DNA of 64,000 bases from Solibacteraceae bacterium. GTDB taxonomy: Bacteria > Acidobacteriota > Terriglobia > Bryobacterales > Bryobacteraceae. The stretch lies in NCBI GenBank assembly GCA_021324015.1, contig JAJPJX010000084.1, positions 62,001 through 126,000 on the forward strand, read 5' to 3'. A program made the translations under genes and the position numbers. The notes beneath the pieces were generated by a model, which made no database searches, had not been told where the DNA came from, and saw only the letters and a list, made by a program, of their open reading frames with translations. Below, piece by piece: positions 1-64,000 of the stretch; positions within the stretch are counted from its first letter, which is position 1; each line of letters opens with the position of its first letter.

Positions 1-929
1 CGCTGACCATCGGGAATTTTGATGGCGTGCACGCGGGGCACCGGCGCATTCTGCGACGGGTACGGGAGGTCGCCGAAGAGCACGGCTGGAGAGCTTCGGT
101 ACTGACCTTCGATCCGCACCCTACCAAGGTCGTGGCGCCGGAGCGGGCGCCTCGTCTGATGACCACGTTTGCCCGGCGCTGCGGCCTGATGCGCGAAGAG
201 GGCATGGAACAGGCGCTCATCCTTCCGTTTACGGCGGAAGTGGCGCAGCTCTCCCCGGAAGGTTTCGTCTCTGAGATCCTGGCGGCGAAACTGCGGGTGC
301 GCGCTGTGGTGGTGGGCGACAATTTCCGCTTCGGCTACCGGCAGGCGGGCAACACGCAGTCGCTGGCCGAACTCGGAGGCCGGTATGGGTTCACCACGGA
401 AGTGGTGCCGGCGGTGGTGGTGCGCGGTTGCCTGGTCAGCAGCAGCGCCATACGGAGGATTGTGGAAGCAGGCCGGGTGGCCGCGGCGGCGCGCCTGCTC
501 GAGAGGGCTTATGATCTGGAAGGCCCGGTGGTCCCCGGTCACGGGGTAGGATCGAAACGCACGGTTCCTACTCTGAACCTGGCGCCTGAGTCCGAGGTGA
601 AACCCGCCACGGGGGTTTATGTCACGCGCACGCACGATCTCGAAAACGGCCGCTCCTGGCCCTCGGTGACCAATGTGGGCCGACGCCCGACGTTTGGCGC
701 CGGGCAGTCCGTGAGCGTAGAGACATTCCTGCTCGAACCACTGGAAGGCGCCACGCCGGGGCGCATTCGCGTGGAATTCCTGTGGCGTCTGCGGGAGGAG
801 CGCAGATTCGAGACTGCGGAAGCGCTCAAATCCCAGATTCTGCGCGACGCGGCGCGCGCCCAGGCATATTTCCGCCGGCTCGAGAATTGGACCTGCCGGT
901 CGGATTTTCCCGTCGATTCCATGGCATAA
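1..929 (+). CDS. ribF: Bifunctional riboflavin kinase/FAD synthetase RibF (5' end outside window)
   Basis: It makes FMN from riboflavin and then FAD from FMN in the cytoplasm. The reading frame is open from the window edge, so the first residues are missing. The first visible codons give the nucleotidyltransferase motif GNFDGVHAGHR. An SSSAIR segment near residue 140 ends the FAD synthetase domain. The riboflavin kinase domain follows, with a GSKRTVPTLNL segment in place of the usual GRxxGFPTAN and the conserved TNVGRRPTF stretch. The visible length of about 308 residues matches the family. The divergent kinase loop is notable but the fold looks complete. Confidence 0.93.
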   Translation, partial: LTIGNFDGVHAGHRRILRRVREVAEEHGWRASVLTFDPHPTKVVAPERAPRLMTTFARRCGLMREEGMEQALILPFTAEVAQLSPEGFVSEILAAKLRVRAVVVGDNFRFGYRQAGNTQSLAELGGRYGFTTEVVPAVVVRGCLVSSSAIRRIVEAGRVAAAARLLERAYDLEGPVVPGHGVGSKRTVPTLNLAPESEVKPATGVYVTRTHDLENGRSWPSVTNVGRRPTFGAGQSVSVETFLLEPLEGATPGRIRVEFLWRLREERRFETAEALKSQILRDAARAQAYFRRLENWTCRSDFPVDSMA

Positions 930-1010
930 TGAGGGGTAACGCTGGTGTGCTGCGACCCAGCATGACGATCGCGTTACCACGGATTGATTGCGCTATTCAA
1001 GGAGCAAGTT

Positions 1011-2021
1011 ATGAGTCTGTCTGAGGGTAAGATCAAGCACATGAAGGCGCTGGCCAACAGCGCCGGAATTATCGCGGCCGCCGCCATGGACCAGCGGGGC
1101 AGCCTGCAGAAATCGCTCGCGGCGGGCCGCGGCGTGGACAAGAAAGAGATCAGCGCCGAGATGATGAGCGAGTTCAAGACCGCCGTCACCAAGGTGCTGA
1201 CCCCGCACGCCAGCGCCATCCTGTTGGATCCGGAGTTCGGGCTGGATGCCGCCAAGGCCCGCAGCAGCAATGCCGGTCTCCTGTTGGCTTACGAACTGAG
1301 CGGATACGACAACACACAGCCGGGGCGCCTGCCGGACCTGCTGCCGCATGTTTCGGTGAAGCGCATTGCGAATTGGGGCGCGGACGAGGTGAAGATCCTG
1401 ATCTACTACACGCCCTTCGAGGACCCGAAGATCAACGACATCAAGCACGCCTTCATCGAGCGGATCGGCGCCGAGTGCCTGGCCTACCAGATTCCGTTTT
1501 TCCTGGAATTCGTGGGGTATGATCCCAAGGGCGGCGACGAAAAGGGCTTCGAATTCGCCAAAATCAAGCCCGAAATCGTCAGGCGCAGCATGGAAGAGTT
1601 CACCAAGCCGCACTACTACGTGGACGTGCTGAAAGTGGAAGTGCCCATCAACGCCGAGTTTGTGGAAGGCAGCAACGTGTACAAGGGCCAGAAAGCGTAC
1701 TCCCGCACGGAAGCCCTGGAGCACTTCCGCACGGCGGCGGCGGTAGCCACCAAGCCGTTCATCTACCTGAGCGCCGGCGTGAGCAACGCACAGTTCACCG
1801 AGTCGCTGCGCATGGCCGCCGAAGCGGGCACGGATTTTTCCGGCGTGCTCTGCGGCCGCGCCACCTGGAAAGAAGGCATTCCGGTGTACGCCAAGCAGGG
1901 TGTGAAAGCTCTGGAGGACTGGCTCGCCAAAGAGGGCGTAAAGAACATCAACGCCGTGAACGAGGCCATCAAGTCGGCCACTCCCTGGTTTTCCAAGCTG
2001 GGTGCGGCCGTCGCGGTCTGA
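1011..2021 (+). CDS. Tagatose-bisphosphate aldolase, LacD-type class I
   Basis: A class I (Schiff-base) aldolase of 336 residues, expected to cleave tagatose 1,6-bisphosphate or a related ketose bisphosphate to triose phosphates. LacD family signatures are the N-terminal GKIKHMKALA and AAAMDQRGSL segments, LLDPEFGLDAA, and DVLKVEVPIN, where the lysine is the probable Schiff-base residue. I chose the ATG at 1011 because AAGGAG lies six bases upstream and family similarity begins there. It stands alone downstream of ribF. True substrate is uncertain because no lac or tagatose genes are near. Confidence 0.85.
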   Translation: MSLSEGKIKHMKALANSAGIIAAAAMDQRGSLQKSLAAGRGVDKKEISAEMMSEFKTAVTKVLTPHASAILLDPEFGLDAAKARSSNAGLLLAYELSGYDNTQPGRLPDLLPHVSVKRIANWGADEVKILIYYTPFEDPKINDIKHAFIERIGAECLAYQIPFFLEFVGYDPKGGDEKGFEFAKIKPEIVRRSMEEFTKPHYYVDVLKVEVPINAEFVEGSNVYKGQKAYSRTEALEHFRTAAAVATKPFIYLSAGVSNAQFTESLRMAAEAGTDFSGVLCGRATWKEGIPVYAKQGVKALEDWLAKEGVKNINAVNEAIKSATPWFSKLGAAVAV

Positions 2022-2072
2022 GCCCAAGGTTAACCCGCGGGACCGGCGGCGGAGCGCTCACCTGTCCCGCGA

Positions 2073-2891
2073 TTATTCGAACCGCACGCCCTCCCAGCGG
2101 GCGACCACCGCGCTTGCCAGGCAGTTGCCGAGTACATTGATCGACGTGCGGGCCATATCCATTACCGCATCGACTCCCAGCAGCACGGCCACGCCTTCAG
2201 CATCATCACCAACTGGTGGCCAATGGAGAGGCTGACCCCCGCCGCCTGCGCCACGAACACCGAAGCCAGAGAGAGGTACAGCGTGGTGCCGTCCAGGTTG
2301 AAGCTGTAGCCCGTGGGAATGACAAAGGCCACGATGTGCTTGGGGACGCCGAACTGCTCCATGTTTTCGAGCGCGGCGGGTAGAGCGGCTTCGCTCGAGG
2401 CGGTGGAGAAGGCGGGTGTAGCGGAACATCACTTCGGCCAGCGATTCGCAGAAAGCCACCACCGGTTTGGCCTTGGCCCCGGCGGCCGCGCAGGCGGCTC
2501 CGAACAGGAACGAGAACACCACGATCTGGAGCACGTCCCCGCGGGCCATAGCGTCGATCACGCTCGCCGGGAACACGTGTTCCAACACAGAACTCAGGGA
2601 CGAATGGGGCTCCGGCAGGGCAGCCTCCGCGGCCGGCCGTGCGCTCCAGTCTCATGCCCGCGCCCGGCCGATGCGGCCCATGCGCCTGAGGTCGCCTCCG
2701 CCGGCGATGCCGAAAACCAGCGTGCCGAAGAGCAGCGGGGCGATGATGGAAAGAATCAGGCGCAGGAAGACGGCGGACACCGGACCCAGATGCCACGCGA
2801 CGCCCGGTGCGGCGACTCCTATCGCCACGCCGCCTGCCATTCCCAGAAAGATCCACGCCGTCAGGGAGAGGCGCTTCAACGCTCCCCCCAC
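2073..2891 (-). pseudogene. Decayed dicarboxylate/amino acid:cation symporter (DAACS family)
   Basis: Recognisable pieces of a glutamate/C4-dicarboxylate symporter are scattered over different frames. The first two membrane helices (ending in IAPLLFGTLVFGIAGGGDL) are at 2652-2891. The VFPASVIDAMARGDVLQIVVFS loop-helix and AEVMFRY are at about 2420-2620. The core FVIPTGYSFNLDGTTLYLSL is in another frame at 2162-2362. The tail VDAVMDMARTSINVLGN is back in the earlier frame near 2090-2180. Total coding capacity is about 270 codons against a usual 400 or more, so helices are deleted as well as frames broken. At least three lesions are needed. The remnant overlaps the end of nadK by 16 bases. Confidence 0.85.
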
Positions 2892-3739
2892 TTGAGCTTC
2901 TGGCGGAGGACATCAAAGAATCTCATGCGCGGGGGGCGGATTAAATGGAGTGCGTAAGGGGAACTGCGGCACAGCACGCGATCGTCGCACTGTAGCGGTT
3001 CGCCGATTTGCCCATCGATAGTGAGAAAAACGGAGGAATCCTCGCCCCGACAGATGACTTGAATCACGCTGGTCTCCGGAACGATTACCGGCCGGTTAGT
3101 GAGCATGTGCGGACAGATGGGGGTGAGACAAATGGCCGGCACGGAGGGAAAAATGATCGGGCCGCCAGCGGATAGCGAGTACGCCGTGGATCCGGTCGGG
3201 GTGGACACGATCAGCCCGTCGGCCTTGTAGGCACACACGAACTGCTCGTCCACGAACGTGTCCAGATCGATCATGCGGGCGATGGACACCTTGGTGAGGA
3301 CCGCGTCGTTGAGCGCCTCGTAGCGCGCCACGGTCTGGCCGCCGCGGTGCACCTCCACTTGCAGGAGCTTGCGCTTGCCCACGCGGTGCTCGCCGCGGAA
3401 GGCGCGCTCCAGTTCCGGATAGAGTTCCTCCACCGTGATGGCGGTGAGGAACCCCAAGCCGCCGGCATTGACCGGAAACAGCGGGATCTCCCGCCGCCCG
3501 ATGGCTCGCGCCGCCGAGAGCAACGTGCCATCCCCGCCCAACACGATCACCAGGTCGCAGCCCTCGGGCACCTGCTCGCGTGGGAGACCCTCGCCCTCGG
3601 CAGCGTAGGCAGCGGCACTCGAATCGCAGCGCACCTGGATGCCGCGTTCCCGCAGCCAACGGAAGAGCCCCGGCACAATCTCCGCAGCCAGAGCCACGCC
3701 GGGCTTGGCAATGATCCCGACTACCTTAATGACGGGCAT
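2876..3739 (-). CDS. nadK: NAD kinase
   Basis: A 287-residue cytoplasmic enzyme that phosphorylates NAD to NADP. It shows the ATP-binding LGGDGTLL motif, the ALNDAVL segment and the KADGLIVSTPTGSTAYSLSAGGP block that is diagnostic of the family. The ATG at 3739 (MPVIKVVGIIAKP) matches the family N-terminus. A longer frame extends upstream but only as a shadow of tlyA. The start overlaps the tlyA stop by 14 bases, and the order xseB-ispA-tlyA-nadK with overlapping ends indicates one operon. Confidence 0.95.
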   Translation of the reverse strand: MPVIKVVGIIAKPGVALAAEIVPGLFRWLRERGIQVRCDSSAAAYAAEGEGLPREQVPEGCDLVIVLGGDGTLLSAARAIGRREIPLFPVNAGGLGFLTAITVEELYPELERAFRGEHRVGKRKLLQVEVHRGGQTVARYEALNDAVLTKVSIARMIDLDTFVDEQFVCAYKADGLIVSTPTGSTAYSLSAGGPIIFPSVPAICLTPICPHMLTNRPVIVPETSVIQVICRGEDSSVFLTIDGQIGEPLQCDDRVLCRSSPYALHLIRPPRMRFFDVLRQKLKWGER

Positions 3740-4448
3740 AAAGCAGGAATTCCCGGTTCCCTTCCGCTCCCGGGATGGGGCTTTCCAGGATGCTGGTCCG
3801 GAGCCCCATGAGCCGCACCGCCTGCTCCACCCGATCGCAAGCCGCGCGGTGCAGTTCCGGCTCGCGCACGATGCCGCCTTTTCCCACCTGTCCTTTGCCG
3901 ACCTCGAACTGGGGTTTGACAAGTATAACCATTTCGCCGTGCGGTTGTAGCAACGGCGTCAGGGCGGGCAGGATGAGGGTGACCGAGATGAAGCTCACGT
4001 CGCAGACGGCCAGGTCCACCGGCTCTCCGATGTCCCCGGGACGCAGTTCCCGGGCGTTCAAGCGCTCATGGACCACCACGCGCGGGTCCGTGCGGATTTT
4101 CCAATCCAGTTGGCCGCTGCCCACGTCCACGGCATGCACACGGCGGGCGCCGTGCTGTAACAGGCAGTCGGTGAAGCCCCCGGTGGAAGCGCCGATATCC
4201 ACGCAGACACGGCCGGACACCTGAATGCCGAAACCCTCCAGCGCCGCAGCCAGTTTCAGGCCGCCGCGGCTGACATATGCCGGCCGCCCCAACACTTCGA
4301 CGCGGCTCTCCGCGGGACAAGCCTGACCCGGCTTGAGGGCTTTCTGTCCATCCACGAGCACCTCGCCGGCTATGATCAGGGCCTGAGCCTTCTCCCGGGA
4401 TTCCACCAAACCGCGCTCCACCAAAAGGCGATCGAGGCGCGTTTTCAT
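3726..4448 (-). CDS. tlyA: TlyA family rRNA 2'-O-methyltransferase
   Basis: A 240-residue protein with an N-terminal S4 RNA-binding domain (KTRLDRLLVERGLVESREKAQALI) and an FtsJ-like methyltransferase domain. The SAM site is VDIGASTGGFTDCLL, followed by VDVGSGQLDWK and the catalytic-region VKPQFEVGKG. TlyA relatives methylate 16S/23S rRNA ribose positions; some are annotated as hemolysins. The ATG at 4448 overlaps the ispA stop by four bases (ATGA), which supports translational coupling. The name hemolysin should not be taken as function here. Confidence 0.92.
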   Translation of the reverse strand: MKTRLDRLLVERGLVESREKAQALIIAGEVLVDGQKALKPGQACPAESRVEVLGRPAYVSRGGLKLAAALEGFGIQVSGRVCVDIGASTGGFTDCLLQHGARRVHAVDVGSGQLDWKIRTDPRVVVHERLNARELRPGDIGEPVDLAVCDVSFISVTLILPALTPLLQPHGEMVILVKPQFEVGKGQVGKGGIVREPELHRAACDRVEQAVRLMGLRTSILESPIPGAEGNREFLLYARH

Positions 4449-5329
4449 GACTTGCGGTGAACGATCAGATCCGCCAGTTCGTGCAGCCGGCCGGCGCGGG
4501 CGCCGAAGCCGGCGAGAGCTTCGTGGGCGCGCGCGCACTCCTCTCCAGCCATGGCGCGGGATCGCTCCAGGCCGTAGACGGCAGGGAAGGTGATTTTGTG
4601 CTGCTGCGCGTCCTTTCCGGCGGTCTTACCCAGCGCTTCGGAGGACGCTTCCACGTCCAGAATGTCGTCCACGATCTGAAAGGCCAGGCCCACGTGCTCG
4701 CCGTAGCGCGACAAGGACTCGTAGGAAGCGTCGTCGGCCCCGGCGCAGATGGCGCCCAACCGCAGGCTGGCTCGCAGCAGCGCGCCCGTCTTGGCCCTAT
4801 GGATGGACTCGAGCAGCGCCGGTTCGGGTGGCCGGCCCTCCCCTTCGAGGTCCGCCACCTGCCCGCCGATCATGCCGCCTACGGTGCCCGCCGCGGCGGC
4901 CAGTTCGGCGATCATGCGGGCCTTGCGGCCGCCGCAGACGGCGTCCATCGAAGCCAGTAACTGAAACGCCAGGGTCAGCAGAGCATCGCCAGCCAGGATC
5001 GCCATGGCCTCTCCAAACATCTTGTGGCAGGTGAGCTTGCCCCGGCGGTAATCGTCATTATCCAGCGCTGGCAAATCGTCGTGGATCAGCGAATAGGTAT
5101 GAATGCACTCGAGCGCACAGGCCGGAACGGTGATGCCCGGCGGCTCGTCGGCTACGGTGCGCGCCGCCTCCAGGCACAGGAGAGGACGGATGCGCTTGCC
5201 CCCAGCGAAGAGGCTGTAACGCATCGCACGATGAATGGTCTCCGGGATCGCCGTCTCCGGCGGCACCAGGCGGTCCAATTCCGCGTCGACCAGCTTTTGC
5301 TGACCGGCGAGGTATTCGCGCAGGTTCAT
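4445..5329 (-). CDS. ispA: Farnesyl/geranylgeranyl diphosphate synthase
   Basis: A 294-residue short-chain trans-prenyl synthase that condenses isopentenyl diphosphate with allylic diphosphates to give C15 or C20 products. The first aspartate-rich motif is DDLPALDNDDYRRG and the second is FQIVDDILD. GGKRIRPLL near residue 45 binds isopentenyl diphosphate. Length and motifs match bacterial IspA. It overlaps xseB upstream and tlyA downstream by four bases each, a classic xseB-ispA gene order. Product chain length cannot be decided from the sequence by eye. Confidence 0.94.
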   Translation of the reverse strand: MNLREYLAGQQKLVDAELDRLVPPETAIPETIHRAMRYSLFAGGKRIRPLLCLEAARTVADEPPGITVPACALECIHTYSLIHDDLPALDNDDYRRGKLTCHKMFGEAMAILAGDALLTLAFQLLASMDAVCGGRKARMIAELAAAAGTVGGMIGGQVADLEGEGRPPEPALLESIHRAKTGALLRASLRLGAICAGADDASYESLSRYGEHVGLAFQIVDDILDVEASSEALGKTAGKDAQQHKITFPAVYGLERSRAMAGEECARAHEALAGFGARAGRLHELADLIVHRKS

Positions 5330-5577
5330 GCTTTGTCCGGGCGAAAAGGCTCGGCCTGGATCTTGCCGTTCTTCCGGATCAACACCTCCACGCGGGTCTC
5401 GGCATCCTCAAGCTGCTTGCGGCAGGCGTCGCTCAAAGCCATGCCCTTTTCGAACAGGGCCAGAGAGCGCTCCAGCGGCAGGTCTCCAGTTTCCAACTCC
5501 TTGACGACCTTTTCCAGTTCCTCCAGAGACGCCTCGAACGGCTCCACGGGTTGGTCCGCAGGATTACTTTCCGCCAT
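5326..5577 (-). CDS. xseB: Exodeoxyribonuclease VII small subunit
   Basis: An 83-residue helical protein that partners XseA in the exonuclease VII complex. The family signature FEASLEELEKVVKELETGDLPLERSLALFEKGMAL is present, followed by the conserved C..QLEDAETRVEVL helix. The ATG at 5577 was chosen because family similarity begins shortly after it and the longer open frame upstream lies inside the neighbouring gene. The stop overlaps the ispA start. The large subunit xseA is not in this window. Confidence 0.93.
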   Translation of the reverse strand: MAESNPADQPVEPFEASLEELEKVVKELETGDLPLERSLALFEKGMALSDACRKQLEDAETRVEVLIRKNGKIQAEPFRPDKA

Positions 5578-5581
5578 CGCT

Positions 5582-6652
5582 TCATTGTACCCGCGAGGCG
5601 GGCGGGGAGGCTGGTCCGCTGAGATCGGGAGCGGGAACTCCCAGCCGTCCGGCAGCCGCCAGCAGCATCTCCCAGGTACCGTCGCCCACCGGGATGCCCT
5701 CGCGGCGCCGTTCGGCTTCGGCGCGCCACTCCGGGTCGCCGGCAACCAGCACCTCGTCGTAGCCGGGGGCCGGCGGCGTGGATTTCATGATGGCCACCAG
5801 GTGGCCGACGCGGGCGGCGAACTCCTCTACGGGCAGGAAACGGGCGACGTCAATGGCCAGAAACATCTGGCTCACCCGCAAAGGGCGGCCACGCTTGCGG
5901 ATGCCGCCCACTTCATCGCAGAACGCTCCGCCGCCGAGCACGGCGCAAAGAATTTCCGCCATCATCGCGAGACCGCTGCCTTTGTAGCCGCCCAGCGGCA
6001 TCAGCAGTCCCTTCAGGGCGGCCTGCGTACTCGTGGTGGGCACGCCTTCGGCGTCCATGGCCCAGCCCGGCGGGATGGTCTCCTGGCCATTGATCATAGC
6101 CTTGTAGATCTTGCCGGCGGCCACGGTAGTGGTAGCCATATCGAGGAGCCACGGTCCCGGGACGGCCATGCAGAGGGGGTTGGTGCCCAACCGGGGCTGC
6201 TTGCCCTGCCAGGGAGGCACCAGCGAGGAGGCGTTGCACATCACGATACCGATCTGCCCGGCGGCGGACATCTTCTGCGCCCAAAAGGCAGCAGCTCCAA
6301 AGTGATTCGATTCACGCGCCACCACCAACCCCATGCCCTGCGCCCGGGCGATGCGGATCGCGTGATGACAACAAGTATCGGCGATCTGCTGGCCGATCCC
6401 GTTCGCGCCGTCATAGAGGAGGCAGGAGCCGCTCTCCGAAATCACGCGCCCGCGCGCCTGCGCATCCATATCCCCCCATTCGAGTTGCTCCACGTAGTAG
6501 GGCAGCAATTGCACGCCGTGTGAATCCACGGCGCGCAGGTTGGCGGCCACCAGAGAGGTTGCCACCAGGCTGGCCGTATCCGCCGGCACGCTGGCGGCGA
6601 TCAGGATTTGTTCACAGAAGCGGATTAGCTCGGGCCCGAAGATGAGAGGCAT
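5582..6652 (-). CDS. Ldh2/malate-L-lactate dehydrogenase family oxidoreductase
   Basis: A 356-residue NAD(P)-dependent oxidoreductase of the Ldh2 family, which includes malate, ureidoglycolate and sulfolactate dehydrogenases. Family features seen are RAVDSHG near residue 40, ESNHFGAAAFWA, GTNPLCMAVPG and LGGYKGSGLAMM. The substrate cannot be assigned. It ends five bases before xseB starts and may belong to the same transcription unit. Confidence 0.85.
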   Translation of the reverse strand: MPLIFGPELIRFCEQILIAASVPADTASLVATSLVAANLRAVDSHGVQLLPYYVEQLEWGDMDAQARGRVISESGSCLLYDGANGIGQQIADTCCHHAIRIARAQGMGLVVARESNHFGAAAFWAQKMSAAGQIGIVMCNASSLVPPWQGKQPRLGTNPLCMAVPGPWLLDMATTTVAAGKIYKAMINGQETIPPGWAMDAEGVPTTSTQAALKGLLMPLGGYKGSGLAMMAEILCAVLGGGAFCDEVGGIRKRGRPLRVSQMFLAIDVARFLPVEEFAARVGHLVAIMKSTPPAPGYDEVLVAGDPEWRAEAERRREGIPVGDGTWEMLLAAAGRLGVPAPDLSGPASPPASRVQ

Positions 6653-6694
6653 TGAAACCTACCAGCATATAGTAGGCGCCCGCAGCCGGTGTGC

Positions 6695-7621
6695 TTATCC
6701 CAGGGACGAGATCGCCCGTTCGATTTTTTCCTGCAATTTGCCGGGGTCGCAGGAGAAGCGCGCTTCGAGCGGAGCGGGGAGCCGAGCGCGGAGCTCCTCA
6801 AGCGTGGGAACGCGCCGGGCCGGCATGGCAGCGAAGCCCAACGCATCGGCGCACTGGCAGGCGGCCTGCACCAGGGAGACCACGCCCTCGCCAACCACTG
6901 GCTCGTGGTGGCGAGCACTGATTTCGGCGAATTCCGCGGGGAGTCCCCAGGTCCGCACGAGGAACTGTCCGGCGCGGCAATGGTCCATGTCGAAGCGAAG
7001 CTTCTCGACGTTGCACGCTTCCAAGACGCTCTCCACCTCCTCCAGAAGCAAGGGCCCGTACTCTTTGGGAAACGCCGCCAGCAGTCCCGCACGGCCGATG
7101 TCATGGAGTAGGGCAGCAGTGTAGGCCACATCTTTGCCCAACCCCCAGGCGGGCGCGAGTTCTTCAGCGGCCATCGCGCAGGCCAGGCAATGGTTCCAGC
7201 AACGCCGCACCGCCTCCGGGTGAAGGCTCGGACATCCTTTTAGATAGACGCGCATGGCCACGGTCATCATCAGCCGGTTGGTCCGCTGCAAACCCAGAAC
7301 CACGATGGCGCGGGTAACGCTGCGAATGGTTCCCTCGCACCCCCACAGCGGGGAGTTGGCCAGGGTGAGGAGTTCGGCGCTCAGGCCGGCATCGGATTGG
7401 ATTAGTCCGGAGACCGTGGCGATCTCCGGGCTCTCCTGGGAAAGTACCTGCAAGACTCTCGTCGCAACCGGCCGGAAGACCGGCAACTTGCAGAGCCGGT
7501 TCACGGTCTGCTGGCTGAGGTCCACGGTGTCTTCCATCGCGGCAGCCTGGCTGCGGAGCCAGGGTGAGGCAGGCCCCGCGCAAGCCGCCGGGACCCGCTC
7601 TTTGGGGGCACTGGCCGCCAT
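6695..7621 (-). CDS. HDOD domain protein
   Basis: A 308-residue protein with an HDOD domain, a catalytically degraded HD-type regulatory domain found in bacterial signalling. Recognisable segments are LCKLPVFRPVATRVLQVL, SDAGLSAELLTLANSP, ALLHDIGRAGLL and SARHHEP. I chose the ATG at 7621 because the longer frame runs into the upstream hydrolase gene; a start at 7537 is also possible. No output domain is attached. Its partner is unknown. Confidence 0.82.
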   Translation of the reverse strand: MAASAPKERVPAACAGPASPWLRSQAAAMEDTVDLSQQTVNRLCKLPVFRPVATRVLQVLSQESPEIATVSGLIQSDAGLSAELLTLANSPLWGCEGTIRSVTRAIVVLGLQRTNRLMMTVAMRVYLKGCPSLHPEAVRRCWNHCLACAMAAEELAPAWGLGKDVAYTAALLHDIGRAGLLAAFPKEYGPLLLEEVESVLEACNVEKLRFDMDHCRAGQFLVRTWGLPAEFAEISARHHEPVVGEGVVSLVQAACQCADALGFAAMPARRVPTLEELRARLPAPLEARFSCDPGKLQEKIERAISSLG

Positions 7622-7673
7622 GTCCACACCCAGCTTATCGGCAGAAATTAGGTGTCTGCGGCCCAGGAGAGCC

Positions 7674-9671
7674 TCATTGCATTCCGGCTCCGCCGTCGGC
7701 ATGCACGTAGTCCCACTCGGCCGATCCCCGCTCCAGAACCGCCTCGACGTCCCGACTCAGCAGGTAGCCGCGATCCGCCAGGGTTCGCGCCGCGGCACCC
7801 AGCCGCTGGAGATATTCTGCTTTGGTGGCATAGCGCTCCTCCACGGAAAGGCGCGGATCCCGGGATTGCTCCCGTTCCGCCTTGGTCCGGGGGAATGGGA
7901 GGTAGGAGCCCACCATGCTGAACAACTCGTTCGGCGCGCCAATCTCCGGAGCGCGCTGGTTCCATCCCGTGAAGGTGGCCAGTGGCACTTGCACGTCCGG
8001 CATACGAATTCCGGCAACTTCGTTGCCGTCCCGGTCCACCTGGGGGACCAACATGGGAAAGGACTTGCCCAGCTTCGGCGGTTCGATGGACACGATACCT
8101 CGAGAACGAAATTCGGGTCCGTAGTCTACCCGGTAGGCGGTCTGGATATGGGTGGGCAGCGGCACGCCGGGTATTTTCGGGAACTCCAGCGCGGCGAGCG
8201 GCACCAGGGTGCCGTCGGCGATGTGGGGATAGAGCGAAGGCGGCGGCTCTTTGCCGTCCCGCACCCAAGCGTTCATGGCCACCAGCAGGGCCCGCATGCC
8301 GAGCGTATACGGGTTCGGATTCGCCAGATTCCGGGTGTGGTTGCGTTTGGGCGGAAACGTCGCCGGGCCGTGCTGCCCGCCGGCGAAGAGATAGATGCGC
8401 GTGGTGGCCGGGATGGGAGCGTCATGCTTTCCCTCGATCAGCGTGGAGATCAGCGAGGCCGAGCGGCCGTAATACTCATAGGAGGAGTTGGTGTAGAAGA
8501 TCCTGGGTGTGGTCGCCGGGGTAGCCGCGTGCGTCAGCAGTCCGTCGGTGAGGCCGGTTTCCGGGTCGGTCTGCGCGACGTCCGTGAAGGGAAAAATGTC
8601 CGTGGGATAGAAGAGGTTGAAAAACGGATGGGCATCCCGTGAAGGCTGGGCGAAGCGGTGGTTGAAACTGCCCCGCCCGGCGCCCGCCACATGCGCCAGG
8701 ATACCGTCGAAGACCTTGCGGCCTTTCTCGTCCTGATTAAACCCGTAATACAGAAACGTGCGCAGGAACCGTCCGCTCTGGGAAACGCCGAAGCCATAGG
8801 CCCGCTTGATGTAACTGTGGTGATCGCCCAGCACGGTGACATCGTTACCACCATACTTGAGAAACGACATCAAGTCGCGCACGGCGGTCGGGCCCAGACC
8901 CACCACGGCTGGGTTGGAAGATGTATACACCAGCTCATAGATCTTGCCGGGCTGGAAACCTCCGGGCATTTCCAGATGAGTGCGGCCCTCGATCCTCCAC
9001 TGGCGGCGCGGGACGGTGCGCCGCGGGCCGTCAGCCTGGTCTCGTACCGTGAGGGTGAGTTGGGGATCGTCGGGATGGAGCACCGGGTAGGCGATATGAT
9101 TCCGGTCCGCCAGCGAGTGGCTGACCTCTTTCTGGTCCGTCACAATCTCGGCGCGCACCAAGCCGGTGACCCCCTGAACCACCGGCGTGTAGAGGCGCAT
9201 CAGGTGTTCTTCGCGTGGGACGTCGAATTGCCAGCCCAGCCACACCAGGGTGTAACCCTGCTCCATCAGGAAGCCGTCGCCGAATTCGACGGGCGCGCGC
9301 GGATCCAGGGAGCCCGAGGCGCGGTTATACATGGAGAGCATGCCCTTGCGGCCGCGGTTGGAAACCTCGTACAGAACCGCTCCGTTGCCGCGCGCAGGGT
9401 CGCGCGGTTTGAGCACGTAGAGATCCGCAGAAAACTCCACCTGGCCGTGCTCATTGCGCGGGGCTTTGTCCACATCAGTGATGATCTTATTGGCCGGCAG
9501 GCTGGGATCGACGGCGAAATAGGCTTTCCCAACAATCCGCTCGTAGGGCCCGGTGGGGCCGAAGGATTTCCCGTCGAGCACGTCGGAGCGCTCACTCACT
9601 TCGATGCGCAGCAAAGCCGCCGGCGCCAACGCCGACAGGCAAATCAGCAGCACCCCAATACGTCTGAGCAT
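7674..9671 (-). CDS. Secreted alpha/beta-hydrolase-domain protein
   Basis: A 665-residue exported protein. A signal peptide is evident (MLRRIGVLLICLSALAPAALL). The body resembles the large alpha/beta hydrolase domain family common in acidobacteria and sphingomonads, with GPTGPYERIVGKAYFAVDP, YGFGVSQSGRFLRTFLY (probable nucleophile elbow GVSQSGR) and a C-terminal RSRDPRLSVEERY segment. The start at 9671 is set by the signal peptide; an open frame continues upstream inside the next gene. Substrate unknown. Confidence 0.8.
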   Translation of the reverse strand: MLRRIGVLLICLSALAPAALLRIEVSERSDVLDGKSFGPTGPYERIVGKAYFAVDPSLPANKIITDVDKAPRNEHGQVEFSADLYVLKPRDPARGNGAVLYEVSNRGRKGMLSMYNRASGSLDPRAPVEFGDGFLMEQGYTLVWLGWQFDVPREEHLMRLYTPVVQGVTGLVRAEIVTDQKEVSHSLADRNHIAYPVLHPDDPQLTLTVRDQADGPRRTVPRRQWRIEGRTHLEMPGGFQPGKIYELVYTSSNPAVVGLGPTAVRDLMSFLKYGGNDVTVLGDHHSYIKRAYGFGVSQSGRFLRTFLYYGFNQDEKGRKVFDGILAHVAGAGRGSFNHRFAQPSRDAHPFFNLFYPTDIFPFTDVAQTDPETGLTDGLLTHAATPATTPRIFYTNSSYEYYGRSASLISTLIEGKHDAPIPATTRIYLFAGGQHGPATFPPKRNHTRNLANPNPYTLGMRALLVAMNAWVRDGKEPPPSLYPHIADGTLVPLAALEFPKIPGVPLPTHIQTAYRVDYGPEFRSRGIVSIEPPKLGKSFPMLVPQVDRDGNEVAGIRMPDVQVPLATFTGWNQRAPEIGAPNELFSMVGSYLPFPRTKAEREQSRDPRLSVEERYATKAEYLQRLGAAARTLADRGYLLSRDVEAVLERGSAEWDYVHADGGAGMQ

Positions 9672-9681
9672 GTCCGCTATG

Positions 9682-10359
9682 TTATCCCAGAATGCGTTCG
9701 AGCCATGGCCCGACGATATGCCGGGCGTTGGACGGGAAGCGATGCCCGCCCGCGAGCATGTGGAATTCCACGTCCGCGGCGCGCAGGCGCAAGCGCTCGG
9801 GGTAGTGCGCGGCGACCGCCGGCGGGTAGAATTCGTCTCCCTGCCGCGCGATGTGCAGCAGAGCGGCCGACACGCTGTGGTACGGCCCGTCCTCCCAGTT
9901 TCGGGGAACGCCGCCGCAAATGCCAATCACGCCGCGAACCTGTTCCGGCCAAGTGGCGGCGAAGCGGTAATTCAGTCCCACGGGCTGCGAGAAACCTACC
10001 AGGATGCGGCGCTGCGGCGGAACGGCGCAAGCGCGGCCGGCCTCTTCGAGCACGTGCAGCAACATATCGTGATGCAGACGCACGGAGGAGTCCGAATGTT
10101 TGTGGGTGGCCCAGCAGTAGCCCACTTCCCGTGAGTTTTGCCCCACGTAGAACTGGCTGGGGGCCTGCAGCGAGGCAATCGCGTGCCCCGCCCCCACCAT
10201 CTGGCCGGTGAGCCGGAGCATCACCTCCGGGCTCGATCCGAAGCCGTGCAGAGCCACGAAAAGCGCGCCTCGCGAACCCAAGCTCTCGGGTGCGTACAAC
10301 AGGTACCGGCACTCCAGGCGGGCGCTGAAAGTTCTCTCTCGGGCGGTCTCGAAGTCCAT
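9682..10359 (-). CDS. Alpha/beta hydrolase, phospholipase/carboxylesterase type
   Basis: A 225-residue cytoplasmic-looking esterase. It has FVALHGFGSSPE (oxyanion region), the nucleophile elbow GFSQP with Ser at its centre, and a late HMLAGGHRFP that supplies the His. The family usually reads GFSQGG, so the residue after SQ is changed to Pro. The stop lies ten bases before the next secreted hydrolase starts, so the two are probably co-transcribed. Substrate unknown. Confidence 0.75.
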   Translation of the reverse strand: MDFETARERTFSARLECRYLLYAPESLGSRGALFVALHGFGSSPEVMLRLTGQMVGAGHAIASLQAPSQFYVGQNSREVGYCWATHKHSDSSVRLHHDMLLHVLEEAGRACAVPPQRRILVGFSQPVGLNYRFAATWPEQVRGVIGICGGVPRNWEDGPYHSVSAALLHIARQGDEFYPPAVAAHYPERLRLRAADVEFHMLAGGHRFPSNARHIVGPWLERILG

Positions 10360-10442
10360 CCCTTGCGATCGTACAGCGTTTCGAAAAGAGCGGGCAGGGC
10401 CGTTTTGACTTGCCTTTTCCGGATCTGCGACACTGGCGTTTC

Positions 10443-11216
10443 ATGCTTTGTCGTCCGGCGCGTCAACCTGCCCTGTTGCTGGCATGCCTGCTTGTGTGCG
10501 CGCCGCTGACGTTGAAGTCCAACAGTCTGGCCGCCCCCCCGCTCAACCTGCCCGCGCGCGAGTCTCTGCAATACACCGTAGAGTGGCGCCTGATCACGGC
10601 CGGCAGCGCCAAGCTCGTCTGGAACGGGGACATGGATGGATCGCGCGCACAACTGCGTTTGGAATCCACGGGTCTGATCTCCAAGTTCTATCGGGTGCTG
10701 GACGAGTATTCCGCGGTTCTGCGCCCGGATCTGTGCACGTCCAGTTCGCATATGACGGCGCTGGAGGGCGGACGCAACCGCGAGACCAGCATCACCTACG
10801 ATGGGCGGCGGAAGAAGGCCAGCCGCGTGGAAAAGGACCGCGCAAAGAACACGGTCATCGATTCGCGCGAGATCGATATTCCGGCTTGCGTTCACGACGT
10901 CGTGGGCGGCCTGTACTTTCTGCGGACCCTGGAACTGGAACCGGGGCAAAGTACGCAGGTTCCGGTCAGCGACGGCAAGAAGAGCGTGATGGCGCGCGTG
11001 GAGGCGCAGCAAAGAGAAGAGGTCAAGACGCCCAGCGGGACCCACCGCACCATCCGCTACGAGATTTTCCTGTTCAACAATGTGTTGTACCGCCGGCCAG
11101 GTCACGTGCACGTGTGGCTGACCGACGATGCGCGCCGGGTGCCGGTCCAGATCCGGGTAAGGCTGCCGTTCGCGATCGGCACCATCAACCTGCAACTGGA
11201 GAAAGAAGAACCATGA
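10443..11216 (+). CDS. DUF3108 domain protein, exported
   Basis: A 257-residue protein with a hydrophobic N-terminal export signal (ALLLACLLVCAPL) and a beta-rich DUF3108 body: ESLQYTVEWRLITAGSAKLVW, ISKFYRVLDEYSAVL, VVGGLYFLRTL and a final VPVQIRVRLPFAIGTINLQL. The family is found in the periplasm of Gram-negative bacteria and has no settled function. The ATG at 10443 was preferred to 10410 because the signal peptide follows directly. Its stop overlaps the next gene by four bases. Confidence 0.8.
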   Translation: MLCRPARQPALLLACLLVCAPLTLKSNSLAAPPLNLPARESLQYTVEWRLITAGSAKLVWNGDMDGSRAQLRLESTGLISKFYRVLDEYSAVLRPDLCTSSSHMTALEGGRNRETSITYDGRRKKASRVEKDRAKNTVIDSREIDIPACVHDVVGGLYFLRTLELEPGQSTQVPVSDGKKSVMARVEAQQREEVKTPSGTHRTIRYEIFLFNNVLYRRPGHVHVWLTDDARRVPVQIRVRLPFAIGTINLQLEKEEP

Positions 11217-12283
11217 GAGGCTTTGCCTGTCTGTGCGTGGCAGTCCTGCTGGCGCCGGCCGGCCACGGGCAATCGAACGCGCAACTCTCGAACGCCGAGG
11301 CACTCTCGCTGTACCGCCGCGCGGTGGACCTGATGGGCGCCCTGCCGGCCGCTGTGCCGGGGTTGGCAACGGCAGCGGCGCCACCGCTGGAAAGTGCGCG
11401 CCAATCGCTCGGCGCGCTCGAAGCCTCTCCCCAGAACGCGGCGCTGGCATACCGACTCCTCGCCGACGTCCGCTCCTATCTGGCGGTGGCGGAAGCCGTC
11501 CCCAAACCCTTTCCTTTCCCGGACGAAGCCCGTAAACAGTTTGCCGAATTGCGGGATGACGCGGACCGCATGGACGCTCATTTTCGCGCTCTGCTGGAGT
11601 CCAGGGAGAGGCAGTTGCGCAACCCCGACCGCGACAACCTGAGCCGTTACGCGGAAGCCAACCGGGCAGTGGGACAGCCGAGGCCCGAGAAATCCCGGGT
11701 AGTGTTCCTGGGAGACTCCATTACTGACGGCTGGCGCCTGAACGAATATTTCACTGGCCGGGACTATCTTAACCGGGGTATCAGCGGGCAGATCACCGGA
11801 GAGATGCTGGGGCGCATGCAGGCTGACGTGATCGCCTTGCACCCCAAAGCCGTGATCGTGTTGGCGGGGACCAACGACATTGCACGCGGGGTACCGATCG
11901 AGACCATCGAGAATAACCTGACCATGATCGCGGACCTGGCGGACGCTCACCACATCAAGGTCCTCCTGGCGTCGCTGCTGCCCATCAGCGACTACCACAA
12001 GGACCGCAACCCGCAATATGCGCGCAGCACGCAGCGGCCGCCGGCGACCATCGCCGCCTTGAACCAATGGCTGCGGAAGTTCTGCACCCAGCGCGGCTTC
12101 AGCTATGTGGATTACTACACCGCCATGGCGGACAAGAACGGCTTTCTGCCGGCGGAGCTTTCCGACGATGGGCTGCATCCGAACGGGCAAGGCTATCGCC
12201 TGATGGCGCCCGTCGCTCTGGAAGCGATCGAGCGCGCGCTGGGCGAGTACACGCCCGACCAGACCCGCCTCCACAGGCGGTGA
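11213..12283 (+). CDS. SGNH/GDSL-type lipase/esterase, exported
   Basis: A 356-residue protein with a signal peptide ending near AGHGQS, a helical region of about 120 residues, and a C-terminal SGNH hydrolase domain. The blocks are VVFLGDSITDGW (catalytic Ser), RGISGQIT (Gly), VIVLAGTNDIARG (Asn) and DDGLHPNGQGYRLM (Asp/His). Such enzymes deacylate carbohydrates or lipids. The ATG at 11213 overlaps the stop of the DUF3108 gene, so they form a coupled pair. Confidence 0.86.
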   Translation: MRGFACLCVAVLLAPAGHGQSNAQLSNAEALSLYRRAVDLMGALPAAVPGLATAAAPPLESARQSLGALEASPQNAALAYRLLADVRSYLAVAEAVPKPFPFPDEARKQFAELRDDADRMDAHFRALLESRERQLRNPDRDNLSRYAEANRAVGQPRPEKSRVVFLGDSITDGWRLNEYFTGRDYLNRGISGQITGEMLGRMQADVIALHPKAVIVLAGTNDIARGVPIETIENNLTMIADLADAHHIKVLLASLLPISDYHKDRNPQYARSTQRPPATIAALNQWLRKFCTQRGFSYVDYYTAMADKNGFLPAELSDDGLHPNGQGYRLMAPVALEAIERALGEYTPDQTRLHRR

Positions 12284-12338
12284 CGCCGGAGCGAGACAGC
12301 CCCCGCCGGATCTCGCTTGCGCCGTTACAATAGCCGGT

Positions 12339-13169
12339 ATGATTTCCCGCGCATGCGTCCTTTTGCTGGCGGCTGGCTGCGCCTTCGGAGCGCCTCCCGC
12401 AAAAATCGTGCTAGTGGCCGGCAACCCCAGCCACGGCCCGCGGCAGCATGAATTCAACGCCGGCACGCTGTTGTTGGAGCAGTGCCTGCGCCAGAACCCG
12501 GGCGTCGAGACGGTAGTGGTCCGGGGCGGCTGGCCGGAGAACGAATCTGTATTCGAGGGCGCCAGTTCCATCGTGCTCTACATGGACGGCGGCGCCGGGC
12601 ACCCAATGATCCGCGACGCGCGGCTGGACGCCCTCGGCAAACTGATGCGCCGCGGCGTGGGCTTGGCCTGCCTGCATTACGCCGTAGAGGCGCCTAAAGA
12701 CCGCGGCGGCCCGGAACTGCTGGAGTGGATTGGCGGGTTTTACGAGCGCCCGTACTCGCAAAATCCGATCAATGAGGTGATGTTGACGCAGGCTTCTCCC
12801 AACCACCCTGTTTCCCAGGGCTGGAAGAGCTACACCAGCAAAGACGAGTGGTACTACAAGATCCGCTTCCAGCCCGAGGACAAGCGCGTGACCCCGATTC
12901 TGACCACGATGCTGCCCAAGGAGGCCCCGAAACGGGAGACCGTAGCCTGGGTTGTGGAGCGGGCCGACGGAGGGCGGGGTTTCGGCTTCACCGGAGGCCA
13001 CTACCATGACAACTGGGGTATCGAGGACCAGCGCCGGATGGTGGTCAACGCGATTCTGTGGACGGCCAAGGTCCGCGTGCCGCGAGGCGGCGCCCAGTGC
13101 CGGCTTTCGACCGGCGAACTGGACCAGAACCTGGACCCGAAGCCGCGAGAGAAGGCTACCGGACGCTGA
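12339..13169 (+). CDS. ThuA domain protein, exported
   Basis: A 276-residue protein with a short signal peptide (MISRACVLLLAAGCAFGAP) and a ThuA/glutamine-amidotransferase-like domain. Visible segments are KIVLVAGNPSHGPRQHEFNAG, RGVGLACLHYAVEAP and GGRGFGFTGGHYHDNWG. ThuA proteins are linked to sugar (trehalose-like) metabolism, and planctomycetes and acidobacteria carry many secreted copies. The last 14 bases overlap the convergent gene downstream. Confidence 0.83.
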   Translation: MISRACVLLLAAGCAFGAPPAKIVLVAGNPSHGPRQHEFNAGTLLLEQCLRQNPGVETVVVRGGWPENESVFEGASSIVLYMDGGAGHPMIRDARLDALGKLMRRGVGLACLHYAVEAPKDRGGPELLEWIGGFYERPYSQNPINEVMLTQASPNHPVSQGWKSYTSKDEWYYKIRFQPEDKRVTPILTTMLPKEAPKRETVAWVVERADGGRGFGFTGGHYHDNWGIEDQRRMVVNAILWTAKVRVPRGGAQCRLSTGELDQNLDPKPREKATGR

Positions 13170-15051
13170 AGGTACCCGTGCTGTCGCCGGCCGCGGAACC
13201 GACTTTCCACGTGATGGCATACTGCCCGGGGCGCAGGCCGGACGGAATCACGACGTTCACCTGATAGACCCCTGCCAACCCCGGAGCCAGGCCGGAAAAT
13301 AGCACCTTCGCGGTGAACTGCCCGGCAATCAGCACGTCCGGTTGCGCTACCGTCCAGGCGGGCGGAGAGGCGGGCGCGGGCTGCCCGGCGGGGACAAGCG
13401 GATTCGTGGCTCCCAATCCGGTGCCGTAGATCTCCACGGCCTCTCCGGGGGCGGCCGGATGCGCCTGATCGCAAGGTGTCGCTGTGCCGGCATGGAATAC
13501 GGCGGCCTGTGGAAACCCTCCGGCGCCACCGGCGGACTGCACCGGAAAAGAAAACACCACCGGCGCGATGCTTTTCACCTCCACGGAGACCGCGGCGGAT
13601 GCCTGCAAGCCCGCGGACACAACTTGAAACGCAGCCGTGCCCGCGGGTAGGTTGGCGGGCAGTTGCGCGTTGATCTGCCAGGGGGTCACGGCCAGCAGCG
13701 GCACGGGATTGCCATTCACGAGGAGCGCGGCGCCCCCCAGCGACTGCGGCAGAGGGAATGTGGTGGCGGCTGCCAGAATATCGGGAGCAAAGTTGGCGCC
13801 GTAAACCGAGATCAGTGAACCGGCCGCGGGTGGTCCGTATCCGGCGGCGGCCGCTATTCCCGTCGGGTTCACCACCGGCGGAGAGTACACGCTGTGGAGA
13901 TTACTGCCATCCGGCGCCACAGCCTCGATGGCTCCCGCCTGGCCGGCATACGGCCCCACCGCGAACACGACCAGCGAGCCGTTGCCCGAGAGCACCGGAT
14001 TCTGTGCCACCGACTGCCGGAAACTGGTGAGCTGCTTCAAGCCCGTGCCATCCGCCCGGACGCTCCAGACCTGCCCGTTTTGGGCGAAGGCAACCAGGGA
14101 GCCATCCGCCGAGAGGGTTGGGTTGGTAGCGGGCGTTGAGCCAGTGGTGAGTTGCCGCAACCCCTTCCCGTCGGTGCCCACCACCCAGATTTGCGTAGTC
14201 TGAGACGGCGGATTTCCGGCGCCGGCGAAGTTGCTCTCGAACGCCACGGCACTCCCGTCGGCACTGATCGCGGCATTGCGGGCATAGAGCGAGACGTTGT
14301 TGCTGAAAGCCGTGAGCGCACGGATGTTGGAGCCATCCAGATTCATGAGCCACACATCGGTGCCTGCGGCGGCAACGGTCTGGCCATTGGGCGCCGAACT
14401 GGTGAAGACCACCAGCCCGTTACGGCTGATCACGCACGCAGCCCCGCTCGCCAGCGCGCCGCTGTAAACCGGAAGCGTGGTCAGACCGGTGCCATCCGCG
14501 TTGACCAGGTAAAACGGAAAATTGCGCGAAACCGCGAACAACACTCTGCTCCCGTCCGCCGAAAAGTGCGGCTCGTGGACACAGGGGGCGTAGCACCCGA
14601 TGCAGAGCGCCACGAGGGGTTGGATGCAGCCCTCGGTGTACACATCCACAACGCGGTCCGCCGAGGTGCCCACGTCGATCACGTGCACCTCCTCGCCGCC
14701 CGCGCTACTGGTTACCGGGGCACGCGTGGTGTACGCCACCAGTTTGCCGTCCGGCGAGAGCGCGACTGCGTTAGCGCTGAAGCCCAGGTCGGCGCGCTTG
14801 GAGAATTGGGTAAGCAGGCGCAGATTACTGCCGTCGGCCGCCACCGCGTAGATATCGAACACCAGAGCGGCTGCGCTGGAAGGCGCCACCGTGGAAGCGA
14901 AGGCCACGGTGGTTCCACCGCTGTCCACCGCTGGCGGAAGGATCGAAATACGGTCGCCCGAAAGGATCGGATAGACGACCAGCGCCGGTAGCGGGCATGG
15001 CGGAATGCACAGCGCCAGAGTGAGAGCGGTGCGAACCCACATTGCGGACAT
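13156..15051 (-). CDS. Secreted PD40/TolB-like beta-propeller protein with TIGR03437-type C-terminus
   Basis: A 631-residue exported protein. After a signal peptide come repeated blades of the PD40 type, each with a G(S/T)xVAFxS and DGxxLxxLT pattern, for example LSPDGKLVAYTT and ISADGSAVAFESNF. From about residue 390 there is the lineage-typical C-terminal module (AAAGYGPPAAGSLISVYGANFAP, AVEIYGTGLGATNPLVPAG, GLAPGLAGVYQVNVVIP). Such proteins abound in Solibacter-like acidobacteria and have no defined role. It converges on the ThuA gene. Confidence 0.85.
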   Translation of the reverse strand: MSAMWVRTALTLALCIPPCPLPALVVYPILSGDRISILPPAVDSGGTTVAFASTVAPSSAAALVFDIYAVAADGSNLRLLTQFSKRADLGFSANAVALSPDGKLVAYTTRAPVTSSAGGEEVHVIDVGTSADRVVDVYTEGCIQPLVALCIGCYAPCVHEPHFSADGSRVLFAVSRNFPFYLVNADGTGLTTLPVYSGALASGAACVISRNGLVVFTSSAPNGQTVAAAGTDVWLMNLDGSNIRALTAFSNNVSLYARNAAISADGSAVAFESNFAGAGNPPSQTTQIWVVGTDGKGLRQLTTGSTPATNPTLSADGSLVAFAQNGQVWSVRADGTGLKQLTSFRQSVAQNPVLSGNGSLVVFAVGPYAGQAGAIEAVAPDGSNLHSVYSPPVVNPTGIAAAAGYGPPAAGSLISVYGANFAPDILAAATTFPLPQSLGGAALLVNGNPVPLLAVTPWQINAQLPANLPAGTAAFQVVSAGLQASAAVSVEVKSIAPVVFSFPVQSAGGAGGFPQAAVFHAGTATPCDQAHPAAPGEAVEIYGTGLGATNPLVPAGQPAPASPPAWTVAQPDVLIAGQFTAKVLFSGLAPGLAGVYQVNVVIPSGLRPGQYAITWKVGSAAGDSTGTFSVR

Positions 15052-15142
15052 TGCCCATCACCTCTCTCCTCATGATAAGCGCGGCCGAACCCGCACGCGC
15101 GGAGCGCCGGTACTACATCTGCTGTAAGATGGTTTTTCCACT

Positions 15143-16810
15143 ATGCAACTGCAGAGCCATATCATCACCCAGGGGCGGGACCGCGCTCCGGCCCGGGCCA
15201 TGCTGAAGGCCATCGGATTTACCGACGAGGACCTGGCGAAGCCGATCATCGGCGTGGCCAACACCTGGATCGAGACCATGCCCTGCAACTACAAACTGCG
15301 GGATCTGGCCGTGAAAGTGAAGGAAGGCATTCGGGCCGCCGGCGGGACCCCCATGGAGTTCAACACCATAGCCATCAGCGACGGGGTGACCATGGGAACC
15401 GAGGGCATGAAAGCCTCGCTGGTCAGCCGCGAGGTGATCGCCGACTCCATCGAACTGGTGGCGCGCGGGCACATGTTCGACGGCATCGTGGCCCTGGTGG
15501 CGTGCGACAAGACCATTCCCGGGGCAGCCATGGCGCTGCTGCGGCTGAACGTGCCGGGAGTGATCCTGTACGGGGGCTCCATTCTGCCCGGGCAGCACCA
15601 CGGGCGCGACATCACGATTCAGGACGTGTTCGAGGCGGTGGGCGCGAACGCCGCCGGACGCATGAGCAACCAGGAACTGCTGGAGATCGAGAACCATGCC
15701 TGCCCCGGCGCGGGGGCCTGCGGCGGCCAGTTCACGGCGAACACCATGGCCACGGTGATGGAACTGATCGGCCTCTCTCCGATGGGAACGGCGGCCGTGC
15801 CGCAGGTGGACCCACGCAAGAATGAAGTTGCCGCCCGATGCGGCCGGGTGATTATGGATGCCGTGCGGCGCGACCTGAAGCCCCGGGACATCGCCACACG
15901 GCAGGCGTTTCTGAACGCTATCGCCAGCGTGGCCGCCACCGGAGGATCCACCAACGCAGTGCTGCATCTGCTGGCCATGGCGCGGGAGGCGGAAGTACCG
16001 CTGACGATCGACGACTTCCAGGAGATCTGCCGGCGGACGCCCGTGCTCGTGGACCTCAAGCCCGGTGGGCGGTTCGTCGCGGTGGATGTGGATAAGGCCG
16101 GCGGCATTCCGGTAATCGCCAAGCGGCTGGTGGACGGCCAGTACGTGGACGGCTCGGCCGTTACCTGCACGGGCCGCACGTTTGCCCAGGAGGCCGCTGA
16201 GGCGCGGGAAGCACCGGGACAGGAAGTAGTGCGGCCGCTCGACCAGCCGCTCAAGCCGAGGGGCGGGATCGCCATTCTGCGCGGCTCGCTGGCGCCGGGA
16301 GGCTGCGTGATCAAGCTGGCCGGCCACGACAAGACGCTGCACCGCGGGCCGGCACGCATATTCGACCGCGAAGAAGACGCCATGGCCGCCGTTACGTCCG
16401 GAAAGATCCGGCCTGGCGACGTGGTGGTCATCCGCTACGAGGGACCGCGCGGGGGGCCGGGCATGCGCGAGATGTTGGGCGTCACCGGAGCCATCGTGGG
16501 CGAGGGGCTCTCGGAGAGCGTCGCCCTGGTCACCGACGGGCGCTTCAGCGGCGCCACGCACGGCTTCATGATTGCGCACGTGGTGCCGGAGGCGGCCAGC
16601 GGCGGGCCGATCGCGGCTGTCGAAGAGGGGGATCCCATCACCATCGACGCGGAGGCAGGCGAGATCAACCTGGAGGTGGATCCGGCCACCGTGGCCGCCC
16701 GGTTGTCGGCGTGGAAGGCTCCCGCGCCGCGGTATGCGAGCGGAGCCTTCGCGAAATACTGCGCCCTGGTACAGCCGGCCTCCGAAGGCGCCGTGACCTC
16801 CACCCGCTAG
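15143..16810 (+). CDS. ilvD: Dihydroxy-acid dehydratase
   Basis: A 555-residue enzyme of valine, leucine and isoleucine synthesis that dehydrates dihydroxy-acids to 2-oxo acids. The iron-sulfur cysteines are in ETMPCN (about residue 50), [10 protein letters not shown] (about 118-120) and [14 protein letters not shown] (about 190), the pattern of the [2Fe-2S] type. The C-terminal [12 protein letters not shown] is conserved. The gene begins at an ATG at 15143 and is followed eight bases later by proC. Confidence 0.96.
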
Positions 16811-16818
16811 GATTCCGC

Positions 16819-17661
16819 ATGAGCGATGCTTCACCAAGGATAGCCGTTCTGGGCGCAGGCAACATTGGGGCGGCCCTGATCGGCGGCGTCCTGAAGGCCG
16901 GTGCGGCCCGGCCGGAACAGGTGGCCGCCACGGTCCGCAGTCCCGAGCGGGCGGAGGAATTGGCTGCGAAATTCGGTATCCGCGTCAGTGCCGGCGGCAA
17001 CCTCCCGGCGGCGGAAGGGGCCGACCTGATCGTTCTGGCGGTGAAACCGCCGACCGCGCCCAAGGTTCTGGGAGAGGTCCGGTCAGTCCTGCGGGAGCAG
17101 CAGGTCCTGGTTTCGCTGGCGGGTTCGGTACCTATCGCGCTGATCGAGAGGCTGCTCGATCAGCGCATGCCTATCGTCCGCGCGATGCCGAATATTCCCG
17201 TGGTGGTGGAAGAAGGGGCTACGGCCATCTCCCCAAATTCCGCTTGCACGGAAGAGCACGTACGGATGGTGGAGCGGATCTTCCGCTCGGTCGGCGTGGT
17301 GGTGACCGTGGACGAGGACCTGATGCACGCGGTCACGGCTCTTTCCGGCAGCGGACCGGCGTACGTTTACATGGTAATCGAAGCGCTGATCGCCGGAGGC
17401 GTGAAGATGGGGTTGTCGCGGGAAGTCTCCACGCGCCTGGCGGAGCAGACGGTCCTGGGCGCAGCCAAACTGGTGCGCGAAACCATGCTCCATCCGGCAA
17501 TCCTGCGCGATCAGGTGACCACTCCCGGCGGCACCACGATCTCCGCGATTCACGAACTCGAGCGCCACGGGCTGCGGGCCATGCTGATTTCGGCCATCGA
17601 GACAGCCACGCGAACATCGGAAACCCGTACCCTCGCTTTGCTCGACAAGTTCGGCGAGTAG
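16819..17661 (+). CDS. proC: Pyrroline-5-carboxylate reductase
   Basis: A 280-residue enzyme that makes proline from pyrroline-5-carboxylate using NAD(P)H. The Rossmann motif is AVLGAGNIGAALIGG at the N-terminus. VRAMPNIPVVV, ALSGSGPAYVYMVIEAL and the signature VTTPGGTTISAIHELE are all present. The ATG at 16819 fits the family N-terminus; the open frame upstream is inside ilvD. It probably shares a transcript with ilvD. Confidence 0.95.
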   Translation: MSDASPRIAVLGAGNIGAALIGGVLKAGAARPEQVAATVRSPERAEELAAKFGIRVSAGGNLPAAEGADLIVLAVKPPTAPKVLGEVRSVLREQQVLVSLAGSVPIALIERLLDQRMPIVRAMPNIPVVVEEGATAISPNSACTEEHVRMVERIFRSVGVVVTVDEDLMHAVTALSGSGPAYVYMVIEALIAGGVKMGLSREVSTRLAEQTVLGAAKLVRETMLHPAILRDQVTTPGGTTISAIHELERHGLRAMLISAIETATRTSETRTLALLDKFGE

Positions 17662-17687
17662 TCTCGTGCTAACGTGACAGAATATAG

Positions 17688-18470
17688 ATGAACATTCTGT
17701 TTATTGGGGATATCTTCGCCTCCGCGGGACGCCGGATCGTAGCCGAACACTTGCAGGACATCGTCCAAACCAACCGGATCGACCTGACGATCGCCAACGC
17801 GGAGAACTCCGCGGGCGGCTTCGGGATCACCCCGGCGGTGGCCGAAGAACTGTTTTCCCTGGGAGTGGATGTTCTGACCTCCGGCAATCATGTGTGGGAT
17901 AAGAAGGAAATCCTGGATTACCTGCCACGGCAGCCCAGGTTGCTCCGGCCGCTGAATTATCCGCCGGCGGTGCCGGGAGAGGGCATGATCCGATTACGTG
18001 CACGGAACGGTGTACCGTGTGCGGTCATTAACCTACAAGGCCGAACCTACATGCCCCCCACCGACTGCCCATTCCGCAAAGCAGACGAGTTGTTGCAGGG
18101 ACTCGACCCGGAAGTGAAGGTCCGGTTCGTGGATTTTCACGCCGAAGTGACGAGCGAAAAGATGGCCATGGGGTGGTACCTGGATGGCCGGGTTTCCGCC
18201 GTTATCGGCACACACACGCACGTACCCACCGCGGACACGCGCATTTTGCCTGGCGGCACGGCCTACCAGACCGATGCGGGCATGACGGGACCGTACGAGT
18301 CCGTGATCGGCGTCCGAAAAGAAATCATCTTCGAGCGTTTCCTGACCGCCCTGCCGGCGCGCATGGAGCCGGCCCGGGGAGGGGCGGAACTGCACTCGGT
18401 GATCCTGACGGTGGATGAAGCCACCGGCAGGGCAGTGGCCCTTCGCCGGCACACGGTAAGCGGTGACTAA
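17688..18470 (+). CDS. ymdB: YmdB-family metallophosphoesterase (TIGR00282)
   Basis: A 260-residue calcineurin-like phosphodiesterase. Metal ligands lie in NILFIGDIFASAGR, ANAENSAGGFGI, TSGNHVWDKKEI, FVDFHAEVTSEKMAM and VIGTHTHVPTAD, the family pattern for a di-metal site that hydrolyses 2',3'-cyclic nucleotides and, in Bacillus, controls biofilm formation. It is often a neighbour of rny; that gene is not visible here. The physiological substrate in this lineage is unknown. Confidence 0.88.
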   Translation: MNILFIGDIFASAGRRIVAEHLQDIVQTNRIDLTIANAENSAGGFGITPAVAEELFSLGVDVLTSGNHVWDKKEILDYLPRQPRLLRPLNYPPAVPGEGMIRLRARNGVPCAVINLQGRTYMPPTDCPFRKADELLQGLDPEVKVRFVDFHAEVTSEKMAMGWYLDGRVSAVIGTHTHVPTADTRILPGGTAYQTDAGMTGPYESVIGVRKEIIFERFLTALPARMEPARGGAELHSVILTVDEATGRAVALRRHTVSGD

Positions 18471-18476
18471 CTTGGC

Positions 18477-19301
18477 ATGAACCCGGCCCTTTCTCACTCC
18501 CTCGCCGTATACGGCGCCATTCAAACCGGCGGCGGGGGCCTCTTATGCCTGGCCTTCCTGTACCTCTGGCGCAACTCGCGCGCACGGCAGTGGGCGGCCT
18601 GGTCGGGGAGCTGCGGGACGCTCGCAGCCGCGGGTTTGCTGGGTCTGCTCTATCTGGATACCGGAGCGACGCCGTGGCTGGTCGCTTTCGCTCTCCTCCA
18701 ACTGGTGTTCGCGGCGCTGCTGGCTGCCGCCTTGCGCGCCAGCGCGGCTTGGGCCCGGAATCAACGCGAACATCTGCTTGCCTTATCCACCGAGATCGAA
18801 CAGCTCAAGAGTGGAAGCCTGCGGGATCTCGACCTGGACCGGTTGACGGGGCTGTATAACCAGGCGGCGCTCTCCAAGCGCATGGAAGATCCGGCCGGTT
18901 TCCACGGCGTGGCGGCCGTCTGCGATATCGACAACTTTAAAGAGATCAATGACCGCTTCGGGCACCTGGTGGGCGACGAAACCCTGCGCAACATCGGCCA
19001 GCTATTGCGCTCGTCGATCCGTTCGGAAGACGAGGCCTTTCGCTGGGGCGGAGACGAGTTCGTGGTCCTGTTCCGCAACCAGAACCAGGATGTGGCCTGC
19101 CGGCGCATGCTGGAAGTGGAGCGCCATCTCCAGGCTTTTCAGGTACGCGGGCAGGGACTGGTGCCCATTTCCCTCAGTTGGGGCACCTGCGAGTCTGCAG
19201 GGACCCCTTTGCGCGAGACGCTGGATGCCGCCGACCGCGAGATGTACGCATCCAAGCGCCGGCGCGCCGCACAGCAAGCGGAAGACGCCGCCGGCGTTTA
19301 G
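18477..19301 (+). CDS. Membrane-anchored GGDEF diguanylate cyclase
   Basis: A 274-residue protein with three predicted membrane helices in the first 90 residues (GGGLLCLAFLYLWR, CGTLAAAGLLGLLYL, ALLQLVFAALLAAAL), a short coiled linker, and a GGDEF domain from about residue 118. The active loop reads RWGGDEFVVLF, intact, with the upstream CDIDNFKEINDRFGHLVGDE that binds metal and GTP. It should make cyclic di-GMP. I see no RxxD inhibitory site just before the loop. It starts six bases after the ymdB-like stop. Confidence 0.88.
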   Translation: MNPALSHSLAVYGAIQTGGGGLLCLAFLYLWRNSRARQWAAWSGSCGTLAAAGLLGLLYLDTGATPWLVAFALLQLVFAALLAAALRASAAWARNQREHLLALSTEIEQLKSGSLRDLDLDRLTGLYNQAALSKRMEDPAGFHGVAAVCDIDNFKEINDRFGHLVGDETLRNIGQLLRSSIRSEDEAFRWGGDEFVVLFRNQNQDVACRRMLEVERHLQAFQVRGQGLVPISLSWGTCESAGTPLRETLDAADREMYASKRRRAAQQAEDAAGV

Positions 19302-19307
19302 TGACCG

Positions 19308-22300
19308 CTACTTCACGGCGATGGTGGTTCGAATCCTCTGCGGATCGTTGCTCGGAATGCTCTGATACACTACCACGACGACCACCTGGTTGCTCGGTGC
19401 GACCGTATCGGGGATTTTCACGTTAATCTGCCACACCCCGACCAGGCCCGGCGCCAGGCCCGAATATTGGATGGCATCCGGGGGAACAAAGTCCGTACCG
19501 ATGATCACCCGCGGCTGGCTCGCCGTGGAGGTTTGCCCCTGGGCGGGGCTTCCGTCCGGCGGCGCACCACTGACGGCACCCGGCCCTGTACCGAACAACT
19601 GGATCACGGTGCCATGAGGCGCCGGGTTGCTGGAAGAGTTGACGCTGCCATCCTGATTCAGAGCCGCTACCTGGCCCGTACCGGTGCTGCCCTGGGTAAA
19701 CAAGGCCGGAGAGGACACATTCATAGGCACCTGGCTATTAAACCCCAGGACCTGACCTGTAGAGTTCTGCACCACTTGCAGATCCACCGTCCCCGACGTC
19801 GGCGCATTACTGGGCATCAGGAAGTTGATTTGGCGCGGCGACACAAAGTAGAGCGGCGCCGGCTGGCCGGCGACCAGCACGGAGATATCCGCCAGGACGG
19901 TGGGCAGCGGGAGGGGGTTCGGCAGTTGATTGAACACCAGGGTCTGCGAGCCAAACTGGTTGGGATCACTGGGCTGACAGACCTGATTCGTGCTCGGAAT
20001 GGGACAAACAGACGCCACCACGCCAGGTGCCAGTGCCCGAGTAGGCAGGAAGCTGGCTCCGTTGACCGCCAGCACCCCGGGGTAGTAAATGGTGACGCGG
20101 CTGCCCACATCCGCCAGAAACAGGTCGCCATATTGGTCCGCGGTCACGGCGAGGGGATTGGTAGGCGTCGTTATTTGGAGATCGGAGGCGAAATTGTTCA
20201 CGGGAAGGCTATCGAAGTTCGGATAGTGCACCAGGTGGGCGCCCTGCGTATCGGCGACCCAGATTTCGCCGGTCTGGGGACTGACGTAGATGCCGCGGGG
20301 ACCGCGCGCCACCCCCTGAAGAATGACCACGGCGTGCGCGTCCGCGCCGGGCTGGGCGCCGGTGGGCCCGAAGATCATTACGCGGCTGGTACCCGTATCG
20401 GCCACGTAAAGGCGGCCGTCCGTGTCGCGGGCGATGTGGTGTGGCCCGTTCATGCGGTTGTCTTCCGGAGTCTGGCTGTTCGCCGTGCGAGTGGAATTGA
20501 AATCCGGCTGTCCGAATACTTTGGAGGCGGCTTCTCCGCTGGTGTACGCACCGTTGCTGGCCGGGAAGTAGAGCACGCGATTGAAGGCCGCGTCCGATAC
20601 CAACAAGCCGTTGTTGCCTTCAAAAGCGATCCCGTACGGGTACGCCATCGTCGAACTGGTGGCAACGGCAATTTTACTGGTGAAGTTGCTCTGGCCCAGG
20701 ACCGTGTCGGCCGCCGGCAGGGCCGTCGGGTTGGCAAACGGCGTCGGGAACCGCAGGACCCGTCCGTTGCCGCTGTCGGCCACCCAGAGGTTGCCCGCTG
20801 AATCGACGGCGACTCCGGCGGGCCGGCACAAACTGCTTGCGCTAGGCCGGTCGGGATTGTTATAGGGGTAGTTGCAGTTCGACGCGGTCATATCCGGTTG
20901 GCCGATGACGATATCCGCACGTGCCCCGGCTTTGAGCGCCCGAATGTCCTTGAAGCCTAAGACACGATTGTTATAAGGATCTGCCACGTACAAATGCGGC
21001 GGGTTCGAAGACTGGTCGATCACCAGGCCCGCGTCGGCCGGGAAGCTGCCGCTGTACGCCGAGAGTTTTGCATCCACCGGGTAGGCGGCGTCCAAAACCG
21101 TGGTATTCGTCTGGCCGGTGGGGCTGGCAGGCCGGACGAAATCGAATTCGCGTCCCTCAGTCAGGTTGATGGCGTTACTGGAAAACGAGTCCTGACCCAG
21201 GACGCCGGAAGCTCCCGTGAATTGCCCGCCTTGCTGCGGCCAGAGCACCACCCGGTGATTGCCGGAATCGGCCACAAACAAGGACGAACCCACCAGGATC
21301 GCGACGGAGGGGAAGGCGAAAGTGGAAGCCGAAGGCACGGGCCGGCCGGCGTTCAGCGACGTCGTGAAGTTGTTGCTGTTCGCCGGAGTCGCTGTAAAAT
21401 CTCCGAACTGGCCGATGACCGAGGTAGCGGTCGGCGAAGGATTCGTCTGTGTCTCGGTCGGCCACTGGCTGTAGGGCGGGAAGACCAGGATGCGGCTGGC
21501 ATAAGAATCCACCACCGCCGGGTTGTTGCCGATCATGAAGACGCTCGTAGGAACCCGCAGGACGGTCTGTCCAACAGTGGAGGGAGAGGGCTGCTGCGTG
21601 CCAGAGGTCACCAACACCCCCATGACCCGCGCGGCCAACTCGCCGGACTGAACCGGCGCCGGGAAAACCAGCACGCGGCTGAGCGCCGGATCCGCGTCGG
21701 TGACAAACAGGTTGCCCGAGGGGTCGAAAGCGATTCCCTGGGGGCGCGAGAAACGGTCCTTGGCGAGCAGACCGGAGCTTCCCGAGGGCGGTGTCACCGC
21801 GGAAACGAAATCCAACTGGCCAAGGACGGCGTCGGCGGAGATTCCGTTGTTGCCTGAGGTAAGTTGGGAAGCCGGATAACGCAGCACCCGGCTGTTTCCC
21901 GTATCGGCGAACCACAGGTTGCCCTGGCTGTCGAATGCCAGGCTGGAGGCGAAGACTGTGCCGCTAGCTGAGAGCGCGATGGCGGCGGCGTTCGCCGAGG
22001 CGCCCTGATTGGCGGAGCCGGAATTGAAATTCGTCTGGCCGATCACTAAATCCGGAAGCAGATTGGAATTGGAAAAGGGCGTGGGAAAACGGAGGATGCG
22101 ATTATTTCCGCTGTCTACCACGTACAGGTTTCCGGTGCTATCCACCGCCAAACCGGTGGGGCTGCTGAAGCCGACGGGGAAGGTAGTGCCGGGCCCCTGC
22201 CGGAACGTGGTGATTTTGTCCGACTGGCCGATCACCAGGTCGGCTGGTTGGCCGCTGCGAAACCCGGTGGCATTCTTCCAGGCCAGGACGCGGTTGTTTC

Positions 22301-22529
22301 CTGTGTCGCTGACGTACAGGATGGGCGGATTCACGGTTGTGTCGACCGCGATCCCCTGGGGATCGAACAATTCCCTGCCTTCCACCAGGTTGGGGTTGAA
22401 CGTGGTGAGCGTGAGTTGTGGCTGCCCGACGACGCGCGCGGGGTTTGGATTCAGAAGCGTCTGTGCTCGGACTGTGCCAGCCGTTGCCACCACAAGACAA
22501 ACCGAAAGCGATAAAAGTTTAATATTCAT
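19308..22529 (-). CDS. Secreted NHL-repeat protein with TIGR03437-type C-terminus
   Basis: A 1073-residue exported protein with a signal peptide (MNIKLLSLSVCLVVATAGTVRAQ). It carries many NHL blades of the type NLYVVDSGNNRILRFP and GLAVDSTGNLYV, interrupted by a recurring VIGQxDF segment. The C-terminal 200 residues are the acidobacterial module (LAPGVVASVCP, VIQLFGTGPGAVSGAPPDG, YSGLAPGLVGVWQINVKIP). It is a probable cell-surface or secreted protein of unknown role and resembles the propeller protein at 13156-15051. The start at 22529 is set by the signal peptide. Confidence 0.87.
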   Translation of the reverse strand: MNIKLLSLSVCLVVATAGTVRAQTLLNPNPARVVGQPQLTLTTFNPNLVEGRELFDPQGIAVDTTVNPPILYVSDTGNNRVLAWKNATGFRSGQPADLVIGQSDKITTFRQGPGTTFPVGFSSPTGLAVDSTGNLYVVDSGNNRILRFPTPFSNSNLLPDLVIGQTNFNSGSANQGASANAAAIALSASGTVFASSLAFDSQGNLWFADTGNSRVLRYPASQLTSGNNGISADAVLGQLDFVSAVTPPSGSSGLLAKDRFSRPQGIAFDPSGNLFVTDADPALSRVLVFPAPVQSGELAARVMGVLVTSGTQQPSPSTVGQTVLRVPTSVFMIGNNPAVVDSYASRILVFPPYSQWPTETQTNPSPTATSVIGQFGDFTATPANSNNFTTSLNAGRPVPSASTFAFPSVAILVGSSLFVADSGNHRVVLWPQQGGQFTGASGVLGQDSFSSNAINLTEGREFDFVRPASPTGQTNTTVLDAAYPVDAKLSAYSGSFPADAGLVIDQSSNPPHLYVADPYNNRVLGFKDIRALKAGARADIVIGQPDMTASNCNYPYNNPDRPSASSLCRPAGVAVDSAGNLWVADSGNGRVLRFPTPFANPTALPAADTVLGQSNFTSKIAVATSSTMAYPYGIAFEGNNGLLVSDAAFNRVLYFPASNGAYTSGEAASKVFGQPDFNSTRTANSQTPEDNRMNGPHHIARDTDGRLYVADTGTSRVMIFGPTGAQPGADAHAVVILQGVARGPRGIYVSPQTGEIWVADTQGAHLVHYPNFDSLPVNNFASDLQITTPTNPLAVTADQYGDLFLADVGSRVTIYYPGVLAVNGASFLPTRALAPGVVASVCPIPSTNQVCQPSDPNQFGSQTLVFNQLPNPLPLPTVLADISVLVAGQPAPLYFVSPRQINFLMPSNAPTSGTVDLQVVQNSTGQVLGFNSQVPMNVSSPALFTQGSTGTGQVAALNQDGSVNSSSNPAPHGTVIQLFGTGPGAVSGAPPDGSPAQGQTSTASQPRVIIGTDFVPPDAIQYSGLAPGLVGVWQINVKIPDTVAPSNQVVVVVVYQSIPSNDPQRIRTTIAVK

Positions 22530-22660
22530 GGAAATCCAGGGCGGGCGCACGCGGAAGGCGCTCCTCAAAAGAATAGCAGAAGCACATGGGCCAGGGACAA
22601 ATCTTCCGGTACCATCCCGTGAGATAACGCCCCGCGCTGGAGGGTCTGATACACTGGTGC

Positions 22661-23503
22661 TTGACCCCCACGATCCTTGCCCCCAAGCTGAAGGTCTGTG
22701 CCGTGAGCTATTTAAACACCGTTCCTCTGGTGTGGGGCATGCTGCACGGCTCGCAAAAAGGATTATTCGATCTGACATTCCGCGTGCCTGCCGCGTGTGC
22801 CGACCTGGTGGCGGCCGGCCAGGCAGACATCGGCATTATTCCATCGTATGAACTAAGCCGGCACAAGCTCGGAATAGTGTCCGGCCTGGGCATCGCATGC
22901 CGCGGCCCGGTGCGCAGCATTCTGTTAGTTTCCAAGACCCCGCCGGAGGCGATTCGGACACTGGCGGCCGACAGTAGTTCGCGCACCTCCGTGGAACTGG
23001 CGCGGGTCATTCTCTCGCGGCGGTATGGAGCCGAGCCGAGGATCCACAGACATGCGCCAGATCTGGGAAACATGTTGGGGCACGCCGACGCAGCTCTGAT
23101 CATCGGAGATCCGGCGTTGCGGCTTACCCCGGAATCCCTGCCATTTCGTGTGTACGACCTGGGGCAGGAATGGATGGAACTCACCGGCCTGCCGATGGTT
23201 TTTGCGGTGTGGGCCGGCCCCCATCAGTGCCTCACACCGGCGGTGGCAGAAGCTTTTCGGGAGTCCTGCCGCTGGGGCTTAGAGCACATCGAGGACATCG
23301 TGAAGACCGAGGCCGCCCCGCGAGGCTTCCCGTCCGAACTGGTGCGCCGCTATCTGACCGAACACGTTGTCTACGAGCTGGGATTGAGAGAATACGAAGG
23401 TCTGGAAACGTATTTGCGGTATGCAGGCGGAGAGGGCCGAAACGCAGGCGACCGAGGCAAAGCCGACCCGAAGGCTGGTTTGACACCCCAGATCCGCCTT
23501 TGA
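22661..23503 (+). CDS. mqnA: Chorismate dehydratase of the futalosine menaquinone pathway
   Basis: A 280-residue periplasmic-binding-protein-like enzyme that converts chorismate to 3-enolpyruvyl-benzoate, the first step of the futalosine route. Family segments are VSYLNTVPLVWGM, ADIGIIPSYELS, RSILLVSK and LIIGDPAL, with the late DLGQEWMELTGLPMVFAVW. The start appears to be TTG at 22661 in a proper context (MTPTILAPKLKVCAVSYLN). It is the last chromosomal protein gene before the tRNA and the element. Confidence 0.92.
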   Translation: MTPTILAPKLKVCAVSYLNTVPLVWGMLHGSQKGLFDLTFRVPAACADLVAAGQADIGIIPSYELSRHKLGIVSGLGIACRGPVRSILLVSKTPPEAIRTLAADSSSRTSVELARVILSRRYGAEPRIHRHAPDLGNMLGHADAALIIGDPALRLTPESLPFRVYDLGQEWMELTGLPMVFAVWAGPHQCLTPAVAEAFRESCRWGLEHIEDIVKTEAAPRGFPSELVRRYLTEHVVYELGLREYEGLETYLRYAGGEGRNAGDRGKADPKAGLTPQIRL

Positions 23504-23525
23504 TTTAATGAAACAAGCGCACTGC

Positions 23526-23602
<77 letters not shown>

Positions 23603-23774
23603 CCCCTTTACCTCCAAATAGTTAGCCCAGTTTGTTAACGTCACGGCGATTCGTGTGCCCGCTGTGGGTCGTCGTGTTTTCCCCAACATACGCAGACACT
23701 TGCGTGTGGCCCCATTCTCCCGCCGTCGAGACGGAGAACGCCGGTGAGTGTCCCGGTGAGCGCCAGGTCGCGCC

Positions 23775-23814
23775 CGCGGCGGCGACCTCTCCGTTCTCGG
23801 CGGAGAGGGCCGCG
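23775..23814. repeat. Two-tier stem-loop in the 389-bp gap after tRNA-Asn
   Basis: The inner stem is CCTCTCCG (23786-23793) with CGGAGAGG (23801-23808), seven-base loop. The outer stem is CGCGGC (23775-23780) with GCCGCG (23809-23814), left bulge of five bases. No T-run follows, so a simple terminator is doubtful. The rest of 23601-23852 shows no convincing gene. It could be part of an attachment or regulatory region. Confidence 0.6.
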
Positions 23815-23852
23815 CCTTATTTAACACGGGGTGTTGCTCTCGGCCTGTGGGA

Positions 23853-23893
23853 GGGGTGTGCACAACTTTCGAACTTTTCGCGTATGTTTACAT
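23853..23893 (+). repeat. 41-bp dispersed element, copy A
   Basis: This segment matches 53236-53276 at 34 of 41 positions without gaps: the first 18 bases (GGGGTGTGCACAACTTTC) are identical and TTCGCGTAT recurs further on. Both copies lie in non-coding DNA, are followed 60-75 bases later by a perfect hairpin, and precede a small gene on the same strand. It may be a promoter, operator or RNA leader. Read in one frame, both copies also give similar peptides (CTTFxxFAYxxI), so a short coding sequence is not excluded. Confidence 0.6.
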
Positions 23894-23952
23894 CGGGAGA
23901 AGCGGAAGCCGATCCCACCCACCGGACAGCGGAACTACCGCAAGGCGGACTA

Positions 23953-23977
23953 CGCTGTGGGTGCTCAATCCACAGCG
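23953..23977 (+). repeat. Perfect hairpin downstream of element copy A
   Basis: CGCTGTGG (23953-23960) pairs with CCACAGCG (23970-23977) around a nine-base loop. It lies 12 bases before the TTG start of the small ORF at 23990, so it could affect its translation. Confidence 0.6.
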
Positions 23978-23989
23978 AGGTGAACCGTC

Positions 23990-24175
23990 TTGGCTGTTCC
24001 GACCGAAGATCTGCAAGCCATCGCCAGCATCCTGGCCGCCGGCTACCTGCGATGCCGCCGAACCCGGCGCGAAGATCCACTTGATAACGCGGGCACTTCA
24101 CGCCCTCATGGACACGAGGTTAACGGCCCCGAGAAAGGAGAAGGCCTTGGAAACCACGGTCCGGAAAGAGATTGA
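23990..24175 (+). CDS. Small ORF upstream of DUF2924 gene
   Basis: A possible 61-residue protein starting at TTG (AVPTEDLQAIASILAAGYLRCRR). Its last 29 bases overlap the DUF2924 gene in another frame, as in a coupled operon. The helical start (LQAIASILAAGYLR) and its position resemble small unnamed ORFs before DUF2924/recombinase pairs. The stop of the frame is reached normally. No function can be assigned, and the frame may not be translated. Confidence 0.5.
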   Translation: MAVPTEDLQAIASILAAGYLRCRRTRREDPLDNAGTSRPHGHEVNGPEKGEGLGNHGPERD

Positions 24176-24665
24176 AGCCCTCCGCAAGATGACGGTCAGC
24201 CAGCTCCGTCAGAAGCACGCCGAGGTGTTCGGCGAGGAGACACGGTCGCATCACAAGCAGCATCTGTTCCGCCGCATAGCCTGGCGGATTCAGGCGTTGG
24301 CCGAGGGCGGCCTTTCGGAGCGCGCACGCCGCCGCGCCTTGGAGATCGCCAATGATGCCGACCTGCGAGTGCGCGCTCCCAAGACGGCATTCCAACAGGA
24401 TGTTGATTTTTCGTTGAACGGCGCGGTCAACCGCCGGTTGGGAGCAGAGTCCGATCCGCGACTTCCGGCCGTCGGAGAGGAAATCGCGCGCGAGTACAAG
24501 GGCCGCAGCATCGTGGTGCGGGTCCTGGCGAGCGGCTTCGAATTCGACGGCAAGATCTACAAGTCGCTGAGCGCGATCGCCCGTGAGGTGACCGGCACCA
24601 AGTGGAATGGCTACCTCTTCTTTGGTCTGCGCGCCGGTGAAGGTGACGGCAATGAAAAACGGTAA
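24147..24665 (+). CDS. DUF2924 domain protein
   Basis: A 172-residue protein with the DUF2924 signature: MTVSQLRQKHAEVFGEETRSHHKQHLFRRIAWRIQ in the N-terminal half and REYKGRSIVVRVLASGFEFDGKIYKSLSAIAREVTGTKWNGYLFFGL at the C-terminus. The start is TTG at 24147, chosen because GAAAGGAG lies six bases upstream; an ATG at 24108 is possible. DUF2924 genes are usually found just upstream of serine recombinases, as here (14-base overlap), and may help recombinase control or DNA binding. Biochemical role unknown. Confidence 0.85.
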   Translation: METTVRKEIEALRKMTVSQLRQKHAEVFGEETRSHHKQHLFRRIAWRIQALAEGGLSERARRRALEIANDADLRVRAPKTAFQQDVDFSLNGAVNRRLGAESDPRLPAVGEEIAREYKGRSIVVRVLASGFEFDGKIYKSLSAIAREVTGTKWNGYLFFGLRAGEGDGNEKR

Positions 24666-26238
24666 CGGCAGGCGTGCCCCAGTGCTGGTGGAACCGAAAC
24701 TGAGCCAAGCGATTCGATGCGCCGTCTACACGCGGAAGTCCACCGACGAAGGCCTCCAGCAGGATTTCAACTCGCTTGACGCCCAGCGCGAGGCGGGCGA
24801 AGCCTTCGTCGCCAGCCAACGCGGGAAGGGATGGCAGTTGGTCCCCGAGCGGTTCGATGACGGCGGCTTCACCGGCGCCAATATGGAGCGCCCGGCGTTG
24901 AGACGATTGCTGGCGGCCGTCGAGGCGCGGCAGGTCAACTGCGTCGTCGTCTACAAGGTGGACCGCCTGAGCCGGTCTCTACTGGACTTTGCCAGGATGA
25001 TGGAGCTGTTCGACCGCTATGGTGCCAGCTTCGCTTCTGTGACGCAGAACTTCAACACCACGGATTCGATGGGCCGCCTGACGCTGAACATCCTCCTCTC
25101 GTTTGCCCAATTCGAACGGGAGATCATCTCGGAGCGGACGCGCGACAAGATGTGCGCGGCGCGCCGGAAGGGCAAGTGGATCGGGGGCCACCCCGTCCTT
25201 GGATACAATATCGACACGGCGGCCCGCCGCCTCGTCGTGAATCCCCAAGAGGCGCACCAAGTCCGGACCATCTTTGATCTGTATCTCGATCGCGGCGCCA
25301 TGCTGCCGGTGCTTCAGGATTTGGAGAGCCGCGGTTGGAGGACGAAGCGCTGGACCACCGGATCCGGCCAGTTTCGGGGCGGAAAGCCCTTCACGAAGAG
25401 CTTGCTCTACGGCATCCTTACAAACGCCATCTACACCGGCCGCGTGAACCACAAAGGTGTGCTCTACCCCGGCGAGCATGAGGCCATCATCGAACGGACT
25501 ACGTGGGAGCGCGTCCAAGACATATTGGACCGAAATGGCCGCACGAATGGCGGCGGCGCAAAGAACAAAGATGGCGCCCTCCTCCGCGGGCTGCTCTTCT
25601 GTGTGCCGTGCGGGGAGCCGATGTGCCACACGTATTCCGCGAAAGGCGTGAAGCGCTATCGCTATTACGTCTGCTACCGGGCCCAGCAGCGCGGTTGGAA
25701 AAACTGCAAAACAAAATCAGTGTCAGCGCCGGCGATCGAGAGCACCGTGTTGGAGGCGGTCCGGCGGCTGGGCACCGATCCCCAATTGGCTGCAGAGGTG
25801 GTTCGCCAAGCGCGAGAGCAACTGGCGCAGCGGCGGGAGCAGCGCGCGAAGGACGTCGCCGTCGCGGAAGCCGCACTCCGGCAGTTGAACGCGGAGACGA
25901 TCGAGGTCGCCGGTGACACCGCCAGGGACCCGACCGCGCGTGTGGACAGGTTGGTGGACCTGCAACGCCAGGTTCAGGAAGCCGAACATCGGCTCACCCA
26001 GCTCGCTACGGAGGGCCGGGAGATCGAAGCGGATCATATCGACGAGGCGGACGCATTGCGAGCGCTGACAGAGTTCAATCCAGTTTGGGAAGCCCTCACC
26101 ACCCGCGAGCAGGTTCGGCTGATTCAGATGCTGGTCGCCAGGGTGGGCTACGACGGGCAGACCGGCAAGGTGACCGTTGATTTCAGGTCCGCCGGCATTA
26201 AGGAGCTATGCGAAGGAGCGAGCACAACGAAAGGATGA
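24652..26238 (+). CDS. Large serine recombinase
   Basis: A 528-residue site-specific recombinase and probable integrase of the element. The N-terminal resolvase domain starts at about residue 21, with the nucleophile serine in AVYTRKSTDEG (Ser30 from the ATG at 24652) and downstream VYKVDRLSRSLLDF, LLSFAQFEREIISERTRDK. The recombinase domain runs about 180-300. A zinc ribbon with paired cysteines (FCVPCGEPMC, YYVCYR, KNCKTK) follows, then a long charged coiled coil around 400-470. The domain order matches phage integrases of this class. Confidence 0.93.
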   Translation: MKNGNGRRAPVLVEPKLSQAIRCAVYTRKSTDEGLQQDFNSLDAQREAGEAFVASQRGKGWQLVPERFDDGGFTGANMERPALRRLLAAVEARQVNCVVVYKVDRLSRSLLDFARMMELFDRYGASFASVTQNFNTTDSMGRLTLNILLSFAQFEREIISERTRDKMCAARRKGKWIGGHPVLGYNIDTAARRLVVNPQEAHQVRTIFDLYLDRGAMLPVLQDLESRGWRTKRWTTGSGQFRGGKPFTKSLLYGILTNAIYTGRVNHKGVLYPGEHEAIIERTTWERVQDILDRNGRTNGGGAKNKDGALLRGLLFCVPCGEPMCHTYSAKGVKRYRYYVCYRAQQRGWKNCKTKSVSAPAIESTVLEAVRRLGTDPQLAAEVVRQAREQLAQRREQRAKDVAVAEAALRQLNAETIEVAGDTARDPTARVDRLVDLQRQVQEAEHRLTQLATEGREIEADHIDEADALRALTEFNPVWEALTTREQVRLIQMLVARVGYDGQTGKVTVDFRSAGIKELCEGASTTKG

Positions 26239-26645
26239 CGATGGCCACCGCAAACAACCCTAGCCCATCACCGCCCGCCAGCGTGGAATTGACGATACCG
26301 GGATTCCGGCCGCCGGGCGAATCCTCGCAGGGGGAAGAGGCGTCGCCTCCGGCGCGGCTGCCGCGCGTCGCCCGGCTGATGGCACTCGCGGTCAAATACC
26401 AGGAGATGGTGGCGCGTGGCGAGCTGCGGGACTACGCCGATATCGCCCGCCTGGGGTACATTACGCGGGCGCGGGCCACGCAGGTCATGAACTTGGTGAA
26501 CCTCGCGCCGGATATCCAGGAGCAACTTCTATTCCTGACGCCAGCGGCTGAGATCACGGAACGCGAGCTCCGGGAGATCGCCGGGCTCGTGTATTGGCGG
26601 GAACAGCACTGCGCTTGGCGACGCCTCCGGCAACCGCGAGGTTAG
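26235..26645 (+). CDS. Recombinase-linked HTH (ParB/KorB-like) protein
   Basis: A 136-residue protein whose ATG overlaps the recombinase stop by four bases. The N-terminal third is proline-rich and low in complexity. The second half holds an HTH (YADIARLGYITRARATQVMNLVNLAPDIQEQLLFL) of the type seen in small ORFs that follow serine recombinases. It may regulate excision or the promoters beside it. The CTATGCAC repeats just downstream are possible binding sites. Confidence 0.75.
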   Translation: MTMATANNPSPSPPASVELTIPGFRPPGESSQGEEASPPARLPRVARLMALAVKYQEMVARGELRDYADIARLGYITRARATQVMNLVNLAPDIQEQLLFLTPAAEITERELREIAGLVYWREQHCAWRRLRQPRG

Positions 26646-26709
26646 GCGAAATGGACTTTGCACCCGTGAGCCGGTTTATAGAACCACTTGATTCTCCAGG
26701 TTTTAGCGA

Positions 26710-26765
26710 TTCTATGCACGCATTCTATGCACCTCGGCATAGAGGCTATGCACGCGCGTGCATAG
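26710..26765. repeat. CTATGCAC repeat cluster with a 20-bp perfect palindrome
   Basis: TTCTATGCAC occurs at 26710 and 26723 (13-bp step). An inverted GGCATAGAG is at 26736-26744. CTATGCACGC (26746-26755) meets GCGTGCATAG (26756-26765) in a perfect 20-bp palindrome. The cluster lies in the 217-bp gap between the convergent HTH and DUF499 genes. It looks like a protein-binding array; an attachment core is another possibility. Confidence 0.75.
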
Positions 26766-26862
26766 AGCGGAAGCGAAGCGTCAATGGCGGCGATGACCTG
26801 CGCTGCTACTAGCCCAGACTCCTTTCGCGCAGGCGGCCGCGAAAAAGGAGACCCACGCCGTT

Positions 26863-29800
26863 CTAGAACCTCCAGCCAACCTTAATCTTGTCGAGAATGC
26901 TGTTGACCAGCCCGAAATTGCTCTCCGGCTTTGTCTTGACCGTAATTCGGACTTCGACCTGAGGGTCCATCCCGGCGAGCGGCTTGGCGAGAGCGTGGAT
27001 CTGGTCGGCCAGGTCCTGCACTTCCGAGATGCCAAGGATGGCCAGCGACGACGCACGGCGGCCGGCTGGTGTCGGAGTCGGCTGCGGCTCCGGCGGCTTT
27101 GGCGCCTCGACGCGAATGGTCAGATCCACATTCCCGTCATGCTGGAGAGATCCAATCGGGCCCCTCCCGCTCGCTCTGTGGATAAATCCCTGGCCCAAGG
27201 CTGCATTCAGGCTGTCCAGGAAGAGCTTCGGCGGCCAGGGGCGGCCGCGCTTGGTTTTCAACTCGGCGTAGATCGCGGCCACGGTCGTCTTGGGTTCAGC
27301 GTCCTTGGACCAGGCGTCCGGCAAGGCGGCCGGCAGAAGGTCGATTGCGGCAAGCGGCTCTGGGGGCCGGAACAACAGGGCGTCGGCGTCGAGCTGGACT
27401 GCGGCCGGCGCCTCCCCAAACACGCTGTCGTTCCCGTACACCAGCCAGAGTTTCCCGTCCTGAATTGCCTTCGTGACGGCCTTCTTCACGATGGCGTAGT
27501 CGACCTTCGGAATTGGCCGGGACTCCGGTGGATAGCCTGGGAGGGCTTCCTCGTAGCAGCGGCTGCCGTCGAACCACGAATACAATTCCGAGAGCTTGAC
27601 TCCGGAGTCGGTCGTCGGCCAGAGGCCTGGCAGTGAGTCGGGAAGAACAGCATTCGAGCTGAGTGCGTTCAAGGTCGCCTGCGCAGGCAACCAAGCCTCC
27701 CCTGTCTTCTCCCAGCCGGCAACGTCAATTGCCGAGCGCCAGAACCAGACTTCAGACTGATCCGAGCGCACGCAGCGGACGGCCAGTACGCCGCGCTCCA
27801 CGGCATCCTCGATGGTGTTTAGAACTGTCTTGGCGCTCAGCAGCTTGGGCAGGCGCGGATCACGGCCGAACTGCTGGTAAAGATCGGCAACCCTGATGTG
27901 CGAATCGGATGCAGGCCAGACCGGGTAGAGGGCATTGAGAGGCATGATCGCTTCCGCATCGATCTTTTCCCGGAAAATTCGTAACAGTGGCTCCTGAAGA
28001 AGCGTGGCGAACAGCGATTGCGCACCCATCGTGATCTTCTTGGCCTGGATGGAGCCATCCTTATCCAGGTAGGTCACCAGCTCATAAGCGTTTTTCACCG
28101 CCGTCTGGGCTGCCTTAAGGGTCGCGCGCTTGTTATCACGAACGGTCTTCTGCTGAGAACTCTCGAGTTTTGCGAACTTATCCGAATTCTCGATGGCCTC
28201 CCAGCCCAGCCATTCGGCTACCTGCTGCTCTGCCTGATGAAGTCCCGTGGCGCTCGGGATGGCTATCAGGACGACGTTCTGGTAGGTCCGGATATCCGAC
28301 GGCGACGAGTGCGTGCGGATGTAATCCTCCACCTTTTTCGGCGGCGGATCGCCCACCACGCCAGAGTAATCGGCGCCGAGCACGACAATACGGAACTGTC
28401 CGTCATCCTCAACGTCGCTGGGCGAGTCAGGCAGTTTGTGCGGCTTCACTCCTTCATCGACGAGACCTTCGTATAGAGGTGGACATTTGTCTTTCGCGAT
28501 CTCGTCGAACTTGCTCTTGGCATGCTTCAACTCGCGCTTTTTATACGTGTCGTGCAGCTGGTTGAGATTGGGAGTCGGCCCTAGTCGCCAGAACTTGGGG
28601 ACGCCGGTGCCGGCTTCCGTCGCGTCGCACTCCTCCAGGAACCACGAAGCCTTCGACCAAGCGATCAACCCATTGTTGAGCACAGGCGGCAGTTCGCAGG
28701 TGGGGGCCAGCAGCCACCGGAGATCTGAAAGGTCGGCCTGATCGCCGATCGGCTGCGAAAAGACGAACGCTGCTACGCAGGCAGCTTCGATCTCACGGCC
28801 GGTGAGTGTAGCAGCTTCGGTCTTCTGTGCTTCGAGAGCCCTCGGTAGCTCAGTCTTCAGGTTGGACGGCCACTGCGGATTGCGCACTCGATCAGAGTCT
28901 TTGGCCGCCTCCGCGAGCTTGAGAAGCGCCTCGCTCAGACCATCCTTACCAGCGACTTCAAGGAATACCTGCGGGCCGATTACGGGAGATTCGTCCCAAT
29001 TCTCGGCATCGCGGAGAGCCATGGCGAATGTTTGCAGCACGCCCCGCGTCCGCTGGAACTGGTCGAGATCGGTCCATTTCCCGAAGAAGCGGTCCAGCAG
29101 ATCCGGGTGGAACGGGTACGCCATCTTCAAACGTTCCAGCGAATCCGGCAGCTTTGCGCGCACACCGTCCACGGCTTTCATGCGCGGCCAGAAGGCTGCG
29201 ATGTGTTTCTCGCGGTCGGCGGGGTTCTCCGGGAACTTCTCGAACAGGCGCTGCCTCAGGAGTTCCGCCAGATCGTCTTTCTCCACGGGTGACTGGAGCG
29301 AAGCCTGCCGGTTCAACCCGTTGTTGCAGGCGCTCAAGATCGCTTTTCCGACATCATCGTTTTTCTGTGGTTCGGTGGCGAGTAGGGACACCACAAGGCA
29401 AGACCGGGAGGAGGCTTCCACGGCTTGCGACAGCCGCTGGAAGAAGTTCTTGAAGCGGTCGTACCAGAAGGGCCCGCGATCTTGCCGCTGGCCTGTAGGA
29501 TCCGGCGAGGCGGCGTCGTGCGCCCACATCAGGAATTCATCAATCAAGATGAGAGCGCCGGTGCCAGCCGCTTCCACCTCGCTCAACACTTGGGCCCACA
29601 GCGTGTCCGCTGGCGGGGTATCGAAGTCCGGCTGGCTTTCATCGCGGGCCAAGATCTCGATCCCTCGCTGGCCGAGCAACTGCCATGCGATCAGATTCCA
29701 GGGCATTCGGAAGCTGCGCTTCTCGCCGGATGGCGATTTCACCTGGCATCCCTTTACCCAGTCCACCTTGTCGAACGAAACGGCGGCTACCCGCGCCTGC

Positions 29801-30207
29801 GGCGGATCGGATAGCTGAGCCTCATTGAGGATAGTGCCCACGGCGGTTGAGCCTCTGGGCAGATCGGAGCCGAGCGTTGTCAGGTAATGCAGCGTTGTTT
29901 CGGTGTGCGTCTTGCCGCCGCCAAAGGTCTGGGCAATGTTGATGATAGATTCGCCTCCGGGCAACCCGGCGAGCCGGCGCAGCACCACCTTACAGAATTG
30001 GCGCAGATTTTGCGTAGCGTATGTCGCGCTGAAGAACTGCACAGGATCGCAGTAGAACGGTTTCTGTCCTGGCCATCCATTCACTACCTTGTAGAGATCC
30101 ACGGCGAAATCGCTGGCCGTCAACTTGCGTTCCCGGATTTCCGGCCGGAGTTTGCAGGTATCCTTCCACGGCTGAATCACGAATTGCTTGCTCGTCTTTG
30201 TCGTCAT
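26863..30207 (-). CDS. DUF499 ATPase of the defence operon
   Basis: A 1114-residue P-loop protein. DUF499-type sequence begins at residue 1, with Walker A FGGGKTHTE near residue 95-103 and Walker B ALILIDEFLMWAHDA near residue 215. The remainder has the long alpha-helical and winged regions typical of these proteins and a Pro-rich hinge before the last 80 residues. DUF499 genes repeatedly neighbour DUF1156 methylases and SNF2 helicases in predicted phage-defence clusters, as here. It begins 15 bases after the methylase stop and is the last gene of the reverse operon. Its biochemical activity is not defined. Confidence 0.88.
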   Translation of the reverse strand: MTTKTSKQFVIQPWKDTCKLRPEIRERKLTASDFAVDLYKVVNGWPGQKPFYCDPVQFFSATYATQNLRQFCKVVLRRLAGLPGGESIINIAQTFGGGKTHTETTLHYLTTLGSDLPRGSTAVGTILNEAQLSDPPQARVAAVSFDKVDWVKGCQVKSPSGEKRSFRMPWNLIAWQLLGQRGIEILARDESQPDFDTPPADTLWAQVLSEVEAAGTGALILIDEFLMWAHDAASPDPTGQRQDRGPFWYDRFKNFFQRLSQAVEASSRSCLVVSLLATEPQKNDDVGKAILSACNNGLNRQASLQSPVEKDDLAELLRQRLFEKFPENPADREKHIAAFWPRMKAVDGVRAKLPDSLERLKMAYPFHPDLLDRFFGKWTDLDQFQRTRGVLQTFAMALRDAENWDESPVIGPQVFLEVAGKDGLSEALLKLAEAAKDSDRVRNPQWPSNLKTELPRALEAQKTEAATLTGREIEAACVAAFVFSQPIGDQADLSDLRWLLAPTCELPPVLNNGLIAWSKASWFLEECDATEAGTGVPKFWRLGPTPNLNQLHDTYKKRELKHAKSKFDEIAKDKCPPLYEGLVDEGVKPHKLPDSPSDVEDDGQFRIVVLGADYSGVVGDPPPKKVEDYIRTHSSPSDIRTYQNVVLIAIPSATGLHQAEQQVAEWLGWEAIENSDKFAKLESSQQKTVRDNKRATLKAAQTAVKNAYELVTYLDKDGSIQAKKITMGAQSLFATLLQEPLLRIFREKIDAEAIMPLNALYPVWPASDSHIRVADLYQQFGRDPRLPKLLSAKTVLNTIEDAVERGVLAVRCVRSDQSEVWFWRSAIDVAGWEKTGEAWLPAQATLNALSSNAVLPDSLPGLWPTTDSGVKLSELYSWFDGSRCYEEALPGYPPESRPIPKVDYAIVKKAVTKAIQDGKLWLVYGNDSVFGEAPAAVQLDADALLFRPPEPLAAIDLLPAALPDAWSKDAEPKTTVAAIYAELKTKRGRPWPPKLFLDSLNAALGQGFIHRASGRGPIGSLQHDGNVDLTIRVEAPKPPEPQPTPTPAGRRASSLAILGISEVQDLADQIHALAKPLAGMDPQVEVRITVKTKPESNFGLVNSILDKIKVGWRF

Positions 30208-30222
30208 TGCATTCCTCCGGTC

Positions 30223-33200
30223 CTACGAAACCGGCACGTGGCCCAAATCCTCGATCGACTCGAACAAAGATACCTCCTTGGCCTCATTCGCGACGATCAC
30301 AACCTTGCGGTTCATCTTGAGCTGGGTGGCCAGCGCCTCCACGATTCGCCGTTCGGCTTCCTGGCCGTCCCGCAACGCCAGCTCACGTACGGCTTGAAGA
30401 AGGGGCTTGAACGCGCGCTCGTTGGCAAGCCCCCAGGAGTCGAATAGCTGCTGAACCTCCATGGTCCTGTTCTGCTGGAACAGGTACATAAGGCGGTGCA
30501 GCTTGTCGATTAACGGCGCAGGGTGGCCGGCCTTGCCTTCGCCTAGGCCGTCGGCCCCGGCGCGCTCCTCCCACTTGATCAGGCGATACTCGCTGCCTTT
30601 GCCCTCGGCGGCGGTTTCCTGGCCGTCATCTAGGTCCTCCTCTTCCTCCTTTCGTGGCCGGCCCTTCTTCTTCCCACCCTGGGCGAGGATGTTCCAGACG
30701 ACCTTCAGCTCCGTTTCGTTCTTGCCACAGGCATTCGCATACAGGATGCATGCGCCTGCGGGAGCTGGGTCCAGACGGAAGTACGCCCGGTGGAGGAGGT
30801 AGTACTGGGTGACGGGATCGATTTCGAGGCTCTCACCTCTTCCCTGCGTCTCCTTCTGAAGGTCATGGAAGCCGGGCAATTCACCGAGGCTGAATTGCAG
30901 TACGAGTTTCCGAACCTCATGCAGGAACTGGCTAACGGTCATCATTCCGCCGCCTGTCTTCTTCACAAACAGGTGAGCGCTGTAAGCTTCAAGCGCTGGG
31001 CCGAGAGCCGCCCAAATGAAATCAGGGCCCTGAATCCCAAGATCGAAGTAGTACTGAAGGATGTTGCGCCCACCCAGCGTATCCCGTGAGTCAAAGAGAA
31101 TCTGCCGCATCCGATCGAGTACGGCCTCCTCCCATCCGGCAGAAGCGGTCTTGGGGCGTTTGCGGCAAACCAGCCACACCGACGTAGAGAGCGCAGCCGA
31201 ACTCATTCCTCTTGTCCGATTCGGCATCTCGGTTTGGATGGGCCAGCTTGCACTCACCGTCGCGCCTGATCGGATCAACGCCGATATAAGTGTCTCCCAT
31301 GCCTCGACGTCCTTGTTGGCAAAAACCACCACAAACCTGCCGCCATCCTCCAATAGGTCCAGGCATTGCAGAAATGCCTTTGCCATTCCTTCTTCATAGT
31401 TTTGCTTGGATTTCCCCGCATCTCCGCCGAATCGGGAGGCGTCATCGACCAACTCTCCATCGTTAGTGGTGTGATTCCACTTCGGACCGAGTTCATTACT
31501 GAAGTGCGCGTCCACAGCCGGCAGCAAGCCGGCGTATAGCCTTCGAAGCCATATGTAGAAATAGTCCATCAAATCGGAATACGGGATTGCGCCGTAGTAG
31601 GGTGGGTCGGTAATTATGTTTGCGAATTTCGACCCATTCATGTGCAAAGCCGAGACATTCGAAATGACTGGAGTGGGTTGACCTTGTGCCGCCTTCAAGG
31701 CGTGGCTAATGTAGTGCTGCACCCAGGTCAGCGCGCCGGAGTAGTCTCCAGTACAGCCGGAAAAAGGATTCAACTCACAGAAGTCCCACTTCATAGGCAA
31801 CGCGAATCGATGAAACGTGTGCGTTATGTATTCGCCCCGTGGGTCCCAATTGCATTGCTGGCTGTTGTAGTCGATAAGCCGATCAAGGGTGCACCCCAAA
31901 AAGGCTCCGACAGCTTCCGCCAACGACTCATCAGACCCCTTGATTAGCTCCATCGCCGCGCGACTGTGTTTGAGGAACTCCTTCGCGGTCAGCAGTTGCC
32001 GAGAGGTGAGGAGATCTCCCCACTTTTTGAATCCATAAAGTACTACACGGATGCCCAATGCTCCTTCGGCAGGCAGCGCCTCGTTCGGTAAGCCATAAGG
32101 GGTCTCTCCGTCGGGGTCCGTCGGGAGATCAACTTTGGCAGCCGCTACTTCCCCGCTATTAGGAAGGCGATAACGCTTAAACGTACGTTTCCCGTTTGGC
32201 TGGAGCGCTTCCGTCACTACTCCTACAAGTTGGCAGCCGAGCAGACCCTGTTTCCCCTGTCGCTTGAGATCGTCCATTGTTAGGGCAATTGTTCGGGGAC
32301 GGCCGCTGATCGGACTCCATACCCCGGCTCGGTTCATGGACCCATCATTCAGAAAATCTATGAAGTTCTCCTCGCGCACGCCCCACTTCTCAAGGTGCGG
32401 ATACTCTCTAGTGACACGCGACGGATTGGAGATATCCTCTTCCCGTAAAAAGGCGAAGTCGACCCTGTCACCATTTGGAATAGGCAGAAGCGCGGCGCGA
32501 CGCCCCCGCTTTCGGGTGAGCCAGAAAGTCTTCAAGAGGGGGATCCGGCCCCCGGTAACGACATCGCGTGCTGTCCTCGACCACAGGTACACAACCGTGG
32601 GCTCATCCTCTACTACCGGGAAGTACCTCGCCAAGTCCGCGCGCGCACGCTCAAGCACCCAAAGCCCCCACGCCCGCACGTGCCAAGCAAGGTCCGCTGG
32701 CGGCAGTTCCGTGAGCTTCAACTGTTGTGGATCGGAGAAATGTGTCTTCTGTCCCCGCTTCCGCTTCTTCACTTTGCCAGCAAGGAAGTCCTCGATGAAA
32801 TCTGGCCAATCACGCACGAAGTCGGGGAGCGGCCAGCGCTTGCCGCTGAACTTATGGGGGTATTCGAGGGTGGCTCTGAGGATCAGCCAGGCAACCGGGT
32901 TGATATCGGAAGCGGTAACCGAGCATCCCAAACGCATGGCCTCGAGTGGGATTGCGCCTCCACCGGCAAACGGGTCGAGCACCGAAGGCAACCGACCGTT
33001 GTAGAATTGTTTGATCTCTTCCCGCAGTTCAGAAAGGGCCGCTTCGTCTTCCTGCCCCCAGGCGAGCACACCGCTTTCGACAACCTCCTTGTCCTCGATC
33101 ACGGTGTTGCCCTCATCATCCACGTCCTCGACGGGCTTCGTCACGATCTTCCCGCCGATCTTGTCGAGTAATGCCTTCCGCTTCTCCGGATCTCCAGGAT

Positions 33201-33371
33201 CGGGCAGCAACGTTGCGAGCAGAGCGGCCCGGCACGCGGCCAGCGGCCGTCGCGCGGCCAGATATGCAGCGTCGAGATATGCCCGTGGCGAACATTCTTC
33301 TCGTGGACACTCGCCACGGACGCCTGCTTTAACGGGAATGCAACTTCAATGAGGCGGGGTTGGTCAGTCAT
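30223..33371 (-). CDS. DUF1156 DNA methyltransferase, frameshifted near N-terminus
   Basis: A probable adenine or cytosine-N4 DNA methylase of about 1049 residues if repaired. The 33371 ATG opens with the DUF1156 signature (PRLIEVAFPLKQAS, KNVRHGHISTLHIWP). Frame then shifts by one base within 33247-33260, and the family sequence AARRPLAACRAALLATLLPDPGDPEKRK resumes in the next frame. SAM site DPFAGGGAIPLEAM (about 133, repaired numbering) and catalytic TDPPYYGAIPYSDL (about 588) are both intact. A TTG at 33210 opens a 995-codon frame that would still carry them. Natural lesion, frameshifting or assembly error are all possible. Confidence 0.85.
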
Positions 33372-34014
33372 GTTCTTTCATTCCTTCGCGGCACATTGTT
33401 CGCACCGTGTTCCAATCCAAGTGGCGCCGGTCAATCCGGCAGATCGAAATCGATCCGTGCGTTTGACGATCTCGGCCCGTGAAATACTCGCCATCGAGTG
33501 TTCTGCCATCGGCTGCCCACCGCAGCATTGCTACTCCGCGGTGCCCGTGCATCGACTGAAGGGCCGGAAAGCTCGGATCATTCGCATACTCGTACATCAG
33601 GCCCTGGCTTGATCCGGGCTGCACGTTGATAGCAGCCATGCGGGAGACAGAGCGCGATGTCTCGTTTTCAAACTCGATCAGGATCTCCGTGGCGGTCTGG
33701 TGGATACGGATACAGCCTTCTGTTCGGGTCCCCCCATCGTGGCAGGACTGGAGGCGAACGCGCCAGGTGCCGCCAAGGTCCGGCAACTGCGATAAGCGAA
33801 TGCGCAGAAGTTGTTGCCTCCAAAGAATGCGGTCGTACAAACTCCAAAAGGCGCCGTAGAACAGCAGAATCGACGGATTTTCGATCCACCAGGGCCACGC
33901 GAGGTTGAACGCCGCGAGTAACCGTGAGCACACATAGGTCAGTGCGATCGAGGCACCAGCAAGCACCAGCGGTGCCCACCGCCGATCCGCGGAATCGGTT
34001 GAGTATGCGTGCAT
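33364..34014 (-). CDS. cap15: Cap15-like CBASS effector (two TM helices plus beta-barrel)
   Basis: A 216-residue membrane protein. Helix 1 spans about residues 13-36 (APLVLAGASIALTYVCSRLL) and helix 2 about 46-66. The cytoplasmic barrel reads LGGTWRV near 80, GCIRIHQTATEILIEFE, YEYANDPS, HGHRGVAML and LDGEYFTGRDRQTHGSI. This order of motifs matches Cap15, in which a lipocalin-like barrel binds a cyclic nucleotide and the helices then assemble to damage the membrane. It starts three bases after the cyclase stop and overlaps the methylase start by eight bases. Assignment is by motif recognition, not by search. Confidence 0.82.
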   Translation of the reverse strand: MHAYSTDSADRRWAPLVLAGASIALTYVCSRLLAAFNLAWPWWIENPSILLFYGAFWSLYDRILWRQQLLRIRLSQLPDLGGTWRVRLQSCHDGGTRTEGCIRIHQTATEILIEFENETSRSVSRMAAINVQPGSSQGLMYEYANDPSFPALQSMHGHRGVAMLRWAADGRTLDGEYFTGRDRQTHGSISICRIDRRHLDWNTVRTMCREGMKEHD

Positions 34015-34017
34015 CGC

Positions 34018-34935
34018 CTAATTCCCCAAGAGCATGTCGGCCAGCGCAATGAGGAACTGCTGGCAGTTCGTGACGTTCCACTGTTCGGGCCGATCACCGA
34101 ACAGAACCATCTGGCCGTTGGCACATGTCGTTCGACTAAGGTCGAGCTGCAAAAGCGCTGATGTTACGCTGAGGATGGTCGATTGAAAGCTTGTGCCAAA
34201 GCAGACATCCGGGGAATTGAAGATAAGGTTTTCGACGAAGTAGGAAGGTGCGCAATCTTCTCCAATCTTGCGGCCCTCCACTAGACGGGACCTCATGTTC
34301 TTGAACACCCTCACGGTGGGCTTGAACCAGCTCGAGGTGGCTTTGTTCTTGCTGGTGCATGCTTCGGAATGAAGTTTCGGGTAATTCACGATTAGGTTGC
34401 CATCGCGCCGCCGGAAGGCTACGCCTTCCACGTACTCTTGACTGGTGAGGCTCCAGAAGTGGCGGTAGTTGCGGTATTGAAGGCAGACGATGACATCCGC
34501 CCCAAGCCGACCAGATGCAGGCTTCACCTTCAAGGAGTTCTGGCCTTCGGAGACAAGGTTGGCCCCGTAATGACTTCGCAGTCCGGCCAACACGTCGTTC
34601 CGAAACTCACCGAATCCGTAGGAGGCGTCACTGAAGGCCTGCTGATACAGCATCGCTTCAAGTGGGCCCAGCTTGGAAATATCGCGCCAGAACGCATCCT
34701 CCAGCATCACCACCACGTCGACGTCGCTATCCGCGCGGATGTTCGTGTCGTTTCCGTAGGACCCTTGCAGGAAAACGCTATACCCACGCCCGGTCAATCG
34801 AGCGCTCTGGTCGAGTGCATACTTCACAGATGCATAGGTCTTCTTCGAACTGTCGACGGCACCCTGGTGGGACCACGTCGCAAGTTGCTGTTCTGACAGT
34901 GCTAACGTTGGAGCTGGAACTGGGAAATGGGTCAT
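34018..34935 (-). CDS. CD-NTase (cGAS/DncV-like nucleotidyltransferase), CBASS
   Basis: A 305-residue nucleotidyltransferase that should make a cyclic di- or oligonucleotide second messenger in response to phage. The fold motif QGSYGNDTNIRADSDVDVVV gives GS at residues 58-59 and metal-binding Asp71 and Asp73; the third Asp is probably Asp147 in RLGADVIV. No HD, ubiquitin-like or HORMA/TRIP13 genes accompany it, so this is a minimal (type I-like) CBASS with the Cap15-like gene next to it. The ATG overlaps the helicase stop by four bases. The product cannot be deduced from sequence. Confidence 0.9.
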   Translation of the reverse strand: MTHFPVPAPTLALSEQQLATWSHQGAVDSSKKTYASVKYALDQSARLTGRGYSVFLQGSYGNDTNIRADSDVDVVVMLEDAFWRDISKLGPLEAMLYQQAFSDASYGFGEFRNDVLAGLRSHYGANLVSEGQNSLKVKPASGRLGADVIVCLQYRNYRHFWSLTSQEYVEGVAFRRRDGNLIVNYPKLHSEACTSKNKATSSWFKPTVRVFKNMRSRLVEGRKIGEDCAPSYFVENLIFNSPDVCFGTSFQSTILSVTSALLQLDLSRTTCANGQMVLFGDRPEQWNVTNCQQFLIALADMLLGN

Positions 34936-37900
34936 TCTGGTTCTGCCTCCCGGATGATTTCTCCGATGTTGATGGAGAACGATTGTCGCGTCCTGAAAGC
35001 CAGGCGGATCGGATCACGAACGCGGAACAATTTCGGATCGGTGGCGCAATCGGCGACAACGTACAACCAGTACTTATCGCGCACATTGGCCGCCGTGGGC
35101 CATTCGTTCTCTGTTAATTGGACAGGCCCCCGACCAGCGCGGCCCTTCACCTCGATGACTACCTTCTCGCCACTGGCGCGGTGGCTCTCGAGGTCGTAGC
35201 CGCGCGCGAGGTTCGGCGCCGAGACATCGAACACCCGAGCCTGGTAGCGATCCACCTCGAAATTCCGGGCGATGCGCATGGCAACGGCCTCGATATCCTT
35301 GTCGTAGGCCTCGCGCGCTTCGGGGGTCGGGTCAGGTACAACCAGAGCGAGGGCGACGCGTTCCAGTTTGGCAATATCGATGAGATCGGGTCGCCGCTGC
35401 TCGTACAGCAGAGTTCGGGCCTTCTCAGCTTCCATTTGCTCCTGCTGCCGCTTGACCTCGTCCAGTTGCGGGGCGAGATCCTCCTCGCCCAGGCGGATGC
35501 GGCGCGCAAGATCGCTCCGCTTCTCAGCAAGGGCTGCCATCTGAAAGTCGAAGCCGCGGAGCAGATCATCCACTTGCGCTTCGGTTTGCGCCCGCAATGC
35601 CGACCGAAGTTGCTGGAGATGGGTGGTTTCGGCAACCATCCGCGCGTAGGAGTCTGCACGTGAGGCGTTATCTTCGGGGTTCAGGAGCAGAGTGCCGGCT
35701 TTCCAGAGCAACGCCTTGGGCGCCGGCTGAAGAGCCAGCAGGTAGTTCGACGCAACGGAAGAGAACTCGCCAACCGCGTCCCATCGGATGCCTATCAACC
35801 GGCGGTCAAATAGCGCCCTGCGGCCGTCACGGTCCTCGGAAAGCGCACCCTCGCCGAGCTGGCAGGAGTACACGGCGAACAGATAGGGCCGCTCTGCCGC
35901 CGGATCGCAAAAAACGGCGCCACGCTGCACATCACCGTGGAACTTCCGGATGACCTGCTCGCAGAGCGTGTCAAAGAGGAGATCGCCGGGCCGGAGGAAG
36001 CAGATCCGGCTGGCGTCTACACCGGGCAATACGGAGTCGCGGCGGACGGTAATGAACTCCGGTAGCCCATCAGGGAAGCGAGACGAGAGATTGCGGAGCC
36101 ACGTTCCCTCTGGCCCTTCGGGGGCAAATCGGGCACCCGCGACCAAATCGCCCTGGATCTGGATACCAAACCGCGGAGCCGCCTTTTCTACGAAGTTCTG
36201 AACGAAGGCCGGAAGCAGGCGGTTAAAGCGTTCGACCTCGATTTCAGAGTTTAGTTGGCCGAGCCGGCGGGCCACATCTCCATAGGTGGACGCGCTCTTG
36301 CGCTGCTCTTCAACGGCGGCTCGTAAGCGCTGGGTTGCGAGCAGCGTGTCCAATTTCCGCTGGGCGCTGTAAGGCGGGTGCTCGAATAGCGCTTCGCGCA
36401 TCAAGTCGCGCAGTGAGACTTCCTGAAGCTGCTGGCCTACAACGTCGAAGACTTTGTCGCTGCAAAGATCCTTCCGGGCTTCTTCCAGTTTATCCAGCAA
36501 CGTCGCCAGCACGTCACCCTCACGCGTCCCTTCTGCGACCATGCTGAAAATCCGGACCTCAGAATGGCGTTGTCCAAACCGGTGAAGCCGGCCCATCCGC
36601 TGCTCCAGCCGGGCGGGGTTCCAGGGGATATCGAAGTTCACCATCACCCAGGCGAACTGGAGATTAATGCCCTCGCCAGCTGCGTCGGTCGCCAGCATGA
36701 AGCGCGCCGTGGGTCCCTCGGGATCTTTGATGCCGAGTTCGCGTCGTGTGTCCGGCGGCATAAAGAGGACCCGCTGATATTCCCGCTCCTCAACGTCCAT
36801 GCCGCCATGGATGTAAGCGATCTGCCCCGTGTAGCCGAGCGCCTCAAATCGTTGCTTCAGATATTCAAGTGTGTCGCGGTGTTCGGTGAAGATGAGTAGC
36901 TGGTGATGGCGGAACTCCGCCGACTCCACAAGTTCCCGCAGCTTCAGAAATTTCGTTTCCTGTTGGAGGTCGCGCACCTGATCGCCGAGCGCAATAACGC
37001 GGTCAATGTATTCGAGTTCTTTCCGGATCTGGGCCGAGGTGGACGGGCGTACAAGCCCGAGCGCCTGGCTTTCAACATTCTCTTCAGCCTCGGCGGCGCC
37101 CCCCTCGACATCGTATTCGTCAGCGGTGCTGGTATCGAGGTAAGCGGCGATGCGGTCGAGGGACACGGACTCTGAATGCGGAGCGCCTTCCAGCACCTTC
37201 TCCCGCCGGCGCTTCAGCGATTCGATCATGGCGTAGGTGGAGCTTGCGAGGCGGCGCTGGAGAACGGCAACCACCATGGCGGCCGCATTCTTGTTCGCCG
37301 TGCGGTTGTTCTCGTAACTCCACTGCAAGTAGTCTGTGGCCGCGTCGTAGAACCGCTGCTCGGCCGAGGAGAGGCGAAAGCTGATTGTCTGGCAAAGGCG
37401 AGGCTTGTAGATTGGCTGGCCATGGTAGTCGACCATCTCCTCCTTAAGCCGGCGGATGAAGTATCTCGGGCGGTTGTCCTCCGCGTGAGAATCCCAAGCA
37501 TCGAACGTCGAAAAGATCTGGGGGGCAAGCAATCTCCACAGCGCGTAATACGGGAAGCGCTTCCCCATGTGGGGGGTAGCCGTCAGCAGAAGCAAATGGG
37601 TAGCGCGCTGGCTCAGGCCCTCGGCAAGACGATAGCGGCGCGTTCTGCTGTCGGGCCGGTTCGGGTCCGCCCAGGAGAGTTTGTGGGCCTCATCGAAGAC
37701 GGCCAAGTCAAACGAGGCGGTCGTGCTAGCGAGGAGGCGCTCCCTGACTGACTGTGTGGCGGCAGTATCAATGCTGATGATGAATAGGTTCGCGGCGGGG
37801 TCTGTCAGCGGATCGCCCTTGCTGAAATCCGCACTGCGAAGGACGACGAACTCGAGATCAAAGAAGTGCCGCAGCTCTCGCCGCCAATTCCAGGTCAGGC

Positions 37901-38399
37901 CGGCGGGCGCGCAGATGATCGCCCGGCGCAGCCGTCCACGGTTGATCATCTCCCGGATGTACAAGCCGGTCATGATGGTCTTGCCGGCACCCGCGTCATC
38001 CGCCAGGAGAAACCGGAGTGGGTTCTGCGGCACCATGTGCTCGTAAACGGCGATTCTCTGGTGGGGCAGGGGTACGATACGGGATAGCTCGAGCGCGAAC
38101 GCCTTATTGAAAAGGTGGCCATTCTGAAGGCGGTGGGCGTCGACCACCAACTTCAGCGCATGGGCGTCACCTTCGAAGTCCAGGCGGACGGGAAGGGGGT
38201 GAAACAGATCCGGCTCGGGGCTTTGGGATTCGGCTTCACGGACGAGGATCTTCATACGTTCAATTCGGTCCTTCTGCGGCTTGGCCTTGCCGTTCTCCCA
38301 CCGGTTCACGGTGGCGAACGATACCCCGAGGGCAGCCGCGAATGCCTGCTGAGACATCCCCAAGCTCGTCCGAACCGACTTGATCTGTTCTGATGTCAT
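34932..38399 (-). CDS. HTH-SNF2 helicase with DUF3883-like C-terminus
   Basis: A 1155-residue protein and first gene of the defence operon. Residues 1-50 form a Xre-type HTH (SEQIKSVRTSLGMSQQAFAAALGVSFATVNRWENG). Helicase motifs follow: Walker A LADDAGAGKTI at about 132-142, DEAH at about 218, TATPH, and motif VI EQRMGRLHRFGQ. Near the C-terminus EVKGRAGRGPVQLTENEWPTA resembles a DUF3883 nuclease-fold segment. It resembles the SNF2 helicases of DISARM-like clusters, but an N-terminal HTH is unusual and suggests autoregulation or DNA targeting. I chose the ATG at 38399 (AGGAG 11 bases upstream); a GTG at 38426 is possible. Confidence 0.88.
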   Translation of the reverse strand: MTSEQIKSVRTSLGMSQQAFAAALGVSFATVNRWENGKAKPQKDRIERMKILVREAESQSPEPDLFHPLPVRLDFEGDAHALKLVVDAHRLQNGHLFNKAFALELSRIVPLPHQRIAVYEHMVPQNPLRFLLADDAGAGKTIMTGLYIREMINRGRLRRAIICAPAGLTWNWRRELRHFFDLEFVVLRSADFSKGDPLTDPAANLFIISIDTAATQSVRERLLASTTASFDLAVFDEAHKLSWADPNRPDSRTRRYRLAEGLSQRATHLLLLTATPHMGKRFPYYALWRLLAPQIFSTFDAWDSHAEDNRPRYFIRRLKEEMVDYHGQPIYKPRLCQTISFRLSSAEQRFYDAATDYLQWSYENNRTANKNAAAMVVAVLQRRLASSTYAMIESLKRRREKVLEGAPHSESVSLDRIAAYLDTSTADEYDVEGGAAEAEENVESQALGLVRPSTSAQIRKELEYIDRVIALGDQVRDLQQETKFLKLRELVESAEFRHHQLLIFTEHRDTLEYLKQRFEALGYTGQIAYIHGGMDVEEREYQRVLFMPPDTRRELGIKDPEGPTARFMLATDAAGEGINLQFAWVMVNFDIPWNPARLEQRMGRLHRFGQRHSEVRIFSMVAEGTREGDVLATLLDKLEEARKDLCSDKVFDVVGQQLQEVSLRDLMREALFEHPPYSAQRKLDTLLATQRLRAAVEEQRKSASTYGDVARRLGQLNSEIEVERFNRLLPAFVQNFVEKAAPRFGIQIQGDLVAGARFAPEGPEGTWLRNLSSRFPDGLPEFITVRRDSVLPGVDASRICFLRPGDLLFDTLCEQVIRKFHGDVQRGAVFCDPAAERPYLFAVYSCQLGEGALSEDRDGRRALFDRRLIGIRWDAVGEFSSVASNYLLALQPAPKALLWKAGTLLLNPEDNASRADSYARMVAETTHLQQLRSALRAQTEAQVDDLLRGFDFQMAALAEKRSDLARRIRLGEEDLAPQLDEVKRQQEQMEAEKARTLLYEQRRPDLIDIAKLERVALALVVPDPTPEAREAYDKDIEAVAMRIARNFEVDRYQARVFDVSAPNLARGYDLESHRASGEKVVIEVKGRAGRGPVQLTENEWPTAANVRDKYWLYVVADCATDPKLFRVRDPIRLAFRTRQSFSINIGEIIREAEPE

Positions 38400-38417
38400 G
38401 AAAAAGTCTTCTCCTAT

Positions 38418-38446
38418 ATATCTCACATGTTATAAGCGAGCGTCAA
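38418..38446 (-). promoter_or_regulatory. Candidate promoter for the defence operon
   Basis: On the reverse strand TTGACG (38441-38446) and AGATAT (38418-38423) are 17 bases apart just ahead of the helicase start. The -10 match is weak, and TATATA at 38415-38420 is an alternative with a longer spacer. The helicase HTH could bind here. The DNA is distinctly AT-rich compared with its surroundings. Confidence 0.4.
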
Positions 38447-38600
38447 TAGGGGATTTTACTACACTGCGGACGGCCGGTCACAGTGTGGTTTCATCGGGCT
38501 GAGATGCGTGTGCAAGCCGCTGAAAATGCGGGGAATCGCTGGCGGAAACCGCACTCCGGAATGGCAACTGTCCGGCACATTAGCATTAGCCGGTTAGGAA

Positions 38601-39398
38601 TCACGCCGTCGGATCGGCGGCGATTGTTCTTGCTTCGCAATCGCTCGTTGTGACGGTCAGGAACGGAAAGGGGGTTTCGGCGCCCTTCGCCACGCCGCCG
38701 GGCATCTCGTCCCAGGTGCGACCATCCAACATTCGGCCTGCCCGGCTCTTTATCGGACCACCCCACTGCTTGAAGAAAAACGGCACGCTCGCGCAAATGC
38801 ACTGTTCGCGGATCTCCCGCACCCAGTCCGGATTAGTCGGTCTGGCACCAGGTCCGGATTCGCCGCCAACGATCACCCAATCGACACCTCGTAGATTCAA
38901 CTTTGGGAGCGGTCCGAGGAGGGGTTCCAGCGAGAGAAACTTGACACAGGCGCCGGTTCGCCGGAGGTCATCTGCCCGGTACAGGTAATCCGCGTTCTCG
39001 ATGCTCACACCCATCCAGATATGCGGCTCCCACCGGAGCAGCGGGGCGAGGTCGCGTAAACGCTCGGAGCGTTTGGTCAACACCTGGTATTGGTGCCAGT
39101 CTGCGCGTCGCATCACATCGAACACGCTGGCGATGTAGCTGGCGGGCACGTCTTTGTGGAAGAGATCGCTCATAGAGTTGACAAAAACCTGCGATGGCTG
39201 CCGCCATTTGAGTGGTAGCTCCAGCATGTGCGGCTGGAGCGTTACTTCGAAGCCGTTGGCGTAGTTTCTCTGCCCCATCGCCTTGAGCCGCTTCGCCATC
39301 CGCTCGGCATAGCAGTGCTTGCAGCCTGGGCTGATCTTGGTGCAGCCGGTCACCGGATTCCAGGTCGCGTCGGTCCACTCAATGCTGGATTTTGCCAC
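38601..39398 (-). CDS. Phage Gp37/Gp68 (DUF5131) three-Cys-motif protein
   Basis: About 265 residues. The signature [28 protein letters not shown] gives cysteines 19, 26 and 29 (CX6CX2C), resembling an iron-sulfur or radical-SAM-like site. Later segments [42 protein letters not shown] and [14 protein letters not shown] are typical of the family. GTG starts at 39398 (after GGAGG) and 39404 are both possible; the first has the better spacing. It overlaps the tcmP gene, its usual partner. No activity has been demonstrated as far as I know. Confidence 0.88.
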
Positions 39399-40515
39399 TC
39401 TCACCTCCTCTGCGCGGAAAAGTTACGCTGACGTTGTCCCCAAAGGTGTTCTTGGGCCGTTTGGCCGGCTCGCAGCGGATAATGCCTTTGGCCTCCATCT
39501 GCTTTAGCACGTCTTTGTAATTCTTCTTGATGAAACGGCGACCCACGTGGTGCCGTTCGTAGATCGCCTTCATAGGGAGCGTGCGGCCCGCGAATTGCGC
39601 GAGCAACATGTCCTCGAGGTCGTCCAGCGGCCGATTGAGTTCGAACAGCAGCGGGAAACGTTGGTCGGCGGGGCTGTACTGAAAGCTGGGGACGCCCTGC
39701 TCATGAAGCGAACTCTCGCCGGCCATAATCTCTTTCATGATGCCGTAGCCCAGCGGGTGCTTGCTGACGAAGATCAGATGGTGACTGGTGCGCGTCCCCG
39801 CCTCGCTTTTGAAGGTGAACGGCAGGACGAAGCGGCCCCGCTTCGCGCCGAGCGCTTCGCACAGTTCCTCGACAATGTAGTTCTCACGATCCTGCGGAGA
39901 AAGGCCTTCCAGCTTGACCTGCATCGCCTCGGCGCGCTCCTCACCAAAGAGCGCGGCCATGTGCTCCTGGACCATGGGATTGCTCAAGCCCATATTGATG
40001 CGGTTGTAATTGAAGAAGAAAATACAGTCGCAGCCCCAATCCTTGAGCACGGAGTTCACGAGCTGAAGCGAGAGTCCCTTGTAGCCCCAGGGATCGACGA
40101 AAAACAGTGTCGGCACCAAATGGATCGAGGAAAAGAGCTTTACCATTTCCTCCCCGACATCGTTGTTCAGGATGATCGGACGGTTCTTTAGCTTGTCGAT
40201 TTCGGGGAGCTGTTCGATGGCGGCCTGGAGGTCGTGGGCGTTGTTGTCATCCCTGTCGTTGAAAATCGTGACGAGCATCTGGCTCATTTCAGGATCTTCA
40301 ATCGCCTTTTCGAGAATGAGGAGGGGCGTCGACTTCGTGCCGTCCTTGTAGCGGCCGGGCCCGGCGAACAAATCGAGGTATGCGATCTTGGGGTCGGTGC
40401 GCGTCCGAACCTGGGGCATAATCACCTTGGCCCAGCTCCAGAAATACTTGGAAACAATGGCGGTCTTCACCGCCGACTGTTCCCTGGATTCCTCGAAAAA
40501 GCTGTCGGTGGCCAT
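39379..40515 (-). CDS. tcmP: Three-Cys-motif partner protein TcmP
   Basis: A 378-residue protein with [14 protein letters not shown] near residue 47, a segment like the SAM-binding motif I of Rossmann methyltransferases, then FNDRDDNNA and [13 protein letters not shown] (motif IV-like). The C-terminal third has an HTH-like helical region ending in [11 protein letters not shown]. TcmP families are found encoded next to Gp37/Gp68 proteins, here immediately upstream with overlapping ends. The pair may modify nucleic acid or protein; that is inference only. Confidence 0.86.
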
Positions 40516-40713
40516 TCGTCATCTCTCGCGGCGCATGGGAGGCCGGGCTAGTCGGCGTCAATTCCCCCAAGCCCTTGATTGTACAAACATTCGTCCAACT
40601 ACACCTCCAGCCATACCGCGTGCCTGCTCTCGATCAAGTCCTATTCTATGGCGAATAAAAAGCGAAAGCAAGCCTCCAGTGGCTGTCCTTGGCTGTCTGG
40701 TCCCGCATGGCCA

Positions 40714-40744
40714 GAAATCCACAGATCGTCGCCGAAATCCACAG
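40714..40744. repeat. Direct repeat GAAATCCACAG, 20-bp period
   Basis: GAAATCCACAG occurs at 40714-40724 and 40734-40744 in the 413-bp gap between the divergent tcmP and early phage genes. AAATCCACA differs from the DnaA-box consensus TTATCCACA at two of nine positions. It could be a DnaA-like or regulatory site. The remainder of the gap has no convincing gene. Confidence 0.5.
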
Positions 40745-40803
40745 GCCCAAGGCTGGCAAGAATTTGATTTCCCACGGATTCAGGCACTTGCGTTGTGTCA
40801 ATC

Positions 40804-40832
40804 CTGTTCGCCTGATCTTCGCCAGGTATAAT
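40804..40832 (+). promoter_or_regulatory. Promoter candidate for the early phage operon
   Basis: A perfect -10 hexamer TATAAT lies at 40827-40832, about 95 bases ahead of the gene at 40929. The best -35 at 17-18 bases spacing is poor (around CTGTTC), so an activator may be needed. It faces the forward-strand phage genes. Confidence 0.5.
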
Positions 40833-40928
40833 CAAAGCGTAATATACTTCATAGCACTCGGTTGAGGATGCTTCGATCCCATTTTGATTGCCCAAACTGG
40901 CTCATGAATTTCGCAAAGGATTCAAATT

Positions 40929-42119
40929 ATGGCGCAAAGACCGAATTTGAAAAGCTTCGCCCGCCCGGACATTCTGAAAAAGATGGACGTGGCGAACCTG
41001 GTCGAGCTGCTCACGCTGTACCGGGACTATTTTGAGGCGCGGGGTTGTCCGCTGCCACCCGTAGAAGGAGGGGAGCCAGACTACCGGAAGCTCTCCCTGG
41101 TTTTGCTCAGTAGCGACGAGGAGACGCCGGCCGAACTCATCGAAGCCCTTTACGTGATCGCCGATCTGGGCATCGAGGAGCGGTTCGACGATCTGCTCGA
41201 AATTGCCGTCCTAAATGGGATCGATACCGGCGACGCCGGGATCACCCCGATCGATCTCGCCTTGCGGCTTTGGCTCAAGGTGCCCCAAGCCCTGGAGCGC
41301 CTCGTCCGCGATGAACTCTTCCAGAAGAGGCTGAAGTTCGAGCACTTCCTCGCCCAAGCTGATGTAACCGTCATTCCTGTCCGCGACCTCCCTGTCGATG
41401 TCTCGGCGCTGGAGGCCGAGCTGGACTCCTGGTATCAGGAACACGGGCGCGGGCCGGGCTGCACCATCAGCCGCGCCGATTCGGAAACCGAGGCGCGATT
41501 CCTGATCGAGCACGGCCGACCCTGCAAGCGCGAGCGCAATCGCAAGGGTCGGGAATCGTCGCTCCTGTACTACAGGCCGGAGAAGATTGACATCGTGGTC
41601 TACGACGAAGCCGCTAACGAGTTTCGCGTGCACGCCGATGGCATTCGCGAGATGCGGATGTATTTGAGAGCTTTCGGGAAACACCTCTTCGGGCGCGAGG
41701 ACCAGTTCACCTACCGCGAAAAGTACACACTTGAGCCGCTGAAGCTGCGCGGGCGCGACGCCCTCAACTGCCACGCCATCGAAGGGCTGGAAGTGATCCG
41801 CCTCCGCGAGATTCAGTATGCCTGGGATGGAGCATTCAAAGAAGTCGAGGTGCACCGCGCCTCCGATCTGTTCCTGGCGTTCGCCTTGCGCAACGTGGCG
41901 ATTCCCCAGGAGGCCTTCGTCCGCAAGGCAGTGTTCGATGTGAAGCTGACCGGCATCAAGAAGCCCGAAAAGGTGACCATAACGCTACCGAGCACAGCAA
42001 CCCTGGGCCACGGCCCGGCGGCGGCGCTTATCGAACAGTTGCTCCGGGAGCAGGGCTTCATTTTGTTGGGCGTGAGGGCCGACGATGAAGAAGCTGAGCC
42101 GGTTATGGCGGGCGTTTGA
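40929..42119 (+). CDS. Hypothetical protein, first gene of forward phage operon
   Basis: A 396-residue soluble protein of no family I recognise. Charged helical N-terminal half, beta-rich centre with conserved-looking DIVVYDEAANEFRVHADG and REMRMYLRAFGKHLFG, and a C-terminal helical end. No membrane segment, signal peptide or obvious catalytic motif. It overlaps the next gene by 35 bases, so the two are likely a functional pair. Position behind a promoter candidate suggests early expression. Confidence 0.75.
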   Translation: MAQRPNLKSFARPDILKKMDVANLVELLTLYRDYFEARGCPLPPVEGGEPDYRKLSLVLLSSDEETPAELIEALYVIADLGIEERFDDLLEIAVLNGIDTGDAGITPIDLALRLWLKVPQALERLVRDELFQKRLKFEHFLAQADVTVIPVRDLPVDVSALEAELDSWYQEHGRGPGCTISRADSETEARFLIEHGRPCKRERNRKGRESSLLYYRPEKIDIVVYDEAANEFRVHADGIREMRMYLRAFGKHLFGREDQFTYREKYTLEPLKLRGRDALNCHAIEGLEVIRLREIQYAWDGAFKEVEVHRASDLFLAFALRNVAIPQEAFVRKAVFDVKLTGIKKPEKVTITLPSTATLGHGPAAALIEQLLREQGFILLGVRADDEEAEPVMAGV

Positions 42120-42963
42120 ACGCGCCCCCGGCCTGGCGGCCATTCCCGCCCAATGGCAGCAGTACTGCGGCCCCGATTACTCCGTTATCCAGCCGTTCCT
42201 TAGGCCTACGGATATGGTGGGGGCCGCTTATCCCTGCCGGGACTGCCCTGCCAGGAACTGTGCACGGGACATCGATTACGGTAACGGCGAGATTCTGGCC
42301 GTGTGCCACAATTCCTGGCACCGCCGGCCCGATATACCTTTGACGACTGCCGATATCATCCTGCACCGGGTGGATCTCCCAACGTTTACCCAGACCGTGG
42401 CGCGCCCGCTTGGAATCCGGTGGCAGCCACCAGTGGCGCGCGGTCACGGTGCCTGGGGAGTTGGACTGGCCGCCAATGAATACGGGATCGAACGGGCCGT
42501 GGTTCTGCTGGTGCATACGGAGCAGGATCGGTTCCGCTGCGCCCTGAACCGCCTCCTGGCGGATTCCGTCGAGAAGTTCGTGCTGTTATCTCCCACGGAT
42601 CGCCACAAGAATCTCGAAGTCCATGAAATGCTGCTCCGGCGCGAGATCCCGATGCACACCCTGGACGGGTGCCTTGGCTTGAATGAAGACGGGCGCTTTG
42701 CCGCTCTGCAGCCCGGCGGCTTCCCGCTGGCCGCGGCCGAGCCCCCGGTGGAGCCCACGCCGATTGCGGAACGGCCGGAAAAAGTTGCTGCCTTCCTTGC
42801 GAAGCATCGACTGACCATAAAGGACGTCCTGGTCGCCCTCAATCTGGATCGCCGGGACTTCAATCGTTGGCGCAACGGAAAACTGCCGGATTCGTCCTCG
42901 AAATCGAAGCGAATCGAGGCGTACCTTCACACCGGCCCGCTGCCGGCGAAAACGACGCGCTGA
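42085..42963 (+). CDS. Hypothetical Cys-rich protein with C-terminal HTH-like segment
   Basis: A 292-residue protein. Residues 50-80 hold a cysteine group (CRDCPARNC, later AVCH), possibly a zinc site. The C-terminal part (RLTIKDVLVALNLDRRDFNRWRNGKLPDSSSKSKRIEAYL) looks like a helix-turn-helix. The protein may therefore be a DNA-binding regulator. It starts inside the preceding gene, which points to co-translation. The 106 bases after its stop contain no gene. Confidence 0.7.
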   Translation: MKKLSRLWRAFERAPGLAAIPAQWQQYCGPDYSVIQPFLRPTDMVGAAYPCRDCPARNCARDIDYGNGEILAVCHNSWHRRPDIPLTTADIILHRVDLPTFTQTVARPLGIRWQPPVARGHGAWGVGLAANEYGIERAVVLLVHTEQDRFRCALNRLLADSVEKFVLLSPTDRHKNLEVHEMLLRREIPMHTLDGCLGLNEDGRFAALQPGGFPLAAAEPPVEPTPIAERPEKVAAFLAKHRLTIKDVLVALNLDRRDFNRWRNGKLPDSSSKSKRIEAYLHTGPLPAKTTR

Positions 42964-43069
42964 TCGTCACCCCCATTTTCACCCCCATCGCCCTCATTGA
43001 TTCACCCTCATATGCCTGGCCGATTATTGCCTTGTACCAACCGCGTTGAATGCGGGAGGGAAAGGCAAA

Positions 43070-43285
43070 ATGAGCGATCAATCACTGGAAACGCTACTTG
43101 ACGAGAAGGAACTTTCGCGCCTGCTGCGAATCTCCATCGGGACTCTGCGGTTCTGGCGCACGATCGGGCGCGGCCCCCGCTACCGCAAGGTCGGCCAGCT
43201 TGTGCGCTACGCGCCCTCCGATGTCCAGGAGTGGCTGAGCCGGCGGCCATCCGGCGGTGAGGCGCAGGCGGAGGTGGCGCGATGA
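43070..43285 (+). CDS. Excisionase-type (MerR-like) HTH protein
   Basis: A 71-residue winged-helix protein (LDEKELSRLLRISIGTLRFWRTIGRGPRYRKVGQLVRYAPSDVQEWLSRR), the AlpA/Xis type of HTH. It may direct excision with the recombinase or regulate phage promoters. The ATG at 43070 has GGGAGG and AAAGG sequences shortly upstream. Its stop overlaps the next gene by four bases. Confidence 0.85.
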   Translation: MSDQSLETLLDEKELSRLLRISIGTLRFWRTIGRGPRYRKVGQLVRYAPSDVQEWLSRRPSGGEAQAEVAR

Positions 43286-43632
43286 CGCGCGGCCGGCCAG
43301 TCAGCACCAAGGATCTGCTGCCGTCGGAACGCAGCCTGCTCGAAATGATCCAGACCTTGGGATTTGGGCAAATCGAGTTACTTCGGATCAGGGCCGGCGA
43401 GCCGGTGCTCGATCCCATGCCCACCACCGTGCACGCGCTGAAGTTCGGCGTTGACCGCGATTCCAGCGTGTCAGCCAGTTCCGATTTCGACTTGAAGCGT
43501 GAAGCCGCCGACCTGATCGAGTACACCCGCGATGTTGACGAGGGTGAGATCCGGACCCTGGTGGTGAGGCACGGCCTTCCGTTCTCCATGGAAATTGAGC
43601 TGGCCGGGCGCGCGGGAGGCGGCCGTGGCTAG
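43282..43632 (+). CDS. Hypothetical phage protein
   Basis: A 116-residue protein beginning with an ATGA overlap. The first half (SERSLLEMIQTLGFGQIELLRIRAGEPVLD) is helical; the second is charged with no motif I recognise. Placed between a HTH protein and a sigma-like factor, it may be regulatory, but this is a guess. Ends inside the next gene by eight bases. Confidence 0.65.
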   Translation: MTRGRPVSTKDLLPSERSLLEMIQTLGFGQIELLRIRAGEPVLDPMPTTVHALKFGVDRDSSVSASSDFDLKREAADLIEYTRDVDEGEIRTLVVRHGLPFSMEIELAGRAGGGRG

Positions 43633-44182
43633 CGTCTCGTTCGAGCAGGCCTTTCCCGTGGCCCGCGACTTGGCCCAGCGGAAGGCGGTCCGCATCATTG
43701 GCCGAGGCGGCCTCACCCGTGACGACCACGAGGACGTCGCCAGCCAACTGGTCGCCACCTTCTACGCGCGTTTCGAGCGGTTCGACGGGAATCGCGCTTC
43801 CATCCAGACCTTCGCATCGCGGTTGATGGACAAGGAGCTTAATTCGATCCTCCGCCATCGCCTGGCGAGCTGCCGACGGCGCACGGAGGACGAAGAGTCC
43901 CTGCCCGATTCCTGCGACGTGCCGGATGCGGGTTCCGCAGGCGCCCCGAACGCCGTTGACCGGCACCACTTTTGGATCGATGTCGAACGCGCACTGGCAC
44001 CCCTCCCGGCGGTGCTGCGGCAGACGGCGCTGGCGCTTTGCTCCTACACGCCCAGCGAGCTGAGCCGCTTGCCGGGGCAGACACACACGGTGATCTATCG
44101 CAGGATTCGCCGGCTCCGCCGCGCATTGCTCGCCGCCGGTATCGGCCCGGAATACTTCGTGCCCGCGGGAGGTGCCCGGTGA
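43625..44182 (+). CDS. Sigma-70/ECF-like factor
   Basis: About 185 residues. Residues 5-80 resemble sigma region 2 (DDHEDVASQLVATFYARFERFDG, TFASRLMDKELNSILRHRL). The C-terminus (VERALAPLPAVLRQTALALCSYTPSELSRLPGQTHTVIYRRIRRLRRALL) is a region 4-like HTH. It may drive late or replication genes of this element. A GTG at 43625 behind GGGAGG was chosen; the frame is open upstream to 43595. Pathway unproven. Confidence 0.72.
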   Translation: MASVSFEQAFPVARDLAQRKAVRIIGRGGLTRDDHEDVASQLVATFYARFERFDGNRASIQTFASRLMDKELNSILRHRLASCRRRTEDEESLPDSCDVPDAGSAGAPNAVDRHHFWIDVERALAPLPAVLRQTALALCSYTPSELSRLPGQTHTVIYRRIRRLRRALLAAGIGPEYFVPAGGAR

Positions 44183-45198
44183 CCGCGTCTCCGATGGTTT
44201 CCACGTACTCCATGTGGGCGCTCTTCCGGAACTGCCGGAAGGCGGTGGACTGGCGCTACCTCCAGCAGCTCGTGCCCCTCCAGCGGGATCGCAACCTGCA
44301 CTTCGGCTCGATTATCCATGAATGCCTTCAGGCGTGGCACCAGCGCCGTGACCTCGACGAAGTACTGGCGATCGCCAGCCACCTCTGTGCCAACCGGCTC
44401 CAGGATGAGAACCAGCGCCGCGATTGGCATCTCGCCACCGCCATGATGCGGGCGTACGCCGCCCGATACGCCATGGACGATTTCGAAGTCATCGCGCTGG
44501 AGAAGAACTTTGAAGCTCCCATCGTGAATCCCGCCACCGGAGCAGCGTCGCGCAGTTTCGTGCTCGCCGGCAAGGTGGATGGCATCGTCCGCATCGGCGG
44601 CGAGCACTTCATCCTGGAGCACAAGACGGCCGGGCAGGTTGACGGCGATTACCTGGAAAAGCTCTGGACCGACTTCCAGATCACCATCTACGCCCATTAC
44701 ATCGAGCAGACCATGGGCATCCCCATCACCGGCATCCTCTACAACGTGCTGATGAAGGCCAAGCTCCAGCAGGGGAAGGGCGAGACAGAAGAGCAATTCC
44801 AGGCCCGCCGCACCGAGTTGCTGGCGAAGTCGAAGACCGGCAAGACCACGGCGAAGCGCAAGCTGCCGGAATCCGACGAAGAATTCCAGCAGCGCCTCGC
44901 CGAGAAGTACGCCGATCCCGAGACGTTCCACCGCGAGATGCTCTACCTCTCGCGTGACCGCTTCGACGTGCTCCGCGCCGAACTCTGGGAGTTGACTCAG
45001 GCCTTCCTCGAAGCGAAGCGCCGCGGCATCTTCTACCAGAACACCGCCTTCTGCTTCAACTACCAGCGGCCATGCCAATATTTCGCGCTCTGCCGCTCCA
45101 ACGGCAATCCCAACGTGATTGAGAACTTTTACCAGCGCGTCCCGCCTAACGAAGAGTTGCGGGCTGTGCCCAACGAATCCACCGAACCAGCTTTTTGA
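44179..45198 (+). CDS. PD-(D/E)XK superfamily nuclease (RecB/Cas4-like)
   Basis: A 339-residue protein. The N-terminal segment (STYSMWALFRNCRKAVDWRYLQQL, HFGSIIHECLQAW) is typical of the family. The catalytic core is AGKVDGIVRIGGEHFILEHKTAG, with the acidic and lysine residues of motif D-(E/Q)-K. A late cysteine set (FCFNYQRPCQYFALC) may hold an iron-sulfur cluster. GTG start overlaps the previous stop. It probably works with the neighbouring recombination genes. Confidence 0.85.
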   Translation: MTASPMVSTYSMWALFRNCRKAVDWRYLQQLVPLQRDRNLHFGSIIHECLQAWHQRRDLDEVLAIASHLCANRLQDENQRRDWHLATAMMRAYAARYAMDDFEVIALEKNFEAPIVNPATGAASRSFVLAGKVDGIVRIGGEHFILEHKTAGQVDGDYLEKLWTDFQITIYAHYIEQTMGIPITGILYNVLMKAKLQQGKGETEEQFQARRTELLAKSKTGKTTAKRKLPESDEEFQQRLAEKYADPETFHREMLYLSRDRFDVLRAELWELTQAFLEAKRRGIFYQNTAFCFNYQRPCQYFALCRSNGNPNVIENFYQRVPPNEELRAVPNESTEPAF

Positions 45199-45218
45199 AA
45201 AAGGAGACGAAAGCAATC

Positions 45219-45974
45219 ATGTCCATTCTTCCGACCGCCAAGACACCGCCGAAACCCAGCCTGGCCGACCTGACCGTGTTGTGGTACGGCCCAACGAAAA
45301 TCGGCAAGACCAGCACTTGCGCCCGCGCCGACGGCGCCCTGTTCCTGGCCACCGAGCCCGGATTGAACGCGCTCGATGTTTTCCAGGTGCCCATTCTCTC
45401 CTGGGATGATCTCCTGAATGCCTGTGCCGAGATCGCGGAGGGCAAGCACCCGTTCCGGACCATCATCATCGACACCATCGACAACGCCTACAAATTCTGC
45501 ACCGATTACGTGCTGAAGAAGCACAACATCGAGCACGAGTCCGACATGGGCTACGGCAAGGGCTACGCGCTCATCAACAACGAATTCCAGCGCGTGCTGA
45601 ACAAGCTGGCCTTTCTGCCCTACGGCCTGTTCTTGATCTCCCACGCCAAGGAGATCGAGGTGGAAACCCGCACCGGCAAATACAACCGCATCGTGCCCAC
45701 GCTGCCCGAGAAGGCCCGCAAGATCGTGTTGGGCATGGTGGACATGGTCCTGTACTGCGGCCTGGAGGAGGTGAAGGGGCAGGATGGCGAGCAGGATTTT
45801 CGCCGCGTGATCCGCACCAAGCCGAGCCTGTATTACGAGGCCGGCGACCGCACGGGCCGACTGCCCGCAACGCTCGACCTGGATTTCGGCAAGTTCATCG
45901 AGGCCTACAGCGCGCCGGTGGCGGCGCCGAAGCCGCAGCTAGTCCCGAAGTCGGCAACGCCGCCGGCGAAGTGA
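45219..45974 (+). CDS. Sak4-like RecA-fold ATPase
   Basis: A 251-residue ATPase with Walker A LWYGPTKIGKTSTCA near residue 25 and Walker B TIIIDTIDNAYK near residue 90. LFLISHAKEIEVETRTGKYNRIVPTLPEKARK and the order of blocks match phage AAA_24/Sak4 single-strand annealing proteins. The neighbours DUF669 and a nuclease support a recombination role. ATG at 45219 lies 12 bases after GGAG; TTG at 45195 is an alternative. Confidence 0.83.
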   Translation: MSILPTAKTPPKPSLADLTVLWYGPTKIGKTSTCARADGALFLATEPGLNALDVFQVPILSWDDLLNACAEIAEGKHPFRTIIIDTIDNAYKFCTDYVLKKHNIEHESDMGYGKGYALINNEFQRVLNKLAFLPYGLFLISHAKEIEVETRTGKYNRIVPTLPEKARKIVLGMVDMVLYCGLEEVKGQDGEQDFRRVIRTKPSLYYEAGDRTGRLPATLDLDFGKFIEAYSAPVAAPKPQLVPKSATPPAK

Positions 45975-45998
45975 GTTTTCAAAAAGGAGGAATGATCC

Positions 45999-46457
45999 AT
46001 GAGTAAACGTGCAATTGATCTGTCGCAGTTCGACGACGAATACCGAAGTGAGCAGACCGCGGAGCGCGGCGAGTTCGAGAGCGTTCCCGACGGCAAGTAC
46101 CAGGTGAACGTTGAGAAGGTGGAATTGACCGAGGCCCAGACCAGCGGGAACCCCATGCTGAAGTGGACGCTGCGGGTCATCGCGCCGAAGTTCGTGAACC
46201 GCCTGATCTGGCGGAACAACGTCATCACCCACAACACGCTGAAGTACGTCAAGACGGACCTCCACCTGTGCGGGCTGGATCTGGAGAAGCTGTCGGAGCT
46301 GCCGAAGCACTTGAAGAAACTGCTCGACGTGAAGCTCGAAGTCACCAAGAAGACCAAGGGCGACAACGAGAACATCTTCTTCAACCGCCGGATCGACAAC
46401 GACCGCGCACCGGGGAAGTTCCGGCAGGAGGCCGGCGACGCCCTTGTCCCGTTCTAA
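45999..46457 (+). CDS. DUF669 protein, putative phage ssDNA-binding protein
   Basis: A 152-residue protein with the family segments DGKYQVNVEKVELTEA, GNPMLKWTLRVIAP, RLIWRNNVITHNTLKYVKTDLHLCGL and LKLEVTKK-like repeats. Genes of this family commonly follow Sak4-like ATPases in phages and are thought to be OB-fold-type SSBs. The ATG follows AAAAAGGAGG. It overlaps the ERCC4 gene by 14 bases. Confidence 0.83.
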   Translation: MSKRAIDLSQFDDEYRSEQTAERGEFESVPDGKYQVNVEKVELTEAQTSGNPMLKWTLRVIAPKFVNRLIWRNNVITHNTLKYVKTDLHLCGLDLEKLSELPKHLKKLLDVKLEVTKKTKGDNENIFFNRRIDNDRAPGKFRQEAGDALVPF

Positions 46458-46893
46458 CGCGGGGCCGGTCACGATCATCATCGACACGCGCGAGCAGGAA
46501 GGTTATTCGTTCGATCCCCGGCTGGCGGCGACACTGAGGCGTGCACTGCCGGCCGGGGATTACTCCGTTGCAGGGCTGGAAGGCATGGTTGCGGTGGAGC
46601 GGAAGGCCCTCGATGATTTCGTATCCACGGTGATTCACAGCCGGGAGCGTTTCCGGAACGAGCTGCGGAAGCTGGCGGGTTACCGCGCCGCGTGCATCGT
46701 AGTCGAGGCCGGCGTGCCTGATGTCCTGCTCCATCGCTATCGCGGCGACGCCCATCCGAACGCCGTACTCGGCAGCGCGCTGTCCATCATCCTGGATTTC
46801 CGCATTCCGGTCTTCTTCTGTTCCAGCCGGCAGGCTGCTTGCCAATTCGTGCAGGCCTACCTGCTGGCGGCTCATGCGAGGTGGAGCAAATGA
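46444..46893 (+). CDS. ERCC4-type nuclease
   Basis: A 149-residue protein with the ERCC4/XPF nuclease core: VTIIIDTREQEGY, LPAGDYSVAGLEGMVAVERKALDDFVSTVIHSRERFRNEL. The catalytic pattern ERKxxxDF is present. The TTG start at 46444 lies in the 3' end of the DUF669 gene. Phages with Sak4-type modules often carry such a gene for processing branched DNA. Confidence 0.86.
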   Translation: MSRSNAGPVTIIIDTREQEGYSFDPRLAATLRRALPAGDYSVAGLEGMVAVERKALDDFVSTVIHSRERFRNELRKLAGYRAACIVVEAGVPDVLLHRYRGDAHPNAVLGSALSIILDFRIPVFFCSSRQAACQFVQAYLLAAHARWSK

Positions 46894-49082
46894 CGAAAGC
46901 GGCAACCGCGGAAGTACGCTCCTCCCTCCGCGGCATCGTAGAGACGGTCTTCTACTCCGGTCCGACATTTACAGCCGGGCGACTCCGGACACCCGAAGGC
47001 GCGCTGGTGAATTTCGCCGGCAAGGTCTTCGCCAAGCCGGCCGACCCGGTGCGCCTGGAGGGCCAATGGACACGCCATCCTAAGTACGGCCGCCAGTTCG
47101 CGGTGGAAGCCCTCGGGTATGACCTGGAGATGGACCCGGACGGCCTCGCGAATTTCCTGGCCAACCACCCCGACGTGAAGGGCATCGGGCCGGCGAAGGC
47201 GCAGCTCATCGCGGAGCACTTCGGCACCGGGTTCGACGCTGCGATCCGGACCCGGCCTGAAACGGTCGCGGCGGTGGCGAAGGCGCCGCTGGAATTGATC
47301 TTGGCGCTTCAGCGAATCTGGATCGCCAACAGCGACTTCAACGCCGCCATGACGTATCTCTCCAGGTTCGGGCTGACGCACCACCAAGTCACCACGCTCG
47401 TGGAACGGTTCGGTAGCCAGGTGGTACCGATCCTCGAACACGATCCCTATGTGCTCATCCGCGAGATCCCCGGCTTTGGGTTCAAACGCGTAGACAAAAT
47501 CGCCCGAAAAATGGGCACGCCCAAGGATCTGCCTTCACGCGTCCGCGCCGGGATTCAGTATTCCGTGCTCGACGCCCTTGATGACGGCGACTGCTGGGTC
47601 GAGTACGAGGATCTGCTGGACAGGGCCAACACGCTACTGGTGATGGACACGCTCGACAGCCGCGAGGTGATCGAGGGCCATCTTGAAACCCTGATCGCGG
47701 AGGGAGTGCTCGTATCGCAGCCGTTCGAACGCTTGGTAGTGGCTGATCCGGAGATCCACCGCATGGAGCGGGAGCTGGCGGACGTGTTGGCCACGGCGCA
47801 CATGCGAAGCCCACATGCCGTTACCGATCTCGAAGGTCTGCTCGACGCCGAGGGTGCGTTGTTGAACCGGGAACAGCGTGAAGCAGTGAAGAATGCGCTC
47901 ACCTATTCCATCTCTCTGATGACCGGCGGCGCCGGGAGCGGAAAGACCTTCGCGGTGTCCACGATCACCACCATCGCCGACCGCCTGGAGAAAACTGTCG
48001 TGCTGGCCGCGCCCACCGGCAAGGCGGCCAAACGGCTCGAGCAGGTCGTCGGCCACGAGGCCAGCACCATCCACCGGCTACTCGGCTTCAACGGCCGTAC
48101 CTATTCTCGCGATGCCCTGAATCCCATTGAGGCGGACATCCTGGTCGTGGACGAAGTGTCCATGGTTGATGTGCCGCTCGCCTGGCGGTTTTTCCAGGCC
48201 ATCGACCGTACGAAGACCGCCGTGGTCCTGGTTGGGGACCACAACCAATTGCCGCCGGTGGGGCCGGGAAATCTTCTCCGCGATCTCGTGAAGTCGCGGG
48301 CGATCCCCACCACTGTGCTTACGCAGATCATCCGCCAGGCGGGCGTGCTGAAGGAGAATTCCACCGCGATCCTCTTCGGCGAGGTGCGACCCACCGCCGA
48401 CGTAGAGATCGGCGCGCGGCGACCGTGGTACGTGATCGACAAATTCACCGATACGGGCGATGTGCAGCGCATGCTGTTGCTCCTGTTCGCAGAAGTGCTT
48501 CAGGAGCGGCTCGGCTACGACCTGGTCCGCGACGTCCAGGTGCTGACGCCAACGCATCGCGGGCCTCTCGGCACAGTGGAGTTGAATGCTGAGCTTCAGC
48601 GTTTGCTCCAGAAGAAATTGTTCGACTTCGAGGTGCCCGACGTGGAACACGGCCATCGTCCCCGGCTGTATCCCGGCGACAAAGTCATCCAGATGAAAAA
48701 CGATTACGAGCTGGGCGTGATGAACGGCGCCATGGGAATTGTGACGGGCGTGGATGCCAAAGGCGGGCTGACCATCGATTTCGATGGCCGCTCGGTCGAG
48801 ATTGAGGCCGGCCCCGACGCCGCCGGCAATGTGCAATTGGCCTATGCCACCTCAATCCACAAAGTGCAGGGATCGGAGTTTCCGTGCTCCGTGGTCGTTG
48901 CCCACAAATCGCACTCCTTCATGCATCACCGCAATCTGCTGTACACGGCGGTCACGCGCGCGAAGGAATCCGTGATTCTCCTGGGCGACCGGTGGGGAAT
49001 GGAAAACTGCGCCAGCAAGCGCCAAGTGGATCGCCGCAACACGTTCCTGTCGTTCCTGCTCCAGCCAGAGGTGCGGCCGTGA
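46890..49082 (+). CDS. RecD2-like ATP-dependent helicase
   Basis: A 730-residue helicase, superfamily 1B. The N-terminal part has the RecD2 helix-hairpin-helix regions (VKGIGPAKAQLIAEHFG, LIREIPGFGFKRVDKIARKMG). Walker A MTGGAGSGKT is at about 348-357, Walker B VVDEVSMVD, motif III GDHNQLPPVGPGNLL, and motif VI YTAVTRAKE near the end. It should unwind DNA 5' to 3'. The start overlaps the ERCC4 stop and the stop overlaps the primase start, both by four bases. Confidence 0.9.
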   Translation: MTKAATAEVRSSLRGIVETVFYSGPTFTAGRLRTPEGALVNFAGKVFAKPADPVRLEGQWTRHPKYGRQFAVEALGYDLEMDPDGLANFLANHPDVKGIGPAKAQLIAEHFGTGFDAAIRTRPETVAAVAKAPLELILALQRIWIANSDFNAAMTYLSRFGLTHHQVTTLVERFGSQVVPILEHDPYVLIREIPGFGFKRVDKIARKMGTPKDLPSRVRAGIQYSVLDALDDGDCWVEYEDLLDRANTLLVMDTLDSREVIEGHLETLIAEGVLVSQPFERLVVADPEIHRMERELADVLATAHMRSPHAVTDLEGLLDAEGALLNREQREAVKNALTYSISLMTGGAGSGKTFAVSTITTIADRLEKTVVLAAPTGKAAKRLEQVVGHEASTIHRLLGFNGRTYSRDALNPIEADILVVDEVSMVDVPLAWRFFQAIDRTKTAVVLVGDHNQLPPVGPGNLLRDLVKSRAIPTTVLTQIIRQAGVLKENSTAILFGEVRPTADVEIGARRPWYVIDKFTDTGDVQRMLLLLFAEVLQERLGYDLVRDVQVLTPTHRGPLGTVELNAELQRLLQKKLFDFEVPDVEHGHRPRLYPGDKVIQMKNDYELGVMNGAMGIVTGVDAKGGLTIDFDGRSVEIEAGPDAAGNVQLAYATSIHKVQGSEFPCSVVVAHKSHSFMHHRNLLYTAVTRAKESVILLGDRWGMENCASKRQVDRRNTFLSFLLQPEVRP

Positions 49083-52000
49083 CCGTCCCGCCGATGGATG
49101 TGCACGCCTATTACCGACAGGTCACCGACATCGATATCGGCGAGATTGCCCGCGAGCTGCTGGCGGGCCGCATCATACAGGAATCCCGGCAGACCCTTTT
49201 CTGCGATTGCCCGAACCACCGCAGCCAGTCGCATCGGTCGCTTCACATCTGGCTCGATAAGCAGGGCTGGTACTGCCACGCTTGCGGGGTCGGCGGTGAT
49301 GTCCTTCAGCTTGTCGAGTTCGTACAGCACGGCGTTGTAACAAAGGGACAGACCGGCCCAATGCCCGACTCCCACCGCCAGGCGCGGGATTTCCTGGCCG
49401 CGCGCGCCGGGTTGCCGCCGCTGTCGAAGCTCGCATCGGGCGACCCGGAAAAAGCGGAAGATGAGTATCGGCTTACGCTGCGTGTCCGCGAGGCCCTTAC
49501 CGTCCTGGCGGAACTCTACCACGAGCGGCTCATGGCGAATGCGGAAGTCCTCGGCTGGTTCCGCAGCAAATACGGGATCGGCGAAGAGACCATCGCACGT
49601 CTGAAGGTCGGCTTCGCGGACAACTTCGAACCAAGCGTGGCCCGCGCCCTCATGGATGGGCCGCACGCGTTCACCCTGGGCGAGCTGACAGCCACCTCCG
49701 CATTCCGGCCGACGCTGCAGGACGGCATCGTGCCTTTCTTCGATGGCCGGATCGTCTTCCCTTACTGGAGCCGCGGCCAGGTCGTTTTCATGATCGGCCG
49801 GCGCACGGACTGGACATCGGACGTCGAGTGGGAGAAATCCAAATACAAGAAGCTGGCGGTGCGGAATGACCGGGACCATAAATACATCGCCCCATGTATT
49901 CGGAACGACGTTCTCTACAACGAGGATGTGCTGCTCACGCGCCCGGAACGGATCATCATCACGGAAGGCGTCACGGATTGCATTTCCCTGATGGAGCACG
50001 GGTTCCCGGTAGTTTCGCCCGTGACCACCAAGATCCGCGACTCCGATTGGGAACGGCTGATACCGAAGCTCCGGGGCGTCAAGACGGTCTTCGTCTGCCA
50101 GGATAACGAGGTCTCCGAGGCCGGGATGCAGGGCGCGTTGAAGACCGCGCGCATCCTGGCAGGCCACGGCATCGCGACGCGCGTCGCTGTTCTGCCCCTC
50201 GGCGAGAAACAGCGGGCCGCGCGCGAGAAGCTGGCCAACCTGCCCCCAGGCAGCCCCGGAGCCGACGAGCTTGAGGCCGACGCCAAGATCGACGTGAATG
50301 AGTTTTTCGCCGCCGGCCAAACCGCTGCGGATTTCGAAGCGATCCTCGCCTCGGCCCAGACGCCGCTCGAGATGGCGATTTCGACGCTGAATAGCGATAT
50401 CACGGACACCGACCTCAGCCGGCTTCTGGAGCCGATCCTGGCGGAAGTGGGCGGCATGTCTCCCATTGAAAGGGAACGCCACCTCCGGCTGATACAGGCT
50501 CGCTGCGGTAAATCCAAATTGCCAGTCAGCATATTGCGGCAGCAGATGAAGGTCGTTGTCCTGGACGACAAGACGCGCCGCAAGCACGGCGGCCGCCGGG
50601 ACGGTGCGCGCGGGAATGACTCCGCAGGTAGCGGGCCCGGCGGCCAGTCGGCCCTGCCCAGGATTCAGATCAATGATCGCCAACTGCGGGAAATCGTGTC
50701 CGATGCATGGGCCGCCGTCCATCGCGCCAACGAGCACGGCGCCAGCATCTGCCCGCACACTCCATTTCTTTTCCACCGCGCCGGGAAGCTTGTGCGGCTC
50801 GCGGTTGGCGAGTCTGGCCCGGAGATCGATGAAATGGACGAGGACGCGGTCTTCGGACTTTTGGCGCGCACGGCCGATTGGCACAAGTCCGGTGAAGACT
50901 CGATCACCGAGACGTCGCCACCACGCGACGCCGCCCGCGACATGCTGGCGTACCCCGATTTGCATCTGCCGATGCTGGAGGGCGTCATCAGCACGCCCGT
51001 GTTCGGCCACAAGGGAGATTTGATTGTGAACGAAGGCTATCACAAGAACGACCGGCTCTGGCTGTCTCCGGACCCCAGCCTCGAGCTGCAGCCGATTCCC
51101 GATGAGCCGTCTCCGGAGGACATCACGGCCGCGCGCGAACTTCTTTTCGGGGAGCTGCTCGTGGACTTCCCGTTCGTGGATGCCTCCGACCGCGCCCACG
51201 CCGTCGCCGCCATGATCCTGCCGTTCATCCGGCGCATAATTGATGGGCCCACGCCGATGCATCTTATCGAGGCGCCCACCATGGGGTCCGGCAAAGGTCT
51301 GCTGGCCAACCTGATTTCCATCGTCGCAACCGGCGCCGTTTGCGAAGCCCGCACGTTGCCGGAAAACGAGGATGAAGTTCGCAAAATGGTGACCGCGGAA
51401 TTGATGAAGGGCCGGCCCATTGTCCTGCTGGACAACGCCAGTGATCGCCGGCAACTCTATTCGTCATCCTTGGCTTCGGTCTTGACGTCCGTCCGCTGGA
51501 CCGACCGGAAGCTTGGGCAGTCGGCCATGGCGTCGGTTCCGAACAACGCCCTTTGGATGATGACGGCGAACAACCCCAACCTGCACCTGGAACTCACTCG
51601 CCGCTGCATCCGGCTGCGCATTGATCCGCGGGTGGACCGTCCGTGGAAGCGCACTTCCTTCAAACATCCTGAGATTACGACATGGGCGAAGGAAAGCCGG
51701 TCGGCGCTGGTGGGCGGCATCCTCACTCTGATCCGGGCATGGATGGTGGCTGGGAGGCCACTGGACCGCGCGCGCCTCGGTTCCTTCGAGCGATGGTCTA
51801 CGGTCATGGGAGGCATTCTCAATGTTGCCGGGATTTCCGGTTTCCTGGCTAACCTCGATCAGCTCTATGAGGCCGCCGACCAGGACGGCCAGGCATGGCG
51901 CGCATTCACTGCCGCCTGGTGGGAGGCTTTCCGGGACCAGCCCAAGAAAGTCAGCGAGCTGAACCAGTTTTGCGAAGAGCGCGAGCTGATGCTGAAGCTG

Positions 52001-52558
52001 CGCGGCGACGGCTCGCTGCGCTCCCAGCAAATCCGGCTTGGGAACGCCCTGACGAATTGCCGGGACCGGTCCTTTAATGGTCTCTGCGTCGTCCGTCTGG
52101 ATGAGGAAACCAAGCACAAGGGCGTGAGCATGTACGCCCTCGTGGCGGCCGATTCCGGGAATTGGGGATGTTGGGGATCTTTTGGGGATGTTGCCGACAA
52201 ACATCCCCCAGAGTCAACTCCCGCAGATTCAGAGGATTACAAACTACTTGGGGATGTTGGGGATGTTGGGGCCGTACCTTCGCGTGTAGAGAGAGATTTT
52301 TGCGCGAGTCCGGAAGAAGGAGAAGACCTTCACGCGCGCGCGTGTAAAGGTACAGCCGATAACATCCCCAAGATCCCCAACATCCCCAAATTCTCCGCAA
52401 CCGATTGTAATGAAAGCACAAACGACTTGGGGATGTTGGAAGGCAACATCCCCAAAACATCCCCAAGCCGGTCAGACATCCCCAAATCCGGCCGGGCGCG
52501 CGTGGACCTGGCGGATTTCGATGACGGCTCCATGCCGCCGAGCCGGGGTCGGTCATGA
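49079..52558 (+). CDS. Primase-helicase fusion with CHC2 zinc finger and Toprim domains
   Basis: A 1159-residue replication protein. The CHC2-type zinc finger is at about 42-69 (CDCPNH, WYCHACG). The primase core follows and the Toprim motif IITEGVTDCISLMEHG is near 292-307. The ATPase begins near 730 with Walker A EAPTMGSGKGLLAN, then VLLDNASD and MMTANNPNLHLELTRRCIRLR like a phage or integrative-element helicase. The C-terminal 130 residues are low in complexity (repeated GDVGD, NIPK) because their DNA is a repeat array. GTG start at 49079 overlaps the recD-like stop. Confidence 0.88.
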   Translation: MTVPPMDVHAYYRQVTDIDIGEIARELLAGRIIQESRQTLFCDCPNHRSQSHRSLHIWLDKQGWYCHACGVGGDVLQLVEFVQHGVVTKGQTGPMPDSHRQARDFLAARAGLPPLSKLASGDPEKAEDEYRLTLRVREALTVLAELYHERLMANAEVLGWFRSKYGIGEETIARLKVGFADNFEPSVARALMDGPHAFTLGELTATSAFRPTLQDGIVPFFDGRIVFPYWSRGQVVFMIGRRTDWTSDVEWEKSKYKKLAVRNDRDHKYIAPCIRNDVLYNEDVLLTRPERIIITEGVTDCISLMEHGFPVVSPVTTKIRDSDWERLIPKLRGVKTVFVCQDNEVSEAGMQGALKTARILAGHGIATRVAVLPLGEKQRAAREKLANLPPGSPGADELEADAKIDVNEFFAAGQTAADFEAILASAQTPLEMAISTLNSDITDTDLSRLLEPILAEVGGMSPIERERHLRLIQARCGKSKLPVSILRQQMKVVVLDDKTRRKHGGRRDGARGNDSAGSGPGGQSALPRIQINDRQLREIVSDAWAAVHRANEHGASICPHTPFLFHRAGKLVRLAVGESGPEIDEMDEDAVFGLLARTADWHKSGEDSITETSPPRDAARDMLAYPDLHLPMLEGVISTPVFGHKGDLIVNEGYHKNDRLWLSPDPSLELQPIPDEPSPEDITAARELLFGELLVDFPFVDASDRAHAVAAMILPFIRRIIDGPTPMHLIEAPTMGSGKGLLANLISIVATGAVCEARTLPENEDEVRKMVTAELMKGRPIVLLDNASDRRQLYSSSLASVLTSVRWTDRKLGQSAMASVPNNALWMMTANNPNLHLELTRRCIRLRIDPRVDRPWKRTSFKHPEITTWAKESRSALVGGILTLIRAWMVAGRPLDRARLGSFERWSTVMGGILNVAGISGFLANLDQLYEAADQDGQAWRAFTAAWWEAFRDQPKKVSELNQFCEERELMLKLRGDGSLRSQQIRLGNALTNCRDRSFNGLCVVRLDEETKHKGVSMYALVAADSGNWGCWGSFGDVADKHPPESTPADSEDYKLLGDVGDVGAVPSRVERDFCASPEEGEDLHARACKGTADNIPKIPNIPKFSATDCNESTNDLGMLEGNIPKTSPSRSDIPKSGRARVDLADFDDGSMPPSRGRS
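52164..52483. repeat. Bidirectional GGGGAT/ATCCCC array inside primase 3' end (possible origin)
   Basis: I counted six GGGGAT (52164, 52173, 52184, 52250, 52259, 52429) and seven ATCCCC (52203, 52364, 52373, 52382, 52448, 52459, 52478). Runs have a 9-bp step (GGGGATGTT). A large imperfect inverted repeat places the 52250-52280 block opposite 52347-52388, with a 14-bp palindrome CACGCGCGCGCGTG at 52331-52344 in between. TTGGGGATGTTG and CAACATCCCCAA form a perfect 12-bp hairpin at 52427-52455. Location at the end of a primase gene suggests a replication origin or a binding array. Confidence 0.75.
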
Positions 52559-53232
52559 GCGCCATGCCCGCCGCCGTCTCTGCCCCGGCCGCCGTTCACC
52601 TCTTCGTTTCAACTGCGCTCGAATTCTGGTCCACTGACCAGGGCGCCGCGTTCGCCCGCGACGTGCAGATTGACGACACGATGTACCGGCGGCTCGATCC
52701 CGAGTATTACGCTTGGCTGCGGTCGCGGATGTTGCTGGCGAAGAAGGCGGTGGATGCCGGGCAGCTCGATGTGGCCGCCTTTGACGATCTGCGCGCCCGG
52801 TTCAATGCCGTGCAGGAGTGGGCGGTCGAGCATTTCGGCGAGGGGCAATTGCTGGCGGCGGTGCGGACACTTCGCGCCGGCGAATACAAGCCGCCCGTGG
52901 CCGAAGATGATCGGCCACATGCCCCGTTGCCGCGCGCGGCAATATCCGCGGGCGATCGCGTGTCGCCCGAAGCCGTTGCCATAGTGGACGCCATTGCGGA
53001 GAAGGCAGCAGCACTTGGGTGGGCCCGCGAACGGCTCTACGCCATTGGTAACGGCCTGTTCGATCCGCAGCGCGGCCTCATCTGCTATTTGAAGCCTGGC
53101 GACCGCATCGGCCAAGTCACGTCGCAGTCAATCGAGATCATCCATGCGTTGCCGTCCGAGGTGCGCCACCGCTTCTACAACCCGGACGCGGACCAGCCGT
53201 GGATCATCCGGGTCGCGGAGCAAAAAAAGTGA
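52555..53232 (+). CDS. Hypothetical phage protein
   Basis: A 225-residue protein starting with ATG in the last four bases of the primase gene. Helical N-terminal half (TMYRRLDPEYYAWLRSRMLLAKKAVDAGQLD), then a Pro-rich hinge, then a C-terminal part (AAALGWARERLYAIGNGLFDPQRGLICYLKPGDRIGQVTSQSIEII) that resembles no family I know. No transmembrane segment. It is in the replication operon and may belong with it. Confidence 0.7.
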   Translation: MSAMPAAVSAPAAVHLFVSTALEFWSTDQGAAFARDVQIDDTMYRRLDPEYYAWLRSRMLLAKKAVDAGQLDVAAFDDLRARFNAVQEWAVEHFGEGQLLAAVRTLRAGEYKPPVAEDDRPHAPLPRAAISAGDRVSPEAVAIVDAIAEKAAALGWARERLYAIGNGLFDPQRGLICYLKPGDRIGQVTSQSIEIIHALPSEVRHRFYNPDADQPWIIRVAEQKK

Positions 53233-53235
53233 TGC

Positions 53236-53276
53236 GGGGTGTGCACAACTTTCCGGCGCTTCGCGTATATTTCCAT
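53236..53276 (+). repeat. 41-bp dispersed element, copy B
   Basis: Second copy of the element at 23853-23893, with 34 of 41 positions the same and no gaps. It lies in the 161-bp gap before a small gene. The hairpin at 53349-53366 follows 73 bases later. Its shared setting argues for a regulatory or RNA-leader role, though the frame also gives a similar short peptide in both copies. Confidence 0.6.
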
Positions 53277-53348
53277 TGAAGACGCCGGTTCGACAGGCGA
53301 GCGCAAAGCGCACCCTCCGAAAGACTCCTTCCCAATAGTAATTCCTTC

Positions 53349-53366
53349 TTGCGGGCATACCCGCAA
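53349..53366 (+). repeat. Perfect hairpin downstream of element copy B
   Basis: TTGCGGG (53349-53355) pairs with CCCGCAA (53360-53366) around a four-base CATA loop. It lies 27 bases ahead of the ATG of the next gene. A terminator is unlikely because no T-run follows. Confidence 0.6.
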
Positions 53367-53393
53367 TCCCAACACGGGCCTGATACCAGAACT

Positions 53394-53729
53394 ATGCGCA
53401 AGAACATTCGGATCGAAAATCCGGTTTCCGACTGCCGCTTCACTTCGGCAAACCGCGCCAAGCGTTTTGTGGCGCAGGGGCGAGCGGAGTGGGTCGAGCC
53501 CGGTATTTCCATCCGGTTCATCCAGTCGGACCATCGGCACTGCTCAGCGCAGAAGTCGGTGGACGGCACGCGCTACTGGTATGAGCGGGCGGCCAGCACC
53601 GGTATGGCAGGACTCACCGAGTTGGCGAACCTGCCTATGATCGCACCCGGAGTGGCGTTGGGATTGGGACGGCGAAAGGGCGCCAGCCGGCACACGTTCC
53701 TGGCGACGCAGGGGGTCCACGGGACCTGA
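53394..53729 (+). CDS. Hypothetical phage protein
   Basis: A 111-residue basic protein (start at MRKNIRIENPVSDCRFTSANRAKRFVAQGRAEWV). No family recognised. The ATG at 53394 was chosen because the frame upstream passes through the hairpin. It stands between the copy B element and the following non-coding stretch, which holds short GGTTGTCA repeats. Transcribed on its own leader, perhaps. Confidence 0.6.
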   Translation: MRKNIRIENPVSDCRFTSANRAKRFVAQGRAEWVEPGISIRFIQSDHRHCSAQKSVDGTRYWYERAASTGMAGLTELANLPMIAPGVALGLGRRKGASRHTFLATQGVHGT

Positions 53730-53792
53730 TCCGCAGGCGGCCGGCCGCGGATTGCGATGGTGCCCAACCTCTTTAGTTTGTGGGTTTTTTTC

Positions 53793-53822
53793 GGGTTGTC
53801 AAGGCGGGTTGTCAGGTTGTCA
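53793..53822. repeat. Three tandem GGTTGTCA repeats
   Basis: GGGTTGTCA is at 53793-53801 and 53806-53814, and GGTTGTCA at 53815-53822. They lie in the 181-bp gap before the small gene at 53911 and look like operator or binding repeats. Confidence 0.55.
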
Positions 53823-53832
53823 CCCAGTTCGA

Positions 53833-53916
53833 GCCCATTACTCGGGTATCGGTAATGGCATGGACCAGCTATCGCATTCAGTTTCGTTGATGGCATTTCG
53901 GGCTTGAGTAATGGGC
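53833..53916. repeat. 11-bp inverted repeat flanking the 53911 start
   Basis: GCCCATTACTC (53833-53843) and GAGTAATGGGC (53906-53916) are exact inverted repeats. GTAATGGC at 53852-53859 adds a third site. The right copy includes the ATG of the following gene, so it could be an operator or translational control site. Confidence 0.65.
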
Positions 53917-54147
53917 AGTAAAGATCTTTGCCGCTGCTGCAAGCAGCCCTTCGTCGCCCGCCATCGGATCGCGACCGTGAGCGGCACCGTCGAAACGGTC
54001 AGCCGCATTTGCCCCGACTGTGCCCAGAACATGGGTGCCAAGCCGGAGGTCGAAATGGATTGTGTCCGGTACATCCAGAAGCTTCGGTTGGGCGCGCGGC
54101 TGCGCGATGGTTACCACCTTTTGCTGCAAGCGAACGCCGAGTGCTGA
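53911..54147 (+). CDS. Small Cys-rich zinc-binding-like protein
   Basis: A 78-residue protein with paired cysteines CRCCKQPF and CPDCAQNM that suit a zinc ribbon, and a helical C-terminus (MDCVRYIQKLRLGARLRDGYHLLL). It is separated from the ParB-methyltransferase gene by only two bases. Possibly a DNA- or RNA-binding accessory. No family name can be given. Confidence 0.7.
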   Translation: MGSKDLCRCCKQPFVARHRIATVSGTVETVSRICPDCAQNMGAKPEVEMDCVRYIQKLRLGARLRDGYHLLLQANAEC

Positions 54148-54149
54148 GG

Positions 54150-55772
54150 ATGAGCGGCCCCACCCCTATCACGCCCGCGATGGCGAAACAAATCGAGCTC
54201 TGGCCGGTGGAGCGGCTGGTGCCGTATGCAAAGAATGCCCGGACGCACTCCGAGGAGCAGATCGCGCAGATTGCAGCAAGCATCGCCGAGTTTGGCTTCA
54301 ACAACCCCGTGTTGGTGGACACGAGCGCGGGCCTCATCGCCGGGCACGGCCGTGTGCTGGCTGCGCGCAAGCTCGGGCTGGAGCAGATCCCGGTAGTTGT
54401 GCTCGACCACCTCTCCGAGACGCAGAAGCGGGCCTTCCTCATTGCGGACAACCGAATCAGCGAGAGCGCCAGATGGGACGACGAGATCCTGCGCGGTGAG
54501 TTGGCGGAGCTGAAGGATGCCGAATTCGATCTGGCCCTGCTGGGCTTCAGCGATGACGAACTGGAGGCCTTGCTGGCTGAGGCTGCGACCGAGGCCCCGG
54601 TTCCCGGTGAGGAGGAAGCGCCGGAAGAAGACATCGCGGAAGCCCCAGTTGAGCCGGTCACACGTCCAGGCGACGTCTGGCTGATCGGCGACCACCGCCT
54701 GATTTGTGGCGACTGCCGGGATTACGGTGTTGTGGCGCGGCTGTTCGACGGCGCGCGGGCGAACGTGGTGATTACATCGCCGCCATACGCGACGCAGCGC
54801 GAGTACGATCCCGCGAGCGGCTTCAAGCCAGTGCCCCCAGAAGAGTATGCCGTATGGTTTTCTGATGTCGCGGCCAACATCCGGACGATCCTGGCGCCCG
54901 ATGGCTCTTACTTCCTCAACATCAAGGAGCATGCGGCCGACGGTGAGCGCCACCTGTACGTGAAGGATCTCATCATCGCGCACAAGCGGCAGTGGGGATG
55001 GCGATTCGTGGATGAGTTCTGTTGGCGCAAGACCGACAACGGCGTGCCGGGCGGATGGGGGAACAGGTTCAAGAACGCATGGGAACCGGTGTTTCACCTG
55101 TGCATTCAACCCGAGATCAAATTCCGGCCCCAGGCGGTCGGACACGTCTCCGGAGACTGTTTCGATTACTCGCCGGACAATCCAGTATCGAGGTCCGGGA
55201 GCGGCTTGTTGGGGACGGGGCCACGCGGGGCATCGGCCTCTTTGCCCCCGCAGGGATCGCAGGGCTGGGGCCACATGCGCCGCAAGCTCGTGGACGGCAG
55301 GCATGAAGGCATCGCGCGGCCCAGCAACGTGATCGAAGCTAAGACGGAGAGCGGACAGGGAAGCCATTCCGCCCCATTTCCGCGCGCGCTGGTCGAGTTC
55401 TTCGTGAAAGCGTTCTCGGATGCAGGCGACATCGTCTTCGATCCGTTCCTGGGGAGCGGCACGACCATCGCCGCGGCCCACGTGCTTGGGCGTAAGGGAT
55501 ACGGATGCGAAATCTCGCCAGCATACTGCGACGTGATCCTGCGCCGCATCGAGCGCTTGGCAGAAGCGGAGCCAGAACTCGCGGAGACCGGTACCAGGTT
55601 CGGCGAAGTTGCGGAGGGCCGGGGCGTCCCGGCAGTGGGGGATGCAGATCTTCGCCAGCGCGACTCCCGGTCAATCCGCCGCAAGCCGAATGGAATGCCG
55701 TGTTACGGGCCGCAAAACCGCCAGAAGCCGAATGGCGCCCCGGTTTTCGTAAAGAGCGGACGGATTCGATAA
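54150..55772 (+). CDS. ParB-domain DNA methyltransferase (first copy)
   Basis: A 540-residue fusion. Residues 1-130 are a ParB/Sulfiredoxin-type domain (VERLVPYAKNARTHSEEQIAQIAASIAEFGFNNPVLV, AGHGRVLAARKLG). Residues about 165-500 are a DNA methylase with ITSPPYATQREYDP (motif IV) and FDPFLGSGTTIAAAHVLGRKGYGCEI (motif I), in permuted order. Phages carry such proteins as solitary methylases. The first domain and its spacing to the second are repeated in the next gene. Target base not known. Confidence 0.88.
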   Translation: MSGPTPITPAMAKQIELWPVERLVPYAKNARTHSEEQIAQIAASIAEFGFNNPVLVDTSAGLIAGHGRVLAARKLGLEQIPVVVLDHLSETQKRAFLIADNRISESARWDDEILRGELAELKDAEFDLALLGFSDDELEALLAEAATEAPVPGEEEAPEEDIAEAPVEPVTRPGDVWLIGDHRLICGDCRDYGVVARLFDGARANVVITSPPYATQREYDPASGFKPVPPEEYAVWFSDVAANIRTILAPDGSYFLNIKEHAADGERHLYVKDLIIAHKRQWGWRFVDEFCWRKTDNGVPGGWGNRFKNAWEPVFHLCIQPEIKFRPQAVGHVSGDCFDYSPDNPVSRSGSGLLGTGPRGASASLPPQGSQGWGHMRRKLVDGRHEGIARPSNVIEAKTESGQGSHSAPFPRALVEFFVKAFSDAGDIVFDPFLGSGTTIAAAHVLGRKGYGCEISPAYCDVILRRIERLAEAEPELAETGTRFGEVAEGRGVPAVGDADLRQRDSRSIRRKPNGMPCYGPQNRQKPNGAPVFVKSGRIR

Positions 55773-55783
55773 CAGCGCACACC

Positions 55784-57061
55784 ATGGGAATCAGCATCAC
55801 CAAACAGCTTCGCGATCTGCTGGTACAGATTTGGCCGTTGGACCGGCTCCTGCCGTACATCCGGAACGCGCGCACCCATAGCGAAGAACAGATCGCGCAA
55901 GTCGCAGCCAGCATCCAGGAATTCGGGTGGACGAATCCGATCCTGGTCGGCGCCGATGGTGTTGTCATAGCCGGCCATGCGCGCCTCGCAGCCGCCCGGA
56001 AGTTGGGCATGACCGAGGTCCCGGTGATTGTGCTGGACCACCTGACGCCCACGCAGCGGCGCGCCCTCGTTCTGGCCGACAACAAGCTAGCGCTCAATGC
56101 CGGGTGGGATGAGGAGATGCTTCGAGTCGAACTGGAGGCGCTGAAAGAAGACGACTTCAAGCTCGACGTGGTGGGCTTTTCCGATGCAGAGATCGAGGCG
56201 CTACTCCAGGAGCCCGAGACGGTCGCGGAAGGGCTGACCGATGAAGATGCCGTTCCGGAGACGCCAGAGACCGCCGTGACGGTTCCCGGCGATATCTGGC
56301 TCCTGGGTGCCCACCGACTGCTTTGCGGGGATTCCACGCAGATGGAAGCGGTGGAGAAGATTCTGACTGGTGGCTTGGCGGACATGGCCTTTTTCGATCC
56401 GCCCTATAACGTGAATTACGGCGCGACCATGAAGGACAAGCTCCGCGGCAAGAAGCGGGCGATCAAGAACGACAACCTGGGTGAGGACTTCGGGCAGTTT
56501 CTGAAGGACGCGTGCACCAACGCCCTGGCAGTAACAAAGGGCGCGATTTACATTTGCATGTCGTCATCGGAGCTGCACACGCTGCATCGAGCCTTCACCG
56601 AGGCCGGCGGCCACTGGTCCACGTTCATCATCTGGGCGAAAAACACGTTCACCATGGGCCGCTCCGATTACCAGCGTCAGTACGAGCCGATTCTCTATGG
56701 CTGGAAGGAAGGCACGGATCATTTCTGGTGCGGCGCGCGCGATCAGGGCGACGTGTGGTTTGTCAAGAAGCCAGTCGCCAACGATCTCCATCCGACGATG
56801 AAGCCGGTGGAGCTGGTAGAGCGGGCGCTGCGAAATTCCAGTAAGAGCCGGGATACTGTGCTCGATTCCTTCGGCGGATCTGGATCGACGCTAATCGCCT
56901 GCGAGCGCACTGGGCGCCAGGCGCGGTTGATCGAGTTGGAGCCGAAGTACTGCGATGTAATAGTCCGGCGCTGGCAGGACCACACCGGTCAGGAGGCCAC
57001 GCTTGACGGTGATGGAAGGACGTTCCGCGACGTCGCCGCAGAGCGCCAGCCGGCAGCGTGA
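55784..57061 (+). CDS. ParB-domain DNA methyltransferase (second copy)
   Basis: A 425-residue paralogue of the preceding gene. The ParB domain (LDRLLPYIRNARTHSEEQIAQVAASIQEFGWTNPILV) is closely similar, but the methylase half differs: AFFDPPYNVNYGATMKDKLRG (motif IV) and LDSFGGSGSTLIACERTGRQARLIEL (motif I). DPPY rather than SPPY suggests a different target type. ATG at 55784; an open upstream frame overlaps the end of the first copy. Together they may modify phage DNA against host restriction. Confidence 0.9.
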   Translation: MGISITKQLRDLLVQIWPLDRLLPYIRNARTHSEEQIAQVAASIQEFGWTNPILVGADGVVIAGHARLAAARKLGMTEVPVIVLDHLTPTQRRALVLADNKLALNAGWDEEMLRVELEALKEDDFKLDVVGFSDAEIEALLQEPETVAEGLTDEDAVPETPETAVTVPGDIWLLGAHRLLCGDSTQMEAVEKILTGGLADMAFFDPPYNVNYGATMKDKLRGKKRAIKNDNLGEDFGQFLKDACTNALAVTKGAIYICMSSSELHTLHRAFTEAGGHWSTFIIWAKNTFTMGRSDYQRQYEPILYGWKEGTDHFWCGARDQGDVWFVKKPVANDLHPTMKPVELVERALRNSSKSRDTVLDSFGGSGSTLIACERTGRQARLIELEPKYCDVIVRRWQDHTGQEATLDGDGRTFRDVAAERQPAA

Positions 57062-57062
57062 A

Positions 57063-57245
57063 ATGGACCGCTGCCGCACGGAGATTGCCGTGGCCCAGCG
57101 CTCGCTGCGGGCCGGGCATCCGGATGTGGAGGGCCTTTGCCTGATGCTGTCGGATTGGTCTGCGGAATTGCGGCTCCTGGAGGCCGAAGAAAAGCGACGC
57201 CGCCAATCCGAAGACTGGCGGCGCGCGATCTGTGAGGCGGGTTAG
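57063..57245 (+). CDS. Small hypothetical protein
   Basis: A 60-residue charged helical protein (MDRCRTEIAVAQRSLRAGHPDVEGLCLMLSDWSAEL, then KRRRQSEDWRRA). It begins one base after the methyltransferase stop and ends by overlapping the convergent DUF3489 gene by four bases. No function assigned. Confidence 0.6.
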   Translation: MDRCRTEIAVAQRSLRAGHPDVEGLCLMLSDWSAELRLLEAEEKRRRQSEDWRRAICEAG

Positions 57246-57838
57246 CCGACGATCTTGTACCGGCGAACGCCTTCGTCGTCTTTGGTGCTATCGACCTTTA
57301 GGCCAAGCTTCTTTGTGATTGCTCCGCTGATGAACCCTCTGATGCTGTGGTTTTGCCAGTCGGTCGCCTTGCCGATCTCTGCTAGCGTCGCTCCGTTCCT
57401 GCGGCGCAACATTTCCAGCACGATCGCCTTCTTGGTGCCTTCGCGTGCCTCGGGCGCACCCTCCGTAGTCCTGGCGGCCTTGGACGCCTTGGCCTTCTTC
57501 GGCGCACCCTTGGCCGCCTTGGGCGCGGCGGCGGCCGTTTCCTGGGCGGTGGTGGCCGCCTCGGGTTCGCCGCCGTCCAGCTTCTGGATGGCGGCCCAGA
57601 TACGCTTGACCGCCGTCTTGCGGTCCGTGAATTTCTTGACCGCCTTCAGGTCGGCAAACGGACCGGCGACTCCGGCGAAGCCGTTCCAGATCTGGACCAG
57701 CCGTTCGGTGGGCCAGTTAGCGGCGAGTTTGGCCAGCTCTTTTTCGCTGGCGAATTGTTCCTGGCCTTCTGGGATCTGCTCGGCGGCAGGGAAGGCCGTT
57801 ACGGCGTTATCAGCATCAACTGCAAAAAGTCGTGGCAT
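57242..57838 (-). CDS. DUF3489 domain protein
   Basis: A 198-residue protein. The N-terminal half (FASEKELAKLAANWPTERLVQIWNGFAGVAG, KFTDRKTAVKRIWAAIQKLD) is helical. An Ala/Lys-rich linker follows, and the C-terminal DUF3489 winged-helix reads KKAIVLEMLRRRNGATLAEIGKATDWQNHSIRGFISGAITKKLGL. Phages and integrative elements often carry it; it probably binds DNA. The ATG at 57838 was chosen because the frame upstream overlaps another gene. Confidence 0.85.
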   Translation of the reverse strand: MPRLFAVDADNAVTAFPAAEQIPEGQEQFASEKELAKLAANWPTERLVQIWNGFAGVAGPFADLKAVKKFTDRKTAVKRIWAAIQKLDGGEPEAATTAQETAAAAPKAAKGAPKKAKASKAARTTEGAPEAREGTKKAIVLEMLRRRNGATLAEIGKATDWQNHSIRGFISGAITKKLGLKVDSTKDDEGVRRYKIVG

Positions 57839-57857
57839 TCGGTTTTCCTTTCTGTTG

Positions 57858-58094
57858 TTAATCGCTCTCTCCGGGTTGGCATTTGGGCGAGCCGTCGGCG
57901 AGGCGTCCGTAAGGAGCATCGTTTGCCGGGCGGCGCAGGCGGGCCGCCGACCGGATGCGAATCTCGCGTCCGGTTGCCAGATTCCTTCCGACCCAGCCGC
58001 CATAGGGCGACTCGCCCGTGATGCGGACCTTGGCCAGCGCGCCGCTGACCTTGGCGATGTAAGTGTTTCCGACTTCGATTTCGCATCGCTTCAT
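57858..58094 (-). CDS. Small hypothetical protein
   Basis: A 78-residue protein (start MKRCEIEVGNTYIAKVSGALAKVRITGESPYGGWVGRNLATGREIRIRSAARLRR), with the strand-rich pattern of a KOW/SH3-like or DNA-binding barrel. It lies 19 bases upstream of the DUF3489 gene on the same strand. No family recognised. Probably co-expressed with it. Confidence 0.65.
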   Translation of the reverse strand: MKRCEIEVGNTYIAKVSGALAKVRITGESPYGGWVGRNLATGREIRIRSAARLRRPANDAPYGRLADGSPKCQPGESD

Positions 58095-58166
58095 CGCGTG
58101 GTAATGCCTCCTTCATGTCCGCGAGCCCGCCAGATCCGGGCGGGCGCGGGCGGGGCGGCGGTTCGG

Positions 58167-58463
58167 TTACGGCATGATCCGGCGCGCCACGCGGTAATCG
58201 CCGTCCAGGCCTTGCGCCCAGACCACGTAAGCCTCCGGGCAGGCCGGCGTTTTGCCGGCTTCGAGGTCGCGCATGCGACCGCGCATGTCGCTCTCGGCGA
58301 TCTCGCGCACCTCGTTGATGCTCACCACCACGCCGATCGGCTGGTAGGCGTTCTCGGCGAACTCCGCGACCAGGATCGCCAGTCCCAGCTCCGTGTCGTC
58401 CTTGATCTCGATCGCGAACCCCGGCGTCGGGTTCGTCGCGCTGTGATTCTTGGTCCGTGCCAT
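58167..58463 (-). CDS. Hypothetical phage protein
   Basis: A 98-residue acidic protein (ATG at 58463 behind AAGGAG). Helical centre TELGLAILVAEFAENAYQPIGVVVSINEVREIAESDMRGRMRDLEAG. No family recognised. It is the first gene of the reverse block and lies divergent to the terminase genes, so 58464-58579 should hold promoters for both directions; I could not pick clear hexamers there. Confidence 0.65.
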   Translation of the reverse strand: MARTKNHSATNPTPGFAIEIKDDTELGLAILVAEFAENAYQPIGVVVSINEVREIAESDMRGRMRDLEAGKTPACPEAYVVWAQGLDGDYRVARRIMP

Positions 58464-58579
58464 CTGCTTCGCTCCTTGCATGAACATGAATTGCTCGGTT
58501 CGGCCGCGCGATCAAGAGAATTCTGCCTCCCTCTCAACGATTCAGGCGATAGAACGGCGATGGCCGAACGGGAGGCGAA

Positions 58580-59134
58580 ATGACGGGCGTTTCTCTTCGC
58601 GCTTACGCCCGAATGCGTGGGTGCAGTCTCCCTGCCGTGCAGAAGGCGATTAAGAGCAAGCGAATCTCGCTGCTCCCGGGCGGGACCATCGATCCCGAAC
58701 GCGCCAACCAGGAGTGGGAAAGGAACACGTTAGCGGGAGGCGCGCCAAGACGGACGCAGGCCGCTCCACGTGGCGCTGGCGCGAAGGGTACTGCGTCCGC
58801 TCCGCCGCAGGGCATGCCCCAACCGGCGAGCGCAATGAGCGATCCAGTCGGGCAGTATCTCCGCTCGCGTGCGGTGAACGAAACGTTCAAAGCCAAGATC
58901 TCGCAACTGGAGTACGAAGAACGTTCCCGCAAGCTGATTCCGGCGGCGCGTGCTTCCGAATATGCCGCGATGTTCTCCGCAATCGTGAAGGACGCGCTCA
59001 TGTCCATGCCCGATCGCCTGGCGCCGATGCTGGCGGCCGTGGATGACGAGAAGGCGACTCATCGCATGCTGCTTGCCGAGGTCACGGCGGTGCTGAAAAA
59101 GGTGAATAAGGCAGTTGCGGATTCGGGTCTGTGA
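58580..59134 (+). CDS. Phage terminase small subunit-like protein
   Basis: A 184-residue protein. The N-terminal 50 residues resemble a Nu1-type DNA-recognition HTH (SLRAYARMRGCSLPAVQKAIKSKRISLLPGG). A Gly/Ala-rich linker follows, then a helical segment (YLRSRAVNETFKAKISQLEYEERSRKLIPAARASEYAAMF) as in small terminase subunits. GGGAGG precedes the ATG. The four-base overlap with the large subunit and its position fit the role of DNA recognition in packaging. Confidence 0.85.
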   Translation: MTGVSLRAYARMRGCSLPAVQKAIKSKRISLLPGGTIDPERANQEWERNTLAGGAPRRTQAAPRGAGAKGTASAPPQGMPQPASAMSDPVGQYLRSRAVNETFKAKISQLEYEERSRKLIPAARASEYAAMFSAIVKDALMSMPDRLAPMLAAVDDEKATHRMLLAEVTAVLKKVNKAVADSGL

Positions 59135-61026
59135 TGCAACCGTTCTCGATGTCTGAAATCGGCGCCGCGGCGGTGCTGCCGCCCCGCGAGATCACCGTCT
59201 CGCAGTGGGCGGATGAGAATCGTGTGCTTACCGGCGGCGCAGCTGCGGAACGGGGCCAATGGTATACGCGGCCGTATCAGCGTGAGCCGATGGACGTCCT
59301 CAGCCCGTTGCATCCCTGCCGACAAGTGGTGCTGTGGTCGGCAGCCCAATTGATGAAGACCGAGGTGTTGCTGAATTTCCTCGGCTTCATCGCGGACGTC
59401 GATCCGGGTCCAGTGCTGCTTGTAGAGCCGCGTACGGAGGATGCGAAGGCGCTGTCGAAGGACCGCGTGGCGCCTATGTTCCGCGCCACACCCGCGCTGC
59501 GCGGGAAAATAGCACCGGTCAAATCGCGCGATTCCAATAACACCACGCTGCACAAGGTGCTGGCCAACGGCGCGGGGCACATTACGTTCACGGGCGCGAT
59601 CTCGCCCTCCGGCCTGGCGATGCGGCCGATCCGTTATGCGCTGCTCGACGAGGTGGATCGGTATCCGGCCAGCGCCGGCACAGAAGGCGACCCGGTGTCG
59701 CTCGCTATCCAGCGTACGGCTGAATTTGCCCACAACAAAAAGATCGTCATGGCGTCCACGCCGACGACGAAGGGTCTCAGCCGGATCGAGCTCGCCTGGC
59801 GCGAGTCGGACCAGCGTGATTACTTCGTGCCATGCCCCAAGTGTGGCGAATACCAGGCGCTCACCCTCGGCGACGGAACCGGGCCGGGGCTGGTATGGCC
59901 GGAAGGAAAGCCCGAGGAGGCGATGTACCGGTGCGCCGGCTGCCAGCAGTTGATTCCTCACCACCAGAAGGCCTGGATGGTGGAACGCGGGGAATATCGA
60001 GCGGCCAATCCCTCGTCGGCGATACCGGGCTTTCGGGTGTCGCAGTTGATTTCGCCCAAGAAGTCATGGGGCGAGATCGCCGTCGAGTTTCTGGCGGCGA
60101 AAAAGTCGCCGGAGACACTGAAGGCCTTCCTGAACACCGTCCTCGCAACGCTGTGGGAGGACACCCACGAGGTTCCCACGGATGCTCATGCGCTGTTGAA
60201 TCGCTGCGAACCATTTGAGGCCGAGGTGCCTGAAGGCGTGGCGCTCATCACGGCTGGCGTGGACGTGCAGGCCGATCGCTTGGAGATGGAGATTGTCGGC
60301 TGGGGCCGGGATGAGGAATCCTGGTCGATCGGCTACCACGTAATTCCCGGCGATGTGACGCGCAACGAGGTGTGGGATCACCTCGAAGGTCTGCTGAACG
60401 CCCAATACCTGCACGCCTCAGGCTTGCCGGTGCGCATTGTGGCAACGTGCATCGACTGCGGCTTCAAAGACGCGACGGTGCTGCGGTTCACCCGCGACCG
60501 GTACAACCGACGCGTGTATGCCACGAAAGGTCGGGCGGGCGAATCGCCGATCTGGCCGCGCAAACCCAGCCGGAAAAACCAGACGCCGTTCTTCATGATC
60601 GGCGTTGACGCCGCGAAGGCGGCGCTGTACGACCGGCTGAAGGCCGTAAAGCCCGGGCCGGGATACTGCCATTTCCCGATCGGCCGCGACCTGGAGTACT
60701 TCGAGCAGCTCACCGCCGAGAAGAAGTTCACGCGCTACCACAACGGCTTTCCCAAGCCGGAATGGCGTAAGCCAGCGAACGCACGAAACGAAGCTCTGGA
60801 TGCTCGGAACTACGCCTACGCAGCGCTGCATGCGCTTTACGCCAGCGGATTGAAGCTGGCGGTCCATTGCGACCGCTTCAGGCAGATGGTTGAGGCACGA
60901 CGCACACACAGTCAGACGGTAGCTCCGGAAGCGGCGCAGCAACCGGCCAATCCTGCACCGCAATTTCCACACAGGGAGCGTCGCGAGCCTTGGGTGCCGC
61001 GGCGGAACTGGTTCGGGAGGGATTGA
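59131..61026 (+). CDS. Phage terminase large subunit (GpA family)
   Basis: A 631-residue packaging motor. WSAAQLMKTEVLLNFLGF near residue 70 is the degenerate Walker A of GpA proteins, ALLDEVDRYP is Walker B, and KIVMASTPTTKGLSRI is the coupling motif. The C-terminal nuclease domain contains VALITAGVDVQADRLEMEIVGWG and later acidic residues. A zinc-like pair CPKCGEYQ...CAGCQQL lies in between. It should cut and package concatemeric DNA. Confidence 0.95.
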   Translation: MMQPFSMSEIGAAAVLPPREITVSQWADENRVLTGGAAAERGQWYTRPYQREPMDVLSPLHPCRQVVLWSAAQLMKTEVLLNFLGFIADVDPGPVLLVEPRTEDAKALSKDRVAPMFRATPALRGKIAPVKSRDSNNTTLHKVLANGAGHITFTGAISPSGLAMRPIRYALLDEVDRYPASAGTEGDPVSLAIQRTAEFAHNKKIVMASTPTTKGLSRIELAWRESDQRDYFVPCPKCGEYQALTLGDGTGPGLVWPEGKPEEAMYRCAGCQQLIPHHQKAWMVERGEYRAANPSSAIPGFRVSQLISPKKSWGEIAVEFLAAKKSPETLKAFLNTVLATLWEDTHEVPTDAHALLNRCEPFEAEVPEGVALITAGVDVQADRLEMEIVGWGRDEESWSIGYHVIPGDVTRNEVWDHLEGLLNAQYLHASGLPVRIVATCIDCGFKDATVLRFTRDRYNRRVYATKGRAGESPIWPRKPSRKNQTPFFMIGVDAAKAALYDRLKAVKPGPGYCHFPIGRDLEYFEQLTAEKKFTRYHNGFPKPEWRKPANARNEALDARNYAYAALHALYASGLKLAVHCDRFRQMVEARRTHSQTVAPEAAQQPANPAPQFPHRERREPWVPRRNWFGRD

Positions 61027-61027
61027 G

Positions 61028-61291
61028 ATGGCGCGAACGGTTGAACAAATCCAGGCCGACATCGACACGTTGCATGCCGCCTTGGGGCATTCGGAGAAGG
61101 TGATCGTTTTCCCAGATGGACGGCGGATCGAGTACCTGAATACGGACGACAAGCTCAAGGCGATAGCAGCGCTCGAGGAAGAGAAGCGAAACGCCAGTGG
61201 CGGGTCCGGCGGCCGCGTCCGCTTCGCGCAGCACAAGCGTGGCGATGGGCCCACGGGACCGACACTTTACGACAGGCCGGGATTGTGGTGA
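61028..61291 (+). CDS. gpW-like head-tail joining protein
   Basis: An 87-residue protein (ARTVEQIQADIDTLHAALGHSEKVIVFPDGRRIEYLN) with the GpW-like head-completion signature, starting one base after the terminase stop. The Gly-rich C-terminus (NASGGSGGRV) is typical. GpW sits at the head-tail junction and is needed for tail attachment. The placement between terminase and portal follows lambda. Confidence 0.82.
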   Translation: MARTVEQIQADIDTLHAALGHSEKVIVFPDGRRIEYLNTDDKLKAIAALEEEKRNASGGSGGRVRFAQHKRGDGPTGPTLYDRPGLW

Positions 61292-61587
61292 TCCGCATGG
61301 CGAATTGCGAGCATTGCGAAAATCTGGCGATCGAGATTCGAGAGACGCGGTCCATTGTGGAGCGCCTGGTTGCCGAGACTGCCGCGACGCGGACCGTCGT
61401 TGAAGGCATGCAGAAGACGCTACTCGGGAACGGGCAACCAGGCCGGTGTGCGGAGCACGGCATTCGAATCGCCCGCTTGGAGCGGTGGCGCTCCTGGATC
61501 GCTGGGGCCCTCGCCGTTCTCGGCGTGCTGTGGATGGCCGCCGTTACGATCGCGGCTGCCGTCGCAGTGGAGCGCTTCAAGCGATGA
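61285..61587 (+). CDS. Small membrane protein, function unknown
   Basis: A 100-residue protein with CEHCENL at the N-terminus, a coiled region, and a C-terminal membrane helix (WIAGALAVLGVLWMAAVTIAAAV). The layout resembles small phage membrane proteins such as holin or haemolysin-XhlA types, but no signature allows a call. Start GTG at 61285; ATG at 61297 also possible. It overlaps the gpW stop. Confidence 0.6.
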   Translation: MVIRMANCEHCENLAIEIRETRSIVERLVAETAATRTVVEGMQKTLLGNGQPGRCAEHGIRIARLERWRSWIAGALAVLGVLWMAAVTIAAAVAVERFKR

Positions 61588-61784
61588 GCATCAGGGATGT
61601 GATCGACGCTCTCGAGCGCGCGCCGCGGCAGGGTGCTGCTGCGGACAACCCAGAGGGAGCGCGTTACGTGGCCATCAGCGAAAACGCGCTGAATCAGCTC
61701 ATCCGGGAATTGCGGTTAGCATGCGCCGAGCGGCCGGACCCAGAATTCTTTGCTTCAAAAACACGAAAGGACAAAAGCCAATGA
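61584..61784 (+). CDS. Small hypothetical protein
   Basis: A 66-residue protein (MSIRDVIDALERAPRQG, SENALNQLIRELRLACAERPD) with overlapping start and stop codons on both sides (ATGA). Helical, no recognised family. Its coupling with neighbours supports a true gene. Confidence 0.6.
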   Translation: MSIRDVIDALERAPRQGAAADNPEGARYVAISENALNQLIRELRLACAERPDPEFFASKTRKDKSQ

Positions 61785-62137
61785 TTACTCTGCAGAGAAT
61801 TGAGCACGCGGTTGCCAGCGTCGCTCACGACATCGTCAAAATCGCGCGGGCCGTCGTGCCCGTGCTTCAGAAAGTGCAGGGCCAGGAGGCGACCGTCGAA
61901 GCGCTGACTTCCCTCGTCGACCCCAACGCTGTGAACATCGAGCGCGCGGCCTTCGCCGTGCTGGGCAAGGTCTGCGTGGCGATCACGGATGCGGGCAACG
62001 CGGTTGCGGCCAACGGCCTCAACCTTCAACTGGACGCTCAGGAGATCGCGGACCTGAAGGCTGTCGCCGCCTATCTCCAGGGCGCCACCAAAAGCGCGGT
62101 TATTGCTGCGTCCACCCTGGTGCCCGCGAAGGCGTAG
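61781..62137 (+). CDS. Hypothetical phage protein
   Basis: A 118-residue Ala- and Val-rich helical protein (RIEHAVASVAHDIVKIARAVVPVLQKVQ, LNLQLDAQEIADLKAVAAYLQGATKSAV). It starts in an ATGA overlap. No family recognised. Some similarity in layout to small phage structural or membrane-associated accessory proteins, but no helix is hydrophobic enough to call a membrane span with confidence. Confidence 0.6.
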   Translation: MITLQRIEHAVASVAHDIVKIARAVVPVLQKVQGQEATVEALTSLVDPNAVNIERAAFAVLGKVCVAITDAGNAVAANGLNLQLDAQEIADLKAVAAYLQGATKSAVIAASTLVPAKA

Positions 62138-62141
62138 CCGC

Positions 62142-62324
62142 ATGCAGCGGGTTGTCGAACTGGTAGAGCGCGAGGCAGGCCACGTGTTGGTCAGCCTCGT
62201 GCTCATCATCCTGGGCGCACTTCTCTGGCTGCTGAAGGTGCCCAAGGGCGAGGATCTCATCCCGTTCGCCTTGGGTGTGCTCGGCCGAAGCATGGTCGGA
62301 AAGTCGAATGAATCTTCTCGATAA
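62142..62324 (+). CDS. Small single-helix membrane protein
   Basis: A 60-residue protein with one membrane helix (HVLVSLVLIILGALLWLL) after a short polar N-terminus. The ATG at 62142 was chosen over upstream starts because the helix is close behind it. Placement among late genes permits a holin-like role, but none is proven. It overlaps the portal start. Confidence 0.55.
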   Translation: MQRVVELVEREAGHVLVSLVLIILGALLWLLKVPKGEDLIPFALGVLGRSMVGKSNESSR

Positions 62325-63996
62325 AGCCATCAGCGTGGTGTCGCCACGTGCGGCATTGCGGCGCGTGCGGCACCGGGTAGCCCTGGAATTGACTGCGGGC
62401 TACCTGGAGCGGCACGCGCAGCGCTTCCGCTACGAGGGGGCCAGCGCGGGCCGGCGTTCCAACGGCTGGTACGCCGCGTCGACGGATGCCAACGTCGAGC
62501 TGATGGGGTCGCTCATCTGGTTGCGCAACCGCAGCCGCGATCTCGTCCGCAACAACCCATACGCGGCACGCGCCATCGAGGAACTGGCCGGCAATGTCGT
62601 CGGGACCGGCATCGTGCCGAAGGCAAAGACCGGCAATGTCGCGATTGATAAGGTCATCGATGCCGAGTGGCCGTTCTTCGCCGAGACCTGCGACACGCCC
62701 CAGCGCCTCGACTTCTATGGCATGCAGACGCTGACGGTGCGCACCATGGCTGAGAGCGGAGAGGCGATCGCCCGGTTCCGGCCGCAGCCGGCGGACTTTG
62801 GGTTGCGCATTCCGCTCCAGCTGCAGATGCTCGAGGCGGACTTCCTCGATCAGGCCCGCACGATGGGCCTCGTCAACGGGCACGTGATGGAGGGCGTCCA
62901 GTTCGACGAGAAGGGCCGGCGCGTGGCCTACTGGCTGTTCAGCTATCACCCCGGCGGCGTGCTGATCCTGAATCCGCGCGGCGGCATCGTGAGCCAGCCG
63001 GTTCCCGCTGACCAGATCATGCACGTCTATCGCGTGCTTCGGCCTGGCCAGGTTCGTGGTGTGCCCTGGCTGGCGCCCGTGATGATGTCGCTCCGCGACC
63101 TGGAGGATTACTGCGATGCGGAGCGCGTGCGCAAGAAGATTGAGTCCTGCGTCACCGCGTTCGTCACGCAGCCGGAGGGCATCGACGGCGATCCGCTGGG
63201 CCTCACCGATACCGACCCGATTAGCGGATTGCCGGTCGAGAATTTCCAGCCTGGAATGGTCGAGTACCTGAAGCCCGGCCAGGACGTGAAGTTCAACAAT
63301 CCCCCGGCTGCGGGCGGCTACCGCGAATACAAGATGACCGAGCTGCAGGGCATCATGGCCGGCATTGGGCTGCCGTATGAGCTGGGCACCGGCGATATGT
63401 CGCAGGTGAATTACTCCTCCTGGCGCGGCGGCATGCTGGGCTTCCGCAACACGGTGGAAGCGTACCGCTGGCTGACCCTGATCCCGCTTTTCTGCATGCC
63501 CGTGTGGCGCCGGTTTATTGACACGCTGATTTTACAGGGTAAAATTCCGGCCGCTGTTGCAACAGATGACAGGGTCGGCCTGCGCACTGTGCAGTGGACG
63601 GCGCCTCGCTTTGAATCCGTCGACCCGGTGAAGGACGCCGAGGCGGTGTTAAAGGACGTGCGCATGGGCCGGAAGACCTGGTTCGAAGCGGTGTTGGAGA
63701 ACGGCTATGATCCCACCACGCAGATTGAGCAGATTGCGCTGTTCAACAAGCTGGTGGACAAGTTCCAAATCATTCTCGATTCCGACCCGCGCAACACGAC
63801 GCTCCGCGGCCAGGCGCAACCGGCGGCGAATGCAGATCCGGCACTGAACCGTAAGTTCGCTCCCGCCAAAGGGAAGAACCAGCAGTCCGCGGCGCTCTCG
63901 GAAGAGGACCTCGGCATGATCCGGGAATTACTCGCCGCGGGCATGTCGCGCGTGAACAGCAGCTTTGAATCCACATCCCGGCTCTACCGGGGATAA
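62308..63996 (+). CDS. Phage portal protein (lambda gpB family)
   Basis: A 562-residue portal. Family segments are LIWLRNRSRDLVRNNPYAARAIEELAGNVVG near 70-100, RTMAESGEAIARFRP, LQMLEADFLDQ, MHVYRVLRPGQVRGVPWLAPVMMSLRDLEDYCDAE and PPAAGGYREYKMTELQGIMAGIGLPYELGTGDMSQVNYSS. The dodecamer ring is the DNA entry vertex and binds the terminase. The ATG at 62308 overlaps the preceding gene. The stop is just inside the window, so the gene is complete. Confidence 0.94.
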   Translation: MNLLDKAISVVSPRAALRRVRHRVALELTAGYLERHAQRFRYEGASAGRRSNGWYAASTDANVELMGSLIWLRNRSRDLVRNNPYAARAIEELAGNVVGTGIVPKAKTGNVAIDKVIDAEWPFFAETCDTPQRLDFYGMQTLTVRTMAESGEAIARFRPQPADFGLRIPLQLQMLEADFLDQARTMGLVNGHVMEGVQFDEKGRRVAYWLFSYHPGGVLILNPRGGIVSQPVPADQIMHVYRVLRPGQVRGVPWLAPVMMSLRDLEDYCDAERVRKKIESCVTAFVTQPEGIDGDPLGLTDTDPISGLPVENFQPGMVEYLKPGQDVKFNNPPAAGGYREYKMTELQGIMAGIGLPYELGTGDMSQVNYSSWRGGMLGFRNTVEAYRWLTLIPLFCMPVWRRFIDTLILQGKIPAAVATDDRVGLRTVQWTAPRFESVDPVKDAEAVLKDVRMGRKTWFEAVLENGYDPTTQIEQIALFNKLVDKFQIILDSDPRNTTLRGQAQPAANADPALNRKFAPAKGKNQQSAALSEEDLGMIRELLAAGMSRVNSSFESTSRLYRG

Positions 63997-64000
63997 ATCC

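Follow-up and report, generated by a model that had tools for sequence, protein, structure and literature searches.

The 64,000-nucleotide stretch of Solibacteraceae DNA analysed here (the window) carries a primase-helicase gene on the forward strand (49094-52558), in a prophage context in which RecD2 helicase, terminase and portal genes are present. The encoded protein combines an N-terminal CHC2/TOPRIM primase domain (aa ~30-370), a helicase half with a D5/SaPI-Rep-like AAA+ domain (aa ~560-925), a C-terminal winged-helix-like domain (aa ~925-1018; 51866-52159, + strand) and a tail encoded by a repeat array (aa ~1022-1154), and its closest homologues lie in assemblies of Bryobacterales and other Acidobacteriota. 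A structure model (mean pLDDT 85) has the winged-helix-like domain at its end, directly before the array. By structure comparison, the helicase fold resembles those of poxvirus D5, AsfvPrimPol, SaPI5 Rep and PriRep1, with Z scores of ~12-13 to D5, SaPI5 Rep and PriRep1; when the helicase alignment was searched against the sequences of PDB chains, no match was obtained at E<=1. The winged-helix-like domain was modelled by AlphaFold2 as four helices and two strands (pLDDT 82); comparisons with this model alone returned generic or weak matches and no specific initiator domain, and it may represent an unlisted family.

After the array, the end of the tail (52488-52558, + strand) encodes a (V/I)DLA(D/K/N)(F/L) peptide, which is common to homologues, and then a stop codon that overlaps the next gene (ATGA). 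This next gene (52555-53232, + strand) encodes a conserved 225-aa protein of unknown function, which matched no known family in family searches, and is found 3' of the array in almost every close relative. It is kept whichever type of helicase the relatives have, mostly at 45-70% identity, and is possibly a replication cofactor. Downstream of the replication module lie two tandem look-alike genes (54150-55772 and 55505-57061) with ParB-like N-terminal and DNA-methyltransferase domains, as identified by family search for the first gene only.

A single word repeated across the end of the primase-helicase gene

The last ~130 codons of the primase-helicase gene are spanned by a cluster of the hexamer GGGGAT/ATCCCC, of which a count confirmed 13 exact copies in both orientations (6 on the + and 7 on the - strand) within 320 bp (52164-52483). 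Outside the array, no 320-bp stretch of the window holds more than 2. This is also the densest hexamer in any 320 bp of the whole window, tied with its overlapping neighbour TTGGGG; its total of 40 copies in the window is no more than expected by chance, and it is the clustering alone that is exceptional. The full repeated unit is an 11-bp word, TTGGGGATGTT, which recurs at tandem steps of 9 bp, and the tandem pair TTGGGGATGTTGGGGAT is absent elsewhere in the 8.2-Mb host assembly.

With 13 exact sites and one degenerate site, the array (52162-52487) is dyad-symmetric. On the left, three direct outer iterons (52162-52192, + strand; steps 9 and 11) are followed by an inverted iteron (52200-52211, - strand), which forms a + / - pair with the copy at 52182-52192, and then by the inner iterons (52248-52271, + strand), two exact and one degenerate (TTGGGGCC, 52266-52273, centre 52270). 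On the right, three inverted inner iterons (52361-52389, - strand; steps 9 and 9) precede a single + iteron (52427-52438), the mirror of the left inverted one, and three inverted outer iterons (52444-52487, - strand). The + iteron pairs with the first of these outer - iterons as a perfect 12-bp hairpin (52427-52455), which was noted originally, as were the 9-bp steps. Between the two halves lie ~90 bp without iterons (52272-52360), the putative unwinding region, containing AGAGAGAGATTTTT and the GC palindrome CACGCGCGCGCGTG (52331-52344). SaPI origins have an A+T-rich segment between two iteron sets; the centre here is only slightly A+T-richer than its surroundings (0.42 vs 0.38 for the locus).

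Site centres give the order +9+11+20-46+9+106-9-9-46+20-11-19-, which, with the degenerate site included, amounts to a base-pair mirror, +9+11+20-46+9+, centre, -9-46+20-11-. The dyad axis computed from these centres is 52318.5, about which six pairs are exact, counting the degenerate site (52270/52367, 52261/52376, 52252/52385, 52206/52431, 52186/52451 and 52175/52462); the outermost pair, 52166/52481, is the sole mirror pair that is off, by 10 bp. The large inverted repeat noted from the sequence is thus present, as is the GC palindrome on which it was thought to be centred, but the axis does not lie at 52331-52344. The palindrome was rejected as a conserved centre, since it is not conserved in homologues.

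The clustering is beyond chance and is not explained by the encoded protein. Over 20,000 trials of synonymous recoding of the tail, the mean number of hexamers was 1.69 and the maximum 7, vs the 13 observed. The tail, initially described as low-complexity, is better described as repetitive, a single word being translated in each of the three forward frames and in either orientation (as WGC, GDV, LGM, IPK, TSP and PPE). The prediction that the DNA rather than the protein is constrained was supported by comparison of third codon positions with L004, a homologue that has the same word as the window: within the words, 38/38 are identical (100%), compared with 52% in the core and 58% in tail codons outside the words. 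It is therefore scarcely credible that the repeats serve the protein, with the tail acting as a repetitive linker or interaction peptide: the shared (V/I)DLA(D/K/N)(F/L) peptide after the array leaves room for a protein-level function at the end of the tail, but the word occurs in all frames, its third positions are fixed, and relatives include non-coding arrays as well as a locus (L036) whose frame is shifted and whose array is retained.

The array among homologues and its probable reader

Homologous loci were drawn from contigs of viruses and genomes and from relatives; those with an identity of ~55% or more each have 5-14 sites of a single word at closely similar spacings. The mirror layout is kept over ~25 homologues with 8-10 different words, and in dozens of prophages. 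A mirror partner within 2 bp was found for 334/476 sites in 44 arrays, vs 224 after orientation shuffling and 203 after position shuffling. While the layout is constant, the word is not: homologues can differ in word (e.g. TTGGGGATGTT vs TGTCGGGATCTT), and the words found include TTGGGGATGTT, TTGGGGACCTT, TTGGGGACGTT, GGGGAACGTT, GTGGAGACGTT, GTGGGGACGTT, GTCGGGATCTT and CGGCGGACCTC. The change is concerted, in that all sites of an element change together and nearly all copies in one element are alike.

The repeats were kept, with their layout, where the tail is absent. In the tail-less loci L013, L014 and L053, and in loci with a VirE-type helicase (e.g. L019, L033 and L058), the array begins immediately past the stop codon and occupies the interval up to the next conserved gene. 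These non-coding arrays begin only a few bp from the stop, whereas the window array overlaps the gene end. Coding is thus incidental to the function of the array, and the non-coding versions, the frame-shifted L036 and the mirror statistics show that the element is DNA. The distribution of coding and non-coding versions suggests that the reading frame has captured the origin, likely through loss of a stop codon.

Arrays of this kind extend beyond close relatives. Many Acidobacteriota phrog_10537, DUF927 and VapE genes have them no more than about 100 bp from the stop codon; for example, a DUF927 helicase gene in L137 is followed (3190-3381) by a perfect mirror of CACTGTCCACA, -9-9-41+23+20-23-41+9+9+. 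Arrays near the helicase gene also occur in actinobacterial plasmids (L164 and L165), an archaeal virus (L096, vir525) and Pseudomonas phage LPPA36 (L170). We also checked eight cultured phages with distant helicase relatives, several of them large: vir525 was the one with a comparable array, and no comparable mirror array was detected near the gene in the other 7/8 (RcXuper, DSS3P8, phiCbK, Cp1R7A-A1, Rctr197k, phiAsp2 and Moulinsart), by a detector that requires exact 8-mers and whose negatives are weak, because it missed the degenerate 18-bp iterons of lambda, P4 crr and anything in N15.

Position is not fixed: in some distant relatives the array lies 1.3-2.7 kb downstream of the gene (L064 11393-11694; L066 10236-10541; L041 11989-12311; L042 10597-10916). 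In Bordetella phage BPP-1 (L163, 2608-2711), CGAGGCAA occurs as two tandem pairs that mirror each other, -9- 78 +9+, ~470 bp past the end of the primase gene, a candidate origin of similar style, and Rhodobacter phage RcMcDreamy (L171, 3907-3947) has four tandem 11-bp repeats, TTGCCGCTCAG, ~100 bp after its prim-pol/helicase gene.

The word follows the type of helicase, not the primase. D5-type and VirE-type loci resemble each other in primase and share their downstream gene; their helicases differ. Pairs of D5-type loci share 8.3-8.5 of 11 word letters at primase distances of <0.2, 0.2-0.3 and 0.3-0.4, whereas D5-VirE pairs in the same bins share 4.7-5.4, with random words sharing 4.8. In addition, L084 and L082, which are related to the window in the helicase half only (36-40% identity), have words (GCGGGGACT and GCGGGGATAG) similar to that of the window. 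Both results imply that the word travels with the helicase. The original suggestion to test the primase for binding can be refined: the probable reader is the helicase half of the protein, with its C-terminal winged helix, and not the primase domain.

Within this half, the winged-helix domain would be the part that recognises the iterons, by analogy with SaPI Rep, which reads an origin directly downstream of its own gene via its C-terminal domain, and Cch2, which likewise uses its C-terminal domain (PMC7581432). In partial Mantel tests, word similarity was associated with the winged helix given the AAA+ domain (r=0.26, p=0.002) and not with the AAA+ domain given the winged helix (r=0.04, n.s.). 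This support is modest and confounded by phylogeny: because the primase given the winged helix is also significant (r=0.36), shared ancestry is not separated from an effect of the winged helix. In an alignment of homologues, the wing loop (window aa ~1003-1013) seems to vary with the word, KHKG occurring with TTGGGGA, NHKTG with GTGG(G/A)GAC and ERKHG with GGGGAACG, a correspondence that is possibly a recognition code.

Inverted repeated words beside replication genes are also known as operators and centromeres, and a ParB-domain gene lies downstream (54150-55772). Nevertheless, we consider it very improbable that the array serves as an operator through which the replication operon is regulated, or as a parS-like partition array: it sits at the 3' end of the gene, its word changes with the type of helicase even where the primase and downstream gene are unchanged, and the homologous array of the plasmid pWTY27 is bound by the helicase itself and required for replication (PMC3583192).

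Comparison with characterised origins

The closest experimental parallel is offered by this Streptomyces plasmid, whose RepA matches the window helicase with 32% identity over 409 aa (E 3e-62). As in the window, a mirror array of one word lies directly 3' of the homologous helicase gene, its ten sites forming an exact mirror (+11+15-41+9+71-9-41+15-11-) with inner tandem pairs 9 bp apart and outer + / - pairs. Unlike in the window, the word is GTGGGAAC, the centre measures 71 bp (vs ~106), the array is non-coding, and the primase is a separate gene of another type (prim-pol). The minimal pWTY27 replicon comprises repA, repB and a 300-bp region, replication is bidirectional, and RepA binds the region in EMSA with DNase I footprints at 405-447 and 462-509; a 149-bp central piece (382-530) fails to restore replication (PMC3583192). 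When site centres are converted to plasmid coordinates (4516 minus locus position), the inner pairs fall at 498/489 and 418/409, within the two footprints, and the outer sites all fall outside the 149-bp piece. This suggests that the outer sites are needed for replication, although the shortening took away other bases too.

As in the window, the P4 protein, alpha, is a primase-helicase fusion, and it serves as initiator. The type-1 iterons annotated at P4 ori (GenBank) are spaced +10+11+21-44+10+, and those of the left half of the window array +9+11+20-46+9+, so that each step agrees within 1-2 bp; the + / - distances in this comparison depend on word register, and the same-strand distances (65 and 66) are independent of it. 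Unlike the window array, P4 ori is one half-array far from the gene and without a mirror, and its type I word, GGTGAACA, is not the TTGGGGATGTT of the window. P4 also has a second element, crr, next to alpha, whereas the window has one compact array: split cis elements of the ori and crr type were not found, as the tandem word occurs in the host assembly only at the array.

SaPI Rep and SCCmec Cch2 have a related helicase fold (SaPI5 Rep 7ola/7om0, Cch 5dgk), and SaPIs, in line with the proposal for the window, have a short-iteron origin directly downstream of the helicase gene, the SaPI array having been compared by description only. They differ in that their array is not described as coding, and the window helicase lacks a sequence-level match to the solved structures. 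Lambda ori resembles the window array in that its iterons lie inside the initiator coding sequence (gene O, GenBank annotation), but these are four ~18-bp direct iterons in mid-gene, without mirror symmetry, and O is not a helicase. The archaeal plasmid pRN1 depends on a stem-loop of 100 bp immediately 3' of its replication gene, which, like that of the window, encodes a fused primase, helicase and winged helix (PMC4234260), but there the cis element is the stem-loop, with no array of a repeated word.

A strand of the array, as mRNA or extruded DNA, could in principle act as one long recognised hairpin, as proposed for pRN1 and for pWTY27, whose authors interpreted their data as stem-loop recognition (PMC3583192). 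The predicted fold of the array is indeed strong (RNA z -9.0, DNA z -11.1). However, the mirrored halves are complementary in the words only (67%), while the spacers are 30% complementary, near chance, and thus form no continuous long stem of the pRN1 type. Tandem same-strand copies have the same word, which pairing does not need; the array has no Rfam match; and since the half-array of P4 alone is its annotated ori, a mirror partner is not always needed. A folded strand is, in light of these comparisons, an improbable explanation.

A proposed prophage origin and its wider meaning

Conserved mirror repeats, arrays that are independent of the tail, and the binding and replication data for pWTY27 (PMC3583192) all support the origin role originally predicted. 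The GC-skew minimum suggested as a check gave no clear support, with no clear minimum or origin signature at the array. Overall, it is highly probable that the array is the replication origin of the prophage, with its words bound by the helicase half of the protein whose gene contains them. The copies of the 11-bp word would be the binding sites, most likely contacted by the C-terminal winged helix, and the helicase would assemble on both mirror half-arrays, probably as two facing hexamers. It may then open the ~100-bp centre for bidirectional replication, with primers laid by the fused primase. In this lineage the reading frame, having no stop before the proposed origin, runs through it, yielding a translated C-terminal tail that reaches the next gene.

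This kind of origin, with iterons beside a helicase-initiator gene, is already known; what is new is the mirror layout, the concerted change of word and the capture by an open reading frame, and we found no paper in the open-access literature on this mirror layout or on a translated origin of such a type. More broadly, helicase initiators of mobile elements may share one portable origin grammar of mirror-image half-arrays with same-strand steps of about 9-11-66-9 bp, in which the word is exchangeable and set by the winged helix; P4, pWTY27-type plasmids and prophages would then be its dialects, and in some lineages the origin would have been absorbed into the initiator gene as dual-coding DNA. 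This generalisation seems to us about as likely as not.

The array offers a route to the origins of many uncultured phages from sequence alone, by looking for mirror arrays of one word just after the primase-helicase gene or inside its tail, and it ties the origin of P4, and that of a plasmid already characterised, to a broad family of prophages. With words and winged helices varying naturally side by side, a code of origin recognition becomes directly testable. Finally, an origin that is both transcribed and translated prompts one to ask how the start of replication can coexist with translation of the same DNA.
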